Shown: in pieces, positions 1-50,681 of the stretch
How positions within the stretch are numbered: the first letter of the stretch is position 1
Layout of the letters: the number at the start of each line of letters is the position of its first letter
Assembly: GCA_020847545.1 (NCBI GenBank)
Contig: JADLBV010000128.1
Coordinates: 1 to 50,681, forward strand
DNA from: Phycisphaerales bacterium
Lineage (GTDB): Bacteria > Planctomycetota > Phycisphaerae > Tepidisphaerales > Tepidisphaeraceae
Length of the DNA: 50,681 nt
Reading direction: 5' to 3'
The notes under the pieces: model-generated
The model's database searches: none
The model's input: only the letters and a program-made list of their open reading frames with translations
Told to the model about the DNA's origin: nothing
Made by a program: the position numbers and the translations under genes

Positions 1-23
1 CCCGCAAAAACTGTCACACGCCC
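1..23. repeat. Left arm of a 23-bp perfect inverted repeat shared with the right end
   Basis: These first 23 bases (cccgcaaaaactgtcacacg...) are the exact reverse complement of 50557-50579. The match cannot be followed further left because the window begins here, and it stops at base 24 on the inner side. The copy at the other end lies about 70 bp upstream of a new gene start, so both may be ends of the same insertion sequence or dispersed repeat. The rest of the gap before the first gene (24-207) shows no clear promoter or RNA. Confidence 0.7.
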
Positions 24-207
24 AATTCATCACAAGAATCTGTTGTATAAAGACTTATGTGATTTGCCTTAGTCCAATTTTGGGCTAATGATTTGGTATA
101 TGAGTGCCGATAATTATCTACGGAACGCACGGTTGTATCGAGCCGCTGCCCATCGTCCAGCGAACTGGTCGGGTTGTGTATTGTCGCCTCCAGAATAGGA
201 AGTGGGA

Positions 208-2322
208 ATGAATCGATTTGGGCTGGCCGCGGTGCTGATCTTGTTGGTGGGGGTGTGGGTGCAGCCATTGTTCACGGGGGCGGAAGAATCCACTACAGAT
301 CGACATGACAAGTTGTCGGCCCTCTATCCCGCCACCGCGCCGGCCAATTTGACCTTTAACGAGCAGGATTTTGCCATTGTTCGTGGCACGGCGGGGTTTT
401 GGCGGCTGGGGAAGGACAAACAAGGGGTTTGGTGGTTCATCAGTCCGCAGGGGAAGCTGGAATTTTTGAATACCGTGACGACCGTTCAACCATATCAGAC
501 GGCACGAGATCCCAATGGGCCGGACTATGTTTCACAAAACTGGTCGGGGGGCGCCACGGATAATGGGGATCTCAAGCAATGGGCGGCCGCGACACTGAAA
601 CGAATCCATGATTACGGCTTTAAGGGGCTGGGAGCATGGTCCAATCCGGTGTTTCATGGGTTTGATGTGCCGATCAGCCGGGATTTGAACCTGTGGGCAT
701 GGGCGCATGGTTCAAAATTGTACAGCCCGCAATGGATGAAGGCGGCGGAGGAGGCCGTCATCGCACAGGTGGACAGTCTGAAAAGCAACGCCAATCTGGT
801 GGGGTATTATCTGGACAATGAATTGGACTGGGGGGATTCGGGGATCGGGCCGGTGAAATATTTTAATGGGCTGCCCCCCACCGATCCCAATCGCGTGCAG
901 GTCATGCGGGTGATCCGATCGACCTGGAGCACGCCGGAGCAATTCGCGGCCGACTGGGGTGTGCCGTTGAAGGATTGGGCGCAGATGGATGGGTGGACCG
1001 AACTGCCGCACCAGCCGCAGTCGGCGTATGGGCGATTGTTCGCGGCGTGGTTGTCCCATCTGGCGGAGGATTATTACAAATTCGCCACGGAACTGGTTCG
1101 CAAGCATGATCCGAACCACCTGATTCTGGGTGTGCGGTTCAAGTCATTTGGGCCGTTGGAGGTGGTGCGGGCGGCGAAGAATCACACCGATGCGTTGTCG
1201 TTGAATTATTATGTGAATGATGCCCGGCTGGATTTGGATCTGTTTCGGATGATGTATGAACAATCGGGCCAGCCGATCATCATCAGCGAGTATTCGTTTC
1301 ATTCATTGGATGGGCGATCGGGCAACCGCAACACGGTGGGGTTCGCGGCGCAGGTGCTGGATCAGCAGGCGCGGGCGGATGGGTATCGGTTGTTCACCAC
1401 CCGGCTGGCGCGGGTTCCGTATGTCATTGGGGCGGACTGGTTTCAGTGGTCGGATGAGCCGCCATCGGGCCGGCGCAGCGACGGGGAGGATGTGAATTTC
1501 GGCGTGGTGGACGTGGATGACCGGCCGTACCAGGCACTGGTGGCGGCGATCCGCGACACCACGCCCAGGCTAAATCCGTTGCATGAGCAAAGCACCACCG
1601 ACCCGCAAAAGGATGTCTGGCGGGAGAGTTTTGCCAGCAAGCCTTCGATGAACGTGCCATATCTGAGCCGACCGATCACGCTCAATGGTGAATTGAGCGA
1701 CTGGTCGCCGGAGTCAAAACTGAGCGGCATCCGCCATTCGCAGACGGTTGGGCTGGAGCGATCGAGCCTGCCGATGCCCAATGTCTATATGGGATGGACC
1801 AAAGAGGGGATCTATCTGGGGATGGAGATTTTCGACAACGACATCTCCGGCGCGCCGGCCAACGGGTGGTGGTGGACCAAGGACAACGTGGAACTGTGGT
1901 TCTCCACCAAGCCGGTGGCCAATGACCAATTTGCTTATGATGCGAATTGTCAGCAGTTCTTCTTTGTTCCCAACGATTTTCAGACCGGTGCGGCCGGAAC
2001 GGTCGGCCAATGGCACCGGCCGGGCGATGCACTGAAGGATAACTTGATTCCACACCCGCAGGTCAAAAGCAGCGTACGGATATTGAATGACCGGTATGTC
2101 CTTGAGATGTTCATCCCGGCCGGCGCGCTGTACGGATTTGACCCGGCCACACAACCGAACATGGCATTCAACATCCACGTCCGCAATTTTCAACACGCCA
2201 CGGATTATTTCTGGTCGGCGCCGAAGGAAATTCAGACGCAGTTGCATCCATCAACGTGGGGGTCGATTCATCTCATGCCGGCGCGAGGGGATGATAATCT
2301 GGTTCGCGCGGGGGAGAAGTGA
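208..2322 (+). CDS. Exported clan-A glycoside hydrolase (GH42/agarase-like) with C-terminal CBM9-like domain
   Basis: A 704-residue secreted protein. A hydrophobic signal peptide covers about residues 4-26. A TIM-barrel catalytic domain follows: the YYLDNELDWG motif places the likely acid/base at E205, and IISEYSFHS places the likely nucleophile at E361. Both are arranged as in clan GH-A enzymes of the beta-agarase/GH42 kind. From about residue 490 an ITLNGELSDW segment starts a carbohydrate-binding domain resembling CBM9. A GTG six bases upstream (202) is in frame, but the AGGA at 197-200 is 7 nt from the ATG at 208, which fits better. It probably hydrolyses an external beta-linked polysaccharide; the exact substrate cannot be read from sequence. 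It converges on the PEP-CTERM genes with a 16-bp gap. Confidence 0.8.
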   Translation: MNRFGLAAVLILLVGVWVQPLFTGAEESTTDRHDKLSALYPATAPANLTFNEQDFAIVRGTAGFWRLGKDKQGVWWFISPQGKLEFLNTVTTVQPYQTARDPNGPDYVSQNWSGGATDNGDLKQWAAATLKRIHDYGFKGLGAWSNPVFHGFDVPISRDLNLWAWAHGSKLYSPQWMKAAEEAVIAQVDSLKSNANLVGYYLDNELDWGDSGIGPVKYFNGLPPTDPNRVQVMRVIRSTWSTPEQFAADWGVPLKDWAQMDGWTELPHQPQSAYGRLFAAWLSHLAEDYYKFATELVRKHDPNHLILGVRFKSFGPLEVVRAAKNHTDALSLNYYVNDARLDLDLFRMMYEQSGQPIIISEYSFHSLDGRSGNRNTVGFAAQVLDQQARADGYRLFTTRLARVPYVIGADWFQWSDEPPSGRRSDGEDVNFGVVDVDDRPYQALVAAIRDTTPRLNPLHEQSTTDPQKDVWRESFASKPSMNVPYLSRPITLNGELSDWSPESKLSGIRHSQTVGLERSSLPMPNVYMGWTKEGIYLGMEIFDNDISGAPANGWWWTKDNVELWFSTKPVANDQFAYDANCQQFFFVPNDFQTGAAGTVGQWHRPGDALKDNLIPHPQVKSSVRILNDRYVLEMFIPAGALYGFDPATQPNMAFNIHVRNFQHATDYFWSAPKEIQTQLHPSTWGSIHLMPARGDDNLVRAGEK

Positions 2323-2338
2323 ATGACGGGAACACCGT

Positions 2339-3070
2339 TTACCGGCGACAATGACGACCACACAACACGGCCGAACCGCCGATCAGAAGCACAACCAACG
2401 CGGTCGGCTCGGGAATCGCGGTGATTTTGATGCTCATGTTGCCCGGCGGCACACCCAGCACAAATTCATCCAGCAGATCGGCCCGGCCGACCCCTCCGGG
2501 TATCTCGAACTCCCTGAAGCTGATCACCAGCGTCGGGTCAGATCCATTGATCGCAATCTGCAAGGCGGACAAGGCCGCCGGCGAAAACGCCAGCGATTGC
2601 GGGCCGGTCATCCCATCGATGAATGTTTCGGAGCCGACAACGCTATGCGCCCCGCCATCTCCTGAAAGCCCGGCGAAAACATCGCGGTTGGAGAGGTTCA
2701 ATTCCGTTTCCGAGGTTGTGAACAGGCGAACCTCCGAGGTGCCGGATTCGCCCGACTCCGTAAAGTCGCTGACGATTGTGTAATACAGTGATGCTGAGAC
2801 AATGGACAATCCGCTCAGACTTGAGAAATCACTCATCGGAAACTGCACAATGGGCCGGTCCCAGACTGCGGTCGAGCCGACATCGCCACCCGGCCCAACC
2901 ACATGATTTCCGTAGCCAATCGTACTTGCCGTAACGGCCCCCAGAGACTCAATCTGCAGGTCCTGCGCGCCGCCAACAACATCAAACACGGAAATCGTGA
3001 TCGCGTGAGCAGCCCCCGATGTGAGCATGCCAACAAGGGTTGTCCCCAACAGTTTCTTTACAAATTTCAT
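2339..3070 (-). CDS. PEP-CTERM sorting-domain exported protein (first of a tandem pair)
   Basis: A 243-residue exported protein of unknown function. The N terminus MKFVKKLLG followed by a hydrophobic stretch ending in AHA is a typical signal peptide. The C terminus has IPEPT, a hydrophobic helix and a basic tail (GRHCRR), which is the PEP-CTERM signal recognised by an exosortase. The central part contains no motif I recognise and is rich in Ser, Gly and beta-type sequence. In-frame TTG (3091) and ATG (3085) codons lie upstream, but the ATG at 3070 is preceded by GGGAAAG at good spacing and gives the cleanest signal peptide. It lies directly behind the next PEP-CTERM gene and is probably co-transcribed with it. 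Confidence 0.75.
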   Translation of the reverse strand: MKFVKKLLGTTLVGMLTSGAAHAITISVFDVVGGAQDLQIESLGAVTASTIGYGNHVVGPGGDVGSTAVWDRPIVQFPMSDFSSLSGLSIVSASLYYTIVSDFTESGESGTSEVRLFTTSETELNLSNRDVFAGLSGDGGAHSVVGSETFIDGMTGPQSLAFSPAALSALQIAINGSDPTLVISFREFEIPGGVGRADLLDEFVLGVPPGNMSIKITAIPEPTALVVLLIGGSAVLCGRHCRR

Positions 3071-3091
3071 GCGTGTCTTTCCCATCCTCAA

Positions 3092-3769
3092 TCATCGCCG
3101 GCGCAGCAACGCTGCCGCACCACCGCATAGCATCAGGCCCAGCGTCGCCGGTTCGGGAACGGGCAGCACATCGCCGGAGATACGGAGGTACCCCATGGAC
3201 GTGATATAAGGCCCCCCGCTGGTCCCAAGACTCGCCCGCATCATCAGCGATGTCAGATCGGTCCGCGCGGCAAGCGCGTTCCAGTTGCCCATCTGCCAAC
3301 CGGAGTACGCCGGGCCGAGCGTCATTTGGAAGTCGCCGCCAGAACTATTGTGTAAGCCGACACCGGGATCCAGATTTGGCCACACCGAGACATAACGGGA
3401 GGATCCGTAGGTCTGCCAAGCGCCCCAACTGAAAACGATGTCGTTGACCTGGAAGGTGAAGCCGGGATCGGCCTGCAGGGTAAACTCGAATAGTCTCCCC
3501 CCGTTGGCCGGGCCATCCGCGTTCGTCATGCTCATGGCCATATCGCCCGGCGCCCACGTGGAGAAGTAATGGGGGACGATCGCAAGAGTGCTGCCCTGTT
3601 TTCCGACCATCGGCGTGGACGACAGGTTCGTCGCCACGGTATCGGGCGAGTTCGTGGCGGTGCCGGCGTCAACGCCAAAGGTGTACTCGACAAGAACCGA
3701 TGCATGAGCCTGGCTGGTAATCAGCAGCGCGAGATACGCAGCCGTGCGAGTCTGTCTCGAAACGAGCAT
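3092..3769 (-). CDS. PEP-CTERM sorting-domain exported protein (second of a tandem pair)
   Basis: A 225-residue exported protein. A short signal peptide (ending SQAHA) is followed by about 170 residues of beta-rich sequence with several Trp residues, reminiscent of a jelly-roll surface domain but not assignable. The C terminus VPEPATLGLMLCGGAAALLRRR is split here only by description: Pro-Glu-Pro, hydrophobic helix, three arginines, the standard PEP-CTERM layout. A strong GAGGAGG ribosome site lies 5 nt before the ATG. Its stop codon sits about 20 nt before the start of the downstream PEP-CTERM gene, so the two form an operon. An AraC-type regulator is encoded next upstream on the same strand; whether it controls this pair is inference. 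Confidence 0.78.
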   Translation of the reverse strand: MLVSRQTRTAAYLALLITSQAHASVLVEYTFGVDAGTATNSPDTVATNLSSTPMVGKQGSTLAIVPHYFSTWAPGDMAMSMTNADGPANGGRLFEFTLQADPGFTFQVNDIVFSWGAWQTYGSSRYVSVWPNLDPGVGLHNSSGGDFQMTLGPAYSGWQMGNWNALAARTDLTSLMMRASLGTSGGPYITSMGYLRISGDVLPVPEPATLGLMLCGGAAALLRRR

Positions 3770-3962
3770 AATTGCCTCCTCTCATCAAACCTGAGTTCGC
3801 CCGCCGCTGCACTGAAAGTTACCGTCCGAATGACTGCCGATAACGCCGAAATTTCCTCCTTCTTGGAAATCCGCAATTAATCTTGAATATCCAACACGAA
3901 TTCTTCGGATCGGCCCAGCCTGCATTGAGTATGGATGGCGTAACTGCGTCACCGCAGGGTAC

Positions 3963-4871
3963 TCATGTGGCAGGCCCCGACGGCCGCGATTGCCTGCGGT
4001 ACTGCCCCGGCGTCTGGCCGGCGTAGGCGCGGAATACATAAACGAACCAGCTCGGGTTGGCGTGGCCGGTCTCGTGAGCAATGCGTTTGATTTGCCAGTT
4101 CGTGGTGGCGAGCAGGGTTTGCGCCCTCTCAACGCGCCGTCGTGCAATGTATCGGCACATCCGCTCACCCGTCTGATCGATAAATACACGGCTGAGGTGA
4201 TTGGGATGTATTCCCAACACCTCGGCGACACGATGAACCGACAACTGCGGATCAGTCAGATGATCGGCAATGTAGGTCATTGCCCGGCCGACGTGGGTGT
4301 GATCAAGTTGTGGCAAGGCTGATGTTTTAGTCTCGAACGTTGCGCTGGCATCCACGGGCGCCGCGGACAGTTGCCCCGTCAGCACGCGGCCAAGGAATTC
4401 GGTCTCCGCTCGTTCAAAAGCGTAGACAAGCAGGTCCAGAAGTTCCACCAATCGTTCAAATTCGATTTCTGATACCGTTTGCGGACAGACGAGTTTGAGT
4501 AACGCGAGTGGGTGCCCCTGATGAATGACGGGCACGATGGCACAAAGCCGATCAAGGCTACAGCGATGCCAGTGCGTTTCAGGTTTGTGTTCCAGTTCGG
4601 CAATATGAAGTTGCCAGGCCTCACGGCAATAATCTGATTGCGTTAACCCAACACACACCGGATGGCCGGGGTTTGGTGGCGGAGACTCGGCGTCATTGAA
4701 CACGGCGGAGGGTAGTACAACCGCGACTGCGCAGGCATCGCTCACGCGGGAGAAGGGACGTAGAATCCGTTCGGTCAGCACATCTGTCAGCGATTCCAAT
4801 GTGGCAGCGCGCGTTTCATCCACATGTCGATGATCGTATCGAATCCGCTTATAGCCTCCGCTCTGCGGCAA
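3963..4871 (-). CDS. AraC-family transcriptional regulator with N-terminal PocR-like sensor domain
   Basis: A 302-residue regulator. Residues about 1-170 contain a Cys-bearing sensor region (CVGLTQSDYC..., LCAIVPVIHQ) similar to PocR-type ligand domains. About 192-293 form the double helix-turn-helix of AraC proteins: the first helix pair around LSVHRVAEVLGIHPNHLSRVF, the second around IKRIAHETGHANPSWFVYVF. The start is a TTG preceded by GTGAGG at 6 nt; no better ATG exists before the conserved region. A neighbouring glycoside hydrolase and isomerase suggest a sugar-linked signal, but that is inference. The 193-bp gap to the PEP-CTERM genes shows nothing I can name. Confidence 0.82.
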   Translation of the reverse strand: MPQSGGYKRIRYDHRHVDETRAATLESLTDVLTERILRPFSRVSDACAVAVVLPSAVFNDAESPPPNPGHPVCVGLTQSDYCREAWQLHIAELEHKPETHWHRCSLDRLCAIVPVIHQGHPLALLKLVCPQTVSEIEFERLVELLDLLVYAFERAETEFLGRVLTGQLSAAPVDASATFETKTSALPQLDHTHVGRAMTYIADHLTDPQLSVHRVAEVLGIHPNHLSRVFIDQTGERMCRYIARRRVERAQTLLATTNWQIKRIAHETGHANPSWFVYVFRAYAGQTPGQYRRQSRPSGPAT

Positions 4872-5028
4872 GGGTACCTCACTCTCACAGCCAGAATGGC
4901 ACTGCTCGATCGATCAAATCGCACCGGCAACATCCCTTGCACGAACCAACCGGTCACAAGCAAACATGCAACTCTGTCCGAAGTCGTCAATACGATTCTC
5001 GATGTATCCCTCACAGAACTGAGAATTG

Positions 5029-5062
5029 ATTATACATACCCCCAGTTAAGGATCATTGTCAA
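5029..5062 (-). promoter_or_regulatory. Possible promoter for the AraC-type regulator, with an overlong spacer
   Basis: On the minus strand a perfect TTGACA (5062-5057) is followed by a perfect TATAAT (5034-5029), but the spacer is 22 nt. That is too long for ordinary sigma-70 use. It could need an activator that bends DNA, or the two boxes may be coincidental. It would give a leader of about 150 nt before the TTG start at 4871. Confidence 0.25.
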
Positions 5063-5101
5063 AATATCATCCATTCAACCAAATGATCATTCACACTCCC
5101 T

Positions 5102-5998
5102 TCACTGGCCAGCGGGATTGTCCGGCACCAGTTTTTGGGCGTTTTGGAAGTAGATTTTATCCTGTATGGGTTGTGGCAGGTCGAGGGTTTTTAGGAAGGT
5201 CCAGAGGTCTTGGCCGTAGTAGTCGCGGGCGAAGAGGAGTCGGTCGGCGTAGCGGGTGAGGAATTGGCGGGCGTGGGTGGGGTCGCGTTTGAGGGCGTTG
5301 AGAGCGGAGCCGGCGGAGAGGTCGGCGTAAAGATTTGGGTGGAGGTCGAACAGGCCGTGCAGACGGCCTCCCGGTTGCAGGGGACCGGAAGGATAGGCGG
5401 AGGGATCGGATTGTGCATCACCGCCGATTTCGCGCCAGAAGCCGGGGGCGTGGCCGATGAAGATCGTCTCGGGGCAGGCGTCGAGGGCGCGTTCGAGGTT
5501 GTCGATGGTTCCGCCGTACCATAAATCCTGATAGGCCAATTCTCCCGTTTCATTCATCAGGTATGGCACGTCCAGATGCAGGACGACCGGACATTTGAGT
5601 CGGCCGGCGGTGTGATACAGTTCCAGACAACGGGGATCGTCAAACAACATGTGGAATTTCCATTCGCCGCAGACGCGCACGCCGTGGATGCGATAGGCGG
5701 ATTCAAACATTTTTGGAGATGATGGGAGCGCGGGGTTGGGGCAATAGCCAAGGATGAATCGGTCGGGGTAGCGGTTGCGGGTCTGGATGAGATCGACCAG
5801 GGGAATGCCGGAGTGGGTTCCATCGGGGCGGGTGTGGATGGGGTTGAGGAGGCCGTGATAGGAGACGTTGTCTTCGTTGGGGGCAATTTCCCAGGATAAG
5901 AGCCAGGCGAGGGAAATCTGGTGGTCGTCCATGTCGGCGATCAAGCCGGCATCGTCTTTGCCGTGCCAGAAAACGTGTTGGTGGGTGTCGATGATCAT
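5102..5998 (-). CDS. Amidohydrolase-family (amidohydrolase_2) metal-dependent hydrolase
   Basis: A 298-residue TIM-barrel hydrolase. The first strand carries IDTHQHVF, giving the metal ligands H6 and H8. A later GHAPGFW and LFARDYYG supply the additional His and the catalytic Asp expected of amidohydrolase_2 proteins. There is no signal peptide, so it is cytosolic. The open frame extends upstream to a TTG at 6037, but none of the possible starts has a convincing ribosome site. The ATG at 5998 is chosen because the barrel begins immediately after it. It is divergent from a sugar-phosphate isomerase-like gene, suggesting a shared catabolic role; the substrate is unknown. Confidence 0.75.
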   Translation of the reverse strand: MIIDTHQHVFWHGKDDAGLIADMDDHQISLAWLLSWEIAPNEDNVSYHGLLNPIHTRPDGTHSGIPLVDLIQTRNRYPDRFILGYCPNPALPSSPKMFESAYRIHGVRVCGEWKFHMLFDDPRCLELYHTAGRLKCPVVLHLDVPYLMNETGELAYQDLWYGGTIDNLERALDACPETIFIGHAPGFWREIGGDAQSDPSAYPSGPLQPGGRLHGLFDLHPNLYADLSAGSALNALKRDPTHARQFLTRYADRLLFARDYYGQDLWTFLKTLDLPQPIQDKIYFQNAQKLVPDNPAGQ

Positions 5999-6091
5999 AT
6001 TGAGGAGAATCATCGCAAGCGGTTGGATGGATGACAAGGGCTTGGAGGAGCGGGAGTGGCAACATACAATTCATCGCACGAATAACATGAT

Positions 6092-6121
6092 CCCTCTCCG
6101 ATATTTCCTATCGAAAGAGGG
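6092..6121 (+). promoter_or_regulatory. Hairpin covering the ribosome site of the isomerase gene
   Basis: CCCTCT at 6092-6097 pairs with AGAGGG at 6116-6121, and inside it CGATA pairs with TATCG around a five-base loop, giving an 11-bp interrupted stem. The 3' arm contains the GAGGGG that serves as the Shine-Dalgarno of the ATG at 6131. In RNA the stem would hide the ribosome site; in DNA it could be an operator between two divergent genes. Confidence 0.45.
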
Positions 6122-6130
6122 GAAAATTGA

Positions 6131-6967
6131 ATGGAGCATCAAATGATGAAGCTGGCCGCATTTGCGGATGAGATTTCCCCGAACCTGGATGAGCAGATCA
6201 AGGTTTGCCTGGCCAATGGGGTGGAGGCGTTTGAGCTTCGGGGGGTGAACAATCTCAACGTGCTGGATTTTGACCCGGCGCTGCGGCGGGAAATCAGGAC
6301 AAAGTTGGCGGCCAATGGGTTGGGGGTGGCGAGCATTGGCAGTCCGATCGGGAAGGTGAAGATCAACGAGCCGTTTGGACCGCATTTTGATCGGTTTAAG
6401 ATCGCGGTTGAGCTGGCGGAATTTTTTGAAGCGCCGTTTATCCGGATATTCAGTTATTACCCGGCCGACCAGAATGATGACATCCTCAAGCATCGCGACG
6501 AGGTGTTGGACCGCATGAGGGCCAAGGTGGATTACATCGGCGATCTGCCCGTGGTGCTGGTGCATGAGAATGAGGCGGCCATTTATGGCGAAAAGGTGGC
6601 GCAATGCGTGGACATGATGAAAAGCATTGATTCGCCGAGGCTGCGCAGCGCGTTTGATTTTGCGAATTTCGTGGTGGCGGGCGAGGATCCGCTGGCAAAC
6701 TGGCCGAAACTCAAGCCGTATACGGTGCATATTCACATCAAGGATGCGCGCATGTCGGACAAGAAAGTCGTGCCGGCGGGCCAGGGGGATGGGCAGATCG
6801 AGCCGATTCTGGCGGATCTGAATCGGAGCGGATATCGGGGATATTTGACCATGGAACCGCATCTGGCGCACGCGGGGCAATTCAGCGGCCACACCGGGCC
6901 GGAACTGTTCAAGACGGCGGTTGATGCGTTGCGTACCGTGGCAAAAAGGGTTGGGGTTCAGGTTTGA
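6131..6967 (+). CDS. Sugar phosphate isomerase/epimerase-like TIM-barrel protein
   Basis: A 278-residue cytosolic protein of the xylose-isomerase-like / AP-endonuclease-2 fold. The metal site typical of the family can be followed: VLVHENE, then SAFDFAN, then VHIHIKDA, and finally LTMEPHL, supplying the Glu, Asp, His and Glu ligands. Such proteins interconvert ketose and aldose sugars or their derivatives. The ATG at 6131 lies 8 nt after GAGGGG; an in-frame ATG at 6143 preceded by GGAG is an alternative that would remove four residues. It is divergent from the amidohydrolase gene, and its ribosome site lies in a potential hairpin. Confidence 0.82.
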   Translation: MEHQMMKLAAFADEISPNLDEQIKVCLANGVEAFELRGVNNLNVLDFDPALRREIRTKLAANGLGVASIGSPIGKVKINEPFGPHFDRFKIAVELAEFFEAPFIRIFSYYPADQNDDILKHRDEVLDRMRAKVDYIGDLPVVLVHENEAAIYGEKVAQCVDMMKSIDSPRLRSAFDFANFVVAGEDPLANWPKLKPYTVHIHIKDARMSDKKVVPAGQGDGQIEPILADLNRSGYRGYLTMEPHLAHAGQFSGHTGPELFKTAVDALRTVAKRVGVQV

Positions 6968-6986
6968 TGCTCTGATATTTCGATAA

Positions 6987-7256
6987 GGCTCTGCCTGAAA
7001 ACTCCGATGGCCCACGATGGACCGCAAACAGGCCGGTGGCTAGGCGTCGGCGACGAAGCAGTATTTGGTATACTACGGCGAGGAGCCGCAACGACGCCAA
7101 CGGCCTGTTTGCGGTCCACCGAAGGCGGCATGAAATCGGCTTGTCCACTTCGTTGGAACCGCTCAATGGCTCATCAAGAGCCTGTTTTCGCGATTCCGCC
7201 TCGCGGCCAAGCCGATTTGATGCCGTCGTGGACCATCGGAGTTTTCAGACAGAGCC
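6987..7256. mobile_element. 270-bp MITE-like element with 34-bp terminal inverted repeats and two internal hairpins
   Basis: Bases 6987-7020 (GGCTCTGCCTGAAAACTC...) match the reverse complement of 7223-7256 at 31 of 34 positions. The element is bracketed by TAA at 6984-6986 and TAA at 7257-7259, a likely 3-bp target duplication. Inside, GGACCGCAAACAGGCC at 7019-7034 pairs perfectly with 7102-7117, closing a long hairpin whose tip is AGTAT-ttggt-ATACT. A second hairpin pairs 7127-7143 with 7208-7224 (one mismatch) with tip GGCTC-atcaa-GAGCC. No transposase fits inside. A TNA duplication is known for the IS1031 group of the IS5 family, so a non-autonomous derivative mobilised in trans is the best reading. 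It fills the whole gap between the isomerase and RnfC-like genes. Confidence 0.75.
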
Positions 7257-7280
7257 TAATTTTGAGATTCGAGATCGGGC

Positions 7281-8411
7281 ATGAAACATTACCAGGTGCG
7301 AATGTCGGGTGGTCGCATCGGGGAGGGGTTTAATGGCCGGCCACCTGCGTTTGAACCGATCGCACTGAGCACAAACGGCTCTACAACGACATCGCAAACC
7401 GGCCTTTCGTGTCCATGGCCGGCGCCTTCAACCAGAGTGTTGGTGGGATGGATTGATCGGCTTGTGGGGGGTGGATTGAATGCGGATCGGCGTGGTTGCC
7501 CACATCTGAAGGATCAGTTGCATCAATTGCTGACCCGGCCGGTCGATACGGTGGTGTGTACGCTGCTGGATGAGTCGCCCGAAGCGCCGATGAACAGTGC
7601 GCTGGCGCACCATGACCCGGCCAAGCTGCTGGCGGGAATTTGGTTATTGGGGGAATTGACCGGGGCGAAGAATCGGTGGATCGTGGCCGAAGGTGGAACG
7701 CCCTTTCGCTGGTTGGCGGAGGTGCGCGAGGGGGCAGCACAGTTGAAATTGCGGATGATCTGGCTGCGCAACGATTATCCACAGTCAGACCCATCGGTGT
7801 TGCTTCATACTCTGCTGAACCGGAAATTGCGTCCCAAACGACTCCCCACCGAACAGGGTGTGTTGCTATTGGATGCGGCGGCGGCGATTGATATCGGTCA
7901 AATTGCCTTGTGCAACAAGCCGGTCGAACGAACACCACTGGCATTTCGGGATCATACGGCCGGCGTTTCACGGTTTGTCACCGTGCCGACAGGGATGAAA
8001 ATATCCGAGGCGTTGGCGGCGGCGGGTGTGGCAACCGAAGGAAAGGAATTGCGACAAGGTGATTTGCTGCGGGATTTGCGAATCGACGGCAATGCAACGG
8101 CGGGATCGGGCGAACTGGTGGTTCATGTCAACCCGCGTGAGCCGGCGCGGTCACCCGATTCGTGCGTTCGCTGCGGGTGGTGCGTGGAGGGATGCCCGAC
8201 ACGAATTCAGCCGGCCGGCCTGTTGGAGGCGGCACAGCGAAGAAATCCCGACCTGGCGGATCATTATGGGTTGGATTCGTGCATTGAATGCGGCATCTGC
8301 ACCTATGTTTGCCCTTCGCATCTGCCCATTTTGGATGGGATTCGACAAATTCGGCAACAATCCGATGAGTTGAACAAACAATTGTCAGGCACAGTGGAAA
8401 AGACCGGATGA
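7281..8411 (+). CDS. RnfC-like iron-sulfur electron-transfer protein, reduced N-terminal domain
   Basis: A 376-residue protein. The C terminus carries two [4Fe-4S] motifs: C295, C298, C301, C305 in CVRCGWCVEGCP, and C334, C337, C340, C344 in CIECGICTYVCP, in the arrangement of RnfC subunits. The middle (about 85-130) aligns by eye with the RnfC dinucleotide/FMN domain, but the Gly-rich loop (GGAGFPT type) and the NGVECEPY segment are not there. At 376 residues it is shorter than ordinary RnfC. It may therefore pass electrons without oxidising NADH itself. Its stop overlaps the start of the RnfD-like gene (ATGA), so the two are translationally coupled. A partner for RnfA, B, E and G is not encoded nearby. 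Confidence 0.75.
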   Translation: MKHYQVRMSGGRIGEGFNGRPPAFEPIALSTNGSTTTSQTGLSCPWPAPSTRVLVGWIDRLVGGGLNADRRGCPHLKDQLHQLLTRPVDTVVCTLLDESPEAPMNSALAHHDPAKLLAGIWLLGELTGAKNRWIVAEGGTPFRWLAEVREGAAQLKLRMIWLRNDYPQSDPSVLLHTLLNRKLRPKRLPTEQGVLLLDAAAAIDIGQIALCNKPVERTPLAFRDHTAGVSRFVTVPTGMKISEALAAAGVATEGKELRQGDLLRDLRIDGNATAGSGELVVHVNPREPARSPDSCVRCGWCVEGCPTRIQPAGLLEAAQRRNPDLADHYGLDSCIECGICTYVCPSHLPILDGIRQIRQQSDELNKQLSGTVEKTG

Positions 8412-9652
8412 TGGACCAACAGCCTCCACAAATGAACGAACTGAGTGACGGCGGCGTCGAGATGCCGGAGCGGTCGCATTTTGTGACGCCCGCCATGACC
8501 CACGCGATGCCGACACCGCGGCACAGCGGCATGAGCATCGGACGGTTTTTCTGGATGCACGTGCTTGGGGGAGCGTTTCCGGTGGCCGCGGGGGTGATGT
8601 TGTTCGGGTGGAGGGCGCTGGGGGTGATCGCGGTGGTGATGGGGTCGGCCGCGTTGGTGCTGCCATTGTGGCGTCGGATCGGGCCGCACGGCCGGCAAAT
8701 GCGATGGTCGCATACGTTGTGGCTGGCGTTGTTGTTGTCGCTGATGCTGCCTGCGCACCTGTTTAGCATGTCGGGACACGGTGAATCATCCTTGGCCATG
8801 TGGCCGATCCTGCCGGCGGCGGGAATTGCGCTGGTCTGGTTCACTTGGTTGCTGGGTGGAGTGGGGTCCTGCCGGATTCATCCGGTGATTTTGACGTATT
8901 TGTTGTTGGTGGTGCTGTTTGGGGAGTTGCTGGTGCCGCATACGGTGTTGCGGGTTGGGAAATTGTTTGTCGGCGATGTGAATGATGCGGCCAAAACGGA
9001 ACAGGTGGTGATCAAGGAGACGTGGATCAAATCGCGCCCAACGGATGGGCATGATGCCACCTGGCGCGAGCCGGCGTCGCAGCGGTTGATCTTTTACACC
9101 AGCGGACTTCATCCGGCGTGGGTTTCGTTGGAGAGCATGTTGCGTGATCGAATCCCACCGTTGGAGGATTTGATCATCGCGGGTCAGCCGTCGCCGATTG
9201 GGTGTGCCAGCAACATCGCGGTGATCATCGGCGGGTTGTTTCTGCTCTATCGGGGGCTGATTGATTTTCGCATACCGTTATTGATTTGCATCACGGCGTA
9301 TGGGGCGCTATTGGTGTTGCCGATTCCGGTGGTGATCTCCGAAAGCGGCGCGCAATGGCTCTGGTTGGCGATGCGGCAACAGGGTGTGGGGTGGCCGATG
9401 GCGCTGACCTTCGCCAATTATGAACTGATGGCGGGGCCGGCGGTCTTCATGGCGTTTTTTCTGGCCACCGCGCCGGCGGTGCGTCCCATGTCGCGTCGGG
9501 GAAGGATCCTTTTTGCGGTTCTGGTCGGCGTGTTGACGGCGGCCATGCAGTTGTATGCCTCGGTGTCGTTTGGGCCATATCTGGCCTTGTTGCTGGTGAG
9601 CCTGCTGACGCCGGCGATGGATCGGTTTTTCAGTCCCAGGGCGTTGATATAA
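8408..9652 (+). CDS. RnfD-like integral membrane protein
   Basis: A 414-residue polytopic membrane protein with roughly nine hydrophobic segments after a polar 45-residue N terminus. The segment PPLEDLIIAGQPSPIG followed by GGLFLLYRG is characteristic of RnfD/NqrB. In normal RnfD a Thr in a SGAT-type motif binds FMN covalently; I cannot find that motif here, and the family's ATDP motif reads ATAP. The protein thus appears to be an RnfD relative that has lost its flavin attachment. It overlaps the RnfC-like gene by 4 nt and precedes dxr by about 50 nt. Confidence 0.68.
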   Translation: MMDQQPPQMNELSDGGVEMPERSHFVTPAMTHAMPTPRHSGMSIGRFFWMHVLGGAFPVAAGVMLFGWRALGVIAVVMGSAALVLPLWRRIGPHGRQMRWSHTLWLALLLSLMLPAHLFSMSGHGESSLAMWPILPAAGIALVWFTWLLGGVGSCRIHPVILTYLLLVVLFGELLVPHTVLRVGKLFVGDVNDAAKTEQVVIKETWIKSRPTDGHDATWREPASQRLIFYTSGLHPAWVSLESMLRDRIPPLEDLIIAGQPSPIGCASNIAVIIGGLFLLYRGLIDFRIPLLICITAYGALLVLPIPVVISESGAQWLWLAMRQQGVGWPMALTFANYELMAGPAVFMAFFLATAPAVRPMSRRGRILFAVLVGVLTAAMQLYASVSFGPYLALLLVSLLTPAMDRFFSPRALI

Positions 9653-9667
9653 AGAGTCCGGTTTGGC

Positions 9668-9695
9668 TTGTGGCCGGAAAGCCGGCCGATATAGT
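9668..9695 (+). promoter_or_regulatory. Candidate promoter for dxr
   Basis: TTGTGG (9668-9673) and TATAGT (9690-9695) are separated by 16 nt. The predicted transcription start would be about 9702, only a few bases before the TTG start codon at 9705, implying a leaderless or near-leaderless message. Confidence 0.35.
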
Positions 9696-9704
9696 GGGCG
9701 AGCT

Positions 9705-10874
9705 TTGACTAAACGAATTGCCATTTTGGGATCGACCGGATCAATCGGGACCAACGCGATTGATGTGATCGAGCATCTTGGGCCTTCCTATCAGGTGACG
9801 GCGCTCAGTGCCCACAGCCAGTGTGACAAGCTGCTGGAACAGGTTCGGCGTTATCGCCCGGCCGCGGTGGCGGTGACGGAGGATGAGGCCTGCCAGCGTG
9901 CCGCGCAAGAGCTGAAAGGAACAGGAGTTAGAGTCTACAAAGGCCCAGCCGGCCTGGTGGAGATGGTGCAACGGGGGGATGTGGATGTGGTGCTGGCGGC
10001 GATCGTGGGGGCGGCGGGGTTGCCTGCCGTATTCGCGGCGGTGGAGGCGGGACAATCACTGGCGCTGGCGAACAAGGAGGCGTTGGTCGTGGCGGGGTCG
10101 GTGTTGATTCCGCTGGCACGCGAACGCAAGGTTCCGATTTTGCCGGTGGATTCGGAACATTCGGCGATTTTTCAGGCGTTGCACTGCGGCAAGAGGGGTG
10201 AGATTCGCCGGGCGATTCTGACGGCCAGCGGCGGGCCGTTCCGCAACGCACCTGTCGATAAAATACAAAACGCCACGCTGGAAGATGCGCTCAATCACCC
10301 CACCTGGCGGATGGGGAACAAGATCACGATCGATTCGGCGACGATGTTCAACAAGGCATTGGAATTGATCGAGGCGTGCTGGCTGTTTGATCTGCCGCCC
10401 CATCAGGTGGATATCGTGATTCATCCGGAATCGGTGGTCCATTCGATGGTGGAGTTCATTGATGGGTCGGTGATGGCCCATTTGTCTCCGCCGGACATGC
10501 GGACGCCGATCCAATATGCCCTGACTTATCCGGAGCGGGCCGATGGGATCAGTCGGCGGTTGGATTTGAAACAGGCGTTTTCGTTGAATTTTCAGCCGCC
10601 GGATGTTGAGCGATTTCCGGCGATTCGGCTGGCGTATGATGTGGCCACAAGGGGTGGGACGCTGGGGGCGGTGATGAACGCGGCCAATGAGTCCGCCGTC
10701 GCGGCGTTCACGTCCGGAAAAATCCGCTTTGGCGAGATTTCCCGCATGGTCGAGCTTACAATACAGGAACATGAGGTTCAGCCGAACCCCGGTCTGGACG
10801 ATTTATTGGAAGCGGACCGTTGGGCCAGAAACACGGCCAATCGATGGATCGAAGAAACCTTGATTCGGAATTAA
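9705..10874 (+). CDS. dxr: 1-deoxy-D-xylulose 5-phosphate reductoisomerase
   Basis: Converts DXP to 2-C-methyl-D-erythritol 4-phosphate with NADPH, the committed step of the MEP isoprenoid pathway, in the cytosol. The 389-residue length is normal for the family. The NADPH loop GSTGSIG is at the N terminus; DSEHSAIFQ supplies metal ligands; TASGGPFR, HPTWRMGNKITIDSATMFNKA-type and HPESVVHSMVEF segments form the active site and flexible loop. The open frame reaches back to a TTG at 9663, but the TTG at 9705 places the conserved KRIAILGSTG right at the start. It lies 3 nt before rseP, a gene order common in bacteria, and the two are surely one operon. Confidence 0.96.
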   Translation: MTKRIAILGSTGSIGTNAIDVIEHLGPSYQVTALSAHSQCDKLLEQVRRYRPAAVAVTEDEACQRAAQELKGTGVRVYKGPAGLVEMVQRGDVDVVLAAIVGAAGLPAVFAAVEAGQSLALANKEALVVAGSVLIPLARERKVPILPVDSEHSAIFQALHCGKRGEIRRAILTASGGPFRNAPVDKIQNATLEDALNHPTWRMGNKITIDSATMFNKALELIEACWLFDLPPHQVDIVIHPESVVHSMVEFIDGSVMAHLSPPDMRTPIQYALTYPERADGISRRLDLKQAFSLNFQPPDVERFPAIRLAYDVATRGGTLGAVMNAANESAVAAFTSGKIRFGEISRMVELTIQEHEVQPNPGLDDLLEADRWARNTANRWIEETLIRN

Positions 10875-10877
10875 CGC

Positions 10878-12920
10878 ATGGAATGGTTGTCATCAGCACC
10901 GAGCATTATCCTGCTGGTTTTGGGCTTTGGTTTTGTGATTTTTTTTCATGAGCTGGGGCACTTTCTGGCCGCCAAATGGGTGGGGATCAAGGTGGAACAG
11001 TTCGCGGTGGGGTTTGGGCAGGCCATTTTGTCGTGGCGCAAGGGGATGGGGATCAGCATCGGCTCCAGCGGCAAAAAGCTGGAGGAATTGAAACGGCAGG
11101 AACAATCGGGCGTCGCGGGGATTGATACCAGCAAATACAGTGAGACCGAATATCGGTTGAACTGGATCCCGCTGGGCGGGTACGTCAAGATGCTGGGTCA
11201 GGATGACATGAATCCCAATTCGCAGGCGGAGGATCCGCGGGCGTTTAATAAAAAGTCTATTGGCGCGCGGATGATCGTGGTGTCGGCCGGGGTGATTATG
11301 AACATCATCCTGGCGGCGATCGGGTTCATGGTTCTGTTTTTGATGGGGTTCAACGCCCCGCCGGCGGTGGTGGGGAACATCACGGCCGGTTCACCGGCGC
11401 AGAAGGCCGGGTTGGAGGTTGGGGATCGGATTTTATATTTCAACGGCGCTTATCAGCATGACTTCACCAAGATCAGCCTGAATGTGGCATTGTCGCAGCC
11501 GGGCAAGCCAATTCCGATTTATGTTGAGCATCCGGATGGCACACGCGAACATTTGACCATCGAGCCGCAGGCGGACAGCGCCACGCGCGGTTTCCTTGGG
11601 CTTGGGATTTCGCCCGCGATGGAACTGCGCGGGATCAAGACCAAGGATGCGGCCACGATGGAGGAGAGTTTGCGGCTTTCATCCCCTTCGATGTCGGCGG
11701 TTCGGCCGGGTGAGCGGATTGTCGCGATCAATGGCAAGATGATTCCTTCGCTGGAGGCGGACAACGCCAAATTGAAACATGCCGATCAGGTCCGCAAGAA
11801 TATTCATTTTCTGGATCAGGCGGTTCAAGACTCCGGCGGCAAAGATGTGGAATTGACGCTGGAAAATGCCGCAGGGCAAACACGCACCGAGAAGATCAAG
11901 CCGTCGTTTGGGATGGTCTATGGCGCGGATTCGTTGAATTTCGGCGGGATGGTGCCGCGAACGACGGTGGTTTCGCTCATCAACGAGTCGGTGGTGAAGG
12001 GGAAGATGCAGCCGGGCGATGTGATCTTGGCCGTCAGCGACAGCAGCGGGCAAAAGTCCAATCCATCGGCCGATGAATTGAAGCAATGGCTGGATGATGC
12101 GGGACATCGTGGCGAAAAAGTGTCGGTCAAGGTGTTGCGTGACGGGAAGGAATTGACCTTCGCCGACATCACGCTGGGAAACATCGGCAATCGCCATTAT
12201 GGGCTGGGGGTTGGGCTGGGATTTGATGACCAGCATCCGGTGTTGGCGCAAATTCTGACCGATTCGGCCGCCGCCAAGGCGCAGATACCGGCCGGCGCGA
12301 CACTGACTGCCATCAATGGCCAACCGGTGCAAAACTGGTTTGATGTGCAGAAAATTCTGGCTTCGGCGGAGGCAAAACAGCCGGTCCAGATCGCCTACAC
12401 CGCCGAGGGTGGCCAGTCTCTGAAGACAGCGGTTGATATGTCCGCCGAAGAATTGGCTACCGTCCGGTCACACCGATTTGTGTTGCCCCTTTTGTTGCAG
12501 GAGCTGATCGAACCGAGGCAGACGAACAATCCGGCATTGGCCGCCTGGTGGGGCGTGGTGGAGACGCGCGATTTTGTCCTGCAATTTTATCTGACATTGA
12601 AGCGCATGGTGCAGGGGACCATCAGCTACACGAACATGATGGGGCCGGTGGGGATTTTCGTCGCCGGAACCCACTTTGCGGACAAGGGGACCGACTGGCT
12701 GATCTGGTTTCTGGCGATGATCAGCGCCAACCTGGCGGTGGTGAATTTCCTGCCGATCCCGATCGTGGACGGCGGGCTGTTCACGTTCCTGATCATCGAA
12801 AAAATACAGGGCAGGCCCCTGTCAGCCAGAACACAGTCCATCGCCCAGATCGTCGGTCTGGCCATTCTGGTCAGCGTCTTTCTGCTGGTGACGTATCAGG
12901 ACATCACCCGACATCTTTGA
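10878..12920 (+). CDS. rseP: RseP-like site-2 intramembrane metalloprotease with expanded PDZ region
   Basis: A 680-residue polytopic zinc protease that cuts transmembrane segments, typically anti-sigma factors or remnant signal peptides. HELGH at residues 24-28 in the first helix and the IVDGG motif near residue 630 in the penultimate helix form the zinc site. Between them lies an unusually large periplasmic part: PDZ-like modules start near residues 155, 262, 360 and 445 (cores SPAQKAGLEVGDRI, VRPGERIVAING, MQPGDVILAV, IPAGATLTAING). E. coli RseP has about 450 residues and two PDZ domains. It follows dxr by 3 nt. Confidence 0.9.
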   Translation: MEWLSSAPSIILLVLGFGFVIFFHELGHFLAAKWVGIKVEQFAVGFGQAILSWRKGMGISIGSSGKKLEELKRQEQSGVAGIDTSKYSETEYRLNWIPLGGYVKMLGQDDMNPNSQAEDPRAFNKKSIGARMIVVSAGVIMNIILAAIGFMVLFLMGFNAPPAVVGNITAGSPAQKAGLEVGDRILYFNGAYQHDFTKISLNVALSQPGKPIPIYVEHPDGTREHLTIEPQADSATRGFLGLGISPAMELRGIKTKDAATMEESLRLSSPSMSAVRPGERIVAINGKMIPSLEADNAKLKHADQVRKNIHFLDQAVQDSGGKDVELTLENAAGQTRTEKIKPSFGMVYGADSLNFGGMVPRTTVVSLINESVVKGKMQPGDVILAVSDSSGQKSNPSADELKQWLDDAGHRGEKVSVKVLRDGKELTFADITLGNIGNRHYGLGVGLGFDDQHPVLAQILTDSAAAKAQIPAGATLTAINGQPVQNWFDVQKILASAEAKQPVQIAYTAEGGQSLKTAVDMSAEELATVRSHRFVLPLLLQELIEPRQTNNPALAAWWGVVETRDFVLQFYLTLKRMVQGTISYTNMMGPVGIFVAGTHFADKGTDWLIWFLAMISANLAVVNFLPIPIVDGGLFTFLIIEKIQGRPLSARTQSIAQIVGLAILVSVFLLVTYQDITRHL

Positions 12921-12926
12921 TCGCCG

Positions 12927-13535
12927 ATGCGGATGTGGATCAACATTTTTCTCAAGCTCTTTTTTCTGCTGACCCCCTTTTTCGTTCTGTCGATGTTTCT
13001 GGCGATGACTTCGGGGTGGGAACGGCGGGCTCGGCGCATACTGGCCATCCGGATCACCGCGGCGGTGGTGGTGTTGTGCGGCGGATTGCTGCTCTTTGGG
13101 GAATATGTCTTCTCCATCTTCGGAATCACCATCGACGCGTTTCGCGTGGGGGCGGGGGTGTTGCTGTTTTTATCGGGGTTGTCACTGTCGCGTGGGGAGA
13201 TCGCACGCCCCGCCGGCGATGAGCATGACATCGCCGTGGTTCCCATGGCGATGCCGATCACCGTCGGCCCCGCCACCACCGGCGCGCTGCTGGTCATGGG
13301 GGGAGAGATCACATTGGTTCGTGAAAAGCTGGTGGTCGGCAGCGCCTTGCTGGCGGCCATCTTCTGCGTCGGATTTCTGCTTTATCTCGCGGGTGAAGTG
13401 GAACGACACATCAGCCGAACCGGCCTGTCGATACTCAGCCGGTTGACGGGGTTGATCCTGGCATCAATGGCCGCACAGATGATCTTTGAGGGGATTCGGG
13501 GCCTGATGAAAAACCCCGGCGTGTTCGGCGGGTGA
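12927..13535 (+). CDS. MarC-family (UPF0056) integral membrane protein
   Basis: A 202-residue protein with six predicted membrane helices. The VVPMAMPITVGPATTGALLV segment is the family's conserved Pro/Gly-rich membrane motif, and the N-terminal FFLLTPFFVLSMFLAM and C-terminal LTGLILASMAAQMIFEGI segments also match. The biochemical role of MarC proteins is unknown despite the historical link with antibiotic resistance. It starts 6 nt after rseP and probably belongs to the dxr-rseP transcript. It converges on the zinc-ribbon gene. Confidence 0.85.
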   Translation: MRMWINIFLKLFFLLTPFFVLSMFLAMTSGWERRARRILAIRITAAVVVLCGGLLLFGEYVFSIFGITIDAFRVGAGVLLFLSGLSLSRGEIARPAGDEHDIAVVPMAMPITVGPATTGALLVMGGEITLVREKLVVGSALLAAIFCVGFLLYLAGEVERHISRTGLSILSRLTGLILASMAAQMIFEGIRGLMKNPGVFGG

Positions 13536-13559
13536 TTGGTCTGATCGCCGAACGGTTTT

Positions 13560-13576
13560 TGATCAACCGTTGATCA
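13560..13576. repeat. 17-bp palindrome between convergent genes
   Basis: TGATCAAC-C-GTTGATCA is a perfect 8-bp inverted repeat with a single central base. It lies between the MarC-family gene and the zinc-ribbon gene and overlaps the stop codon of the latter. It may act as a bidirectional terminator stem, although no clear U-tract follows on either strand. Confidence 0.4.
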
Positions 13577-13747
13577 CGACTTGCCCGCGCCGGCCGTGGC
13601 GGCGCCTGCGGCGGCGGGTTTGCGGGCGTCGGGGACGCGGAAGCTGGTCTGGCAGAACTGGCATTTGACGAGTTTGCCGCGAACCTCATCGGGGACCGAC
13701 AAAATCTTTCGGCAGCGAAGATTGGGGCAGATCAACTGAACTGGCAT
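13574..13747 (-). CDS. Small zinc-ribbon protein (MJ0042-like finger)
   Basis: A 57-residue protein read directly from the minus strand. It contains CPNLRC (C7, C12) and CQFC (C29, C32), joined by ILSVPDEVRGKLVK, followed by FRVP: the pattern of MJ0042-type zinc fingers. The last 17 residues are Ala/Gly-rich. GGGGGAG lies 7 nt before the ATG. Its partner or nucleic-acid target is unknown. It lies 17 nt downstream of the TIGR03790 gene and is probably its last operon member. Confidence 0.72.
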   Translation of the reverse strand: MPVQLICPNLRCRKILSVPDEVRGKLVKCQFCQTSFRVPDARKPAAAGAATAGAGKS

Positions 13748-13764
13748 AGGGTCACTCCCCCATC

Positions 13765-15471
13765 TTATCGGCCAGTGGGGGCTGGGTCTTGAATGGCGGC
13801 GGTGGGGGTTGGGGCATCGGGTCCGATAATCACTTTTTGCAGGGATTCGTCGAGGTCTTCAACCTTCATCGCGGGGTGGTTTTTGTATGGGTTGTAAAGT
13901 GGATCGCCGATCATCGAGATCATCCAACTACTGGTCAGTTGCGTTTTCCAATAGACCTCGGCCAGCGTCAGTTTGCCGGTGAACAACAGCGGGAAAAACT
14001 CATCGGCCGGCGGAAAGGCCACCAGATACGGCTCGGCCACCGCACCCATTGTGGCCGCGATGCCATCCTCCAGCAGCCCGCGCACCCATCCCGATCCCTT
14101 GGCCTGATGCAACGTCACCAGTTCCAGACTGGCGATGTGATACCCCACCGCGCCGGGGACAAAGCTGCACGCTGGAACATAATGCTGAAGCGAATACCAC
14201 CCGCAATAAATCGCCACATCCTGCACGGTGTTGGCGGCCAGCACCTCGGCGTGGGTATCCAGCACCTGCTTGAGAGCGGTTTTGGTGCGGACGATCTCCG
14301 ACAGGTTGCGAAGGGTTTGGTCATATTCTCCATACCCATCGACATGGCCATTTTTGAGCCGTGCGATGCCGCGGGAATCGATGACGACCTTGCCCGACAG
14401 ACCATCGCGTTCGGCTTTGAGCGAGGAGACGATGATGTCGCGGGCCGTGCCCGATTGGGGGCCGTCCAGCCGCATGACCATGAGCGTTTTGGGGGCGTTA
14501 AGCTCCTGAAATTTGAAATTCAACGGGTTGCGCACCCAGCGGGAGCGGGGGTAATAACCCCACCACAGCAGCGACAATTCGCTGTCGAGCGCGGCCGCCG
14601 TTTCGGTGGTCTGAAAATAATCGAGCTGCGCCTCCAGCAGGCGGGCATAACCCAGCAGGCCGAACAATCCGGTGGCCATTTCACGGTTTTTTTCGCGGGC
14701 CTTCGGGTCGTAGCGCATCCATTGTAGTTGCCGCGCCTCTTCCTGGCCCTGCTTCACCTGCTGGATCATCCGGTTCCATTTTTCGCGTTCGGCATCTGGG
14801 AGGTTCGGATTTTTCAGTTCGTTGACGCCGATCCGCTCGGCGATGTTGGATGCGCCGCCGAGTGCCTGCAACACCTGCACAACCTGTGCGAACAGTTCCG
14901 AACGCTGCTTGGTATCTGCCACGGCTGACAGTTTTGATCCCACCACCCGCAGCGCCTGATCGGCCCGGCGAGAGAGGGCGTTGATGTCATCCTGCCGGCT
15001 GGGGTTGAACGATGGATCAAGCGAGTGGGCAATATCTTCCAGTTGGCCGACCACGGGGGCGACCTTGGGCCGCAGCGCGATCATCTCCTTCTTGAGTTGA
15101 TCGACTTCCTTGCGATCATCGGGTGTCAATATCCGCGTTCCGATCCGCAGCGGCATCCCATAAAAGGTCAACAGGCATGTGGTTTGCTCATCGAGATGGT
15201 TGCGAAGCAGAAATGATCGAATCGGCGGCGCCACTTCCCGTTCATATTGCAGAAAAGGGATCTCCTCGGAGGCCGGCAGGCTGACCGAGACGATGTGGTT
15301 GGGCGGGATGTTGCGGGCCTTGGCGTAAAATTTCGCCAGTTGCTCGCTTTCGGGGACGTTGCGGTTGACCACCAGCACGATCTGCGTGCGATCCAATGCG
15401 CGTGCCGAACCGGCGGCCAATGAAATCAGCACGGCCGGCAGAATCACAACAATCAAACGAATCCATCGCAT
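13765..15471 (-). CDS. TIGR03790-family exported protein
   Basis: A 568-residue exported protein with a clear signal peptide (hydrophobic residues 6-25, ending SARA). The start of the mature part, RTQIVLVVNRNVPESEQLA and YAKARNIPPNHIVSVSLP, is the hallmark of family TIGR03790, and LLTFYGMPLRIG also fits. The family occurs in planctomycetes, verrucomicrobia and other bacteria, and its function is unknown. The middle (about 100-260) is helical and charged, possibly coiled coil. The C-terminal part has LFTGKLTLAEVYWKTQL and SWMISMIGDPLYNPY, a Cys-protease-like layout in some relatives but unproved here. Confidence 0.85.
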   Translation of the reverse strand: MRWIRLIVVILPAVLISLAAGSARALDRTQIVLVVNRNVPESEQLAKFYAKARNIPPNHIVSVSLPASEEIPFLQYEREVAPPIRSFLLRNHLDEQTTCLLTFYGMPLRIGTRILTPDDRKEVDQLKKEMIALRPKVAPVVGQLEDIAHSLDPSFNPSRQDDINALSRRADQALRVVGSKLSAVADTKQRSELFAQVVQVLQALGGASNIAERIGVNELKNPNLPDAEREKWNRMIQQVKQGQEEARQLQWMRYDPKAREKNREMATGLFGLLGYARLLEAQLDYFQTTETAAALDSELSLLWWGYYPRSRWVRNPLNFKFQELNAPKTLMVMRLDGPQSGTARDIIVSSLKAERDGLSGKVVIDSRGIARLKNGHVDGYGEYDQTLRNLSEIVRTKTALKQVLDTHAEVLAANTVQDVAIYCGWYSLQHYVPACSFVPGAVGYHIASLELVTLHQAKGSGWVRGLLEDGIAATMGAVAEPYLVAFPPADEFFPLLFTGKLTLAEVYWKTQLTSSWMISMIGDPLYNPYKNHPAMKVEDLDESLQKVIIGPDAPTPTAAIQDPAPTGR

Positions 15472-15520
15472 GATTGGATGCTATCCCCCCCACCGCCACA
15501 TGACAAATCCATGCTGGATG

Positions 15521-15823
15521 TCACGCGGAATTTTTTGGTGTGGAGACGGTCTGCTGCGCCTCGCCGGGGGGCAATTGCCGGTGTTGCGCCTCCTCGATCA
15601 GGTTGACCAGCGCCTTGATCTCACGCAGCGATTCGGGACTACCCCACATCAACACCCAGTCCACATGCCAGTTGCACCGTTCAAATGAGCAACTTTCCAG
15701 ATGATAGACCGTCTCACGCAGGATCAGCGTGCATGCGACAAAACTGCATCGGACAAACGCCTGCCCGCTGATGTAGACGGTCTGATTGACGAATGACTCC
15801 CCTTCATGTTTGGTCAGCAGCAT
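15521..15823 (-). CDS. Small conserved-looking protein with pentapeptide-like core
   Basis: A 100-residue cytosolic protein of unknown function. The core FVRCSFVACTL...LESCSFERCNW spaces Cys and Phe about every five residues, like a short quadrilateral beta-helix of the pentapeptide-repeat kind. The C terminus is helical (REIKALVNLIEEAQ) and then polar. The ATG at 15823 is preceded by GAGGAG at 5 nt; the longer frame to 15865 would overlap the upstream gene. It sits 17 nt from that gene and 49 nt from the TIGR03790 gene. Confidence 0.6.
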   Translation of the reverse strand: MLLTKHEGESFVNQTVYISGQAFVRCSFVACTLILRETVYHLESCSFERCNWHVDWVLMWGSPESLREIKALVNLIEEAQHRQLPPGEAQQTVSTPKNSA

Positions 15824-15839
15824 CGCATCTCCTCGCTGG

Positions 15840-16517
15840 TTATGGACTGTTGTCACCCCGATCATCAGGCCGGGTCATTGGTGGCGGCGGTGGCGACGGC
15901 GGTGCCATTCCATATGCTCCGCCACCGTAGAAACTCCGTGGGTCCGGTTGAGGCCAATAGGGATGGGAATATTGAGTGGACGCCCGCACAAGCCGGACAT
16001 TTTTCACGGCCTGAACCAGCATCACCATCAGCACGATCAGCAACACCAGCGGCACAACCATCATGCACAATCCCGCCAATGCCCCCTGCTGGCCGCTCGC
16101 GGCCTGCAGCATCCCCAACAGGACGTAGAACGCCTCCACCAGGATCATCAGCCCCACCAGGACCATGGATGTGACGATCGATCCCATCCCACCCCGCCTG
16201 ACGAACAACCCCAGGATCAACATCAGCAACGCGGGGAGCGCCAACACCACACCCATCGCGATGAAGACCTTCTGAACCGGAACGCCTGATTCCGATTCCA
16301 GCTTCTGTATCGCCTGCACCTGTTCGGGTGGCAGTTGATCCAGCGGATAGACCCATCCAAATCCGAAGATGCACGCCCCGCCCAACAGCATCAATATCCC
16401 CAGCACAACCATCATCAACCCCGCCCGCCGGGCCGGCGCCTGCGGATCGGTGCCGTACGCGGAATATCCATACGACGGCGGATAAGGATACGAACTCGGA
16501 TCGGGATATTGGCTCAA
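15840..16517 (-). CDS. Unknown membrane protein with Tyr/Pro-rich N terminus
   Basis: A 225-residue protein. The first 30 residues are rich in Tyr, Pro and Ser, as in many DUF4870/DUF4190-like proteins. Four hydrophobic segments follow, near residues 33-53, 84-104, 113-135 and 145-168, and the C terminus is Pro-rich (SPPPPPM). No catalytic motif is visible. It lies between rsmE and a small unknown gene on the same strand, with 37 nt and 17 nt gaps. Confidence 0.6.
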   Translation of the reverse strand: MSQYPDPSSYPYPPSYGYSAYGTDPQAPARRAGLMMVVLGILMLLGGACIFGFGWVYPLDQLPPEQVQAIQKLESESGVPVQKVFIAMGVVLALPALLMLILGLFVRRGGMGSIVTSMVLVGLMILVEAFYVLLGMLQAASGQQGALAGLCMMVVPLVLLIVLMVMLVQAVKNVRLVRASTQYSHPYWPQPDPRSFYGGGAYGMAPPSPPPPPMTRPDDRGDNSP

Positions 16518-16554
16518 TTCAAGGCCCCAAAAACGTGTTTTTCAATCGACTTGT

Positions 16555-17277
16555 TCAGTGGCCCGACGTACCCCGGCACGCCACCACCGACGCGGCCGCC
16601 AACGCGGCGGTCTCCGTTCGCAAAATCGTCTCTGTCAGCTTTACCCCCGTCAAGCCGTGTGCGGCAAATAATGCGATTTCTTCCTCCGTCCATCCCCCTT
16701 CGGGGCCGATCAGCAGCAGCAATTCACGCCCCAAATCCAGCCGTGCAATCGCATTTGCAATCGGCAGTGCATTCAGCTCGGTGGACAAATACCAGACCTG
16801 CCGATCACCCTGTTGATCCAATATTTGAGCAATCGTCTTCAACGGCTCGATGACCATCACCCCCCGCCGACGCGATTGCTTGGCGGCCTCAACCGCCAGC
16901 CGCTGCCAACGCTGCATCTTGTTTTGCCCCTCCGGCACCACCACGCTCCGGCCGGCCGCCAGTGGAACATAGGACGATGCGCCCAGTTCGCTGAGTTTTT
17001 CGATCATCCAGTCGGCACGATTCGCCTTGGGGACCGCCGATGCGATGGTCCAACGCCATTGCGGCTGTGCGGCGATCCTCGGCATATCCACCTCGACCAT
17101 CACCCGCCGACCTTCGCTTGGGATCAACACACCCCGCGCCACCGCCCCGGCGTCGTCGAACAACTCCACCTCCGCCCCAACATCCAGCCGCAACACATCG
17201 CGCAGATAATGCGACTGCTCATCCGACAACTCCACACGGCCGACTTCGAGGGTGGGTAAATGAATTCGTCGTTTCAC
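16555..17277 (-). CDS. rsmE: 16S rRNA (uracil-1498-N3)-methyltransferase
   Basis: A 240-residue SPOUT-class methyltransferase that modifies U1498 of 16S rRNA using SAM. The N-terminal PUA-like domain begins with RRIHLP and SHYLRDVLRLDVG. The SPOUT part contains ERSVV-like KLSELGAS, EAAKQSRRR, LLLLIGPEGGWTEEE (the SAM knot, GPEGG near residue 193) and the C-terminal LTETILRTETAALAA. Length and motif order are normal. It heads a minus-strand run of genes and is divergent from an acidic tail-anchored protein gene. Confidence 0.95.
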   Translation of the reverse strand: MKRRIHLPTLEVGRVELSDEQSHYLRDVLRLDVGAEVELFDDAGAVARGVLIPSEGRRVMVEVDMPRIAAQPQWRWTIASAVPKANRADWMIEKLSELGASSYVPLAAGRSVVVPEGQNKMQRWQRLAVEAAKQSRRRGVMVIEPLKTIAQILDQQGDRQVWYLSTELNALPIANAIARLDLGRELLLLIGPEGGWTEEEIALFAAHGLTGVKLTETILRTETAALAAASVVACRGTSGH

Positions 17278-17319
17278 GCAACAAATTATCGGAACCCTTC
17301 CGAAATGGGCAAGATTTTA

Positions 17320-17348
17320 TTGCGATTGGATGCCGCGAAAGTTATGCT
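17320..17348 (+). promoter_or_regulatory. Candidate sigma-70-type promoter for the acidic protein gene
   Basis: TTGCGA (17320-17325) and TATGCT (17343-17348) are separated by exactly 17 nt, each matching the consensus at four of six positions. Transcription would start near 17355, giving a leader of about 90 nt before the ATG at 17444. Confidence 0.4.
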
Positions 17349-17443
17349 GTGGCAAAAATCGTCCGATAAGGCGAATGGATTCGCCCGGAGCCGGGTTGGC
17401 GTTGATTTGTTTGCCGCCGCGCTCCACCGTGAAGGAGTATGTG

Positions 17444-18124
17444 ATGGACCAGGCCACACTCGACTTGCCCGATCCACAATCCGTAGCCCCCCATGATTCC
17501 ACGGCCAGCGCCGACGATCTGTTGTCGCAAATGGCCGGCGAGGAGATCGACCGCCTGTTGGCCGATGCCGATGTCAATTCTACTGTCGAAGAAGCACCAT
17601 CCCCGGTCAATCAGGAACCAGACGACGCGGAACCGGCCGTCGAGCCAACCGCCACATCCGAATCAGAATCAGAATCAGAACCCGAAGTTGATGACCTGTT
17701 TCAATCGGATGCGATGGCATTCGCCTCGCCAGATTTAACCCTCCCCGAAATCCAAACCCAGCTCTCATCCGAACTGGACCAACTGTTCGAGACGCTCAAC
17801 ACCCCCGAACCAACCCCTCAGGATGAACCACCCGCCGTCGAGCAGCCCGTCGAATCGGCCAATGATGCGGAATCGGGCGCATTACTCGAAGCCTCCCAGC
17901 AAATTCAGGATGAGGCGGATGCCACCGCCGCGTTGTTGGAATCGATTGAACCGACCAACGCACCATCCCCCCTGCCGATCTGGTTACGTCCGCTGGAATG
18001 GCTCGATTCACCCCTCTCCGGCCTGACCGATTCCGCCCGCTCCATCCTTGGCAAGGCCGCACTGGTCACCCTTTTCAACGCCATTGTGATTTTGACATAC
18101 GTCCTGCTATTCCGAAAACACTGA
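17444..18124 (+). CDS. Acidic protein of unknown function with C-terminal membrane anchor
   Basis: A 226-residue protein. Most of it is low-complexity and strongly acidic, with runs of Glu, Asp, Ser and Pro and a short Ser-Glu repeat near residue 70. The last 30 residues form one hydrophobic helix (ALVTLFNAIVILTYVLLF) and a basic end (RKH), so it is probably tail-anchored with an acidic cytosolic part. The start at 17444 is set by GAAGGAG 6 nt upstream; an upstream in-frame extension exists but is not supported. No homology is recognisable. nuoI follows 44 nt downstream. Confidence 0.6.
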   Translation: MDQATLDLPDPQSVAPHDSTASADDLLSQMAGEEIDRLLADADVNSTVEEAPSPVNQEPDDAEPAVEPTATSESESESEPEVDDLFQSDAMAFASPDLTLPEIQTQLSSELDQLFETLNTPEPTPQDEPPAVEQPVESANDAESGALLEASQQIQDEADATAALLESIEPTNAPSPLPIWLRPLEWLDSPLSGLTDSARSILGKAALVTLFNAIVILTYVLLFRKH

Positions 18125-18131
18125 TTCACCC

Positions 18132-18159
18132 TTGCCTGCCATTGGCCGGCGGCTATGAT
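18132..18159 (+). promoter_or_regulatory. Candidate promoter for nuoI
   Basis: TTGCCT (18132-18137), a 16-nt spacer, and TATGAT (18154-18159) lie directly before the gene. The expected start near 18166 would leave about 3 nt before the ATG at 18169, and no Shine-Dalgarno is visible, suggesting a leaderless transcript. Confidence 0.4.
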
Positions 18160-18168
18160 TGAATCATC

Positions 18169-18702
18169 ATGAAGGATTCGGACGTACTGGTATTGCAGGA
18201 ACCCAAGCTCTCCCTGGCCGACACGTTTTATCTGCCGCAGGTGCTCAAGGGTCTGGGCACGACCATGAAGCACATGCTGCTGACCCTGGCCGGCACGGAT
18301 CGGGTCATTCAGTATCCCGAAGAGCGCCGGGAGACCATGCCGGTCCTCAAGGGTGGCATGAACCTGCAATCGTATCGCGGCGTGCATCGCCTGAACAAGG
18401 ATGAGGAGGGGCGCGTCAAATGCGTCGCCTGCTTCATGTGTTCCACCGCCTGCCCTGCCAAGTGCATCCACATCGAGGCGGATGCCTCCCCCTGGGAAGA
18501 CCGCGAAAAATACCCCGCCAAATTCGACATCGACGAACTGCGCTGCATCTACTGCGGCATGTGCGAGGAAGCCTGCCCGGTGGACGCCATTGAACTGACC
18601 AGCGTCTACGACATCGTCGGCCTGACCCGTCAGGAAATGGTCTTCGACAAGTCCAAGCTCCTGAAAATCTACGATGAAACTGTCAAGCAGGAGCCGATGT
18701 AA
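18169..18702 (+). CDS. nuoI: NADH-quinone oxidoreductase subunit I-like ferredoxin protein
   Basis: A 177-residue protein with two [4Fe-4S] motifs: C85, C88, C91, C95 (CVACFMCSTACP) and C126, C129, C132, C136 (CIYCGMCEEACP). YRGVHRLNKDEEGRVKCVAC and the C-terminal Asp/Lys-rich tail match NuoI, the peripheral-arm subunit that passes electrons to cluster N2 of respiratory complex I. No other nuo gene is present in the window, so it is encoded away from the rest of the complex or works with another partner. It carries its own promoter-like sequence. Confidence 0.88.
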   Translation: MKDSDVLVLQEPKLSLADTFYLPQVLKGLGTTMKHMLLTLAGTDRVIQYPEERRETMPVLKGGMNLQSYRGVHRLNKDEEGRVKCVACFMCSTACPAKCIHIEADASPWEDREKYPAKFDIDELRCIYCGMCEEACPVDAIELTSVYDIVGLTRQEMVFDKSKLLKIYDETVKQEPM

Positions 18703-18750
18703 GCCGATGTAACAGATGTTCGCCGGTTAGTTATTAAAACCCCTGCGCGC

Positions 18751-19752
18751 ATGATGAACCATCGAAGGCTTTTATTGATCGTCCCCATCGCATCGGCCCT
18801 TTTGTGCGGCTGCGCCCCCAAAAAGCCCCCCACAACCGCCGCCACCCGACCGGCCGGCATCGACAACTATGTCGAGGCGGTCCAGTCGTATGACAAGGGG
18901 AACAAGGACGCCGCCGTCTCGTCATTGACGCAGGCGATCCAACAAAACCCCAACCTGACCATGGCCCGCAACCTGCTGGCGAGCATTTATCGGGATGATG
19001 GGGACTACACCAAGGCCGCCGACCAGTATGAGGCCGTCACAAGGCTGGACCCCTATTGGTGGGTCAACCATTACAACCTCGCGTTGTGTTACCAGTTCCT
19101 CGACCGCCTTCAGGCCGCCGCTTCATCGTATGCCCGGGCATTAAAACTCAACCCCAACGACATGAAGTCCAACATGAACCTTGGATTGGTTTATCTTGGA
19201 CTGGGCCAATATGACCAGGCCGCCCAGTATGGCCAGCGCGCGGTCGATCTGGACCCCAAATCCGCCACCGCCCGCGCCAACCTCGGCGTCATATACGATG
19301 CCCGCGGCGAATATGCCAAGGCCGAATCCTCCTATCGACAGGCATTGGAACTCGATTCCAACCAACAACCGACGCTGCTGAATCTCGGCTCCAACCTGAT
19401 CATGCAGGGCAAAACCCGCGAGGCGGTCGCCACGTTGCAACAGGCCCTTAAACTGGCGGATACCGCGCTGGCCCGCAAGCGTCTTGGCGACGCCTATGCC
19501 GCCAACAAGCAGTACGATGAGGCCCTGACGCAATACAACGCCGCACTCAAAAACAACCCCCGCTATTTCCCCGCCATGAACGAGATGGGGCTGGTCCTGA
19601 TCGAACAATATCGCCAGAGCCTCGAACTGGATGAACAAAAAAAGATCGCGGCGGTTGCCATCTGGGAGCGCAGCCTGCAAATCCAACCCAACCAGCCGCG
19701 CGTCCAGCAATGGGTCAAACAGTGGAGCGAGAAGGAGATGTTCTCCCAGTGA
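18751..19752 (+). CDS. TPR-repeat lipoprotein
   Basis: A 333-residue exported lipoprotein. The signal sequence ends in a LLCGC lipobox with lipidated Cys at residue 21. About seven tetratricopeptide repeats follow from residue 35 to 310, visible as recurring A/G-Y-x8-A-x3-Y-x-A-L-x-L-N/D-P units, for example AASSYARALKLNPND and AESSYRQALELDSNQ. TPR proteins are scaffolds for protein assembly. The partner is unknown. The C terminus overlaps the next gene by 4 nt, so it is coupled to the pseudouridine synthase. Confidence 0.82.
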   Translation: MMNHRRLLLIVPIASALLCGCAPKKPPTTAATRPAGIDNYVEAVQSYDKGNKDAAVSSLTQAIQQNPNLTMARNLLASIYRDDGDYTKAADQYEAVTRLDPYWWVNHYNLALCYQFLDRLQAAASSYARALKLNPNDMKSNMNLGLVYLGLGQYDQAAQYGQRAVDLDPKSATARANLGVIYDARGEYAKAESSYRQALELDSNQQPTLLNLGSNLIMQGKTREAVATLQQALKLADTALARKRLGDAYAANKQYDEALTQYNAALKNNPRYFPAMNEMGLVLIEQYRQSLELDEQKKIAAVAIWERSLQIQPNQPRVQQWVKQWSEKEMFSQ

Positions 19753-20516
19753 CCGCATCGCCCCGCCGTCGCCCGATGGGGCTGGAGATTCTCCATGACA
19801 ATCCGCATTGGGTGGCCGTCAACAAACCGGCCGGTCTGGCCACCATCCCCGGCCGGGCCGAATCCACCTCGCTGATCGAAGAACTCGCACAACAATTGAA
19901 TCTGCCCTGGACCGGATCGGTTGACCCGCGCCTGCGTATCGTCCATCGTCTGGACAAGGAGACCACCGGCGTGCTGCTATTGGCCAAAGACCTCCCCACC
20001 CAACGCCATTTATCCCATCAATTCCAAAACAACCTGATCAAGAAGGAATATCTCGCCCTGGTTCATGGCCGACCGGCCGAATCGGATGGCCTCATCGATG
20101 CCCCCATCGCCCCCGACTCCCGCGGCAGCGGGCGAATGACCCTCCACCGCCACGGCAAACCCGCCCGCACCGCGTGGAAACTGGAAGAAACCTTCCGATC
20201 CCATAGCCTGATCCGATGCTTCCCGCAAACCGGCAAAACCCACCAAATCCGCCTGCACATGCGTCATCTGGGTTGCCCGCTGGCCATCGATCCACTCTAC
20301 ACCCCAAAATCGGCCGGTCTCTTTTTGTCATCCCTCAAACGCCATTACCGCCCCTCCAACAAAGAGACCGAACGCCCCCTGATCGACCGACTGACACTCC
20401 ACGCCGAACGATTAACCTTCACCGATCCGCAGGGTCTTGAGATTTCCATTCTCGCACCCCTCCATAAGGACTTCCGTGCCGCACTGAATCAACTCCGGCG
20501 CATCGGCCGCGCTTGA
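19749..20516 (+). CDS. RluA-family 23S rRNA/tRNA pseudouridine synthase
   Basis: A 255-residue protein that isomerises uridine to pseudouridine in RNA. HRLDKETTG at residues 66-74 contains the catalytic Asp (D69); RCFPQTGKTHQIRLHMRHLG and an upstream NKPAGL are the other family motifs. There is no N-terminal S4 domain. A GTG at 19749 overlaps the stop of the TPR gene as GTGA and is preceded by GAAGGAG; an ATG at 19776 is an alternative. The target position in RNA cannot be determined. Confidence 0.88.
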   Translation: MTASPRRRPMGLEILHDNPHWVAVNKPAGLATIPGRAESTSLIEELAQQLNLPWTGSVDPRLRIVHRLDKETTGVLLLAKDLPTQRHLSHQFQNNLIKKEYLALVHGRPAESDGLIDAPIAPDSRGSGRMTLHRHGKPARTAWKLEETFRSHSLIRCFPQTGKTHQIRLHMRHLGCPLAIDPLYTPKSAGLFLSSLKRHYRPSNKETERPLIDRLTLHAERLTFTDPQGLEISILAPLHKDFRAALNQLRRIGRA

Positions 20517-20532
20517 CAACCAGTCTCAATTA

Positions 20533-20548
20533 AGGACATTCTTGTCCT
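20533..20548 (+). promoter_or_regulatory. 16-bp palindrome upstream of the TDT transporter gene
   Basis: AGGACA-ttct-TGTCCT is a perfect 6-bp inverted repeat. It begins 15 nt after a consensus TTGACA at 20513-20518, which would put it on the -10/start region of a promoter, the expected place for a repressor site. No good -10 box can be pointed out, so the promoter itself is uncertain. Confidence 0.35.
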
Positions 20549-20574
20549 CTAATCATTGGTCTGGAATCGGTTTG

Positions 20575-21648
20575 ATGAAAAGTATCGCTGAAAGCATTCG
20601 TCGTTTATCGCCGGCCTATTTTGCGTTGGTGATGGCCACGGGCATCATCGGGATCGCATTTCATCAAATTGGTTTTCGTGGGTTGTCCATCGCGTTCATG
20701 TGGCTGAACGTCGTCCAATACATCATCTTGTGGATATTGACCCTGTGGCGCATCATTCGGTTTCCAAGGGAGTTTGGCGCTGATCTGATCGGCCACCAGT
20801 CCGGACCGGGATTTTTCACCACGGTGGCCGGGACGTGCATTCTGGGCAGCCAATCCATCCTCATCGGGCACGCTCATTTCTTCGCATTTTTCCTGTGGGG
20901 TTTTGGGATCGCATTGTGGGTTGCACTGACTTATTTCATCTTCGCGACATTCACCATCAAGGAAAACAAACCCTCGCTGGACCAAGGAATCAGCGGCGCA
21001 TGGCTGTTGGCGGTGGTGGCGACACAGGCGATCGCGGTGCTCAGCGCGCTATTGGCATCGCGGCTGGCGCAGCCGCACCGGTTGCACGTCAACTTTCTGG
21101 CTTTGTCCATGTGGTTGTGGGGCGGGATGATGTACATCTGGATGATCTCCCTGATCTTTTATCGATACGCATTCTTTCGCTTTTCACCCAATGATCTGTC
21201 CCCCCCCTACTGGATCAACATGGGGGCGATGGCGATTTCCACGCTCGCCGGCGCGAGACTGATCGAAAACGCGGCCGATGCGTGGTTCCTCGAATCGCTG
21301 CGCCCCTTCATCAAGGGGTTCACCATCTTCTATTGGGCAACGGGAACCTGGTGGATTCCGATGCTGTTCATCCTGGCGATCTGGCGTCACGTATATAAGC
21401 GATTCCCGCTGATTTACGATCCGTTGTACTGGGGCGCGGTCTTTCCGTTGGGCATGTACACGGTCTCCACGCTGGAGATGGACCGCTCCATGCGGCTTGA
21501 TTTCATGTATGTCCTTCCGCGCGTCTTCATTTACATCGCGATGGGGGCATGGATGCTGACCTTCTGGGGAATGCTGATGTCGATATTTCGGCATTTTCTC
21601 GCCAAAAAAAGCCCCATCAACGCCTCCGGCCCACCGGGTCCGCGCTGA
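20575..21648 (+). CDS. TDT-family (TehA/SLAC1-like) tellurite-resistance/dicarboxylate transporter
   Basis: A 357-residue inner-membrane protein with about ten hydrophobic helices. SPAYFALVMATGIIGIA at the N terminus, TYFIFATFTIKE, and PLIYDPLYWGAVFPLGMYTVST near the C terminus are typical of the TDT family (TehA, Mae1, SLAC1), which moves dicarboxylates or small anions through a central pore. The open frame starts at a TTG (20542), but that codon lies inside a palindrome; the ATG at 20575 begins exactly at the conserved part. The substrate is not predictable. Confidence 0.82.
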   Translation: MKSIAESIRRLSPAYFALVMATGIIGIAFHQIGFRGLSIAFMWLNVVQYIILWILTLWRIIRFPREFGADLIGHQSGPGFFTTVAGTCILGSQSILIGHAHFFAFFLWGFGIALWVALTYFIFATFTIKENKPSLDQGISGAWLLAVVATQAIAVLSALLASRLAQPHRLHVNFLALSMWLWGGMMYIWMISLIFYRYAFFRFSPNDLSPPYWINMGAMAISTLAGARLIENAADAWFLESLRPFIKGFTIFYWATGTWWIPMLFILAIWRHVYKRFPLIYDPLYWGAVFPLGMYTVSTLEMDRSMRLDFMYVLPRVFIYIAMGAWMLTFWGMLMSIFRHFLAKKSPINASGPPGPR

Positions 21649-21780
21649 CTCATTTTGACCTGCCTATAATGGCCGTGCCGTTGGGCTTGTGTTTTGGCCC
21701 AAACGGATTCATCATTCCATCGGCGGCGCCATGTGCCGCCCTTTTGTTTGGATGTCAAAAGCGGAAAGCGGTTGTTGACC

Positions 21781-23352
21781 ATGGACCGAAAAGTTGAGCC
21801 GGAGCCTTTGACCGGGCTGTCGGCGGAACGGGAATCAGGGATACAGGCCAAGACAGGAAAACTGGACCGCCGATACGTCACGGCCGCGTTGATGCTGGTG
21901 ATGTCTCTGGCATCCATGGAACAGACCGTCACCAGCACGGCCATGCCCACCATCATCGGCGAGTTGCATGGTCTGGAACATTATTCGTGGGTGGCATCCC
22001 TCTATCTATTGGCCGCCACGGTGAGCATGCCGCTCTATGGCCGATTGGCCGATGCACTGGGGAGAAGACGGGTCATTCTGGCCTCCATCCTGATCTTCTG
22101 CTCGGCATCCCTGGCGGCCGCCTCCGCCCATTCCATGATGCAATTGATCCTTTTTCGCGGCCTGCAGGGGCTGGGGGCCGGAGGGATCATGCCGGTGGTG
22201 CTGACCATTCTGGGTGATATTTTCACACTGGAGGAACGCGCGAAGATTCAGGGCCTCTTCAGCATGATCTGGGGCGTGGCGGCGCTGGCCGGGCCGGCGC
22301 TGGGGGCGTTTCTGGTGACGGCATTCGGGTGGCGGTCCATCTTCTTCGTCAATCTCCCCTTCGGGCTGCTGGGGCTGGTGGTGCTGATGTGGAAATACCA
22401 CGACCACGAAAAACCCCATTCCACCGACATGGACTGGTCTGGATTGATCTCGCTGGCCCTCGGCGGGACCGCGCTGCTGGTGCTGGTTTCGCGCATCGGC
22501 CCGGATGGATGGTCATGGGGGATGATTTTGGCATTGTTGGCGTTGACGATCGGCTCCACGATCTTCTTCATCCGCAACGAATATAAAACCGCCAACCCGA
22601 TCATGCCCCCCGATCTGATGGTGCAACGGCTCATCGGCCCCTCGATCATCGGCAGCCTGCTGATGGGGGCGGGGTATTTGTGTCTGGACACCTATGTCCC
22701 CCTTTATGTCCAAGGCGCCCGCGGCGGAGGGGCGACGGCCGCCGCCGGCGTCGTCACACCGGTGGTGCTGACATGGGCGATCAGCGGGTTTTTGTCCGCG
22801 CCGCTGCTGGTGCGATGGGGATTTCGCAAGGTCGCACTGGGCGGATCGGCCCTGATCGTGATCGGGTTCGCCGGGCTGGTGCTGGGGGCATGGTGGGGGG
22901 CATCGCACTGGGTGTTGACGGCCGTGTTGTCGATCACGGGTTTGGGGCTGGGGCCATGTTCGATGAGCTACCTGATCGCGGCACAGGAAAGTGTCGAATG
23001 GCAGCAGCGCGGGATCATCACCAGCGGCATCAGTTTCATGCGCACCATGGGGGGCGCGTTGGGGATCGGCGTGCTGGGGGCGTTGTTTAACGCCCTGACG
23101 ATGCAGAAACTGGAACAGTTCCGCGCCCATGGTGTGGACATCGCCCGATTGCTCGACCCGCACGCCGATGTACGACTGCCAAAGGAGATTGTCACCGATG
23201 CCCAGCGGATCATCGGGTCGGGGTTGCTCTGGGTCTTCGTGGCGATGATGGTGATGGCGCTGATGCAGGTGGGGGTGACGCTCCTGATGAGCGAACACAA
23301 AACCAACCGTGCGATCAGCCGACAGGAGGCAATGGAGGCGATGGCGGGGTAA
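21781..23352 (+). CDS. MFS multidrug exporter, DHA2 (EmrB/QacA) 14-TM type
   Basis: A 523-residue inner-membrane protein with 14 hydrophobic helices. ASMEQTVTSTAMPTIIGEL (the D1-like motif), YGRLADALGRRRVI between helices 2 and 3 (motif A), and GPALGAFLV in helix 5 (motif C, typical of proton-coupled exporters) are all present. Family members pump drugs or other amphiphiles out in exchange for protons. The frame extends upstream to 21694; the ATG at 21781 is chosen because it leaves a normal cytosolic N terminus. A TATAAT lies at 21665-21670. A nested palindrome follows the gene. Confidence 0.86.
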   Translation: MDRKVEPEPLTGLSAERESGIQAKTGKLDRRYVTAALMLVMSLASMEQTVTSTAMPTIIGELHGLEHYSWVASLYLLAATVSMPLYGRLADALGRRRVILASILIFCSASLAAASAHSMMQLILFRGLQGLGAGGIMPVVLTILGDIFTLEERAKIQGLFSMIWGVAALAGPALGAFLVTAFGWRSIFFVNLPFGLLGLVVLMWKYHDHEKPHSTDMDWSGLISLALGGTALLVLVSRIGPDGWSWGMILALLALTIGSTIFFIRNEYKTANPIMPPDLMVQRLIGPSIIGSLLMGAGYLCLDTYVPLYVQGARGGGATAAAGVVTPVVLTWAISGFLSAPLLVRWGFRKVALGGSALIVIGFAGLVLGAWWGASHWVLTAVLSITGLGLGPCSMSYLIAAQESVEWQQRGIITSGISFMRTMGGALGIGVLGALFNALTMQKLEQFRAHGVDIARLLDPHADVRLPKEIVTDAQRIIGSGLLWVFVAMMVMALMQVGVTLLMSEHKTNRAISRQEAMEAMAG

Positions 23353-23363
23353 TACAAGAGCGA

Positions 23364-23434
23364 TGTAGGGTGGGCCTTGGCCCACCAATTCGTTGATCGA
23401 TCGAAAATCATGGTGGGCCAAGGCCCACCCTACA
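23364..23434. repeat. Nested palindromic repeat (REP-like)
   Basis: A perfect 24-bp arm at 23364-23387 is repeated inverted at 23411-23434, with a 23-nt loop. Each arm is itself palindromic (GGTGGGCCttGGCCCACC), so the element can form one long stem or two short ones. The motif resembles short GTAGGGTGGGC-type palindromes dispersed in many bacterial genomes. It follows the MFS gene and could stop transcription. Confidence 0.75.
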
Positions 23435-23492
23435 TTTTGATCCGATCCCGCAACCCAATGCAATCTGTTCATTTGAAGGCTATAGTGACACC

Positions 23493-24266
23493 ATGGACAT
23501 CAACCTACTGGTCCTGAACATCGGCAATTCCCGCCTGGCGGTTGGGGCGTTTTCGCGCGGACAGCTTGAATATTCCACCCGCATCCCCCTGGCCCAGCGG
23601 GCCGACTGGACCGGCAAGATCGCCGAGGCGTGGTCCCGCATCGCCGAATTCGACGATGCAGAGATCGCGGCCGCCGCCGTCAACGCCCCGATGATCGAGT
23701 CGGTCGAACACGCCGTCCATCAGGCCACCGGCAAATCCGTCCAGTGGGTCGGCCGGGACATCGACTTGCCCATCAAGGTCCTGACCGAAGACCCCTCCAA
23801 AACGGGTGTGGACCGCATCCTGAATATCGCCGCAGCCTATGAACAGATGGGCAAGGCGTGCGTGGTGGTGGATGCCGGCACCGCCATCACCATCGACTGC
23901 TGCAACGATCAGGGTGCGTTTCTGGGCGGGGCCATCGCCGCCGGTGTCGGCATCTGTCTCGACGGCCTGCACCAGCGGGCGGCCGCGCTGCCGAGGGTTG
24001 AATTACAAACCCCCGCACAAATCTTTGGCCTCTCCACCCAACAGGCGATTCTCAACGGCATCCACCACGGCGTCCGGGGCATGGTCAAGGAACTGGTGGA
24101 AAATTACGCCACCGAACTGGGCCACTGGCCCGATATCATCGCCACCGGCGGCGACGCGGCCAAACTCTTTGAAGGGTGGGAGATGGTCCACGCCATCGCA
24201 CCCGACCTGACACTGTACGGCATCGCGCTGGCCTACGCCGAACATCACATCAAACACCGCACATAG
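23493..24266 (+). CDS. coaX: Type III pantothenate kinase
   Basis: A 257-residue cytosolic kinase that phosphorylates pantothenate, the first step of coenzyme A synthesis. The ASKHA-fold motifs are GVDR at 105-108, VVVDAGTAITID (DAGT 127-130) and GGAIAAGVGICLDGLH; ATGGDA occurs in the C-terminal domain. The first phosphate motif, normally DIGNT/S, reads NIGNS here, so the usual Asp is Asn9. A TATAGT sits at 23481-23486, just before the ATG, suggesting a leaderless message. The MnmE-like gene follows 14 nt downstream. Confidence 0.9.
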   Translation: MDINLLVLNIGNSRLAVGAFSRGQLEYSTRIPLAQRADWTGKIAEAWSRIAEFDDAEIAAAAVNAPMIESVEHAVHQATGKSVQWVGRDIDLPIKVLTEDPSKTGVDRILNIAAAYEQMGKACVVVDAGTAITIDCCNDQGAFLGGAIAAGVGICLDGLHQRAAALPRVELQTPAQIFGLSTQQAILNGIHHGVRGMVKELVENYATELGHWPDIIATGGDAAKLFEGWEMVHAIAPDLTLYGIALAYAEHHIKHRT

Positions 24267-24280
24267 GCGAACTCTGAGAA

Positions 24281-25363
24281 ATGGCCCCCAGCCGAGCAAT
24301 GAGACTCACACCCCCCGCGGCCGCCGCCATCGCGGTGGTTCGGCTCACCGGGCCGCTGGTGCGCCCCTTTTTGCGGGATCATTTCAATCACCCCACCCCC
24401 ATCGGCCGACCCATCCACGGCCAATTGCATGACCACGAAACCATCCTCGACGACCCGGTGGTCCTGCTGGTCAACGACCAACTGGCCGACCTGAATCTTC
24501 ATGGTGGATCATGGATTATCCATCGTATCCTTGAACTGACCAAACGCTTCGGCTTCGATCCCATCGACCCTCCCCACCTGCCCCTCCCCGATGGGATGTT
24601 GGATGAAGATCAGGATCAACCCCTTTTGCGCGAGGTGGAATCGCATCTGCCCCTGGCCAAAAGCGAACTGGGATTGCGAACGCTGTTGGCCCAGCCCCGC
24701 GCGTGGCGACATCTCCAACAAACCCTCCTCCATCAATCCCCGGAACAACAAAAAACATCCCTCCGGAATTGTCTGGATGACCCGGCGTTGCGTGACCTGC
24801 TTTATCCCCCCACTGTGGCGATCATCGGCGCACCCAACGTCGGCAAGTCGACGCTGGCCAACCAACTCTTCTCCCGCAAGCGCTCGATCACGGCCGACCT
24901 CCCGGGCACCACCCGCGACTGGGTGGGTGAAATCGCCGACATCAACGGCCTGCCGGTCCTGCTCATCGACACCGCCGGCATCCACCGGGCCCCCGACCCC
25001 CTCGAACGCGCCGCCATCGACCAAAGCCACCATCAGGCCCGCTCGGCAGACCTGGTGCTGATCGTTTTGTGCGCCAACCATCCACCCGATGACCACGAAC
25101 GACAACTGCTCACCCAGTACCCCCGCGCACTTCGCATCCTCAACCAGTGCGACCTCCCCAACACCTGGGACCCAACCGTCTTGCATCCCCTGCGCACCAT
25201 CGCCACCACCGGCGCGGGAATCGACCCCCTGCGCCGACAAATCACCTCCCATTTTCATTGTGATGAACTTGATCCCACCCGCCCCCGCCACTGGACCGAA
25301 CGCCAACGCCAAATTCTCAGACGCGCCCTGGATGGAGATCCGCACACATTAGCGGACCTGTAA
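24281..25363 (+). CDS. MnmE-like GTPase lacking the C-terminal catalytic cysteine motif
   Basis: A 360-residue GTPase. The N terminus (LTPPAAAAIAVVRLTGP, LNLHGG) resembles the MnmE tetrahydrofolate-binding domain but is shorter. A helical linker follows, then the G domain: GAPNVGKST at 183-191, LPGTTRD, DTAG at 230-233, and NQCD at 288-291, where NKxD is usual. MnmE normally continues after the G domain to a C-terminal CxGK motif needed for tRNA wobble-uridine modification; that motif is absent. It could be a specialised paralogue or a remnant. An ATG at 24299 is an alternative start. It is co-directional with coaX. Confidence 0.78.
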   Translation: MAPSRAMRLTPPAAAAIAVVRLTGPLVRPFLRDHFNHPTPIGRPIHGQLHDHETILDDPVVLLVNDQLADLNLHGGSWIIHRILELTKRFGFDPIDPPHLPLPDGMLDEDQDQPLLREVESHLPLAKSELGLRTLLAQPRAWRHLQQTLLHQSPEQQKTSLRNCLDDPALRDLLYPPTVAIIGAPNVGKSTLANQLFSRKRSITADLPGTTRDWVGEIADINGLPVLLIDTAGIHRAPDPLERAAIDQSHHQARSADLVLIVLCANHPPDDHERQLLTQYPRALRILNQCDLPNTWDPTVLHPLRTIATTGAGIDPLRRQITSHFHCDELDPTRPRHWTERQRQILRRALDGDPHTLADL

Positions 25364-25408
25364 CATCCCTCCCCAAACCCACCGGACATTTCTCACCCCC
25401 TCACCTTG

Positions 25409-26020
25409 TCACCTTGTCTCCCCCTCCCCGCCGGGCACCTCGGCTCGCGGGTTGATCCTGATCGTCGCCGCCACATCCCGCATCAGTTGTTCATCCTCCC
25501 CAAGGGTGTTTCCCGTGCTGCTCAGGTGCACAATCAACGCCAGATTTGGCCGGACCATCGCCACGGCCACAATATCCCGCTCCGCCACGGCCGCCCCGCC
25601 CGGGGCGCGAATCTGCCTGGCCACACCCACCATCGCCCCCGTCTGGCCGGCGATCAGGATCGGCTGGTTCACCCTCGCCGCCGCCGGCGGGGCCAATCCG
25701 CTGCGGATGATGAACTCCAACGGCGACATCTCCCCGCGCACCGGTTGTCGAAGCACCGACAAGATGCGCGCCCGACCATCCCCCCCCTCCTCCGCCTGCA
25801 CCACCAGCACCGGTTCATCCTGCGCCGTGATCGCCCATCCCAGCGGCAGGCGAAGGCTCACCGGTCCAAAATCCTCCAACGGTCCCAGTTTTAACGCCGT
25901 GGCCGTGCTTCGATAATGATCCACCAGCGCTGCCAGCCCCACCGTGGCGCACAGGACAACCCAGAGCGTCCCCTGCATTACAACCCGCCGCCAGCGGGGA
26001 TATTGCCATGATCGGGACAT
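25409..26020 (-). CDS. Unknown protein with one N-terminal membrane segment
   Basis: A 203-residue protein. A hydrophobic helix near residues 17-36 (LWVVLCATVGLAALV) anchors it in the membrane, leaving about 165 residues outside. That domain is beta-rich (FGPVSLRLPLGWAITAQDEPVL, IAGQTGAMVG, LALIVHLSS), with the general look of a PsbP/DUF1795-like stress or lipid-associated fold, but this is only a resemblance. GGTGG lies before the ATG at 26020. It lies 43 nt downstream of the S41 protease gene, on the same strand. Confidence 0.55.
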   Translation of the reverse strand: MSRSWQYPRWRRVVMQGTLWVVLCATVGLAALVDHYRSTATALKLGPLEDFGPVSLRLPLGWAITAQDEPVLVVQAEEGGDGRARILSVLRQPVRGEMSPLEFIIRSGLAPPAAARVNQPILIAGQTGAMVGVARQIRAPGGAAVAERDIVAVAMVRPNLALIVHLSSTGNTLGEDEQLMRDVAATIRINPRAEVPGGEGETR

Positions 26021-26063
26021 GATCGATCCACCCTTCCCCCACACCTCCCCTCACCCTCTCCCA

Positions 26064-28334
26064 TCACAACTGCGCGCCGCTCAATTGCAGCCGAAGCAAG
26101 AGCAACGCGGCCGACAACTGCGGGTCGCACGCCAATGGATCGGTTTGATCCGGCTTGGCCACCTCCTCCTGAGTCGTAGGTGCCTTCTCCTGCGGCTGGG
26201 ATTGTTCCCCATCGCCCGGTGTGCCGTGCGCCTTGCGCAAAATGTCCAGCTCCTGTCTCGCATCAATCGCGGCCCGCATCTGGTCGGGTGTCATTTCGAT
26301 GGTCAGGTCGGGATTGACACCCCAATCGGTGGAATTCTCCTCGCGATGAATGCATCGCCCGCTGGGGAGGTAATAGTGGCTGGTGGTCAGCTTCACCAGC
26401 GCCAGCCGGGTGCTCAGCGGAAAGAGCATCTGCACGCTCCCCTTGCCGAAGGTGCGCTCGCCGACAATCAACGCCCGCTTGCGGTCCTTGAGCGCCCCGG
26501 AGACGATCTCGCTGGCGCTGGCCGAATATTGGTTGACCAGCACCACCATCGGCAAATCGCAGTCATCCTCATCCTTGCGGGCGGTGGTGATGCTCGGTGG
26601 GTTGGGCGTCTCACGGTCGGCGCGGGTGCTGACGATCAGCCCATCCCCCAGCAGCTTGTCGCAGACCTCCGTTGCCGCCATCATCAGCCCGCCGGGGTTG
26701 TAGCGCAGGTCCATGATGATGCCCCGCGCCCCCTGTGCCCGCATCTCATCGACCGCCCGGCCAAAATCCTCACCCGTGGTCTTGGTGAAATTGGTGATCC
26801 GCACATAGGCGATCTTCTGGTCCGGATCGACAAAATAACTCCACCCACCCCCCGGCTGGTGCATCCAACCTTTGATGCTGGCCACCTTGATCGTCTGTCG
26901 ACGAATCGTGTATTCCCTGGTCTGCCCGTCGGGGCTTTTGATCGTCAGGCGAACGCGGGTGTTTTCCGGCCCGGTGATCTGCTTCACCGCCTGCGTCAGG
27001 GAAATCCCCTTGGTCTTTCGCCCATCAATATGGGTGATGATGTCCCCCGCCTTGATCCCCGCCTCATAGGCCGGGCTGTCCTCCAGCGGCGTGGCGACTT
27101 TCAGGTTGCCATCCTCATCGGTCTGTATCTGAATCCCCACACCGCTGAATTCACCCTGCGTCTGCTTGGTGAAGTCGGCCAGATCGCTGGGCCAGATCAT
27201 GCTGCTGAAGGGGTCCAGTTCACCAAACGCCCCATCGGCAAATTCACTGACCAGCACTTCCTCGGGTAAATTCACGGTGGCGGCATTGACACTCTTGATC
27301 TTGGCCAGCGCATTGCGCAACACAAGCTGCTCGGTCTCATCAGTGGCCTGTTGCGCCTCTTTGTCCAGCTCATCGAACGTGGCCAGAAAGGCATTCTTTT
27401 TGGATTCATCCTTCAAGCCGGCAAAGGTCTTCTCAAGACCTTCGGTCGTGACCACCGCCCGCAATCCCTTGATCCCACCCTCCATCAGCGTTTTGTAACT
27501 CACCTCACGGAAATATTGTTCGCGCACATCCACCAGCGCATCCCAGAGCATGTCCGCCCGCACACCACGCAGCGTTTCGGTCCAATCGGTCAGGATATCC
27601 GCATCGGCCTCATCGTCGGCCGGCTTGGTGGCGGGCTGGGTGGCCGGATTGGTAGCCGGGCTGGTGGTCGGCTTGAGCAGTTGATCCACCGCATCGCGTT
27701 CCTTGCTCTCCGCCTCCCGAAGGGTGTGAAATTCCTCCGGCGTATACATCGCAATCAGCCGAACATGCCGGGTGGCGGCCTTGAGACGTTCCTTCCAGTG
27801 CGAATTGGAAGGCTCCACCGATGCCAGGTCGGAATAGACCCGCAACGCCTTGATCCACTGGTGCGCATCCTCGTATTGTTTGGCCAGCGCGGAGGTGGTC
27901 TGGATCAGGCTCTTGACCCAAGGCTCATTGGCAAAGGCCGCTTTGTCATCGGCCAATCCATACGCCCGCGCCGCCACATCGATCGCATAACTGTCCTTGA
28001 AATGCTTCAGTAATAGATGAACCTCATCCACCGCCTTTTGATATTGCTTTCGACGCTCGGCCGCGAAGGTGTCATGCTGGGTTTTGAATTGCTCAACCCA
28101 CTGGGCCATCAAGGTGGTGGCCGGGTCGTGGGCCTGCTGGGCGGCCTTGCTGATCAGTTCGCTGGCGACGCCAAAATCACCCCCGCGCAGCGCGACAAAC
28201 GCCTCGCTTTTGAGCTGGCTGGTCGATGCAACCTCATCGCCGCCACGGGCGATCCCCACCCCGCCCACCCCCAGCGCCAGCGCACAGGCCAGCGCCATTT
28301 TCATCCATCGCCCACGGTTTGGCAGTCGACTCAT
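26064..28334 (-). CDS. S41-family C-terminal processing peptidase (CtpA/Prc-like)
   Basis: A 756-residue exported serine protease. A signal peptide covers about residues 11-29. A long helical N-terminal part (30-330) is followed by a PDZ domain (GIQIQTDEDGNLKVATPLE, AYEAGIKAGDIITHIDG) and then the protease core: IIMDLRYNPGG, NQYSASASEIVSGAL with the catalytic Ser near 605, and GERTFGKGSV with the catalytic Lys near 630, about 25 residues later as in CtpA. Such enzymes trim or degrade envelope proteins from the C terminus. The C-terminal tail is Gln/Pro-rich. Confidence 0.9.
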   Translation of the reverse strand: MSRLPNRGRWMKMALACALALGVGGVGIARGGDEVASTSQLKSEAFVALRGGDFGVASELISKAAQQAHDPATTLMAQWVEQFKTQHDTFAAERRKQYQKAVDEVHLLLKHFKDSYAIDVAARAYGLADDKAAFANEPWVKSLIQTTSALAKQYEDAHQWIKALRVYSDLASVEPSNSHWKERLKAATRHVRLIAMYTPEEFHTLREAESKERDAVDQLLKPTTSPATNPATQPATKPADDEADADILTDWTETLRGVRADMLWDALVDVREQYFREVSYKTLMEGGIKGLRAVVTTEGLEKTFAGLKDESKKNAFLATFDELDKEAQQATDETEQLVLRNALAKIKSVNAATVNLPEEVLVSEFADGAFGELDPFSSMIWPSDLADFTKQTQGEFSGVGIQIQTDEDGNLKVATPLEDSPAYEAGIKAGDIITHIDGRKTKGISLTQAVKQITGPENTRVRLTIKSPDGQTREYTIRRQTIKVASIKGWMHQPGGGWSYFVDPDQKIAYVRITNFTKTTGEDFGRAVDEMRAQGARGIIMDLRYNPGGLMMAATEVCDKLLGDGLIVSTRADRETPNPPSITTARKDEDDCDLPMVVLVNQYSASASEIVSGALKDRKRALIVGERTFGKGSVQMLFPLSTRLALVKLTTSHYYLPSGRCIHREENSTDWGVNPDLTIEMTPDQMRAAIDARQELDILRKAHGTPGDGEQSQPQEKAPTTQEEVAKPDQTDPLACDPQLSAALLLLRLQLSGAQL

Positions 28335-28521
28335 GCAATCGCCCTTTCTGTAGGAATTAGAGCCTATGGACTGTAAACCCGCAGGTCAAATGCCATTGAA
28401 ACAATCGGGAAATTCCGACTCTGTAGCACGCATTGATATAGACGCCCGCCACGGTGCGAAGTTCGTACAGACCCCAGCTTTTCACCGGATGAATCTCTGC
28501 TACACTGCTGCGGGTAGTCCT

Positions 28522-30366
28522 ATGTCGTATACCGTCATCGCACGCCGATACCGCTCCAAGACGTTCGACGAAGTCGTCGGACAAAATCACATTGCGCAGA
28601 CCCTGAAAAAAGCGATCACCTCCGGCCGGATCGCCCACGCCTTTTTGTTTTGCGGCACACGCGGCGTCGGCAAAACCTCAATGGCCCGGATCCTGGCCAA
28701 GGCGCTCAATTGCGATAAATCCGATGGCCCAACCCCCCAGCCTTGCAACGAATGCGCCTCATGCAAAGCCATCGCCAAGGGGGAGGATTTGGACGTCATC
28801 GAGATCGACGCCGCCTCCAACACCGGCGTGGATGACATCCGCGACGTGATCGACAACGCCCAATATCGCCCGGCGCGCGGCCGGTTCAAAATCTACATCA
28901 TCGACGAAGTCCACATGCTCTCCAAAAACGCCTTCAACGCCCTGTTGAAGACGCTTGAAGAGCCACCTGGCCACGTCAAATTCATTCTGGCGACGACCGA
29001 AGCGGAAAAGGTGCTCCCCACCATCCAGTCGCGCTGCCAGCGATACGACTTTCGCAACATCCCCACCCGCGAAATCGCCGGCCATCTGCGAGACATCTGC
29101 AAACAGGAAAAGATCGACGCGGATGAGGATGCCCTGCTGTTGGTCGCCAAGGCCGGCGCCGGGTCGATGCGCGATGCCCTGTCGCTGCTGGATCGCCTGT
29201 TAAGTGTGGGTGAAAACAAACTGACGGCCGAATTGATCGAACAACTGCTCGGATTGCCCAAAGGCCAGTCGATTTTTAACCTGGCACAGGCCATCGGCGA
29301 AGGGCAAATCCCACAGGTTCTTGAAGGGGTCGATGCGATGCTGGCCGGCGGATTGTCGGCCGAGGCACTGATCGCCGCATTGGCCGAACACCTTCGCAAC
29401 CTGCTGATCCTGCGAACCTGCGGCCCGCAATCCAACCTCGTTGAACTGCCGGGATTGTCGGTGGAGCAAATGAACCAGCAGGCCCAGCAGTTCGATACGA
29501 TCGCGCTGACACAGGACATCGCGATTCTGGAGGAATTGCGCCGACTGTTGCGACAATCCCAGGCCGGCCGCTCTTTGCTGGAAGCAACCATGGTCAGGCT
29601 GGCACTGGCCGACCAATTCGCATCCATCGCCGATCTCTTGTCAGGAATGAACGCCTCCCCGGCAGCGCTCGCCGCGCCGGCGCAAAAAAAAAACTTTGAA
29701 CCCGTAGCCTCGCCACCAACACCACCACCCACTGTATCTGAAACCAACTCATCGGATGAAGCTGACGATGATAGTGATCTCCCCCAGGTTGGCCGGGTCT
29801 GGGAAGGGCCTCGCCCATCATTATCAACGCTGATGGCACGCTCCCGCACGGTCGATCCTCCCCAATCTTCGCCACCACCAAGCAATATCGCTCCCGTTGA
29901 ACCCGACGACTCCCCGGCCATCTGGCAGGCGCTGCTACGACAACTCTCCGAGCAAAACCCCAGCCTGATCGCCATGCTCTCCAAAGGGCGATTCGCCGGC
30001 ATCGACGAAGGCCAAGCGGTGATCCAATTCGCCAAAGAGCAGGAATTTTTCGCCAAGAACCTCGACCGCAACGGCAAAAAAGACCTCCTTCGCGACACTC
30101 TGGGCCGCATCCTAGGCCGCCCAATCGGCATCAAAATCGACATCACCGCCGAAGCGATCACACCAAGTATCACCCCCACCCCGCCACCAACGCCAACACC
30201 CAACGCTCCATCTCCAACCCACCCCACCGCGGCCACCACCACTCAAGGCGACCCCACATCCCTCCCCCTCACTCCCGACCGCCTCGCCTCCATCCAATCC
30301 GACCCCCTGATCAAATCCCTCCTGGACAATTTCGGCGGCACGATCATCAAAGTGATAGAGCAATAA
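28522..30366 (+). CDS. dnaX: DNA polymerase III subunits gamma and tau
   Basis: The clamp-loader ATPase of the replicase, 614 residues as tau. GTRGVGKTS (45-53) is Walker A, the zinc cysteines are C64, C75, C78, C81, IYIIDEVHML is Walker B, and TIQSRCQRYDF holds the SRC arginine finger. A Pro/Ser-rich linker follows, then a tau-type C-terminal region. The frame can be extended to 28366, but the ATG at 28522 begins the conserved MSYTVIARRYR. At codons 388-391 an A10 tract lies exactly at the gamma/tau boundary with stop codons close in both other frames, so a shorter gamma of about 391 residues is probably made. Confidence 0.95.
   Translation: MSYTVIARRYRSKTFDEVVGQNHIAQTLKKAITSGRIAHAFLFCGTRGVGKTSMARILAKALNCDKSDGPTPQPCNECASCKAIAKGEDLDVIEIDAASNTGVDDIRDVIDNAQYRPARGRFKIYIIDEVHMLSKNAFNALLKTLEEPPGHVKFILATTEAEKVLPTIQSRCQRYDFRNIPTREIAGHLRDICKQEKIDADEDALLLVAKAGAGSMRDALSLLDRLLSVGENKLTAELIEQLLGLPKGQSIFNLAQAIGEGQIPQVLEGVDAMLAGGLSAEALIAALAEHLRNLLILRTCGPQSNLVELPGLSVEQMNQQAQQFDTIALTQDIAILEELRRLLRQSQAGRSLLEATMVRLALADQFASIADLLSGMNASPAALAAPAQKKNFEPVASPPTPPPTVSETNSSDEADDDSDLPQVGRVWEGPRPSLSTLMARSRTVDPPQSSPPPSNIAPVEPDDSPAIWQALLRQLSEQNPSLIAMLSKGRFAGIDEGQAVIQFAKEQEFFAKNLDRNGKKDLLRDTLGRILGRPIGIKIDITAEAITPSITPTPPPTPTPNAPSPTHPTAATTTQGDPTSLPLTPDRLASIQSDPLIKSLLDNFGGTIIKVIEQ
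29684..29693 (+). other. dnaX: Slippery A10 tract in dnaX, likely making gamma
   Basis: Ten adenines in a row read CAA AAA AAA AAC in the tau frame. Adding one A (or a -1 ribosome shift) reaches TGA at 29697-29699; losing one A (or +1) reaches TAG at 29705-29707. Transcriptional slippage on an A9 tract makes gamma in Thermus dnaX, and a -1 shift on A AAA AAG does so in E. coli. Confidence 0.6.
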
Positions 30367-30389
30367 TCTGGCATGAGGGATATTTAAGA

Positions 30390-31049
30390 ATGGCGAAATC
30401 CAATACTGAACAAATCGCATCCACCTCCGCGCAATTAAGCAAGATGGGATTTAATCCCAAGGCAAAGCTCCCATATGGGCTAAAGTCAACTCATGTGAAG
30501 CGCGCCATGATCGACTTTTTGGATTTTCTTGGATTCATCAACCAGGCATTGATTGCTAAAAAGATCCAACGGCTCGAAACTTTTCTGATGCCGGCCAATT
30601 TCAGCAGCATTGTTGGCGAGTTCATGGCCACCTCCATCCCCAAATATTGCAAAACCCTGACAAAGAACAATTATCACAACGGACATCCGGATTTGGTGCC
30701 GATCGGCATCTTCATCAACGATGCGTGTCTGCACGGTGATCGCGGAATCGAAATTAAAGCATCCCGCCATTCAAGTGGATGGCAGGGGCACAATCCTGAG
30801 GATGTTTGGCTCATTGTCTTTGTATTTGAATGCAACAGCCCTCGTGATCAAGCCGCAGGCAATCCCGCGATGCCATTTCGATTCCTGAAAGTTGTTGGCG
30901 CAAAACTGAACAAATCGGATTGGCAATTCTCAGGTCGATCCGACAAAAGCCGCCGGACGATTACCGCAAGCGTGAAACGCTCGGGATACGAAAAAATGGA
31001 AGCCAACTGGATTTATCAAAGTTCCACGCAGGCATCCATTCAGAAGTAA
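30390..31049 (+). CDS. Type II restriction endonuclease, PD-(D/E)xK type
   Basis: A 219-residue protein. HPD at 99-101 and GIEIKASR with E121 and K123 form a PD-X(19)-ExK nuclease site, and the following SSGWQGHNPEDVWLIVFVFE is the strand that usually completes the fold. No homologue of known specificity is recognisable. The size and pairing with a methylase of opposite orientation 26 bp away identify it as the restriction half of a type II system. It is AT-richer than dnaX next to it, which fits horizontal transfer. GAGGG lies about 11 nt before the ATG. Confidence 0.72.
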   Translation: MAKSNTEQIASTSAQLSKMGFNPKAKLPYGLKSTHVKRAMIDFLDFLGFINQALIAKKIQRLETFLMPANFSSIVGEFMATSIPKYCKTLTKNNYHNGHPDLVPIGIFINDACLHGDRGIEIKASRHSSGWQGHNPEDVWLIVFVFECNSPRDQAAGNPAMPFRFLKVVGAKLNKSDWQFSGRSDKSRRTITASVKRSGYEKMEANWIYQSSTQASIQK

Positions 31050-31075
31050 TTGCGGAATTTGATTTCAGACGGTGA

Positions 31076-32098
31076 TTACGAACCAACCCTGCTGTCAATG
31101 GCAAACAACGATTCCTGATCGAACTCCCTCTCTTCAACCATAACCAACGAATCATGCGGGTTGAGACGGGCGAGTTCAGGCACGGCACGACGCGCCATCT
31201 GATAATAGTCGGCGAATCGCTCAATCCCGATCGCTCGTACGCCGACTGCTTCGGCGGCGGCGACGGTCGAACCCGATCCCATGAAAGGGTCGGCAATGCA
31301 ACCGAGGCCCAGTGGCAATGCCGCATAAACGATTTTTCGCAAAAACAATTGCGGCTTGAGGCTTGGATGATTCGCCAATCGTCGTTCCTGCTTTGGTGTG
31401 CGTTCGCTGGGAATCAGATCACCAAATGGATTGCCATCCGGCAAACGCCGAATCCCTCCGGTTTGATACTCCCTTAAGCAGTCGCTGACCCGCATTTTGG
31501 GCGGCAATGGCTTTCGAAAAAGTCCCCATGGTTCATAACAACCACGTGGAAGCGAGGATACACCGGGAAATGCATCTTCAGCGTTCTTCGGTCGATCCCC
31601 TCCCCGAAGCGTTCTGACCAAACGAATGATTTGTCCTCGAAATTCGAGGCCCCCTTCAACCAGTGAATCGTACACCAAAGGAGCCAAAAACGAATTGCTG
31701 GCCAGAAATACATGACCACCCGGACGCAACGCATGCACCGCAACACGGGACCATTCCACAAAGAATCTTCGCAGCCGGGTTCGTTCACCCGCATCCAATG
31801 CGGTAAATCGCGGCAGCGGTGAACGCAAATGACCATCAAAGGAAGGGGGTATCCGCCATACCCCACCGTTGCCATTGGCCCGTTTTTCGAGTTGGTCAAA
31901 ATCGTATTCTTTTACTCCGTATGGTGGATCGGTCACGATTGCATGAAGGGTGTTTTCCGGCACCCGCCCCAACCATTCAAAACAATCCGCATGAACCAGA
32001 AGGGACTGGCCAACTGTTTCCGACGAGTAATCAAATGCGAGCGGCGACGAACTGTTCAAGTGACGAGCCATTCTGCCATTTATTTTATCATGCGGCAT
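31076..32098 (-). CDS. Type II DNA methyltransferase, beta class (probably N6-adenine)
   Basis: A 340-residue protein. The catalytic motif IV, TDPPYG (D57-Y60), comes first and the SAM motif I, DPFMGSGS (270-277), comes near the C terminus, the order that defines beta-class methylases. DPPY is most often found in adenine-N6 enzymes, SPPY in cytosine-N4 enzymes, so adenine is likely. HPSLKP just before motif I is also typical. A target-recognition region lies at about 85-240. It is convergent with the nuclease gene. An internal ATG at 32071 is an alternative start; neither has a strong ribosome site. It protects the host DNA. Confidence 0.85.
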   Translation of the reverse strand: MPHDKINGRMARHLNSSSPLAFDYSSETVGQSLLVHADCFEWLGRVPENTLHAIVTDPPYGVKEYDFDQLEKRANGNGGVWRIPPSFDGHLRSPLPRFTALDAGERTRLRRFFVEWSRVAVHALRPGGHVFLASNSFLAPLVYDSLVEGGLEFRGQIIRLVRTLRGGDRPKNAEDAFPGVSSLPRGCYEPWGLFRKPLPPKMRVSDCLREYQTGGIRRLPDGNPFGDLIPSERTPKQERRLANHPSLKPQLFLRKIVYAALPLGLGCIADPFMGSGSTVAAAEAVGVRAIGIERFADYYQMARRAVPELARLNPHDSLVMVEEREFDQESLFAIDSRVGS

Positions 32099-32135
32099 GA
32101 GTTTGGGGAAAATTTCTTACAAATTCTGATTCACC

Positions 32136-33017
32136 TCATCGCCCCGCCGACAACCCAAACCGCGCATGAACCCTCTTTTCCAACACCGCGAAAACCCATC
32201 GGTCCACGATCATCCCCACGATCACCATCATCGCCATCACCGCGATGACCTGCGAAATATCCGAAAATTCCCGGCCGACGTGGAGCAAAAAACCAAGCCC
32301 GTGATTCCAGACCATGAAGATCAACTCCGCCCCCATCAGCGATCTCCACGCGAACGAAAAACCCTGCCGCAGGCTGCTGGTCATCGCCGGCAGGCTTGCG
32401 GGCAATAAAACGTAGCGATAGAGCCGCCAGCCCCCCGCCCCCAGCATCAGCCCCGCCTTCTGATAGACCGGCGGGATCGTTCTCAACCCATCCCGCAGCG
32501 CGATCGCAATTGCAAAGCAGCTCCCCATTACCAGCACAAACAAGATGCCGCTTTCGTTGATGCCGAAGGTCAATATCGCCATCGGAATCCAGCAAACACT
32601 CGGCAGCGTCTGCATCCCCAGGAACAACGGCCCAAAAAATTCATCCACCCCGCGCCATCGCCACATCAGCAATCCCAGCGTCGCGCCAATCAAAATGCTG
32701 ATTGAAAATCCCACCGCCAGCCGGGTGCCGCTGACCAGTTGTGCAACCACCAGCGGGCTGCGATAGATCGGCGGGCGAACGCGGGTGTCCGGCGGCTGAT
32801 CGTCCGGCCGCCACGGCCACCCCGAATGCAACGGCTGGCCGAAATAACTGCGAATGTTGAGCATGTCCAGTGTCGAATCCAGCACATGGCTGGGCGCTGG
32901 AAACTGATACGCCTTCCACCCGATAACCCTATATGCCCCCTCCCATGTCAACAAGATGACCGCCCATATCATCAGGCGTTTGAGGCTTCCAGTATTCAGC
33001 CATCTGCGCGTTGACAC
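32136..33017 (-). CDS. ABC transporter permease, nitrate/sulfonate/taurine (SsuC/TauC) type
   Basis: A 293-residue inner-membrane protein with six hydrophobic helices. The EAA-type coupling loop is visible as KAGLMLGAGGWRLYRYVLLP, followed by PAMTSSLRQGFSFAWRSLMGAEL, characteristic of SsuC/TauC permeases. Between helices 1 and 2 lies an unusual insertion of about 60 residues (GQPLHSGWPWRPDDQPP). The frame can be extended to 33200, but that would overlap the ATPase gene heavily; a GTG at 33017 is preceded by GAGG at 6 nt and fits best, with an ATG at 33029 possible. It still overlaps the ATPase 3' end by about 90 nt. Confidence 0.82.
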   Translation of the reverse strand: MSTRRWLNTGSLKRLMIWAVILLTWEGAYRVIGWKAYQFPAPSHVLDSTLDMLNIRSYFGQPLHSGWPWRPDDQPPDTRVRPPIYRSPLVVAQLVSGTRLAVGFSISILIGATLGLLMWRWRGVDEFFGPLFLGMQTLPSVCWIPMAILTFGINESGILFVLVMGSCFAIAIALRDGLRTIPPVYQKAGLMLGAGGWRLYRYVLLPASLPAMTSSLRQGFSFAWRSLMGAELIFMVWNHGLGFLLHVGREFSDISQVIAVMAMMVIVGMIVDRWVFAVLEKRVHARFGLSAGR

Positions 33018-33837
33018 GATTAACCTCATCTTCAATTTCCCGTCGAACCCGATGCACCAGTTCGCCGATCTCCCGGCTGTCAAAATTACGCGGATGCGGC
33101 AATTCAATCGCGATCTCGGTGCGAATGCGCCCCGGATGCGCGTGCAGCACGATGATCCGATCCGCCAACCGCACCGCCTCACCCACCGAATGGGTGACAA
33201 ATAAAATCGTCTTGCGCGTCTGCACCCACAAATCCTGCAACTGCGCGTGCATCAGCGTGCGCGTCTGAGCATCCAGCGCCGCAAATGGTTCATCCATCAG
33301 CAGCACCGATGGGTTCATCACCAGCGACCGCGCGATCGCCACCCGCTGACGCATCCCACCCGACAATTCATGCACCAACTTGCCGCCGCTCTGGCTCAGG
33401 TGAACCATCCGCAGCGCCTCCTGAACGCGGTGACGGCGCTGTTCCTTCCCCATGCCCGCCATCTTCAACCCGAACTCGATGTTCTGCCCGGCCGTCAACC
33501 AGGGAAACAACCCATGATCCTGAAACACCACCGCACGATCCGGCCCCGGCCCATTGACCGGCCGACCATCCAGCAACACCCGCCCCCCTTCGGGCTTGAG
33601 CATCCCCGCCGCCACATTCAAGAGCGTGCTCTTGCCACATCCGCTGGGGCCGACCACCACCACAAATTCCCCCGGCTCGCAGGTCAAACTCAACTGCCGA
33701 ACCGCCGCCATACGCGTGCCGGGAAAGGTCTTGTCGATCTTCTCCAACACCAGTCGACCTCGCCCGACCGGTGCTTTTGTTTCAACCTCCGGCGGCCGGG
33801 GTGTGTCGGTCGAAATGTCTTCTTCCGCAATGGTCAT
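32929..33837 (-). CDS. ABC transporter ATP-binding protein, nitrate/sulfonate/taurine (SsuB/TauB) type
   Basis: A 302-residue ATPase. Walker A GPSGCGKST (63-71), Q-loop VVFQDHGLFPWLT (Q106), signature LSGGMRQR (from 158), Walker B LLMDEPFAALDA (from 179) and the H-loop FVTHSVGEA are complete. Residues 1-28 are a polar extension rich in Glu and Pro, longer than usual. The ATG overlaps the stop of the substrate-binding gene (ATGA), so the two are coupled. It powers import by the permease encoded downstream. Confidence 0.92.
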   Translation of the reverse strand: MTIAEEDISTDTPRPPEVETKAPVGRGRLVLEKIDKTFPGTRMAAVRQLSLTCEPGEFVVVVGPSGCGKSTLLNVAAGMLKPEGGRVLLDGRPVNGPGPDRAVVFQDHGLFPWLTAGQNIEFGLKMAGMGKEQRRHRVQEALRMVHLSQSGGKLVHELSGGMRQRVAIARSLVMNPSVLLMDEPFAALDAQTRTLMHAQLQDLWVQTRKTILFVTHSVGEAVRLADRIIVLHAHPGRIRTEIAIELPHPRNFDSREIGELVHRVRREIEDEVNRVNAQMAEYWKPQTPDDMGGHLVDMGGGI

Positions 33838-34850
33838 GACTTGGCCGCCGGCCGGGTTGTGGATTGTTGAAGCTGACGAAGAACGGATACATCCACCAAA
33901 CCATCCAACTTCAACGGCCGGCGGAAAAACTCTAACTCATAAGACCACCGCGCAAAAGCCTCCAACGACTTCTCCAACGGCTCATCCGTAAATTCCACCC
34001 GCCCAATCGCATCCCTCAACACACCCGCCGGCAATTTTCGCCCATTCAACGCCAACATCGCACTCTCAAGCTCCGGCAAATATTTTTGTGGATCATTGCT
34101 CAGCTTCTGTGTCCATTGGCGATGCACCCGCAACATTTTTTCAACCACGTCACGATGTCGCACCAGAAATTCCGGCGTCGTCACCACCACCGTCAACGTA
34201 AACTGCTTGTCCGGCCACAAATCCTTCTCCTGACCCACCAACACCCCACCCGCCTCGGCCATCAGTCTCGCCCCCCAAGGCTCGGGCACCCAAGCGGCAT
34301 CAATCTCCCCACGCTGCATCAGCGCCGCCTGTTCACTATTGGAAATAGGCAGGATATTTCCCAAATCCTGCTCTCCCAACACCGATTTCAGATAATGCCG
34401 TGCGGAAATATCCTGCGTGTTGCCAATCTGCGGCGTCGCAAGTCGTTTGTCTTTAAGGTCTTTGAAATCAATGATGCCCGCTCCCGCCCGTGCAATGACG
34501 ACCACACCATTGGCCGCCCCGCCGGCGATGATCCGAATCCCCTCCCCTTGGCTTTTCGCAAACGCCGTCAACGCCGGCCCCGGGCCGACATATCCAATGT
34601 CGATCTCATTGACCAGCAAAGCCTCGATCAACGACGGCCCGGCATTAAAGACCTTGGCCGTAAGTTTAATTGGTGCAATGGCTTGCGAAAAATCTCCCGA
34701 TGCCACCCCCAACACCGCCTGGGCATGGGTCAGGTTCGGAAAATAACCCAGCCGAACCTCCTCCAACGGTCCGTTGTCCGCCTGCCTGGAATTGCAGCCG
34801 ACCAATGGCAATGCAAAAAGAGTTGCAAAAATGAATAAAATCTGCCGCAT
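33834..34850 (-). CDS. ABC transporter substrate-binding lipoprotein (SsuA/NMT1-like)
   Basis: A 338-residue lipoprotein with a LPLVGC lipobox (Cys19). The mature part starts EVRLGYFPNLTHAQAVLG and continues with NEIDIGYVGPGPAL, IIAGGAANG, and GEIDAAWVPEPWG, the bilobed fold of NMT1/SsuA proteins that capture sulfonates, nitrate, taurine or related anions. The exact ligand cannot be read off. It is first in a three-gene operon with ATPase and permease and has a recognisable promoter and dyad upstream. Confidence 0.9.
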   Translation of the reverse strand: MRQILFIFATLFALPLVGCNSRQADNGPLEEVRLGYFPNLTHAQAVLGVASGDFSQAIAPIKLTAKVFNAGPSLIEALLVNEIDIGYVGPGPALTAFAKSQGEGIRIIAGGAANGVVVIARAGAGIIDFKDLKDKRLATPQIGNTQDISARHYLKSVLGEQDLGNILPISNSEQAALMQRGEIDAAWVPEPWGARLMAEAGGVLVGQEKDLWPDKQFTLTVVVTTPEFLVRHRDVVEKMLRVHRQWTQKLSNDPQKYLPELESAMLALNGRKLPAGVLRDAIGRVEFTDEPLEKSLEAFARWSYELEFFRRPLKLDGLVDVSVLRQLQQSTTRPAAKS

Positions 34851-34857
34851 GAATCCA

Positions 34858-34916
34858 ATTACCTATAAATCCGCTAGGTTATATAGTAATTTACATTCCC
34901 CCGCATTATACGTCAA
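34858..34916 (-). promoter_or_regulatory. Promoter and operator-like dyad of the ABC importer operon
   Basis: On the minus strand TTGACG (34916-34911) and TAAATT (34893-34888) are separated by 17 nt, putting the transcription start near 34881. Directly there, ATTACCTA and TAGGTTAT (34858-34882) form an 8-9-8 dyad with one mismatch, the usual position of a repressor site. A sulfur- or nitrogen-responsive regulator would be expected; none is encoded nearby. Confidence 0.45.
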
Positions 34917-34930
34917 GTGCCACACCAAAC

Positions 34931-34960
34931 TTGACAGTCTGGCCAGCGATGGCGGATTAT
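34931..34960 (+). promoter_or_regulatory. Candidate promoter for the glutamine amidotransferase gene
   Basis: TTGACA (34931-34936), an 18-nt spacer and GATTAT (34955-34960). The start would be near 34967, three bases before the ATG at 34970, which has no Shine-Dalgarno, so the message is probably leaderless. This TTG can also be read as an in-frame start codon, but it is better explained as the -35 box. Confidence 0.4.
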
Positions 34961-34969
34961 CACGGCTTC

Positions 34970-35776
34970 ATGAGCAAAGCGATTATTTTACAACACGTTG
35001 CGTACGAAGGTCCGGGGCGGATTGTGCCGGTCTTTCGGGACATGGGAATTCCCACCGAATTGCGCCGGCTGGATCGGGGGGATGAAGTTCCCAGCGATCT
35101 CGATGAGCTGCGGGTGCTGGTGGTATTGGGTGGGCCGATGGGGGTGGCGGATGTGGGGAATGAAAAGTACCCCTTTCTGGCCAAAGAGGTGGAACTGCTC
35201 AAGCGAATGGTCGCGGCCGACCGTCCGGTGCTGGGAATTTGCCTTGGGGCACAACTTCTGGCCCATGCGGCCGGCGCGAAGGTCTATCCAAACGTGAAAC
35301 CGGGGGCCAAACCAGAAGAGCCGGGCACCCCGATGCCGGAACTGGGTTGGGGTGGCGTCAATTTCCCCTTTCCCGGCGGGACCGATCCGATCGTCTTCGG
35401 GTTGATGGATGGGGCTCCGATGTTTCATTGGCATTTCGATACGTTTGATCTGCCCAAGCTCCCCCCGCCGGCCAATCCAGCGCCGCCCCCCGCACCGCCG
35501 CCACCGACGGGCAATTCATTGATATCCAGCACGCGGGCGTGCAAAAACCAGGTGTATCGGTTCAAGAATCGGCTGTACGGATTTCAGTACCATTTTGAGT
35601 TCACGCAAAAAGACATTGAAGGGGTGGTGGCCAACGCCTCCGATTCGGTCAAACAGGCCATCGGGGCGGATGGTTTGAAACAGGTGATCGATCAGTTGCC
35701 CGATGTTTATCCCCGACATCAGCGTCTGGGTGATCGGATTTTGCGAAATTACGTTCAGTTCCTGAAGGTCTATTGA
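34970..35776 (+). CDS. Type 1 glutamine amidotransferase (class I GATase-like)
   Basis: A 268-residue cytosolic protein. VLGGPMGV, LGICLGAQLLA with nucleophile C91, and GFQYHFEFT with H208 and E210 form the Cys-His-Glu triad that releases ammonia from glutamine. Proteins of this stand-alone type resemble the GuaA glutaminase half, though partners are often unknown. Residues 162-180 are a proline-rich insertion (PPPANPAPPPAPPPP) in the place where others have a short loop. The gene is divergent from the ABC operon and 8 nt upstream of a membrane protein gene. Confidence 0.82.
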   Translation: MSKAIILQHVAYEGPGRIVPVFRDMGIPTELRRLDRGDEVPSDLDELRVLVVLGGPMGVADVGNEKYPFLAKEVELLKRMVAADRPVLGICLGAQLLAHAAGAKVYPNVKPGAKPEEPGTPMPELGWGGVNFPFPGGTDPIVFGLMDGAPMFHWHFDTFDLPKLPPPANPAPPPAPPPPTGNSLISSTRACKNQVYRFKNRLYGFQYHFEFTQKDIEGVVANASDSVKQAIGADGLKQVIDQLPDVYPRHQRLGDRILRNYVQFLKVY

Positions 35777-35784
35777 TCGGTGGT

Positions 35785-37227
35785 ATGAAACGACTGGTCA
35801 CAGGTTTGTGGCGCTTTGCCAACCGCACGCATGTGCGGCCGTGGGGACTGGCAACGCCGATTCTGGTGTTGCTGGTGGCGTTGCCATTGCTGCGCCCGTT
35901 GCGCCATCCCGATCCGATGCGCGTATCGGATGATGAGGTGCTGCGCCTGGCGACGATCCAGTCACTGGCGGAACATGGGAACCTGATCATCAACCAGACC
36001 GCCCCGGCCGATGCGCATGGGGTGATCTGGATCGACGGCCACCGCTACAGCGGCCAAACCCCCGGCCTGGCGGCGATGTTGGCGGGGCCATACTGGGCAA
36101 TGCTGCGGCTGGGGTACAACCTTCACGACAATTCGATTCTCGTCCCCTACCTGTTGACCTTGATCGGAGCGACGCTGCCGGTGGCGGCGGCGGGCGGGCT
36201 GGTCTATCGCATGGGGAGACTCTTTGAGTTGCGCCGGGTGTGGCGAATGACCTTGGCGCTGGTGGTGGTCTTTGGGGGAGGGTTGATCAGCTACGCCACG
36301 GTGCTCAACGCCCACGCCCCGGCCGCCGCGGCGGTGCTGGCTTCGGCCGCCTGTCTGATCCACCTGGGGGTGAGCAAAAAACCAACACGCGGCGGCGGCT
36401 GGTTGATGCTCGCCGGGCTGTGTGCGGGGGTGGCCATGATCATGGAACCCACGGCCGCGGTCCTTTTTGTCCTGCTGGCGGCGGTCATACCGACGATGCG
36501 TTGGCCGATGGCATTGCGGCTGGGGGGTGTGTTATTATTTGTCATCGGGGCATTGCCCGCGATCGCGATGCACGTTGCATTGACGATGCCCGCCTATGGA
36601 AGCTGGATTCCGGCCGAGATGATCCTGCCCCGATCACCGGCCGACTCCTGGTCCGCAATCAGTGTGTCACAACCCTCTACGCCGCTGGACATCCATTCAA
36701 TCAATGACGAGGAATCACCGGCGGCGCCAACCCTCTGGATGTCGATCGGCAAAACCACCGGCCGACTGCTCGAAGCGCTCCTGGGATCACACGGCCTGTT
36801 CAGCCATTTCCCATTGGTGATCGTCGCCTTTTTCGGGATCGGGGCGGTGATGCACCGCCATTGGCCCACCTCGACCAAGGCGCTGGCGGTGGCGGCCGCC
36901 GCCGGTGGCGCGATCATCATCCTGACGGCCGTCCTGTCGCGGGCGGATTGGTCCAGCGCCATGTTCGCCTCGCGCTGGTTTGTCGTCTTTCTCCCATTGC
37001 TGATGTTCTGGATCGGCGCCTGGCTTCGACGAAACCACCGGCCGTTGTCCTGGGTCATCGTGGGCCTGTTGGCCGGGTTCAGCGTGACGGTCTCCCTGAT
37101 CGGCGCCAGCAACCCCTACCCGCGCGGCGGATTTGATGGCTACACACCGGTCGCGGTCTTGCGTGATCTTCCCCCCACCCCAACATTGACGCCACCGGCA
37201 CATGGCCGACAATTGGCGGGCGGTTGA
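35785..37227 (+). CDS. Polytopic membrane protein, GT-C glycosyltransferase-like
   Basis: A 480-residue membrane protein with about ten hydrophobic helices. After the first helix comes SDDEVLRLATIQSLAEHGNLIIN, an acidic loop in the place where GT-C enzymes carry their catalytic DE motif, and GHRYSGQTPGLAAM resembles the following conserved loop. Such proteins transfer sugars from lipid carriers, but the donor and acceptor are unknown and the call is by architecture. GGTGG precedes the ATG at 35785. It lies 8 nt after the amidotransferase gene. Confidence 0.6.
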   Translation: MKRLVTGLWRFANRTHVRPWGLATPILVLLVALPLLRPLRHPDPMRVSDDEVLRLATIQSLAEHGNLIINQTAPADAHGVIWIDGHRYSGQTPGLAAMLAGPYWAMLRLGYNLHDNSILVPYLLTLIGATLPVAAAGGLVYRMGRLFELRRVWRMTLALVVVFGGGLISYATVLNAHAPAAAAVLASAACLIHLGVSKKPTRGGGWLMLAGLCAGVAMIMEPTAAVLFVLLAAVIPTMRWPMALRLGGVLLFVIGALPAIAMHVALTMPAYGSWIPAEMILPRSPADSWSAISVSQPSTPLDIHSINDEESPAAPTLWMSIGKTTGRLLEALLGSHGLFSHFPLVIVAFFGIGAVMHRHWPTSTKALAVAAAAGGAIIILTAVLSRADWSSAMFASRWFVVFLPLLMFWIGAWLRRNHRPLSWVIVGLLAGFSVTVSLIGASNPYPRGGFDGYTPVAVLRDLPPTPTLTPPAHGRQLAGG

Positions 37228-37292
37228 CCGTAAAGATAATCTGTCTTCCCGGCAGAGCCTGATCCTTTCCAGTCTCAAGCCCATCACTGGCC

Positions 37293-39212
37293 TTACACCA
37301 TCCGGTGTCGCCCGTGCGACGAGCGAGATCTCAACACATTCAGAATCAGTCCGACAGCAAGCAGACCTGTAGTAGTTGGCTCTGGAACGACCGTTAATAC
37401 GATGCTGTCACCGATCAATTGGGTATTGAATGACAGGCCGGACAGATTGCCATACATCTGGAACGTGGCGGTGCCGAGCCCGGTGATATTTCCATCGGCC
37501 GTCAGGAATGCAAAACTGTCCCCGGGCGCAGGCGTATAATTGAACAGATACTTGATCAATACACCGTCTATTTCAACATCGCCGGTGACAAGAAGGAGAT
37601 CGTGCATACCGGGCGAATCCAGTTCGATCTCGAGTGTCGAGCCGAGCATGTGCAGCGAGCCGTCGATGGTCATCGTCCCGGGCGAGTTGCCGGGGGCGAG
37701 TGTGGCGTCATAGTCTGTGTCAAGAAACGCTTCGATTTTACCGGCACCCTTGATAATGCCGCTCGAGATTTGAACCACGCTCTGTTTCAGTTGGCCGTTG
37801 ATGGTAGTAGTAGCATCCATGTCGTCCTGCACATAGGTGCCATCGCCATTGATGGATGCACCTGCTTCGATGACAAGCTCGCCGGTATTGCTGATCTGGC
37901 CGGCATTCTCGACAGTCCCGGAATTTAGAATCGTGCCGGTGTTCCCCAGAACCGCGCCGGTCTCGTTGACGAGCATCCCGCCATTTTGAAGCAGGCCAGA
38001 GTTGTCTAAGAAATTCTTGTTGGTTATGTCTCCGTTGTTCTGCACACTGTTGGTGTTCTGGAACACACCTTTGATCTCGACCCAAGCACCGAGCACGTTC
38101 TCGAATGTGCCTTTATTGAAAAGCTTATCGGTCAACTTCATAATCCCAAATCCACCGTTAATCACCTGCCCGGTTCCTTCGTTTGTGAATATGCCGTCGC
38201 TATCAAGAAGACCGGTGTTGGTCAGTTTTCCATTGTTCAACAACTCACCGTGGTTGGTCATCGTTGATTGGTTCTCAATCTTGCCCTGACCGCCGTTCAC
38301 CAACGAAGCGGCGATCTCCGAGACCCAATGGCCTGTGTTGTTTATTGTGCCATTGTTCAAAGTCGTGCCGCCGTTGGTAAGCAAGCCGACGGTCTCCAAC
38401 GTGCCGAACGATCGAATCGTGCCGAAGTTATCCAGCGTCCCTGAATTGTTGAAATGAGCCGACACATCGTTGAACATGTTCTGGAGATTCTGAATCTCGC
38501 CATCGGAATCGAAATTGCCATAGTTGATCAGCGAGCCATCATTGGTAATCAGGCCGGAGTTGGAGAGGCTGCCATTAAGGCCCGATAGGGTGCGTGTCTC
38601 GGTGTTGTCGTTATAAATCGAATCGCCAGATGGAATATTGATCGGTGTGAGGGCGACGGTCACCACACCGACTTTGACGTTGGTGAAGGAATAGACTGCA
38701 TCGTTGAAATCTAAGTCGCCACCACCAAACATATCCTCAAATCCAACGATGACCGGTCCGGCAGGCTCGTCGGTGTCCCAAGTGAACACGGCATGCGGCA
38801 GATGATCGGGGTTCAGCGGAAGTTCACCGGTCCCTGTGAACCATCCAAAATTAAAGCTCGCCGGCCCCCCATTCTGGCTGGGCAGGTATGATTGATCGCG
38901 AATAAACAACACGGTTTCAGGCAAAAACGTACCCATCGATGCCGTTGCGTTCACTGCTGAACTCGTGCTGATGAAAATAGGCCCCTGAAACGTCGGCGAA
39001 TCGAGATACAGCTCGTTGGTGAACAATGAATTCGCCCCGATAAACTTCGCCTGAACTGCAGTACCCCCCTCAACCACGCGCAGCGTTCCCCCAATGACAG
39101 ATACCATTCCGGCCTGTGCGTAAACTGCAGTGCAAACCACCGCCGCAAAAGCCCCTGAAACCTGTAAAGCCATCCTCGAAGAAATGAGGTATCCTCGAAC
39201 TATATTTCGCAT
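37293..39212 (-). CDS. Large PEP-CTERM protein with DUF4114 domain and Asn/Gly repeat region
   Basis: A 639-residue exported protein. A signal-like helix lies at residues 12-35. FTWDTDEPAGPVIVGFEDM and GGGDLDFNDAVYSF around 135-175 mark a DUF4114 domain, a probable calcium-binding beta fold. From about 205 to 460 the sequence is built of short repeats of the type N-x-G-x-(I/L)-x-N, e.g. NNGTINNTG, LLNNGKLTNTG, IFTNEGTG, which should form a beta-solenoid. VPEPTTTGLLAVGLIL and a basic tail are the PEP-CTERM signal. GGAGGTGA lies 6 nt before the ATG. It is likely a surface or biofilm protein. Confidence 0.82.
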   Translation of the reverse strand: MRNIVRGYLISSRMALQVSGAFAAVVCTAVYAQAGMVSVIGGTLRVVEGGTAVQAKFIGANSLFTNELYLDSPTFQGPIFISTSSAVNATASMGTFLPETVLFIRDQSYLPSQNGGPASFNFGWFTGTGELPLNPDHLPHAVFTWDTDEPAGPVIVGFEDMFGGGDLDFNDAVYSFTNVKVGVVTVALTPINIPSGDSIYNDNTETRTLSGLNGSLSNSGLITNDGSLINYGNFDSDGEIQNLQNMFNDVSAHFNNSGTLDNFGTIRSFGTLETVGLLTNGGTTLNNGTINNTGHWVSEIAASLVNGGQGKIENQSTMTNHGELLNNGKLTNTGLLDSDGIFTNEGTGQVINGGFGIMKLTDKLFNKGTFENVLGAWVEIKGVFQNTNSVQNNGDITNKNFLDNSGLLQNGGMLVNETGAVLGNTGTILNSGTVENAGQISNTGELVIEAGASINGDGTYVQDDMDATTTINGQLKQSVVQISSGIIKGAGKIEAFLDTDYDATLAPGNSPGTMTIDGSLHMLGSTLEIELDSPGMHDLLLVTGDVEIDGVLIKYLFNYTPAPGDSFAFLTADGNITGLGTATFQMYGNLSGLSFNTQLIGDSIVLTVVPEPTTTGLLAVGLILNVLRSRSSHGRHRMV

Positions 39213-39392
39213 GGGTTCACCTCCGGCCCAATAGGATATTTTTGCTGTTCTACTCAGATTCGATGCTTTTTTGCTATATTTCTACTTTTTATCATTATAT
39301 TGCCGTGATCTTGGCGAGTAAATAGTAAATTTGTACTAATCGAGTTTTTTTTAATCCCCGCCAAACATCGGTTGACGGTAACGAACATTGCC

Positions 39393-39423
39393 TTGGAACG
39401 TCAGGGAAGAAACGGCTTATACT
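39393..39423 (+). promoter_or_regulatory. Candidate promoter for the H-X9-DG protein gene
   Basis: TTGGAA (39393-39398) and TATACT (39418-39423) are separated by 19 nt, slightly long. The start would be near 39430, leaving a 70-nt leader with GGAG before the ATG at 39499. The rest of the AT-rich divergent gap (39213-39392) must also hold the promoter of the PEP-CTERM gene, but I cannot place it. Confidence 0.35.
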
Positions 39424-39498
39424 GATAAATTGCGGTGTTCAAAGCGATAATGGTTTGCCTGAGTATATTGATCCTTATCGCGTATTGGAGAATAAGCC

Positions 39499-41637
39499 AT
39501 GCGAAAGTGGATTGCGGTGGTGGTCTGTTGGGTGTGGGTGGGGATCGCATTTGGTCAGGGGTTGGACCAGCATGTCCCCGGTGAGGGGACGGTGGTTTAC
39601 CTGCAATGGAAGGGGACCGAGGCGCTGCGGGAGCCTTACAATGGCTCGCGGCTGAAAAAGGTGGTGGACCAATCCAACCTGCCGGCACTCTTCAGCGAGT
39701 TTTTGCCGCGGGTGGTGGAGAAGATCAAGAAAGAGAGTCCGCTGGATGCCCAGGTGTTGGGGAACTGGCTGGAGGCGATGGAGTTGCTGGGTCAACACCC
39801 CACCGCCATCTGGTGGGGAGGATTCGCCAAAGCAACCGGCCAACGGCCATTGCCGCGCCTGGCGGTGGTTTGCGAAGCGGGGGATGGCGCGGCCGGTTTG
39901 CGGGAGAAATTGATCGCGGCTCTGGGTGACAACGCCCAGAAATGGGCCATCCAGATCGATCAGGGTTGGGTGTCGATCACACCGGTTCCTTATGCCGAGC
40001 AATTTCAGCGGGAATTGAAGGATGACCATTCGCTGGCCAAAGAGGAGCGCTATCAGCACGCCAAGTCGCTGGTGATGGGGGATGCCGCCCTGCTGGCCTA
40101 TGTGAATGGAGAAAATCTGGCCGGCGTGATGGAGCAGGACAAGAGTGCCACCGAATTCATCGCGGCATCGGGTTTGAATGGACTCAAAAGCGGCATCGTC
40201 ACCTCCGGCTTTGATGGGGCGGACTGGCGCTGCGAAGCATTCATCGACGCCCCCGCGCCGCGCACGGGGCTCCTTTCGCTGCTGGATGGCCCACCCTTGC
40301 CGGATGAATTGCTGGATCGGGTTCCCGCATCCGCGCTGGGATTGACCACCGCGCGATTGAGCCTGCCCAAACTGCTCAATGAAATCCGCACCGCACTGGG
40401 GAAGGTCGATCCCAAGGCCCAGCGGCAGTTCAACAAGATGCTCGGATTCGCCACGATGTCCCTTGGCGTCAACGTCGAGACGGACCTGATCGCATCCTTC
40501 GGGGACCAATGGCTGACATACGATGATCCCCAATCCACCGGCGGCGGGGTTCTGGGAACGGTCCTCCTCAATCACCTGGCCGAGCCGGCCAAAGGTCAAC
40601 AATCCCTCGATGCCCTTGCCCGACTCGCCAACAGCGTTTTGGCCGGCCAGCTTCGCAACACCCCCGCCACCGTCTCGATTCGACAGGTGCATTCTGATGA
40701 TCTGACCATCTCCTACCTCCCCCTGCCGGCGATCAGTCCGGCATGGACGATCAAGGATGGCTTTTTGTATCTCTCCCTCTACCCGGAAGTGGCCGCACAG
40801 GCCGCCCGAACCCAAGCCTCGGCCGGGAATTCGATCCGCAACAACGAAACATTCATCGCGATGAAAAACCGTCTGGGCGTGACCGAAGGAATCATGTCGA
40901 TGGGCTTTCACAACCTTCCCAAATCGGCGTCGCGTGCCTATCCGGTGGTGCTGCTCCTCTCTCGGACGTGGCTGGGGGTGGGTGATCTATTGGGACTGGA
41001 ATCACCCGAACTGATCCTCCCTCCGCTGGAGAAGATCATTCCGCAGTTGACCCCCGCCGGCAGTGTCTCATGGACCAATGATTCCGGCTGGCATTACCGG
41101 GCGATCAGCCCCTTTCCCCTCAGCGGCATCTTCGGGGGCGAATGGGGCGCCCTGGCCAGCCAGTCTCCTCTATTGATGACGGCCATCTTACCCGCGTTTC
41201 AACGGTCGCGGGAATCAACCCGAGAGACAAGATGCCTGAACCAGATGAGACAATTGGGAATGGCGTTTGTGATGTATGCCAACGATCACAAGGGCCAACT
41301 CCCCCCCGATCTGGGATCACTGCTCCCCTATCTGAACGGCAACGCCCTGTTGATGATATGCCCCGATATGCCAATCAACCCCAATTCAATTCCAGCCGAT
41401 GCCGCCGGGCGGGCCAAATGGGTTGATGAGCATTCCAGTTATGAATACCTGCTCCCCAACGTGAAGCTGGCCTCGATCCAAAACGCCACGACCAAAATCA
41501 TGGTCCGGGAGAACTCCTCCATACACGGTGGAAAAATGAACGTGATATTCGCCGATGGGCACGCGCAGGGGATGTGGCCCTACGAGGTGGAGAATTTGAT
41601 GGATGCGGACAAAGCAGAGGACCACACCGGCGAGTAG
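39499..41637 (+). CDS. Exported DUF3352-like protein with C-terminal H-X9-DG box
   Basis: A 712-residue protein. A signal peptide covers residues 3-19 (ending AFG). The long central part (20-540) has alternating alpha and beta sequence of the DUF3352/ 'surface-associated' kind with no catalytic motif. From about 560 it switches to a prepilin-like module: LLMTAILPAFQRSRE, CLNQMRQLGMAFVMYANDHKG, and HGGKMNVIFADGHAQ, the H-X9-DG box of the DUF1559-type pseudopilins abundant in planctomycetes. Unlike those, the module here is at the C terminus of a larger protein. Confidence 0.72.
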   Translation: MRKWIAVVVCWVWVGIAFGQGLDQHVPGEGTVVYLQWKGTEALREPYNGSRLKKVVDQSNLPALFSEFLPRVVEKIKKESPLDAQVLGNWLEAMELLGQHPTAIWWGGFAKATGQRPLPRLAVVCEAGDGAAGLREKLIAALGDNAQKWAIQIDQGWVSITPVPYAEQFQRELKDDHSLAKEERYQHAKSLVMGDAALLAYVNGENLAGVMEQDKSATEFIAASGLNGLKSGIVTSGFDGADWRCEAFIDAPAPRTGLLSLLDGPPLPDELLDRVPASALGLTTARLSLPKLLNEIRTALGKVDPKAQRQFNKMLGFATMSLGVNVETDLIASFGDQWLTYDDPQSTGGGVLGTVLLNHLAEPAKGQQSLDALARLANSVLAGQLRNTPATVSIRQVHSDDLTISYLPLPAISPAWTIKDGFLYLSLYPEVAAQAARTQASAGNSIRNNETFIAMKNRLGVTEGIMSMGFHNLPKSASRAYPVVLLLSRTWLGVGDLLGLESPELILPPLEKIIPQLTPAGSVSWTNDSGWHYRAISPFPLSGIFGGEWGALASQSPLLMTAILPAFQRSRESTRETRCLNQMRQLGMAFVMYANDHKGQLPPDLGSLLPYLNGNALLMICPDMPINPNSIPADAAGRAKWVDEHSSYEYLLPNVKLASIQNATTKIMVRENSSIHGGKMNVIFADGHAQGMWPYEVENLMDADKAEDHTGE

Positions 41638-41674
41638 GCACATCATCCGCATGGGCGAGGGGAAAGAGAAATGC

Positions 41675-41692
41675 GCCACGGCTCGACGTGGC
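41675..41692. repeat. Short hairpin at the left edge of the defence locus
   Basis: GCCACG-gctcga-CGTGGC is a perfect 6-bp stem with a six-base loop, 38 bp after the stop of the exported protein gene. It may be a weak terminator; there is no U-tract. Confidence 0.35.
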
Positions 41693-41786
41693 TCGCCGAA
41701 GCAAGAGAAACATGCGGGCATTTGGGCCATCGGTTGAACTGGCGATTGTCTCTACCGGCGATTACACTGTAAGCTCCCAATACACC

Positions 41787-42443
41787 ATGCAAGGCAATCG
41801 TCAACGCATCATCGACTATGGCGAGGTCTTCACCCCGCCGGGGCTTGTCAATGACATGCTCGATCTCGTCGCCCACGAGTGCGATCGCATCGACGCCCGT
41901 TTTCTCGAACCCGCCTGCGGTGACGGTAATTTTCTCGCCGAGGTATTGCGCCGCAAACTGCTCGCCGTCGATCGGCGCAACGGGCGCAATCCGGGCAAAT
42001 GGGAGCGGGATGCGATCCTGGCTTTGTGCAGTCTTTACGGCATCGATCTGCTGGCGGACAACATCGCCGACTGCCGGGCGCGGCTTCTGAACATCGTTGA
42101 CGAGGCTTACGCCGCGCGGTTTGGCGCGCCGTTTCCCGCCGCCGCCGCCCGGGCGGCCGCGTTCATTCTCTCCCGAAACATCGTCCAGGGCGATGCGCTG
42201 ACGCTGCTGGATTCGCACGGTCAGCCGATTATCCTAAGCGAATGGTCCCCGATCAACGGCGTGCTGCTCAAACGGCGCGATTTTGCCTACGGGCATCTGC
42301 TGGGCCACGCCCACGCCGCCACCACGCCCCTGTTCCGCACCTTGGAAAAAGATGTCTATCTGCCCCGGCCCGTGGCCGACTATCCGCCGTGCCATTTTCT
42401 GGAGGTATCCGAGGCGGCAACGCACGGGTACGATACAAAGTGA
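41787..42443 (+). CDS. Small methyltransferase-like protein of a restriction-modification locus
   Basis: A 218-residue protein. GEVFTPPGLVNDMLDL at the start and FLEPACGDGNFLAEVL (SAM motif I, residues about 40-52), then YGIDLL, give it the N-terminal SAM-binding half of N6-adenine methylases of the Eco57I/HsdM type. The catalytic NPPY motif is absent; instead the C terminus has SRNIVQGDALTL and ILSEWSPINGVLLKRRDF. It may be an accessory or regulatory subunit of the larger methylase downstream. The frame extends upstream to 41574, but the ATG at 41787 starts the conserved part. TACACT at 41763-41768 is a possible -10 box. Confidence 0.75.
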   Translation: MQGNRQRIIDYGEVFTPPGLVNDMLDLVAHECDRIDARFLEPACGDGNFLAEVLRRKLLAVDRRNGRNPGKWERDAILALCSLYGIDLLADNIADCRARLLNIVDEAYAARFGAPFPAAAARAAAFILSRNIVQGDALTLLDSHGQPIILSEWSPINGVLLKRRDFAYGHLLGHAHAATTPLFRTLEKDVYLPRPVADYPPCHFLEVSEAATHGYDTK

Positions 42444-42467
42444 CGGGAAGCATCAAAAATACGAGAC

Positions 42468-42719
42468 ATGACCTACGAACTGACGCAACACGCCGCCAAG
42501 GTGCTCGATGAACGCGGGATCGCCCTGGAATGGATGGAGCGGACGTTGAACGATCCCCAGTGGATCTCGCCTGACCCGAATGACCCGAGCGTGGAGCGCC
42601 ATTTTCGATCCATCCCCGAATTCGGCGGCCGTGTACTGCGCGTGGCGGTCAACACCACGGTGTCGCCGAACCGGGTCGTCAGCGTCTTCTTCGACCGGAC
42701 ACAGAAAGGAAAGCCATGA
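42468..42719 (+). CDS. DUF4258 protein, probable toxin-like partner
   Basis: An 83-residue protein. MTYELTQHAAKVLDERGI, WMERTLNDPQ and RVLRVAVNTTVSPNRVVSVFFD match the DUF4258 layout, a small alpha/beta fold related in shape to RelE/BrnT-type toxins. Genes of this family are often followed by a DUF2283 gene, as here, and the pair is suspected to be a toxin-antitoxin module. Its stop overlaps the next start (ATGA). It lies 24 nt after the small methylase-like gene. Confidence 0.75.
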   Translation: MTYELTQHAAKVLDERGIALEWMERTLNDPQWISPDPNDPSVERHFRSIPEFGGRVLRVAVNTTVSPNRVVSVFFDRTQKGKP

Positions 42720-42937
42720 AACTCCATGTCGATCAGCAGGCCGATGCCCTCTACCTGAGACTCGACGAGTCCCGGATCATTGAATCCGAGGAAGTCTCCC
42801 CCGGCGTGGTACTCGATTTCGACGACGCCGGACAGGTTGTGGGCGTTGAGATTCTGCGTCTGTCCCAGCGCGTCGCCAAACTCAATCTCAACGAATTGCA
42901 GTTTCAGACGACCCAGGCCGCCCATGACCGGCCATAA
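42716..42937 (+). CDS. DUF2283 protein, partner of the DUF4258 protein
   Basis: A 73-residue protein. DALYLRLDESRIIESEEVSPGVVLDFD and AGQVVGVEIL form the compact beta-rich DUF2283 fold. It overlaps the DUF4258 gene by 4 nt at its start and the large methylase gene by 14 nt at its end, so all three should be translated together. In the toxin-antitoxin reading it would be the antitoxin, but no DNA-binding motif is visible. Confidence 0.78.
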   Translation: MKLHVDQQADALYLRLDESRIIESEEVSPGVVLDFDDAGQVVGVEILRLSQRVAKLNLNELQFQTTQAAHDRP

Positions 42938-44510
42938 CCCCGACATCCTCACCTGCCTGGCCAATCTCAGCGCCGACGAGGTCTTCACCCCGCCCAAGCT
43001 CGCATCGGCCATGCTCGACCTGCTGCCGCCGGAGCTGTTCCGCTCGCCCCAGACGACGTTCCTCGACCCCGTCTGCAAATCGGGCGTCTTCCTGCGCGAA
43101 ATCGCCCGCCGGCTCAACGATGGCCTGGCCGACCGGATGCCGGACGACCAGAAACGGATCGACCACATTCTGACCAAACAGGTTTTCGGCCTGGCGATCA
43201 CCGAACTGACCAGCCTGATCAGCCGCCGGTCGGTCTATTGTTCGAAGAAGGCCGATGGCAAATTCAGCATCGCCGGCGCGTTCGATTCCGCCGAGGGAAA
43301 CATCCGCCTGCCCAGGACCCGCCACACGTGGACGAGGGAAGGCCGCTGCGAGTTCTGCGGCGCCAGCCGTGGGGAATACGACCGGGACCAAACGCTGGAG
43401 GAATATGCCTACCCGTTCATCCACGGGATCGACCCGAGAGAGGAGTTTAACATGAAATTCGACGTCATCGTGGGGAACCCGCCGTATCAGTTGAGCGATG
43501 GGGGCGGAAGCGGCACATCTGCGAGGCCGATCTACAACTTCTTCGTTGAGCAAGCGAAGAAGCTCGAACCGCGATTCTTGATGATGGTCATTCCGTCACG
43601 CTGGTTCACGGGCGGTAAGGGCTTGGACGAGTTCAGAGAGTCGATGCTCTCTGACAATCGCATACGTTCGATCAATGACTACTTAATGGCATCCGATGTC
43701 TTCCCCGGCGTCGCGCTTAAGGGCGGCGTGTGTTATTTCCTTTGGGACCGCGACAATCCCGGTCTGTGCGACGTCAACACTCATTTCAAAAGTGACCCGC
43801 CGTCGAAGGCAACGCGAAAGTTGCTCGAAATCGGTGCCGAGGTATTCGTACGCTACAATACAGGTCTGTCCATTCTAAAGAAAATTGTTGCCAATGAAGG
43901 CGGCGCAGCGAAGTCTGTAGCACTCCCTGATGACAAACGGTTTGATAAGTTGGTAAGCACCCGAAGACCATTCGGACTCAATTCAACGTTCAAGGGCAAA
44001 AGCACAAAGAGCGACGGCGATGTTTCCGTTTACCGCAAGGGTGGAACTGGATTCACATCGCGGTCGTCGATCACGAATGGATCGCCACTGATCGACAAAT
44101 GGAAGGTTTACATCGGATTCGCCGCACCGGGAACCGGGAACAAGGACACCTATCCGAGCCGGATCATCAGTACGCCATTTATTGGGGAACCGGGCAGCAT
44201 TTCGTCAGAAACTTACCTCTGCATTGGGCCGCTCAAATCGAAGAAGCAGGCCGAAAGCGTGTTGTCGTACATTTCATGCCGACTGACGCGCTTGCTCATC
44301 CTCTTGCACAAGCCGTCGCAGAACACGACGCGCAAGGTTTATACGTTCGTCCCTATGCAGACGTGGGATCGTGTCTGGACGGACGAAGAGTTGTACGCGA
44401 AGTACGGGGTTAACAAAGACGAAATCGCTTTCATCGAATCAATGGTTCGCCCAATGGATCATACCGATGACGACTCTGACGAAGCCGTATACGAAATCGA
44501 CGACGAGTAA
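42924..44510 (+). CDS. Eco57I-type restriction-modification methylase
   Basis: A 528-residue methylase. DEVFTPPKLASAMLDL and FLDPVCKSGVFLREI (SAM motif I, a little unusual) open the protein; VIVGNPPYQ with N185-Y188 is the catalytic motif of N6-adenine enzymes. YCSKK and RCEFCGASRGEY suggest a small zinc knuckle just before it. The C-terminal half, from about 200, looks like target recognition and differs in base composition from the first part. The true start at 42924 overlaps the DUF2283 gene by 14 nt; a longer frame exists but shadows that gene. It most likely methylates host sites for the helicase-nuclease downstream. Confidence 0.88.
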   Translation: MTGHNPDILTCLANLSADEVFTPPKLASAMLDLLPPELFRSPQTTFLDPVCKSGVFLREIARRLNDGLADRMPDDQKRIDHILTKQVFGLAITELTSLISRRSVYCSKKADGKFSIAGAFDSAEGNIRLPRTRHTWTREGRCEFCGASRGEYDRDQTLEEYAYPFIHGIDPREEFNMKFDVIVGNPPYQLSDGGGSGTSARPIYNFFVEQAKKLEPRFLMMVIPSRWFTGGKGLDEFRESMLSDNRIRSINDYLMASDVFPGVALKGGVCYFLWDRDNPGLCDVNTHFKSDPPSKATRKLLEIGAEVFVRYNTGLSILKKIVANEGGAAKSVALPDDKRFDKLVSTRRPFGLNSTFKGKSTKSDGDVSVYRKGGTGFTSRSSITNGSPLIDKWKVYIGFAAPGTGNKDTYPSRIISTPFIGEPGSISSETYLCIGPLKSKKQAESVLSYISCRLTRLLILLHKPSQNTTRKVYTFVPMQTWDRVWTDEELYAKYGVNKDEIAFIESMVRPMDHTDDDSDEAVYEIDDE

Positions 44511-44522
44511 AAGGGTCGCCGC

Positions 44523-44729
44523 ATGCCAATGAATGACATCTTCCCCACCCATCCCGCCGCCCGGCCGGCGCTCCACGCCTTCGCCGGCGCGCGTCTAGAA
44601 AATGACGGGATGCTCAAGGCGGGGTTTGACGGGGCGGGCCTGGCGGGGCGGAATGCGGAGGCGTGGGCGGATGGGGCGAAGGGGGATCGTGTCGGGTGTA
44701 CAATGGATGGCCGGAAGGACGTGGATTGA
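44523..44729 (+). pseudogene. Truncated start of a GIY-YIG (T5orf172-like)-helicase gene
   Basis: The 68-codon frame begins MNDIFPTHPAARPALHA and continues to MLKAGFDGAGLAGR. Aligned with the first 45 residues of the intact helicase at 46542 (TDFFPSRPVATPTIYAY, LLKVGYTEGDPLER) it shares the pattern D-x-FP-x2-P-x-A-x-P and G-x-LK-x-G; after about residue 45 the similarity stops. It starts 12 nt after the methylase stop, where the helicase would be expected. The DNA is clearly diverged from the intact copy, so this is an old or separate homologue. Its TGA overlaps the ATG of the next gene (TGATG), so it may still be translated as a leader. Confidence 0.6.
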
Positions 44730-45880
44730 TGTCGCATGCACCGGTCAAGCCTGAACTGGTTCGCTGGGCGCGCCAGCGCGCGGGCTGGACGATTGACGAA
44801 CTCGCCGGCCGGTTCAAGAGGCTTGCGCAATGGGAGCGAGGCGAAGCCCAGGCGACCTTTCGGCAGTTGGAGGATTTTGCCCGGGCGATGCATGTCCCCT
44901 TCGGATACCTGTTTCTCCCCGAGCCGCCGGTGGAGCGGATTCCGATTCCCGACCTGCGGACGATCCGCAATCAAGCCCTGGCCCGTCCGAGTCCCGACCT
45001 GCTGGAGACGATCCAGACGATGCAGCGACGGCAGGCGTGGTTTCGGGAGGAACAGATCGAGTGCGACGCCGAACCGCTGGAGTTCGTGGGCAGCGCTCGA
45101 CTTTCGGATGATCCGCGGGGCGTTGCCCGCGAAATGCGTCGGCTGGCCGGGCTGGACGACGGCTGGGCGCAAAAGGTTCGCACCTGGCGCGAGGCGGTCG
45201 GGGAACTTCGGCGCTCCATCGAGCAACTTGGGGTGATGGCTGTCGTCAATGGCGTGGTGGGAAACAACACGCACCGCAAGCTGAACGTCACGGAGTTTCG
45301 GGGTTTCGCGTTGAGCGACGAGATTGCGCCACTGCTGTTTGTCAATGGAGCCGATGCGAAGTCGGCACAGATGTTCACGCTGGTTCACGAGCTGGCGCAC
45401 ATCTGGCTGGGTGAAAGCGCCGTCAGCGATACGGGGCCTTCCTCCCTTCCAACGCAGCGGGTCGAATCGTGGTGCGACCGGGCGGCCGCCGAGTTTCTGG
45501 TCCCGGAAGATGAACTGAAGGGGCTTTGGCCGGATGTTCGACATGAGGCATCGCCATTTGAACAGCTCGCCCGGCATTTCAAGGTCAGCCCGATTGTGGC
45601 CGCCCGGCGCGCGATGGATCTTCGTCTTGTGAGCCGCGAGGCATTCTTCAAATTTTATGAGGACTATATCGCCCAGGAGCGCGGACCCCGGTCGGATTCG
45701 GGCGGCGGCGGCGATTTCTACAACAATCAGAATACACGCGTCGGCGAACTGTTCGCCGTTCAGGTGTTCCGGGCGGCCAAGGCGGGCCGGGTGAGCTTCA
45801 AGGAGGCCTATGACCTGACGGGTCTCCGCGGGGGAGCGTTTCAAGAATACGCCGGCCGGTTGGGGGTGAACCTGCCATGA
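44729..45880 (+). CDS. XRE-family DNA-binding protein fused to ImmA/IrrE metallopeptidase
   Basis: A 383-residue protein. Residues 5-65 form a helix-turn-helix (VRWARQRAGWTIDELAGRF) of the XRE type, followed by FGYLFLPEPP, typical of this fusion family (COG2856). LVHELAHIWLG gives the zinc ligands H220, H224 and the catalytic E221; E255 in AAAEFLVP is the third ligand. ImmA/IrrE proteases cut repressors or antitoxins. The ATG has GGAAGGA upstream. It overlaps the DUF4411 gene by 4 nt. Such pairs have been proposed as toxin-antitoxin-like modules. Confidence 0.88.
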   Translation: MSHAPVKPELVRWARQRAGWTIDELAGRFKRLAQWERGEAQATFRQLEDFARAMHVPFGYLFLPEPPVERIPIPDLRTIRNQALARPSPDLLETIQTMQRRQAWFREEQIECDAEPLEFVGSARLSDDPRGVAREMRRLAGLDDGWAQKVRTWREAVGELRRSIEQLGVMAVVNGVVGNNTHRKLNVTEFRGFALSDEIAPLLFVNGADAKSAQMFTLVHELAHIWLGESAVSDTGPSSLPTQRVESWCDRAAAEFLVPEDELKGLWPDVRHEASPFEQLARHFKVSPIVAARRAMDLRLVSREAFFKFYEDYIAQERGPRSDSGGGGDFYNNQNTRVGELFAVQVFRAAKAGRVSFKEAYDLTGLRGGAFQEYAGRLGVNLP

Positions 45881-46401
45881 ATGCAAAACGCCCGTTTATC
45901 CTGGACTCGGATGTGTTCATCGCGGCGAAGAACAGTTACTACGCCTTCGCGATCTGCCCGGGGTTCTGGGATAGCCTGTTGCATCATCAAGGGGCTGGAA
46001 ACGTGCGCAGCATTGACCGGGTGCGAGGCGAACTGCTTGCCGGAAGAGAGACCGAAGACCTGGTGCAATGGGTGAAAAGCCGAGTTCCGCCCGAATTCTT
46101 CATGGACACGAACGAGCAAAGCGTCGCTGAGGCCTATGGGCAGGTCATGTTATGGGCGCAGCGCAGCACTCAGTATTTGGATCAGGCCAAAGCGAAGTTC
46201 GCAACAGAAGCAGACGGATGGCTTGTCGCGAATGCAATGGTTCATGGCGGTACCGTGATCACGAACGAGCAGCCGCGTCCGCAGTCGCGTAATCGTATAT
46301 TGCTCCCGGATGTCTGCGAGCAGTTTAACGTGGTTTACCAAGACACTTTTGCAATGCTGGGCGAGTTGGGTGTGCGTTACGAATGGAGAAGCGCGATCTG
46401 A
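45877..46401 (+). CDS. DUF4411 PIN-like ribonuclease domain protein
   Basis: A 174-residue protein. FILDSDVFI with D10 and D12 opens the PIN fold; EADGWLVANA with D113 and VITNEQ with E131 complete the acidic cluster that binds metal in PIN ribonucleases. This is the DUF4411 pattern, usually paired with an XRE-COG2856 gene as here. It is the likely toxin of the pair. The ATG overlaps the stop of the upstream gene as ATGA. Confidence 0.82.
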   Translation: MNAKRPFILDSDVFIAAKNSYYAFAICPGFWDSLLHHQGAGNVRSIDRVRGELLAGRETEDLVQWVKSRVPPEFFMDTNEQSVAEAYGQVMLWAQRSTQYLDQAKAKFATEADGWLVANAMVHGGTVITNEQPRPQSRNRILLPDVCEQFNVVYQDTFAMLGELGVRYEWRSAI

Positions 46402-46419
46402 GGATATCGGATGCGCTGC

Positions 46420-46435
46420 GCGGGGTAAGCCCCGC
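46420..46435. repeat. Small GC hairpin between the toxin-like gene and the helicase gene
   Basis: GCGGGG-taag-CCCCGC is a perfect 6-bp stem 18 bp after the DUF4411 stop. It resembles the core of REP-like intergenic palindromes and may also slow transcription into the helicase gene. The remaining gap to 46541 shows no clear promoter. Confidence 0.4.
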
Positions 46436-46541
46436 CGGACCTACATGAATCTCTCACGCAGGGCGTAAGGCTTCGGTTCGAGCAGGGCTGAAGGATTATC
46501 GGGTAACGGGCTTTATTTTGTCAACCAAAGAATCAAACAGC

Positions 46542-49055
46542 ATGAACACAACAGACTTCTTCCCCTCCCGTCCGGTTGCCACCCCCACCATCTACGCCTA
46601 TTCCAGCACGCACCCCGATCATGGCGGGTTGCTGAAGGTGGGGTATACCGAGGGTGATCCGCTGGAGCGGATCAAACAGCAGTTTCCGGGGGGATGGACG
46701 CAGTTCAGGGTGGAATTGATCGAATCGGCGATGCGGCCGGATGGGACGAGCTTTACCGACCATGACATTCACCGGCATCTGCGGGCACGTGGACACAAAA
46801 ACACATCGCACGAGTGGTTCAAATGCACGGTGAAGGATGTGAAGGGGGCGATTGTGGCCGTGATGAACCGCTCGGCGAATGTGGAGGACCGGACGCTGAG
46901 CTTCGCCCCGCGCCCGGAGCAGGAGCAGGCGGTGGCGATGACGGCCGACTATTTCAAGCGGGCCGCAAAAGATCAACCGGGGCACGCGCCCCATTTTCTG
47001 TGGAACGCCAAGATGCGATTCGGCAAGACGTTTGCCGCCTATCAACTGGCGAGGCGCATGGGGTGGAAGCGGGTGCTGGTGCTGACCTTCAAGCCGGTGG
47101 TGAAACACGCCTGGGCGGATGATCTGAATCAGCACGTTGATTTCGAGGGGTGGCAGTTCATCAGCCGCGATACGGAGTTGACCTTTGAATCGGCCGATGA
47201 GAAGCGTCCCATCGTCTGTTTCGGCAGCTTTCAGGATTTTCTGCAGCGCGACCGGGCCGGGGCGATCAAGGCGAAAAACGAGTGGGTCCATCTGACCGAA
47301 TGGGATTGCGTCATTCTGGATGAATACCACTACGGGGCATGGCGCGAGAACGCCAAGGGACTTTTCGGAGCCGATGAGGCGGAGGAGGGGGAGGTGGAGG
47401 AGGAGGTGAGCCGCGAAGAGAAGGAGCTGGATACCTCCATCCTGCCGATCACAACCGCGCACTATCTCTATTTGTCGGGTACACCCTTTCGGGCGCTGGC
47501 CAGCGGCGAGTTCATCGAGGAGCAGATTTACAACTGGACCTACAGCGATGAGCAACGGACCAAGCGGGATTGGACGGGTGAGGGGGAAAACCCGTACGCC
47601 GAGCTTCCCCGGCTGGTGCTGATGACGTACACGCTGCCCGATGAGATTCGCCGCGTGGCCGAACAGGGGGAGTTTAATGAGTTTGACTTGAATGAGTTTT
47701 TCCGTGCCGAGGGGGAGGGGGAGGCCGCGAAGTTTGAGCATGGGGAGGAGGTGCAGAAGTGGCTGAATCTGATTCGCGGGGCCTATACGGGAGCGACGAT
47801 TGACGATTTGAAGCTGGGCCGGGAAAAGCCGCCGCTGCCGTTTAGCGATATGCGCCTGCTGGGGGTGCTGAACCACACCTTCTGGTTTTTGCCCAGCGTG
47901 GCGGCCTGCCGGGCGATGGCGAATCTGCTCGCCGGTCAGCACAACACCTTCTATCACGATTTTAAGGTGGTGGTGTCGGCTGGGTCGGCGGCGGGAATCG
48001 GGGCGGCCGCCCTGCCGCCGGTGCTGGAGACGATGGAGGAACCCCTGAAAAGCAAGTCGATCACGCTCTCGTGCGGGAAACTGACCACGGGCGTGACGGT
48101 GCGGCCTTGGACGGGGATGCTGATGCTGCGGAAGCTGGCCAGCCCGGAGAGTTATTTTCAGGCGGCCTTTCGCGTCCAGTCGCCATGGACGCTGAGGGAT
48201 GAGCGGCAGAAGACGGTGATCGTCAAGCCGGAATGTTATGTCTTTGACTTCGCCCCCAACCGGGCGCTGCGCCAGATCGCCGATTATGGCTCGCGCCTGG
48301 CAACCGATGAAACCACCCCCGAACAGCGCATCGCCGAACTGGTGGGATTTTTGCCGGTATTGGCCTACGACGGGGCGGCGATGCGGCAACTGGATGCCTC
48401 GGCGATTCTCGATATCGCCACGGCCGGCACCAGCGCCACGCTTTTGGCCAAGCGATGGGAGAGCATCCTGCTGGTGAATGTGGATGATGCGACACTCACA
48501 CGGCTGATGAACGATCCGGCGGCGATGGAGGCGTTGCAGGCGATCGAAGGATTCCGCAATCTCAACGATGATCTGGAGACGATCATCAACCGCTCGGAAC
48601 AGATCAAGGATGCCAAACGCAAGATCAGCGATGAGGATGATCTGAACCCCAAGGAGAAGCGCGAGTTGACCGAGGCGGAAAAGGAACGCAAATCCTTGCG
48701 AAAACAGGTGCAGGAGAAGCTGATCAAATTCGCCGCCCGCATCCCGGTCTTCATGTACCTGACCGATTTTCGCGAGCAGCGATTGAAGGATGTCATCACC
48801 AAATTGGAGCCGGGGCTGTTCAAACGGGTGACGGGATTGACGACGGCCGATTTTGAGCGACTGGTGGGGCTGGGGGTCTTCAACAGCGCCCTGATGAACG
48901 ATGCGGTCTGGAAATTCCGGCGCTATGAGGATGCGAGCCTGCGCTACATGGGGGTCAGCCGGCACAAGGGACTGGATGTGGGACTGTTCGACACCGCGCT
49001 GAGCGAGGAGGATTTTCAGAGAACCTTCCAGGGTCTGGCGGAGCAGGAGACATAA
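46542..49055 (+). CDS. GIY-YIG (T5orf172-like) nuclease fused to SF2 helicase, restriction subunit
   Basis: An 837-residue protein. Residues about 14-95 resemble the T5orf172/MUG113 branch of GIY-YIG nucleases: IYAYS, LLKVGYT, then DHDIHRHL and SHEWFKC; the Glu usual four residues before the His is Asp. A superfamily 2 helicase follows: KMRFGKTFAAY (Walker A, about 157), VILDEYHYG (DEYH, about 260), YLSGTPF (about 312) and YFQAAFRVQSPW (about 540). An acidic stretch lies at about 279-300 and a charged coiled coil near 685-735. It should translocate on DNA and cut unmodified molecules, with the methylase at 42924 as its partner. The ATG is chosen over a TTG at 46518 because it matches the truncated copy. 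Confidence 0.85.
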   Translation: MNTTDFFPSRPVATPTIYAYSSTHPDHGGLLKVGYTEGDPLERIKQQFPGGWTQFRVELIESAMRPDGTSFTDHDIHRHLRARGHKNTSHEWFKCTVKDVKGAIVAVMNRSANVEDRTLSFAPRPEQEQAVAMTADYFKRAAKDQPGHAPHFLWNAKMRFGKTFAAYQLARRMGWKRVLVLTFKPVVKHAWADDLNQHVDFEGWQFISRDTELTFESADEKRPIVCFGSFQDFLQRDRAGAIKAKNEWVHLTEWDCVILDEYHYGAWRENAKGLFGADEAEEGEVEEEVSREEKELDTSILPITTAHYLYLSGTPFRALASGEFIEEQIYNWTYSDEQRTKRDWTGEGENPYAELPRLVLMTYTLPDEIRRVAEQGEFNEFDLNEFFRAEGEGEAAKFEHGEEVQKWLNLIRGAYTGATIDDLKLGREKPPLPFSDMRLLGVLNHTFWFLPSVAACRAMANLLAGQHNTFYHDFKVVVSAGSAAGIGAAALPPVLETMEEPLKSKSITLSCGKLTTGVTVRPWTGMLMLRKLASPESYFQAAFRVQSPWTLRDERQKTVIVKPECYVFDFAPNRALRQIADYGSRLATDETTPEQRIAELVGFLPVLAYDGAAMRQLDASAILDIATAGTSATLLAKRWESILLVNVDDATLTRLMNDPAAMEALQAIEGFRNLNDDLETIINRSEQIKDAKRKISDEDDLNPKEKRELTEAEKERKSLRKQVQEKLIKFAARIPVFMYLTDFREQRLKDVITKLEPGLFKRVTGLTTADFERLVGLGVFNSALMNDAVWKFRRYEDASLRYMGVSRHKGLDVGLFDTALSEEDFQRTFQGLAEQET

Positions 49056-49118
49056 GCCCGCCGGAAAATCCATCCGGCACCGTCGGGAAGAGGGCAGGAT
49101 GGATTTTTGATTGATGAT

Positions 49119-49330
49119 TTTGGATTTTTGATTGAATGGGGCAGCGGGCGGGATTGATCCCGCCGATTTGAAATGGCACCGACCCACCCGGCGCGGTGGC
49201 AATACATATTTGCCACAGGGCCACGGAGAACACGCAGACAAACACGGAGAATATTTTTATATTTTATTCTCTTCTCTGTGTTCTCTGTGCCTCAGTGGCA
49301 CATTGTATTTGGATTTTTGATTGAATGGGG
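49119..49330. repeat. Pair of 23-bp direct repeats bracketing 166 bp of repeat-rich intergenic DNA
   Basis: The same 23 bases (tttggatttttgattgaatg...) occur at 49119-49141 and 49308-49330; a shorter relative (ggatttttgattga) is at 49101-49114. The gap 49056-49356 has no gene. Inside it lies an imperfect inverted repeat described separately. Confidence 0.7.
49211..49300. repeat. Imperfect inverted repeat of the CACAGAGAACAC type
   Basis: Bases 49211-49238 match the reverse complement of 49273-49300 at 22 of 28 positions (core ACGGAGAACAC versus ACAGAGAACAC), separated by an AT-rich centre. Similar gcacagagaacacagag sequences are dispersed between genes in many environmental genomes. Confidence 0.6.
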
Positions 49331-49356
49331 GGTGTGGCGTGGGATTAACAATGAAT

Positions 49357-49680
49357 TTACCCCACCTTGTACAGCGGCTTGCGGCCAGCCCCGCGCGGCC
49401 GCGCCAAATGAACCGGCTCTGAAAAACGCCCGGAGGCTTGGGAAAAGACGATCCCCACCAGAACCCCGGCCGAATCGTATTCCAACACCACCCCGCCCGG
49501 CGCTTTGATGCGCTGTTTTGCCGGCCGATCCGCAAACCGCATGCGCAACTTGTCCCCCCGACGGGTGTAGGCCAGTCGAGGGGCATGGGTCGATTTGCGA
49601 AGCCGGCCTGGGGGCGGAAGAAAATCCGCAATAACCTTCGCCTCCATCGGCTCATCGGTGTATCTGATTTTCCCGCTCAT
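49357..49680 (-). CDS. Small DUF2283-like protein
   Basis: A 107-residue protein. GGVVLEYDSAGVLVGIVF in its centre follows the same pattern as the DUF2283 protein at 42716 (GVVLDFDDAGQVVGVEIL), preceded by a basic RRGDKLRMRF strand. The N-terminal 30 residues (KVIADFLPPPGRL) are unlike that protein. AAAAGGA lies 4-5 nt before the ATG. No toxin-like neighbour is next to it, so if it belongs to this family it stands alone. The function is unknown. Confidence 0.62.
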   Translation of the reverse strand: MSGKIRYTDEPMEAKVIADFLPPPGRLRKSTHAPRLAYTRRGDKLRMRFADRPAKQRIKAPGGVVLEYDSAGVLVGIVFSQASGRFSEPVHLARPRGAGRKPLYKVG

Positions 49681-49825
49681 AAATCCTTTTTCCTTTCCGC
49701 CAATGCCCGGCGCCGATTATACGCACCCGCCCACCCCGAAACACGAACCGGACCGATTTTAGTCGTTGTGAAAGAGGGGGTTCGCCGGTAGGTTGGGGCA
49801 TTCGGATTCTTATAAGGAGCAATTG

Positions 49826-50467
49826 ATGAATTTCGGCGTGTTGAAAATCGGATGTTGTACGACGGCGCTGTTGTTGATGGTGATGGGGTGCGCCAACAAT
49901 AATCAATCCTGCAAGCCGGCAGAGCCGCAACAGAAGATGGATCAAAAATGTTGTTCAGTGCAACCCAAGGCGATCACGGCCGTGGCGAAGATCGCCCCTT
50001 CACAGGCGGCCTCCACCCGGCCGGTGTTGAACGGGGTCAATGGCCTCGTCACCTTCACGGCCGTTGATGGGGGTGTGCGGGTGGTCGCCGAGCTGCATGG
50101 GTTGAAGCCCGACAGCCATCATGGGTTTCACATTCATGAGAAGGGTGATTTGAGCGCCCCCGATTTGTCGAGCGCGGGGGGACATTTCAATCCCGACCAA
50201 CATCATCATGGTGGGCCGGGGTCGGCCGCGGCCCATGCGGGGGATTTGGGGAACATCACCGCCGATGCGAAGGGGGATGCCCATCTGGAGACCACCCTGA
50301 GCGGCGTCACGCTGGAGGTTGGCCCGCGCGGACTTGTCGGCCGATCGGTGATTGTTCATGCCGATGCGGATGACCTGAAGACCGACCCGGCCGGCAATGC
50401 GGGACCGCGCATCGCCGGGGGTGTGATCGAGTTGACCGACTCCTGTTGCAAACCCTCGGGAGATTGA
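49826..50467 (+). CDS. sodC: Cu/Zn superoxide dismutase lipoprotein (SodC-like) without the usual disulfide
   Basis: A 213-residue periplasmic or membrane-attached protein that dismutes superoxide. The signal ends with VMGC (Cys22). HHGFHIHEKGD, AGGHFNP, HAGDLGNI and VIVHADADD supply the copper and zinc ligands. The two cysteines that normally join this loop to the last strand are absent: GDL replaces GDC, and RIAGGVIEL replaces a Cys-Gly-Val-Ile segment. Extra cysteine pairs occur near the N terminus (KCC) and at the C terminus (SCCKPSGD). AAGGAG lies 7 nt before the ATG at 49826. Confidence 0.88.
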   Translation: MNFGVLKIGCCTTALLLMVMGCANNNQSCKPAEPQQKMDQKCCSVQPKAITAVAKIAPSQAASTRPVLNGVNGLVTFTAVDGGVRVVAELHGLKPDSHHGFHIHEKGDLSAPDLSSAGGHFNPDQHHHGGPGSAAAHAGDLGNITADAKGDAHLETTLSGVTLEVGPRGLVGRSVIVHADADDLKTDPAGNAGPRIAGGVIELTDSCCKPSGD

Positions 50468-50556
50468 AAGCGGGAGAGCGCATCCCCTACATCAAAATTC
50501 CCCTCCCTTCTTCACGCATCACGTCCCACGCATCACGGGATGGTGGGCAAAGGAGG

Positions 50557-50579
50557 GGGCGTGTGACAGTTTTTGCGGG
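50557..50579. repeat. Right arm of the 23-bp inverted repeat shared with the window start
   Basis: gggcgtgtgacagtttttgc... is the exact reverse complement of bases 1-23. It is followed within 70 bp by a new gene start with a strong ribosome site, as at the end of an insertion sequence. The region 50468-50556 holds nothing else I can name. Confidence 0.7.
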
Positions 50580-50646
50580 CATAAATGGTGACTGGAGGAT
50601 ACCATATGTTGTGGGGATCACCTTAAACCTCATGGAGGAGGTTGCC

Positions 50647-50681
50647 ATGGCTTCACGGACGAATCGCGAGCAGTCCCGTCA
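50647..50681 (+). CDS. Start of a gene cut by the window end (possibly a transposase)
   Basis: Eleven codons are visible (MASRTNREQSR). GGAGGAGG lies 6 nt before the ATG, a very strong ribosome site; an in-frame ATG at 50632 is less well placed. The basic N terminus and its position just inside a sequence repeated at the other window end would fit an insertion-sequence transposase, but too little is present to say. Confidence 0.5.
   Translation, partial: MASRTNREQSR

Follow-up and report, generated by a model that had tools for sequence, protein, structure and literature searches.

The 270-bp element described here is probably, with a chance of about three in four, a MITE that is moved by an IS5-family transposase and carries a conserved pair of inverted hairpins as its cargo. 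The fold of this cargo appears to be selected on one strand, likely as RNA, and the core seems to spread by changing its ends. Direct reading of the sequence and an inverted-repeat search placed the element, which is non-coding, at positions 6987 to 7256 of the window, the whole stretch of 50,681 nucleotides that was analyzed. The features of the locus are as follows.

6131 to 6967, + strand: upstream gene for a xylose-isomerase-like TIM barrel protein (Pfam PF01261)
6984 to 6986: left flanking TAA, by direct reading (most other copies have a TA dinucleotide duplication in the flank tally)
6987 to 7020, + strand: left terminal inverted repeat (TIR), which begins GGCTCTGCCTGAAAACTCC; the same ends are found on IS5-family insertion sequences (IS) of genomes G027 and G029
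7019 to 7117, + strand: hairpin module H1, sense on the + strand (80.3-bit match to covariance model R2; folding)
7041 to 7045, + strand: 5' side of H1 internal loop A, TAGGC (consensus AAGGC)
7051 to 7056, + strand: 5' side of H1 internal loop B, CGACGA (GA conserved)
7077 to 7084, + strand: 3' side of H1 internal loop B, GGCGAGGA (GAG conserved)
7090 to 7094, + strand: 3' side of H1 internal loop A, AACGA (conserved)
7118 to 7126: short linker between H1 and H2
7127 to 7224, - strand: hairpin module H2, sense on the - strand and inverted relative to H1 (82.6-bit R2 match on the - strand)
7223 to 7256, - strand: right TIR, by direct reading and the inverted-repeat search
7257 to 7259: right flanking TAA
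7281 to 8411, + strand: downstream gene for an RnfC-like electron-transport subunit (TIGR01945, below its cut-off)

The upstream stop codon is 19 bp before the left end of the element, and the rnfC-like gene starts 24 bp after the right end. The open reading frames over the element are short mechanical frames only, and a transposase gene is absent. The original prediction of 34-bp terminal repeats matching at 31 of 34 positions proved accurate (6987 to 7020 against 7223 to 7256, with three mismatches), as did the TAA on both sides (6984 to 6986 and 7257 to 7259).

The host genome (3.75 Mb, 162 contigs) contains six full copies that are 95 to 97% identical, as well as shorter, truncated left-end fragments. 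Most of the genomes studied are fragmented metagenome assemblies in which copies break contigs, and the number of candidates scored in each genome was limited, so that copy numbers are lower bounds. Because full copies and fragments occur elsewhere in the host, the element is not a chance sequence. The syntenic site is empty in "Phycisphaerales bacterium SJ572," a member of the same genus, where the flanks are 79 to 82% identical and the TIM barrel gene is 36 bp from the rnfC-like gene, versus 313 bp in the host. Therefore, the element was inserted between two closely spaced, co-directional genes, and the window copy should be part of a read-through transcript. The multiple host copies and the empty site in a same-genus relative identify the element as a MITE. 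It had been predicted to be a transposase-less mobile element, a claim to be dropped if the host held no other copy and all relatives had the same sequence at this site; the six copies and the empty SJ572 site bear the claim out. We found terminal inverted repeats, a small size without a transposase, dispersed copies, and an empty site; an autonomous partner that shares the ends is present elsewhere in the class, in other families, and was not found in the host assembly. By every feature tested, the 270-bp element is a MITE, save for the subgroup first proposed for it. According to simple, rough ORF calls, the copies are mostly between genes and occur in all orientations, with no clear preference and no link to gene orientation.

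The flanks of 24 elements or IS with type-A ends were tallied. TA/TA was found directly at the ends in 17 of the 24, mostly inside YTAR, and CTA/TAG was the commonest form. A matching triplet (TAA/TAA) was present in the window copy only. This tally did not confirm the 3-bp TNA duplication and the IS1031 subgroup that had been proposed. We take the YTAR/TA duplication pattern to be closer to the IS427 subgroup of IS5. A Tc1/IS630 reading of the TA duplication was ruled out, because the host has no DDE_3 transposases of the IS630 type.

In G029 and G027, two copies of the terminal sequence GGCTCTGTCTGAAAA face each other at distances of 917 and 923 bp, and these are two complete IS. Both encode an IS5-family transposase (NF033580 transpos_IS5_3 above cut-off; DDE_Tnp_1). 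The G027 transposase is in two frames, with a DUF4096 domain in the first. The two IS are flanked by CTA/TAG or CTA/TAA. An IS5-type transposase with the same ends, as predicted, thus exists in related genomes, although the proposed IS1031 subgroup is not supported. The suggested search for such an IS failed in the fragmented host assembly, where no IS with the element's ends was found and the NF033580 matches were weak only. The exact terminal-repeat pattern had no match in a named genome collection. The PF01609 transposases of the host belong to the IS701, IS4, and ISAs1 families; they are without the element's ends and were rejected as partners. One of the five host PF01609 matches is in a reading frame that runs on into pheS. 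Trans-mobilization by an IS5-family transposase is well supported as far as the ends are concerned, with the partner IS seen in related genomes and not in the host. An enzyme of the NCBIfam NF033580 type would act in trans on the ends and insert the element at YTAR-like sites with a TA duplication.

Neither complete IS has a hairpin module inside. In addition, palindromes of 48 to 58 bp in G008 and G001 (L088 to L092) contain nothing but the two terminal repeats and lack the hairpin core; these are either deletion products or an independent minimal element. Since complete IS carry no module and core-less copies exist, IS5 transposition does not require the module. The same or near-identical IS5-type ends also enclose quite different palindromic interiors in G052 (L093 and L094), G022 (L096 to L098), and G013 (L099 to L101), one of those in G022 being GTAGGGGCAGGCCTCCGTGCCTGCCC.

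Two other loci were observed in this context. An intact NF033580 transposase IS in G001 (L293; contig C66, transposase at 16069 to 16824), with ends AGAGCGTGTTATG, directly adjoins a module-carrying MITE, and the two share a single CTAG at the junction. One of the module copies in G033 has a similar end, GAGCGTGTATG. In the host, three near-perfect inverted copies of TGACCTTCCCCACAAATAGCGGGCGC, each 26 to 27 bp long, lie beside an ISAs1-type transposase that is split over two frames (L054; G000:C80, about 38190 to 38690), possibly representing another small host element.

The 270 bp fold almost wholly into a three-way junction that is formed by the terminal stem, H1, and H2. The inverted-repeat tool placed the hairpin arms at 7010 to 7040/7096 to 7126 and at 7126 to 7146/7205 to 7225, in agreement with the predicted two long internal hairpins that leave little unpaired. 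Folding the 270 nt as RNA, as had been suggested, gave -164.5 kcal/mol (z = -12.9), and the DNA fold had a z of -13.9; in each case, none of 200 shuffles was as good.

H1 and H2 have little sequence in common, but they share the same geometry. Each module is about 98 nt long, H1 being in sense on one strand and H2 on the other. In both, a stem of roughly 17 bp leads to a short helix, then to internal loop A, a middle helix, and loop B, which contains tandem G.A, and finally to an apical stem. Both internal loops are conserved. In 18 hairpins from four genomes, compensatory changes were found in 24 of the 30 RNAalifold pairs. In a 34-pair structure, 92.5% of the cells were paired, compared with 69.0% after shuffling and 33 to 41% in slid versions; double changes occurred in 28 of the 34 pairs, and none of 500 shuffles reached the observed pairing. 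These pair counts pool related sequences. Among 35 non-redundant hairpins that are less than 80% identical, 89% of the cells still pair, the loop bases are near-invariant, and all 35 have an isolated G-C pair within loop A. The A and G on the 5' side of loop A are near-invariant in this set and also across the phylum. The alignment columns that never change are mostly in the loops. The window element had no match in Rfam, and the relatives had only generic miRNA-hairpin matches far below the gathering scores. Membership in a known Rfam RNA family was rejected, since no covariance model matched above its gathering score.

The element could instead be an ordinary IS5 MITE with an arbitrary palindromic interior, in which pairing is kept not by selection on a folded product but by DNA-level processes such as hairpin-templated correction or template switching between the arms. 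Long palindromes are known to become homogenized, and both the unrelated palindromes behind the same ends (G022, G052, and G013) and the core-less copies of 48 to 58 bp (G008 and G001) fit this explanation. However, it leaves unexplained why unpaired loops are conserved throughout the phylum, why H1 and H2 have a common geometry, why the core is kept through switches of its ends, and why single hairpins exist without ends. We consider it distinctly unlikely, also in view of the strand asymmetry, which it does not account for.

That asymmetry concerns the mismatched pairs in the stems. A molecule that folds in the sense strand only should tolerate G-U (G.T) and not A-C, whereas the two should be alike if both strands are equal. 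In stem A of 92 hairpins that are less than 80% identical, we counted 93 G-U and 17 A-C pairs (P = 7e-14); at a 97% identity threshold, the counts were 205 and 31, and these counts, too, pool related sequences. As a control, we used the terminal-repeat helix of 57 elements, in which neither strand is privileged; it had 35 and 25 (P = 0.25), a ratio different from that of the hairpins (Fisher P = 3e-4). In nearly every case, the model scores of the sense and antisense strands are about 30 bits or more apart, so the strand assignment is independent of the G-U and A-C pairs. The excess of G-U in the hairpins, and not in the terminal-repeat helix, indicates that one defined strand is selected to fold. 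Together with the compensatory changes and the pairing relative to shuffles, it sustains the earlier suggestion of selection for structure. This pattern of substitutions favors a strand-specific folded molecule, which most simply would be RNA rather than single-stranded DNA (ssDNA). However, the asymmetry would be no different for an ssDNA hairpin that is recognized by a strand-specific enzyme.

The element could also work, in either strand, as the DNA cruciform or transcription barrier that had been suggested for it. The very stable predicted fold, as both DNA and RNA, and the location of most copies between genes agree with such a role. However, a barrier needs neither conserved loops nor a strand preference, and terminator-like sites in the window copy are not above chance. 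A cruciform should show equal numbers of G-T and A-C, which is true of the TIR helix and not of the hairpins. We therefore regard either role as very unlikely.

The strand-selected module is not confined to the host. Covariance model R1 found it in 16 of 61 relatives, and model R2 found it in 53 of the 397 genomes of the class and in 56 of 392 genomes drawn from the phylum; these searches covered Planctomycetota genomes, and the E-values of such short-calibrated models are rough. Matches outside the class score far better on one strand and retain a loop consensus of about gATGCaAGGcG ... CGA ... CGAG ... cAACGccGCag. In several families outside the class (for example, G593, G518, G440, and G552), the module is single and lacks recognizable terminal repeats. 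As some phylum matches are single hairpins without ends, the module is more general than this kind of MITE and can occur apart from it.

Some of the single hairpins have particular neighbors. In G440, four of the five copies examined lie antisense to a tRNA gene and begin 2 to 7 bp beyond its 3' end (L185 on C263, L255 on C181, L256 on C118, and L354 on C6; tRNAs Arg, Gln, Phe, and Ala). Several of those in G593 and G518 (L189, L192, and L250 to L254) have A-runs before and T-runs after them, which would resemble a terminator in either direction.

Dispersed single hairpins without TIRs in other families of the phylum would also be expected if the module were a REP/REPIN-like ssDNA hairpin, recognized by a Y1 (RAYT-type) or other ssDNA transposase and embedded in IS5 MITEs. 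The inverted hairpin pairs resemble REPINs, or head-to-head REP dimers (PMC3733652), the strand asymmetry also fits, and Y1_Tnp genes are present in 54 of the 61 relatives. However, genomes that lack the module have Y1_Tnp genes about as often, and these genes therefore do not track it. Among the host Y1_Tnp loci listed (C114, C34, and C79), none is on a module-bearing contig. REPs are 20 to 40 bp long and come with either of two tags; those with GTAG depend on RAYT, and those with CGTC on an unknown enzyme (PMC3733652). The present modules exceed twice that length and, within the class, are enclosed in TIR elements flanked by TA. A ssDNA-transposase hairpin of this kind is unlikely, and identity with REP/REPIN itself was rejected by the size of the hairpins (about 98 nt) and the missing conserved GTAG or CGTC tag in the alignment.

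In the class, the usual form of the element is 270 to 300 bp long and consists of a terminal repeat, H1, a short linker, inverted H2, and a terminal repeat. The terminal repeat varies between families and even among the copies of one genome. At least three end types occur in the host itself (GGCTCTGYCTGAAAA, AGAATCTATCTCAGAACC, and AAGAGCCTATCCGAATAA). Four different outer repeats are found in G033 among five copies whose cores are 92 to 97% identical; between end types, the outer 20 bp are mostly 50 to 70% identical, while both ends of each copy agree. G043 has the same end switching, except for one more divergent core (L275). By changing its ends from one IS5-type terminal repeat to another, the core continues to spread. 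We speculate that one-sided recombination might replace one end, followed by hairpin-templated correction of the other arm. To our knowledge, hairpin cores that switch transposon ends have not been described, and a conserved core of this kind appears to be new.

We suggest that the interior is a conserved cargo in which one structured hairpin module is present twice. Because the two modules are inverted, transcription of the element in either direction yields one module in sense. Selection acts on the folding of one particular strand of the module, most likely in the form of RNA within read-through transcripts, and the window copy lies between two co-directional, closely spaced genes. Our best guess is a transcript-borne, protein-binding structure that hitchhikes on successive IS5 transposases. 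For the role of the folded RNA, protein binding, stabilization or shaping of mRNA 3' ends, or control of read-through is a guess that is rather more probably wrong than right. Tentatively, and at just short of even odds, the hairpin may be an old functional RNA or strand-specific ssDNA module of Planctomycetota, occurring alone or as inverted pairs, that has repeatedly adopted active IS5-type ends, with the core inherited and the ends replaceable.

Several known systems resemble parts of this element. The bcr1 repeat of Bacillus cereus is likewise small, dispersed, and mobile, and a conserved folded RNA has been reported for it. However, bcr1 occurs in a single species group and is linked to a TTTAT motif, and a core common to different transposon ends is not described for it in the work cited (PMC6542083). 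IS5-family MITEs share IS-matching terminal inverted repeats, a short target duplication, multiple copies, the lack of a transposase, and an expected structured transcript (PMC10969869). Unlike in those MITEs, the interior here is not an IS leftover but a covarying inverted hairpin pair that is phylum-wide and associated with many terminal repeats. REP/REPIN elements are similar in being inverted hairpin pairs, dispersed, mostly extragenic, and able to act as RNA (PMC3733652), whereas the module here is about 98 nt long, has two internal loops, and in the class is carried within IS5-type TIRs. Rhodopirellula-1 is likewise a candidate structured RNA, reported from Planctomycetes and Proteobacteria and named in a table that gives no Rfam accession for it (PMC2864571).

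The module points to an undescribed family of structured RNA (or ssDNA) in a phylum whose RNA biology is little known. The usual view of MITEs is that they are decayed insertion sequences and that their interiors carry no meaning. In the present case, conservation lies in the interior, which is recognizable across the phylum, and it is the ends that change. This provides a countable system for how non-autonomous elements find new transposases. With covariance models, copies, and an empty site available, the questions of how transposases are found and whether the hairpins form an RNA family are directly testable.
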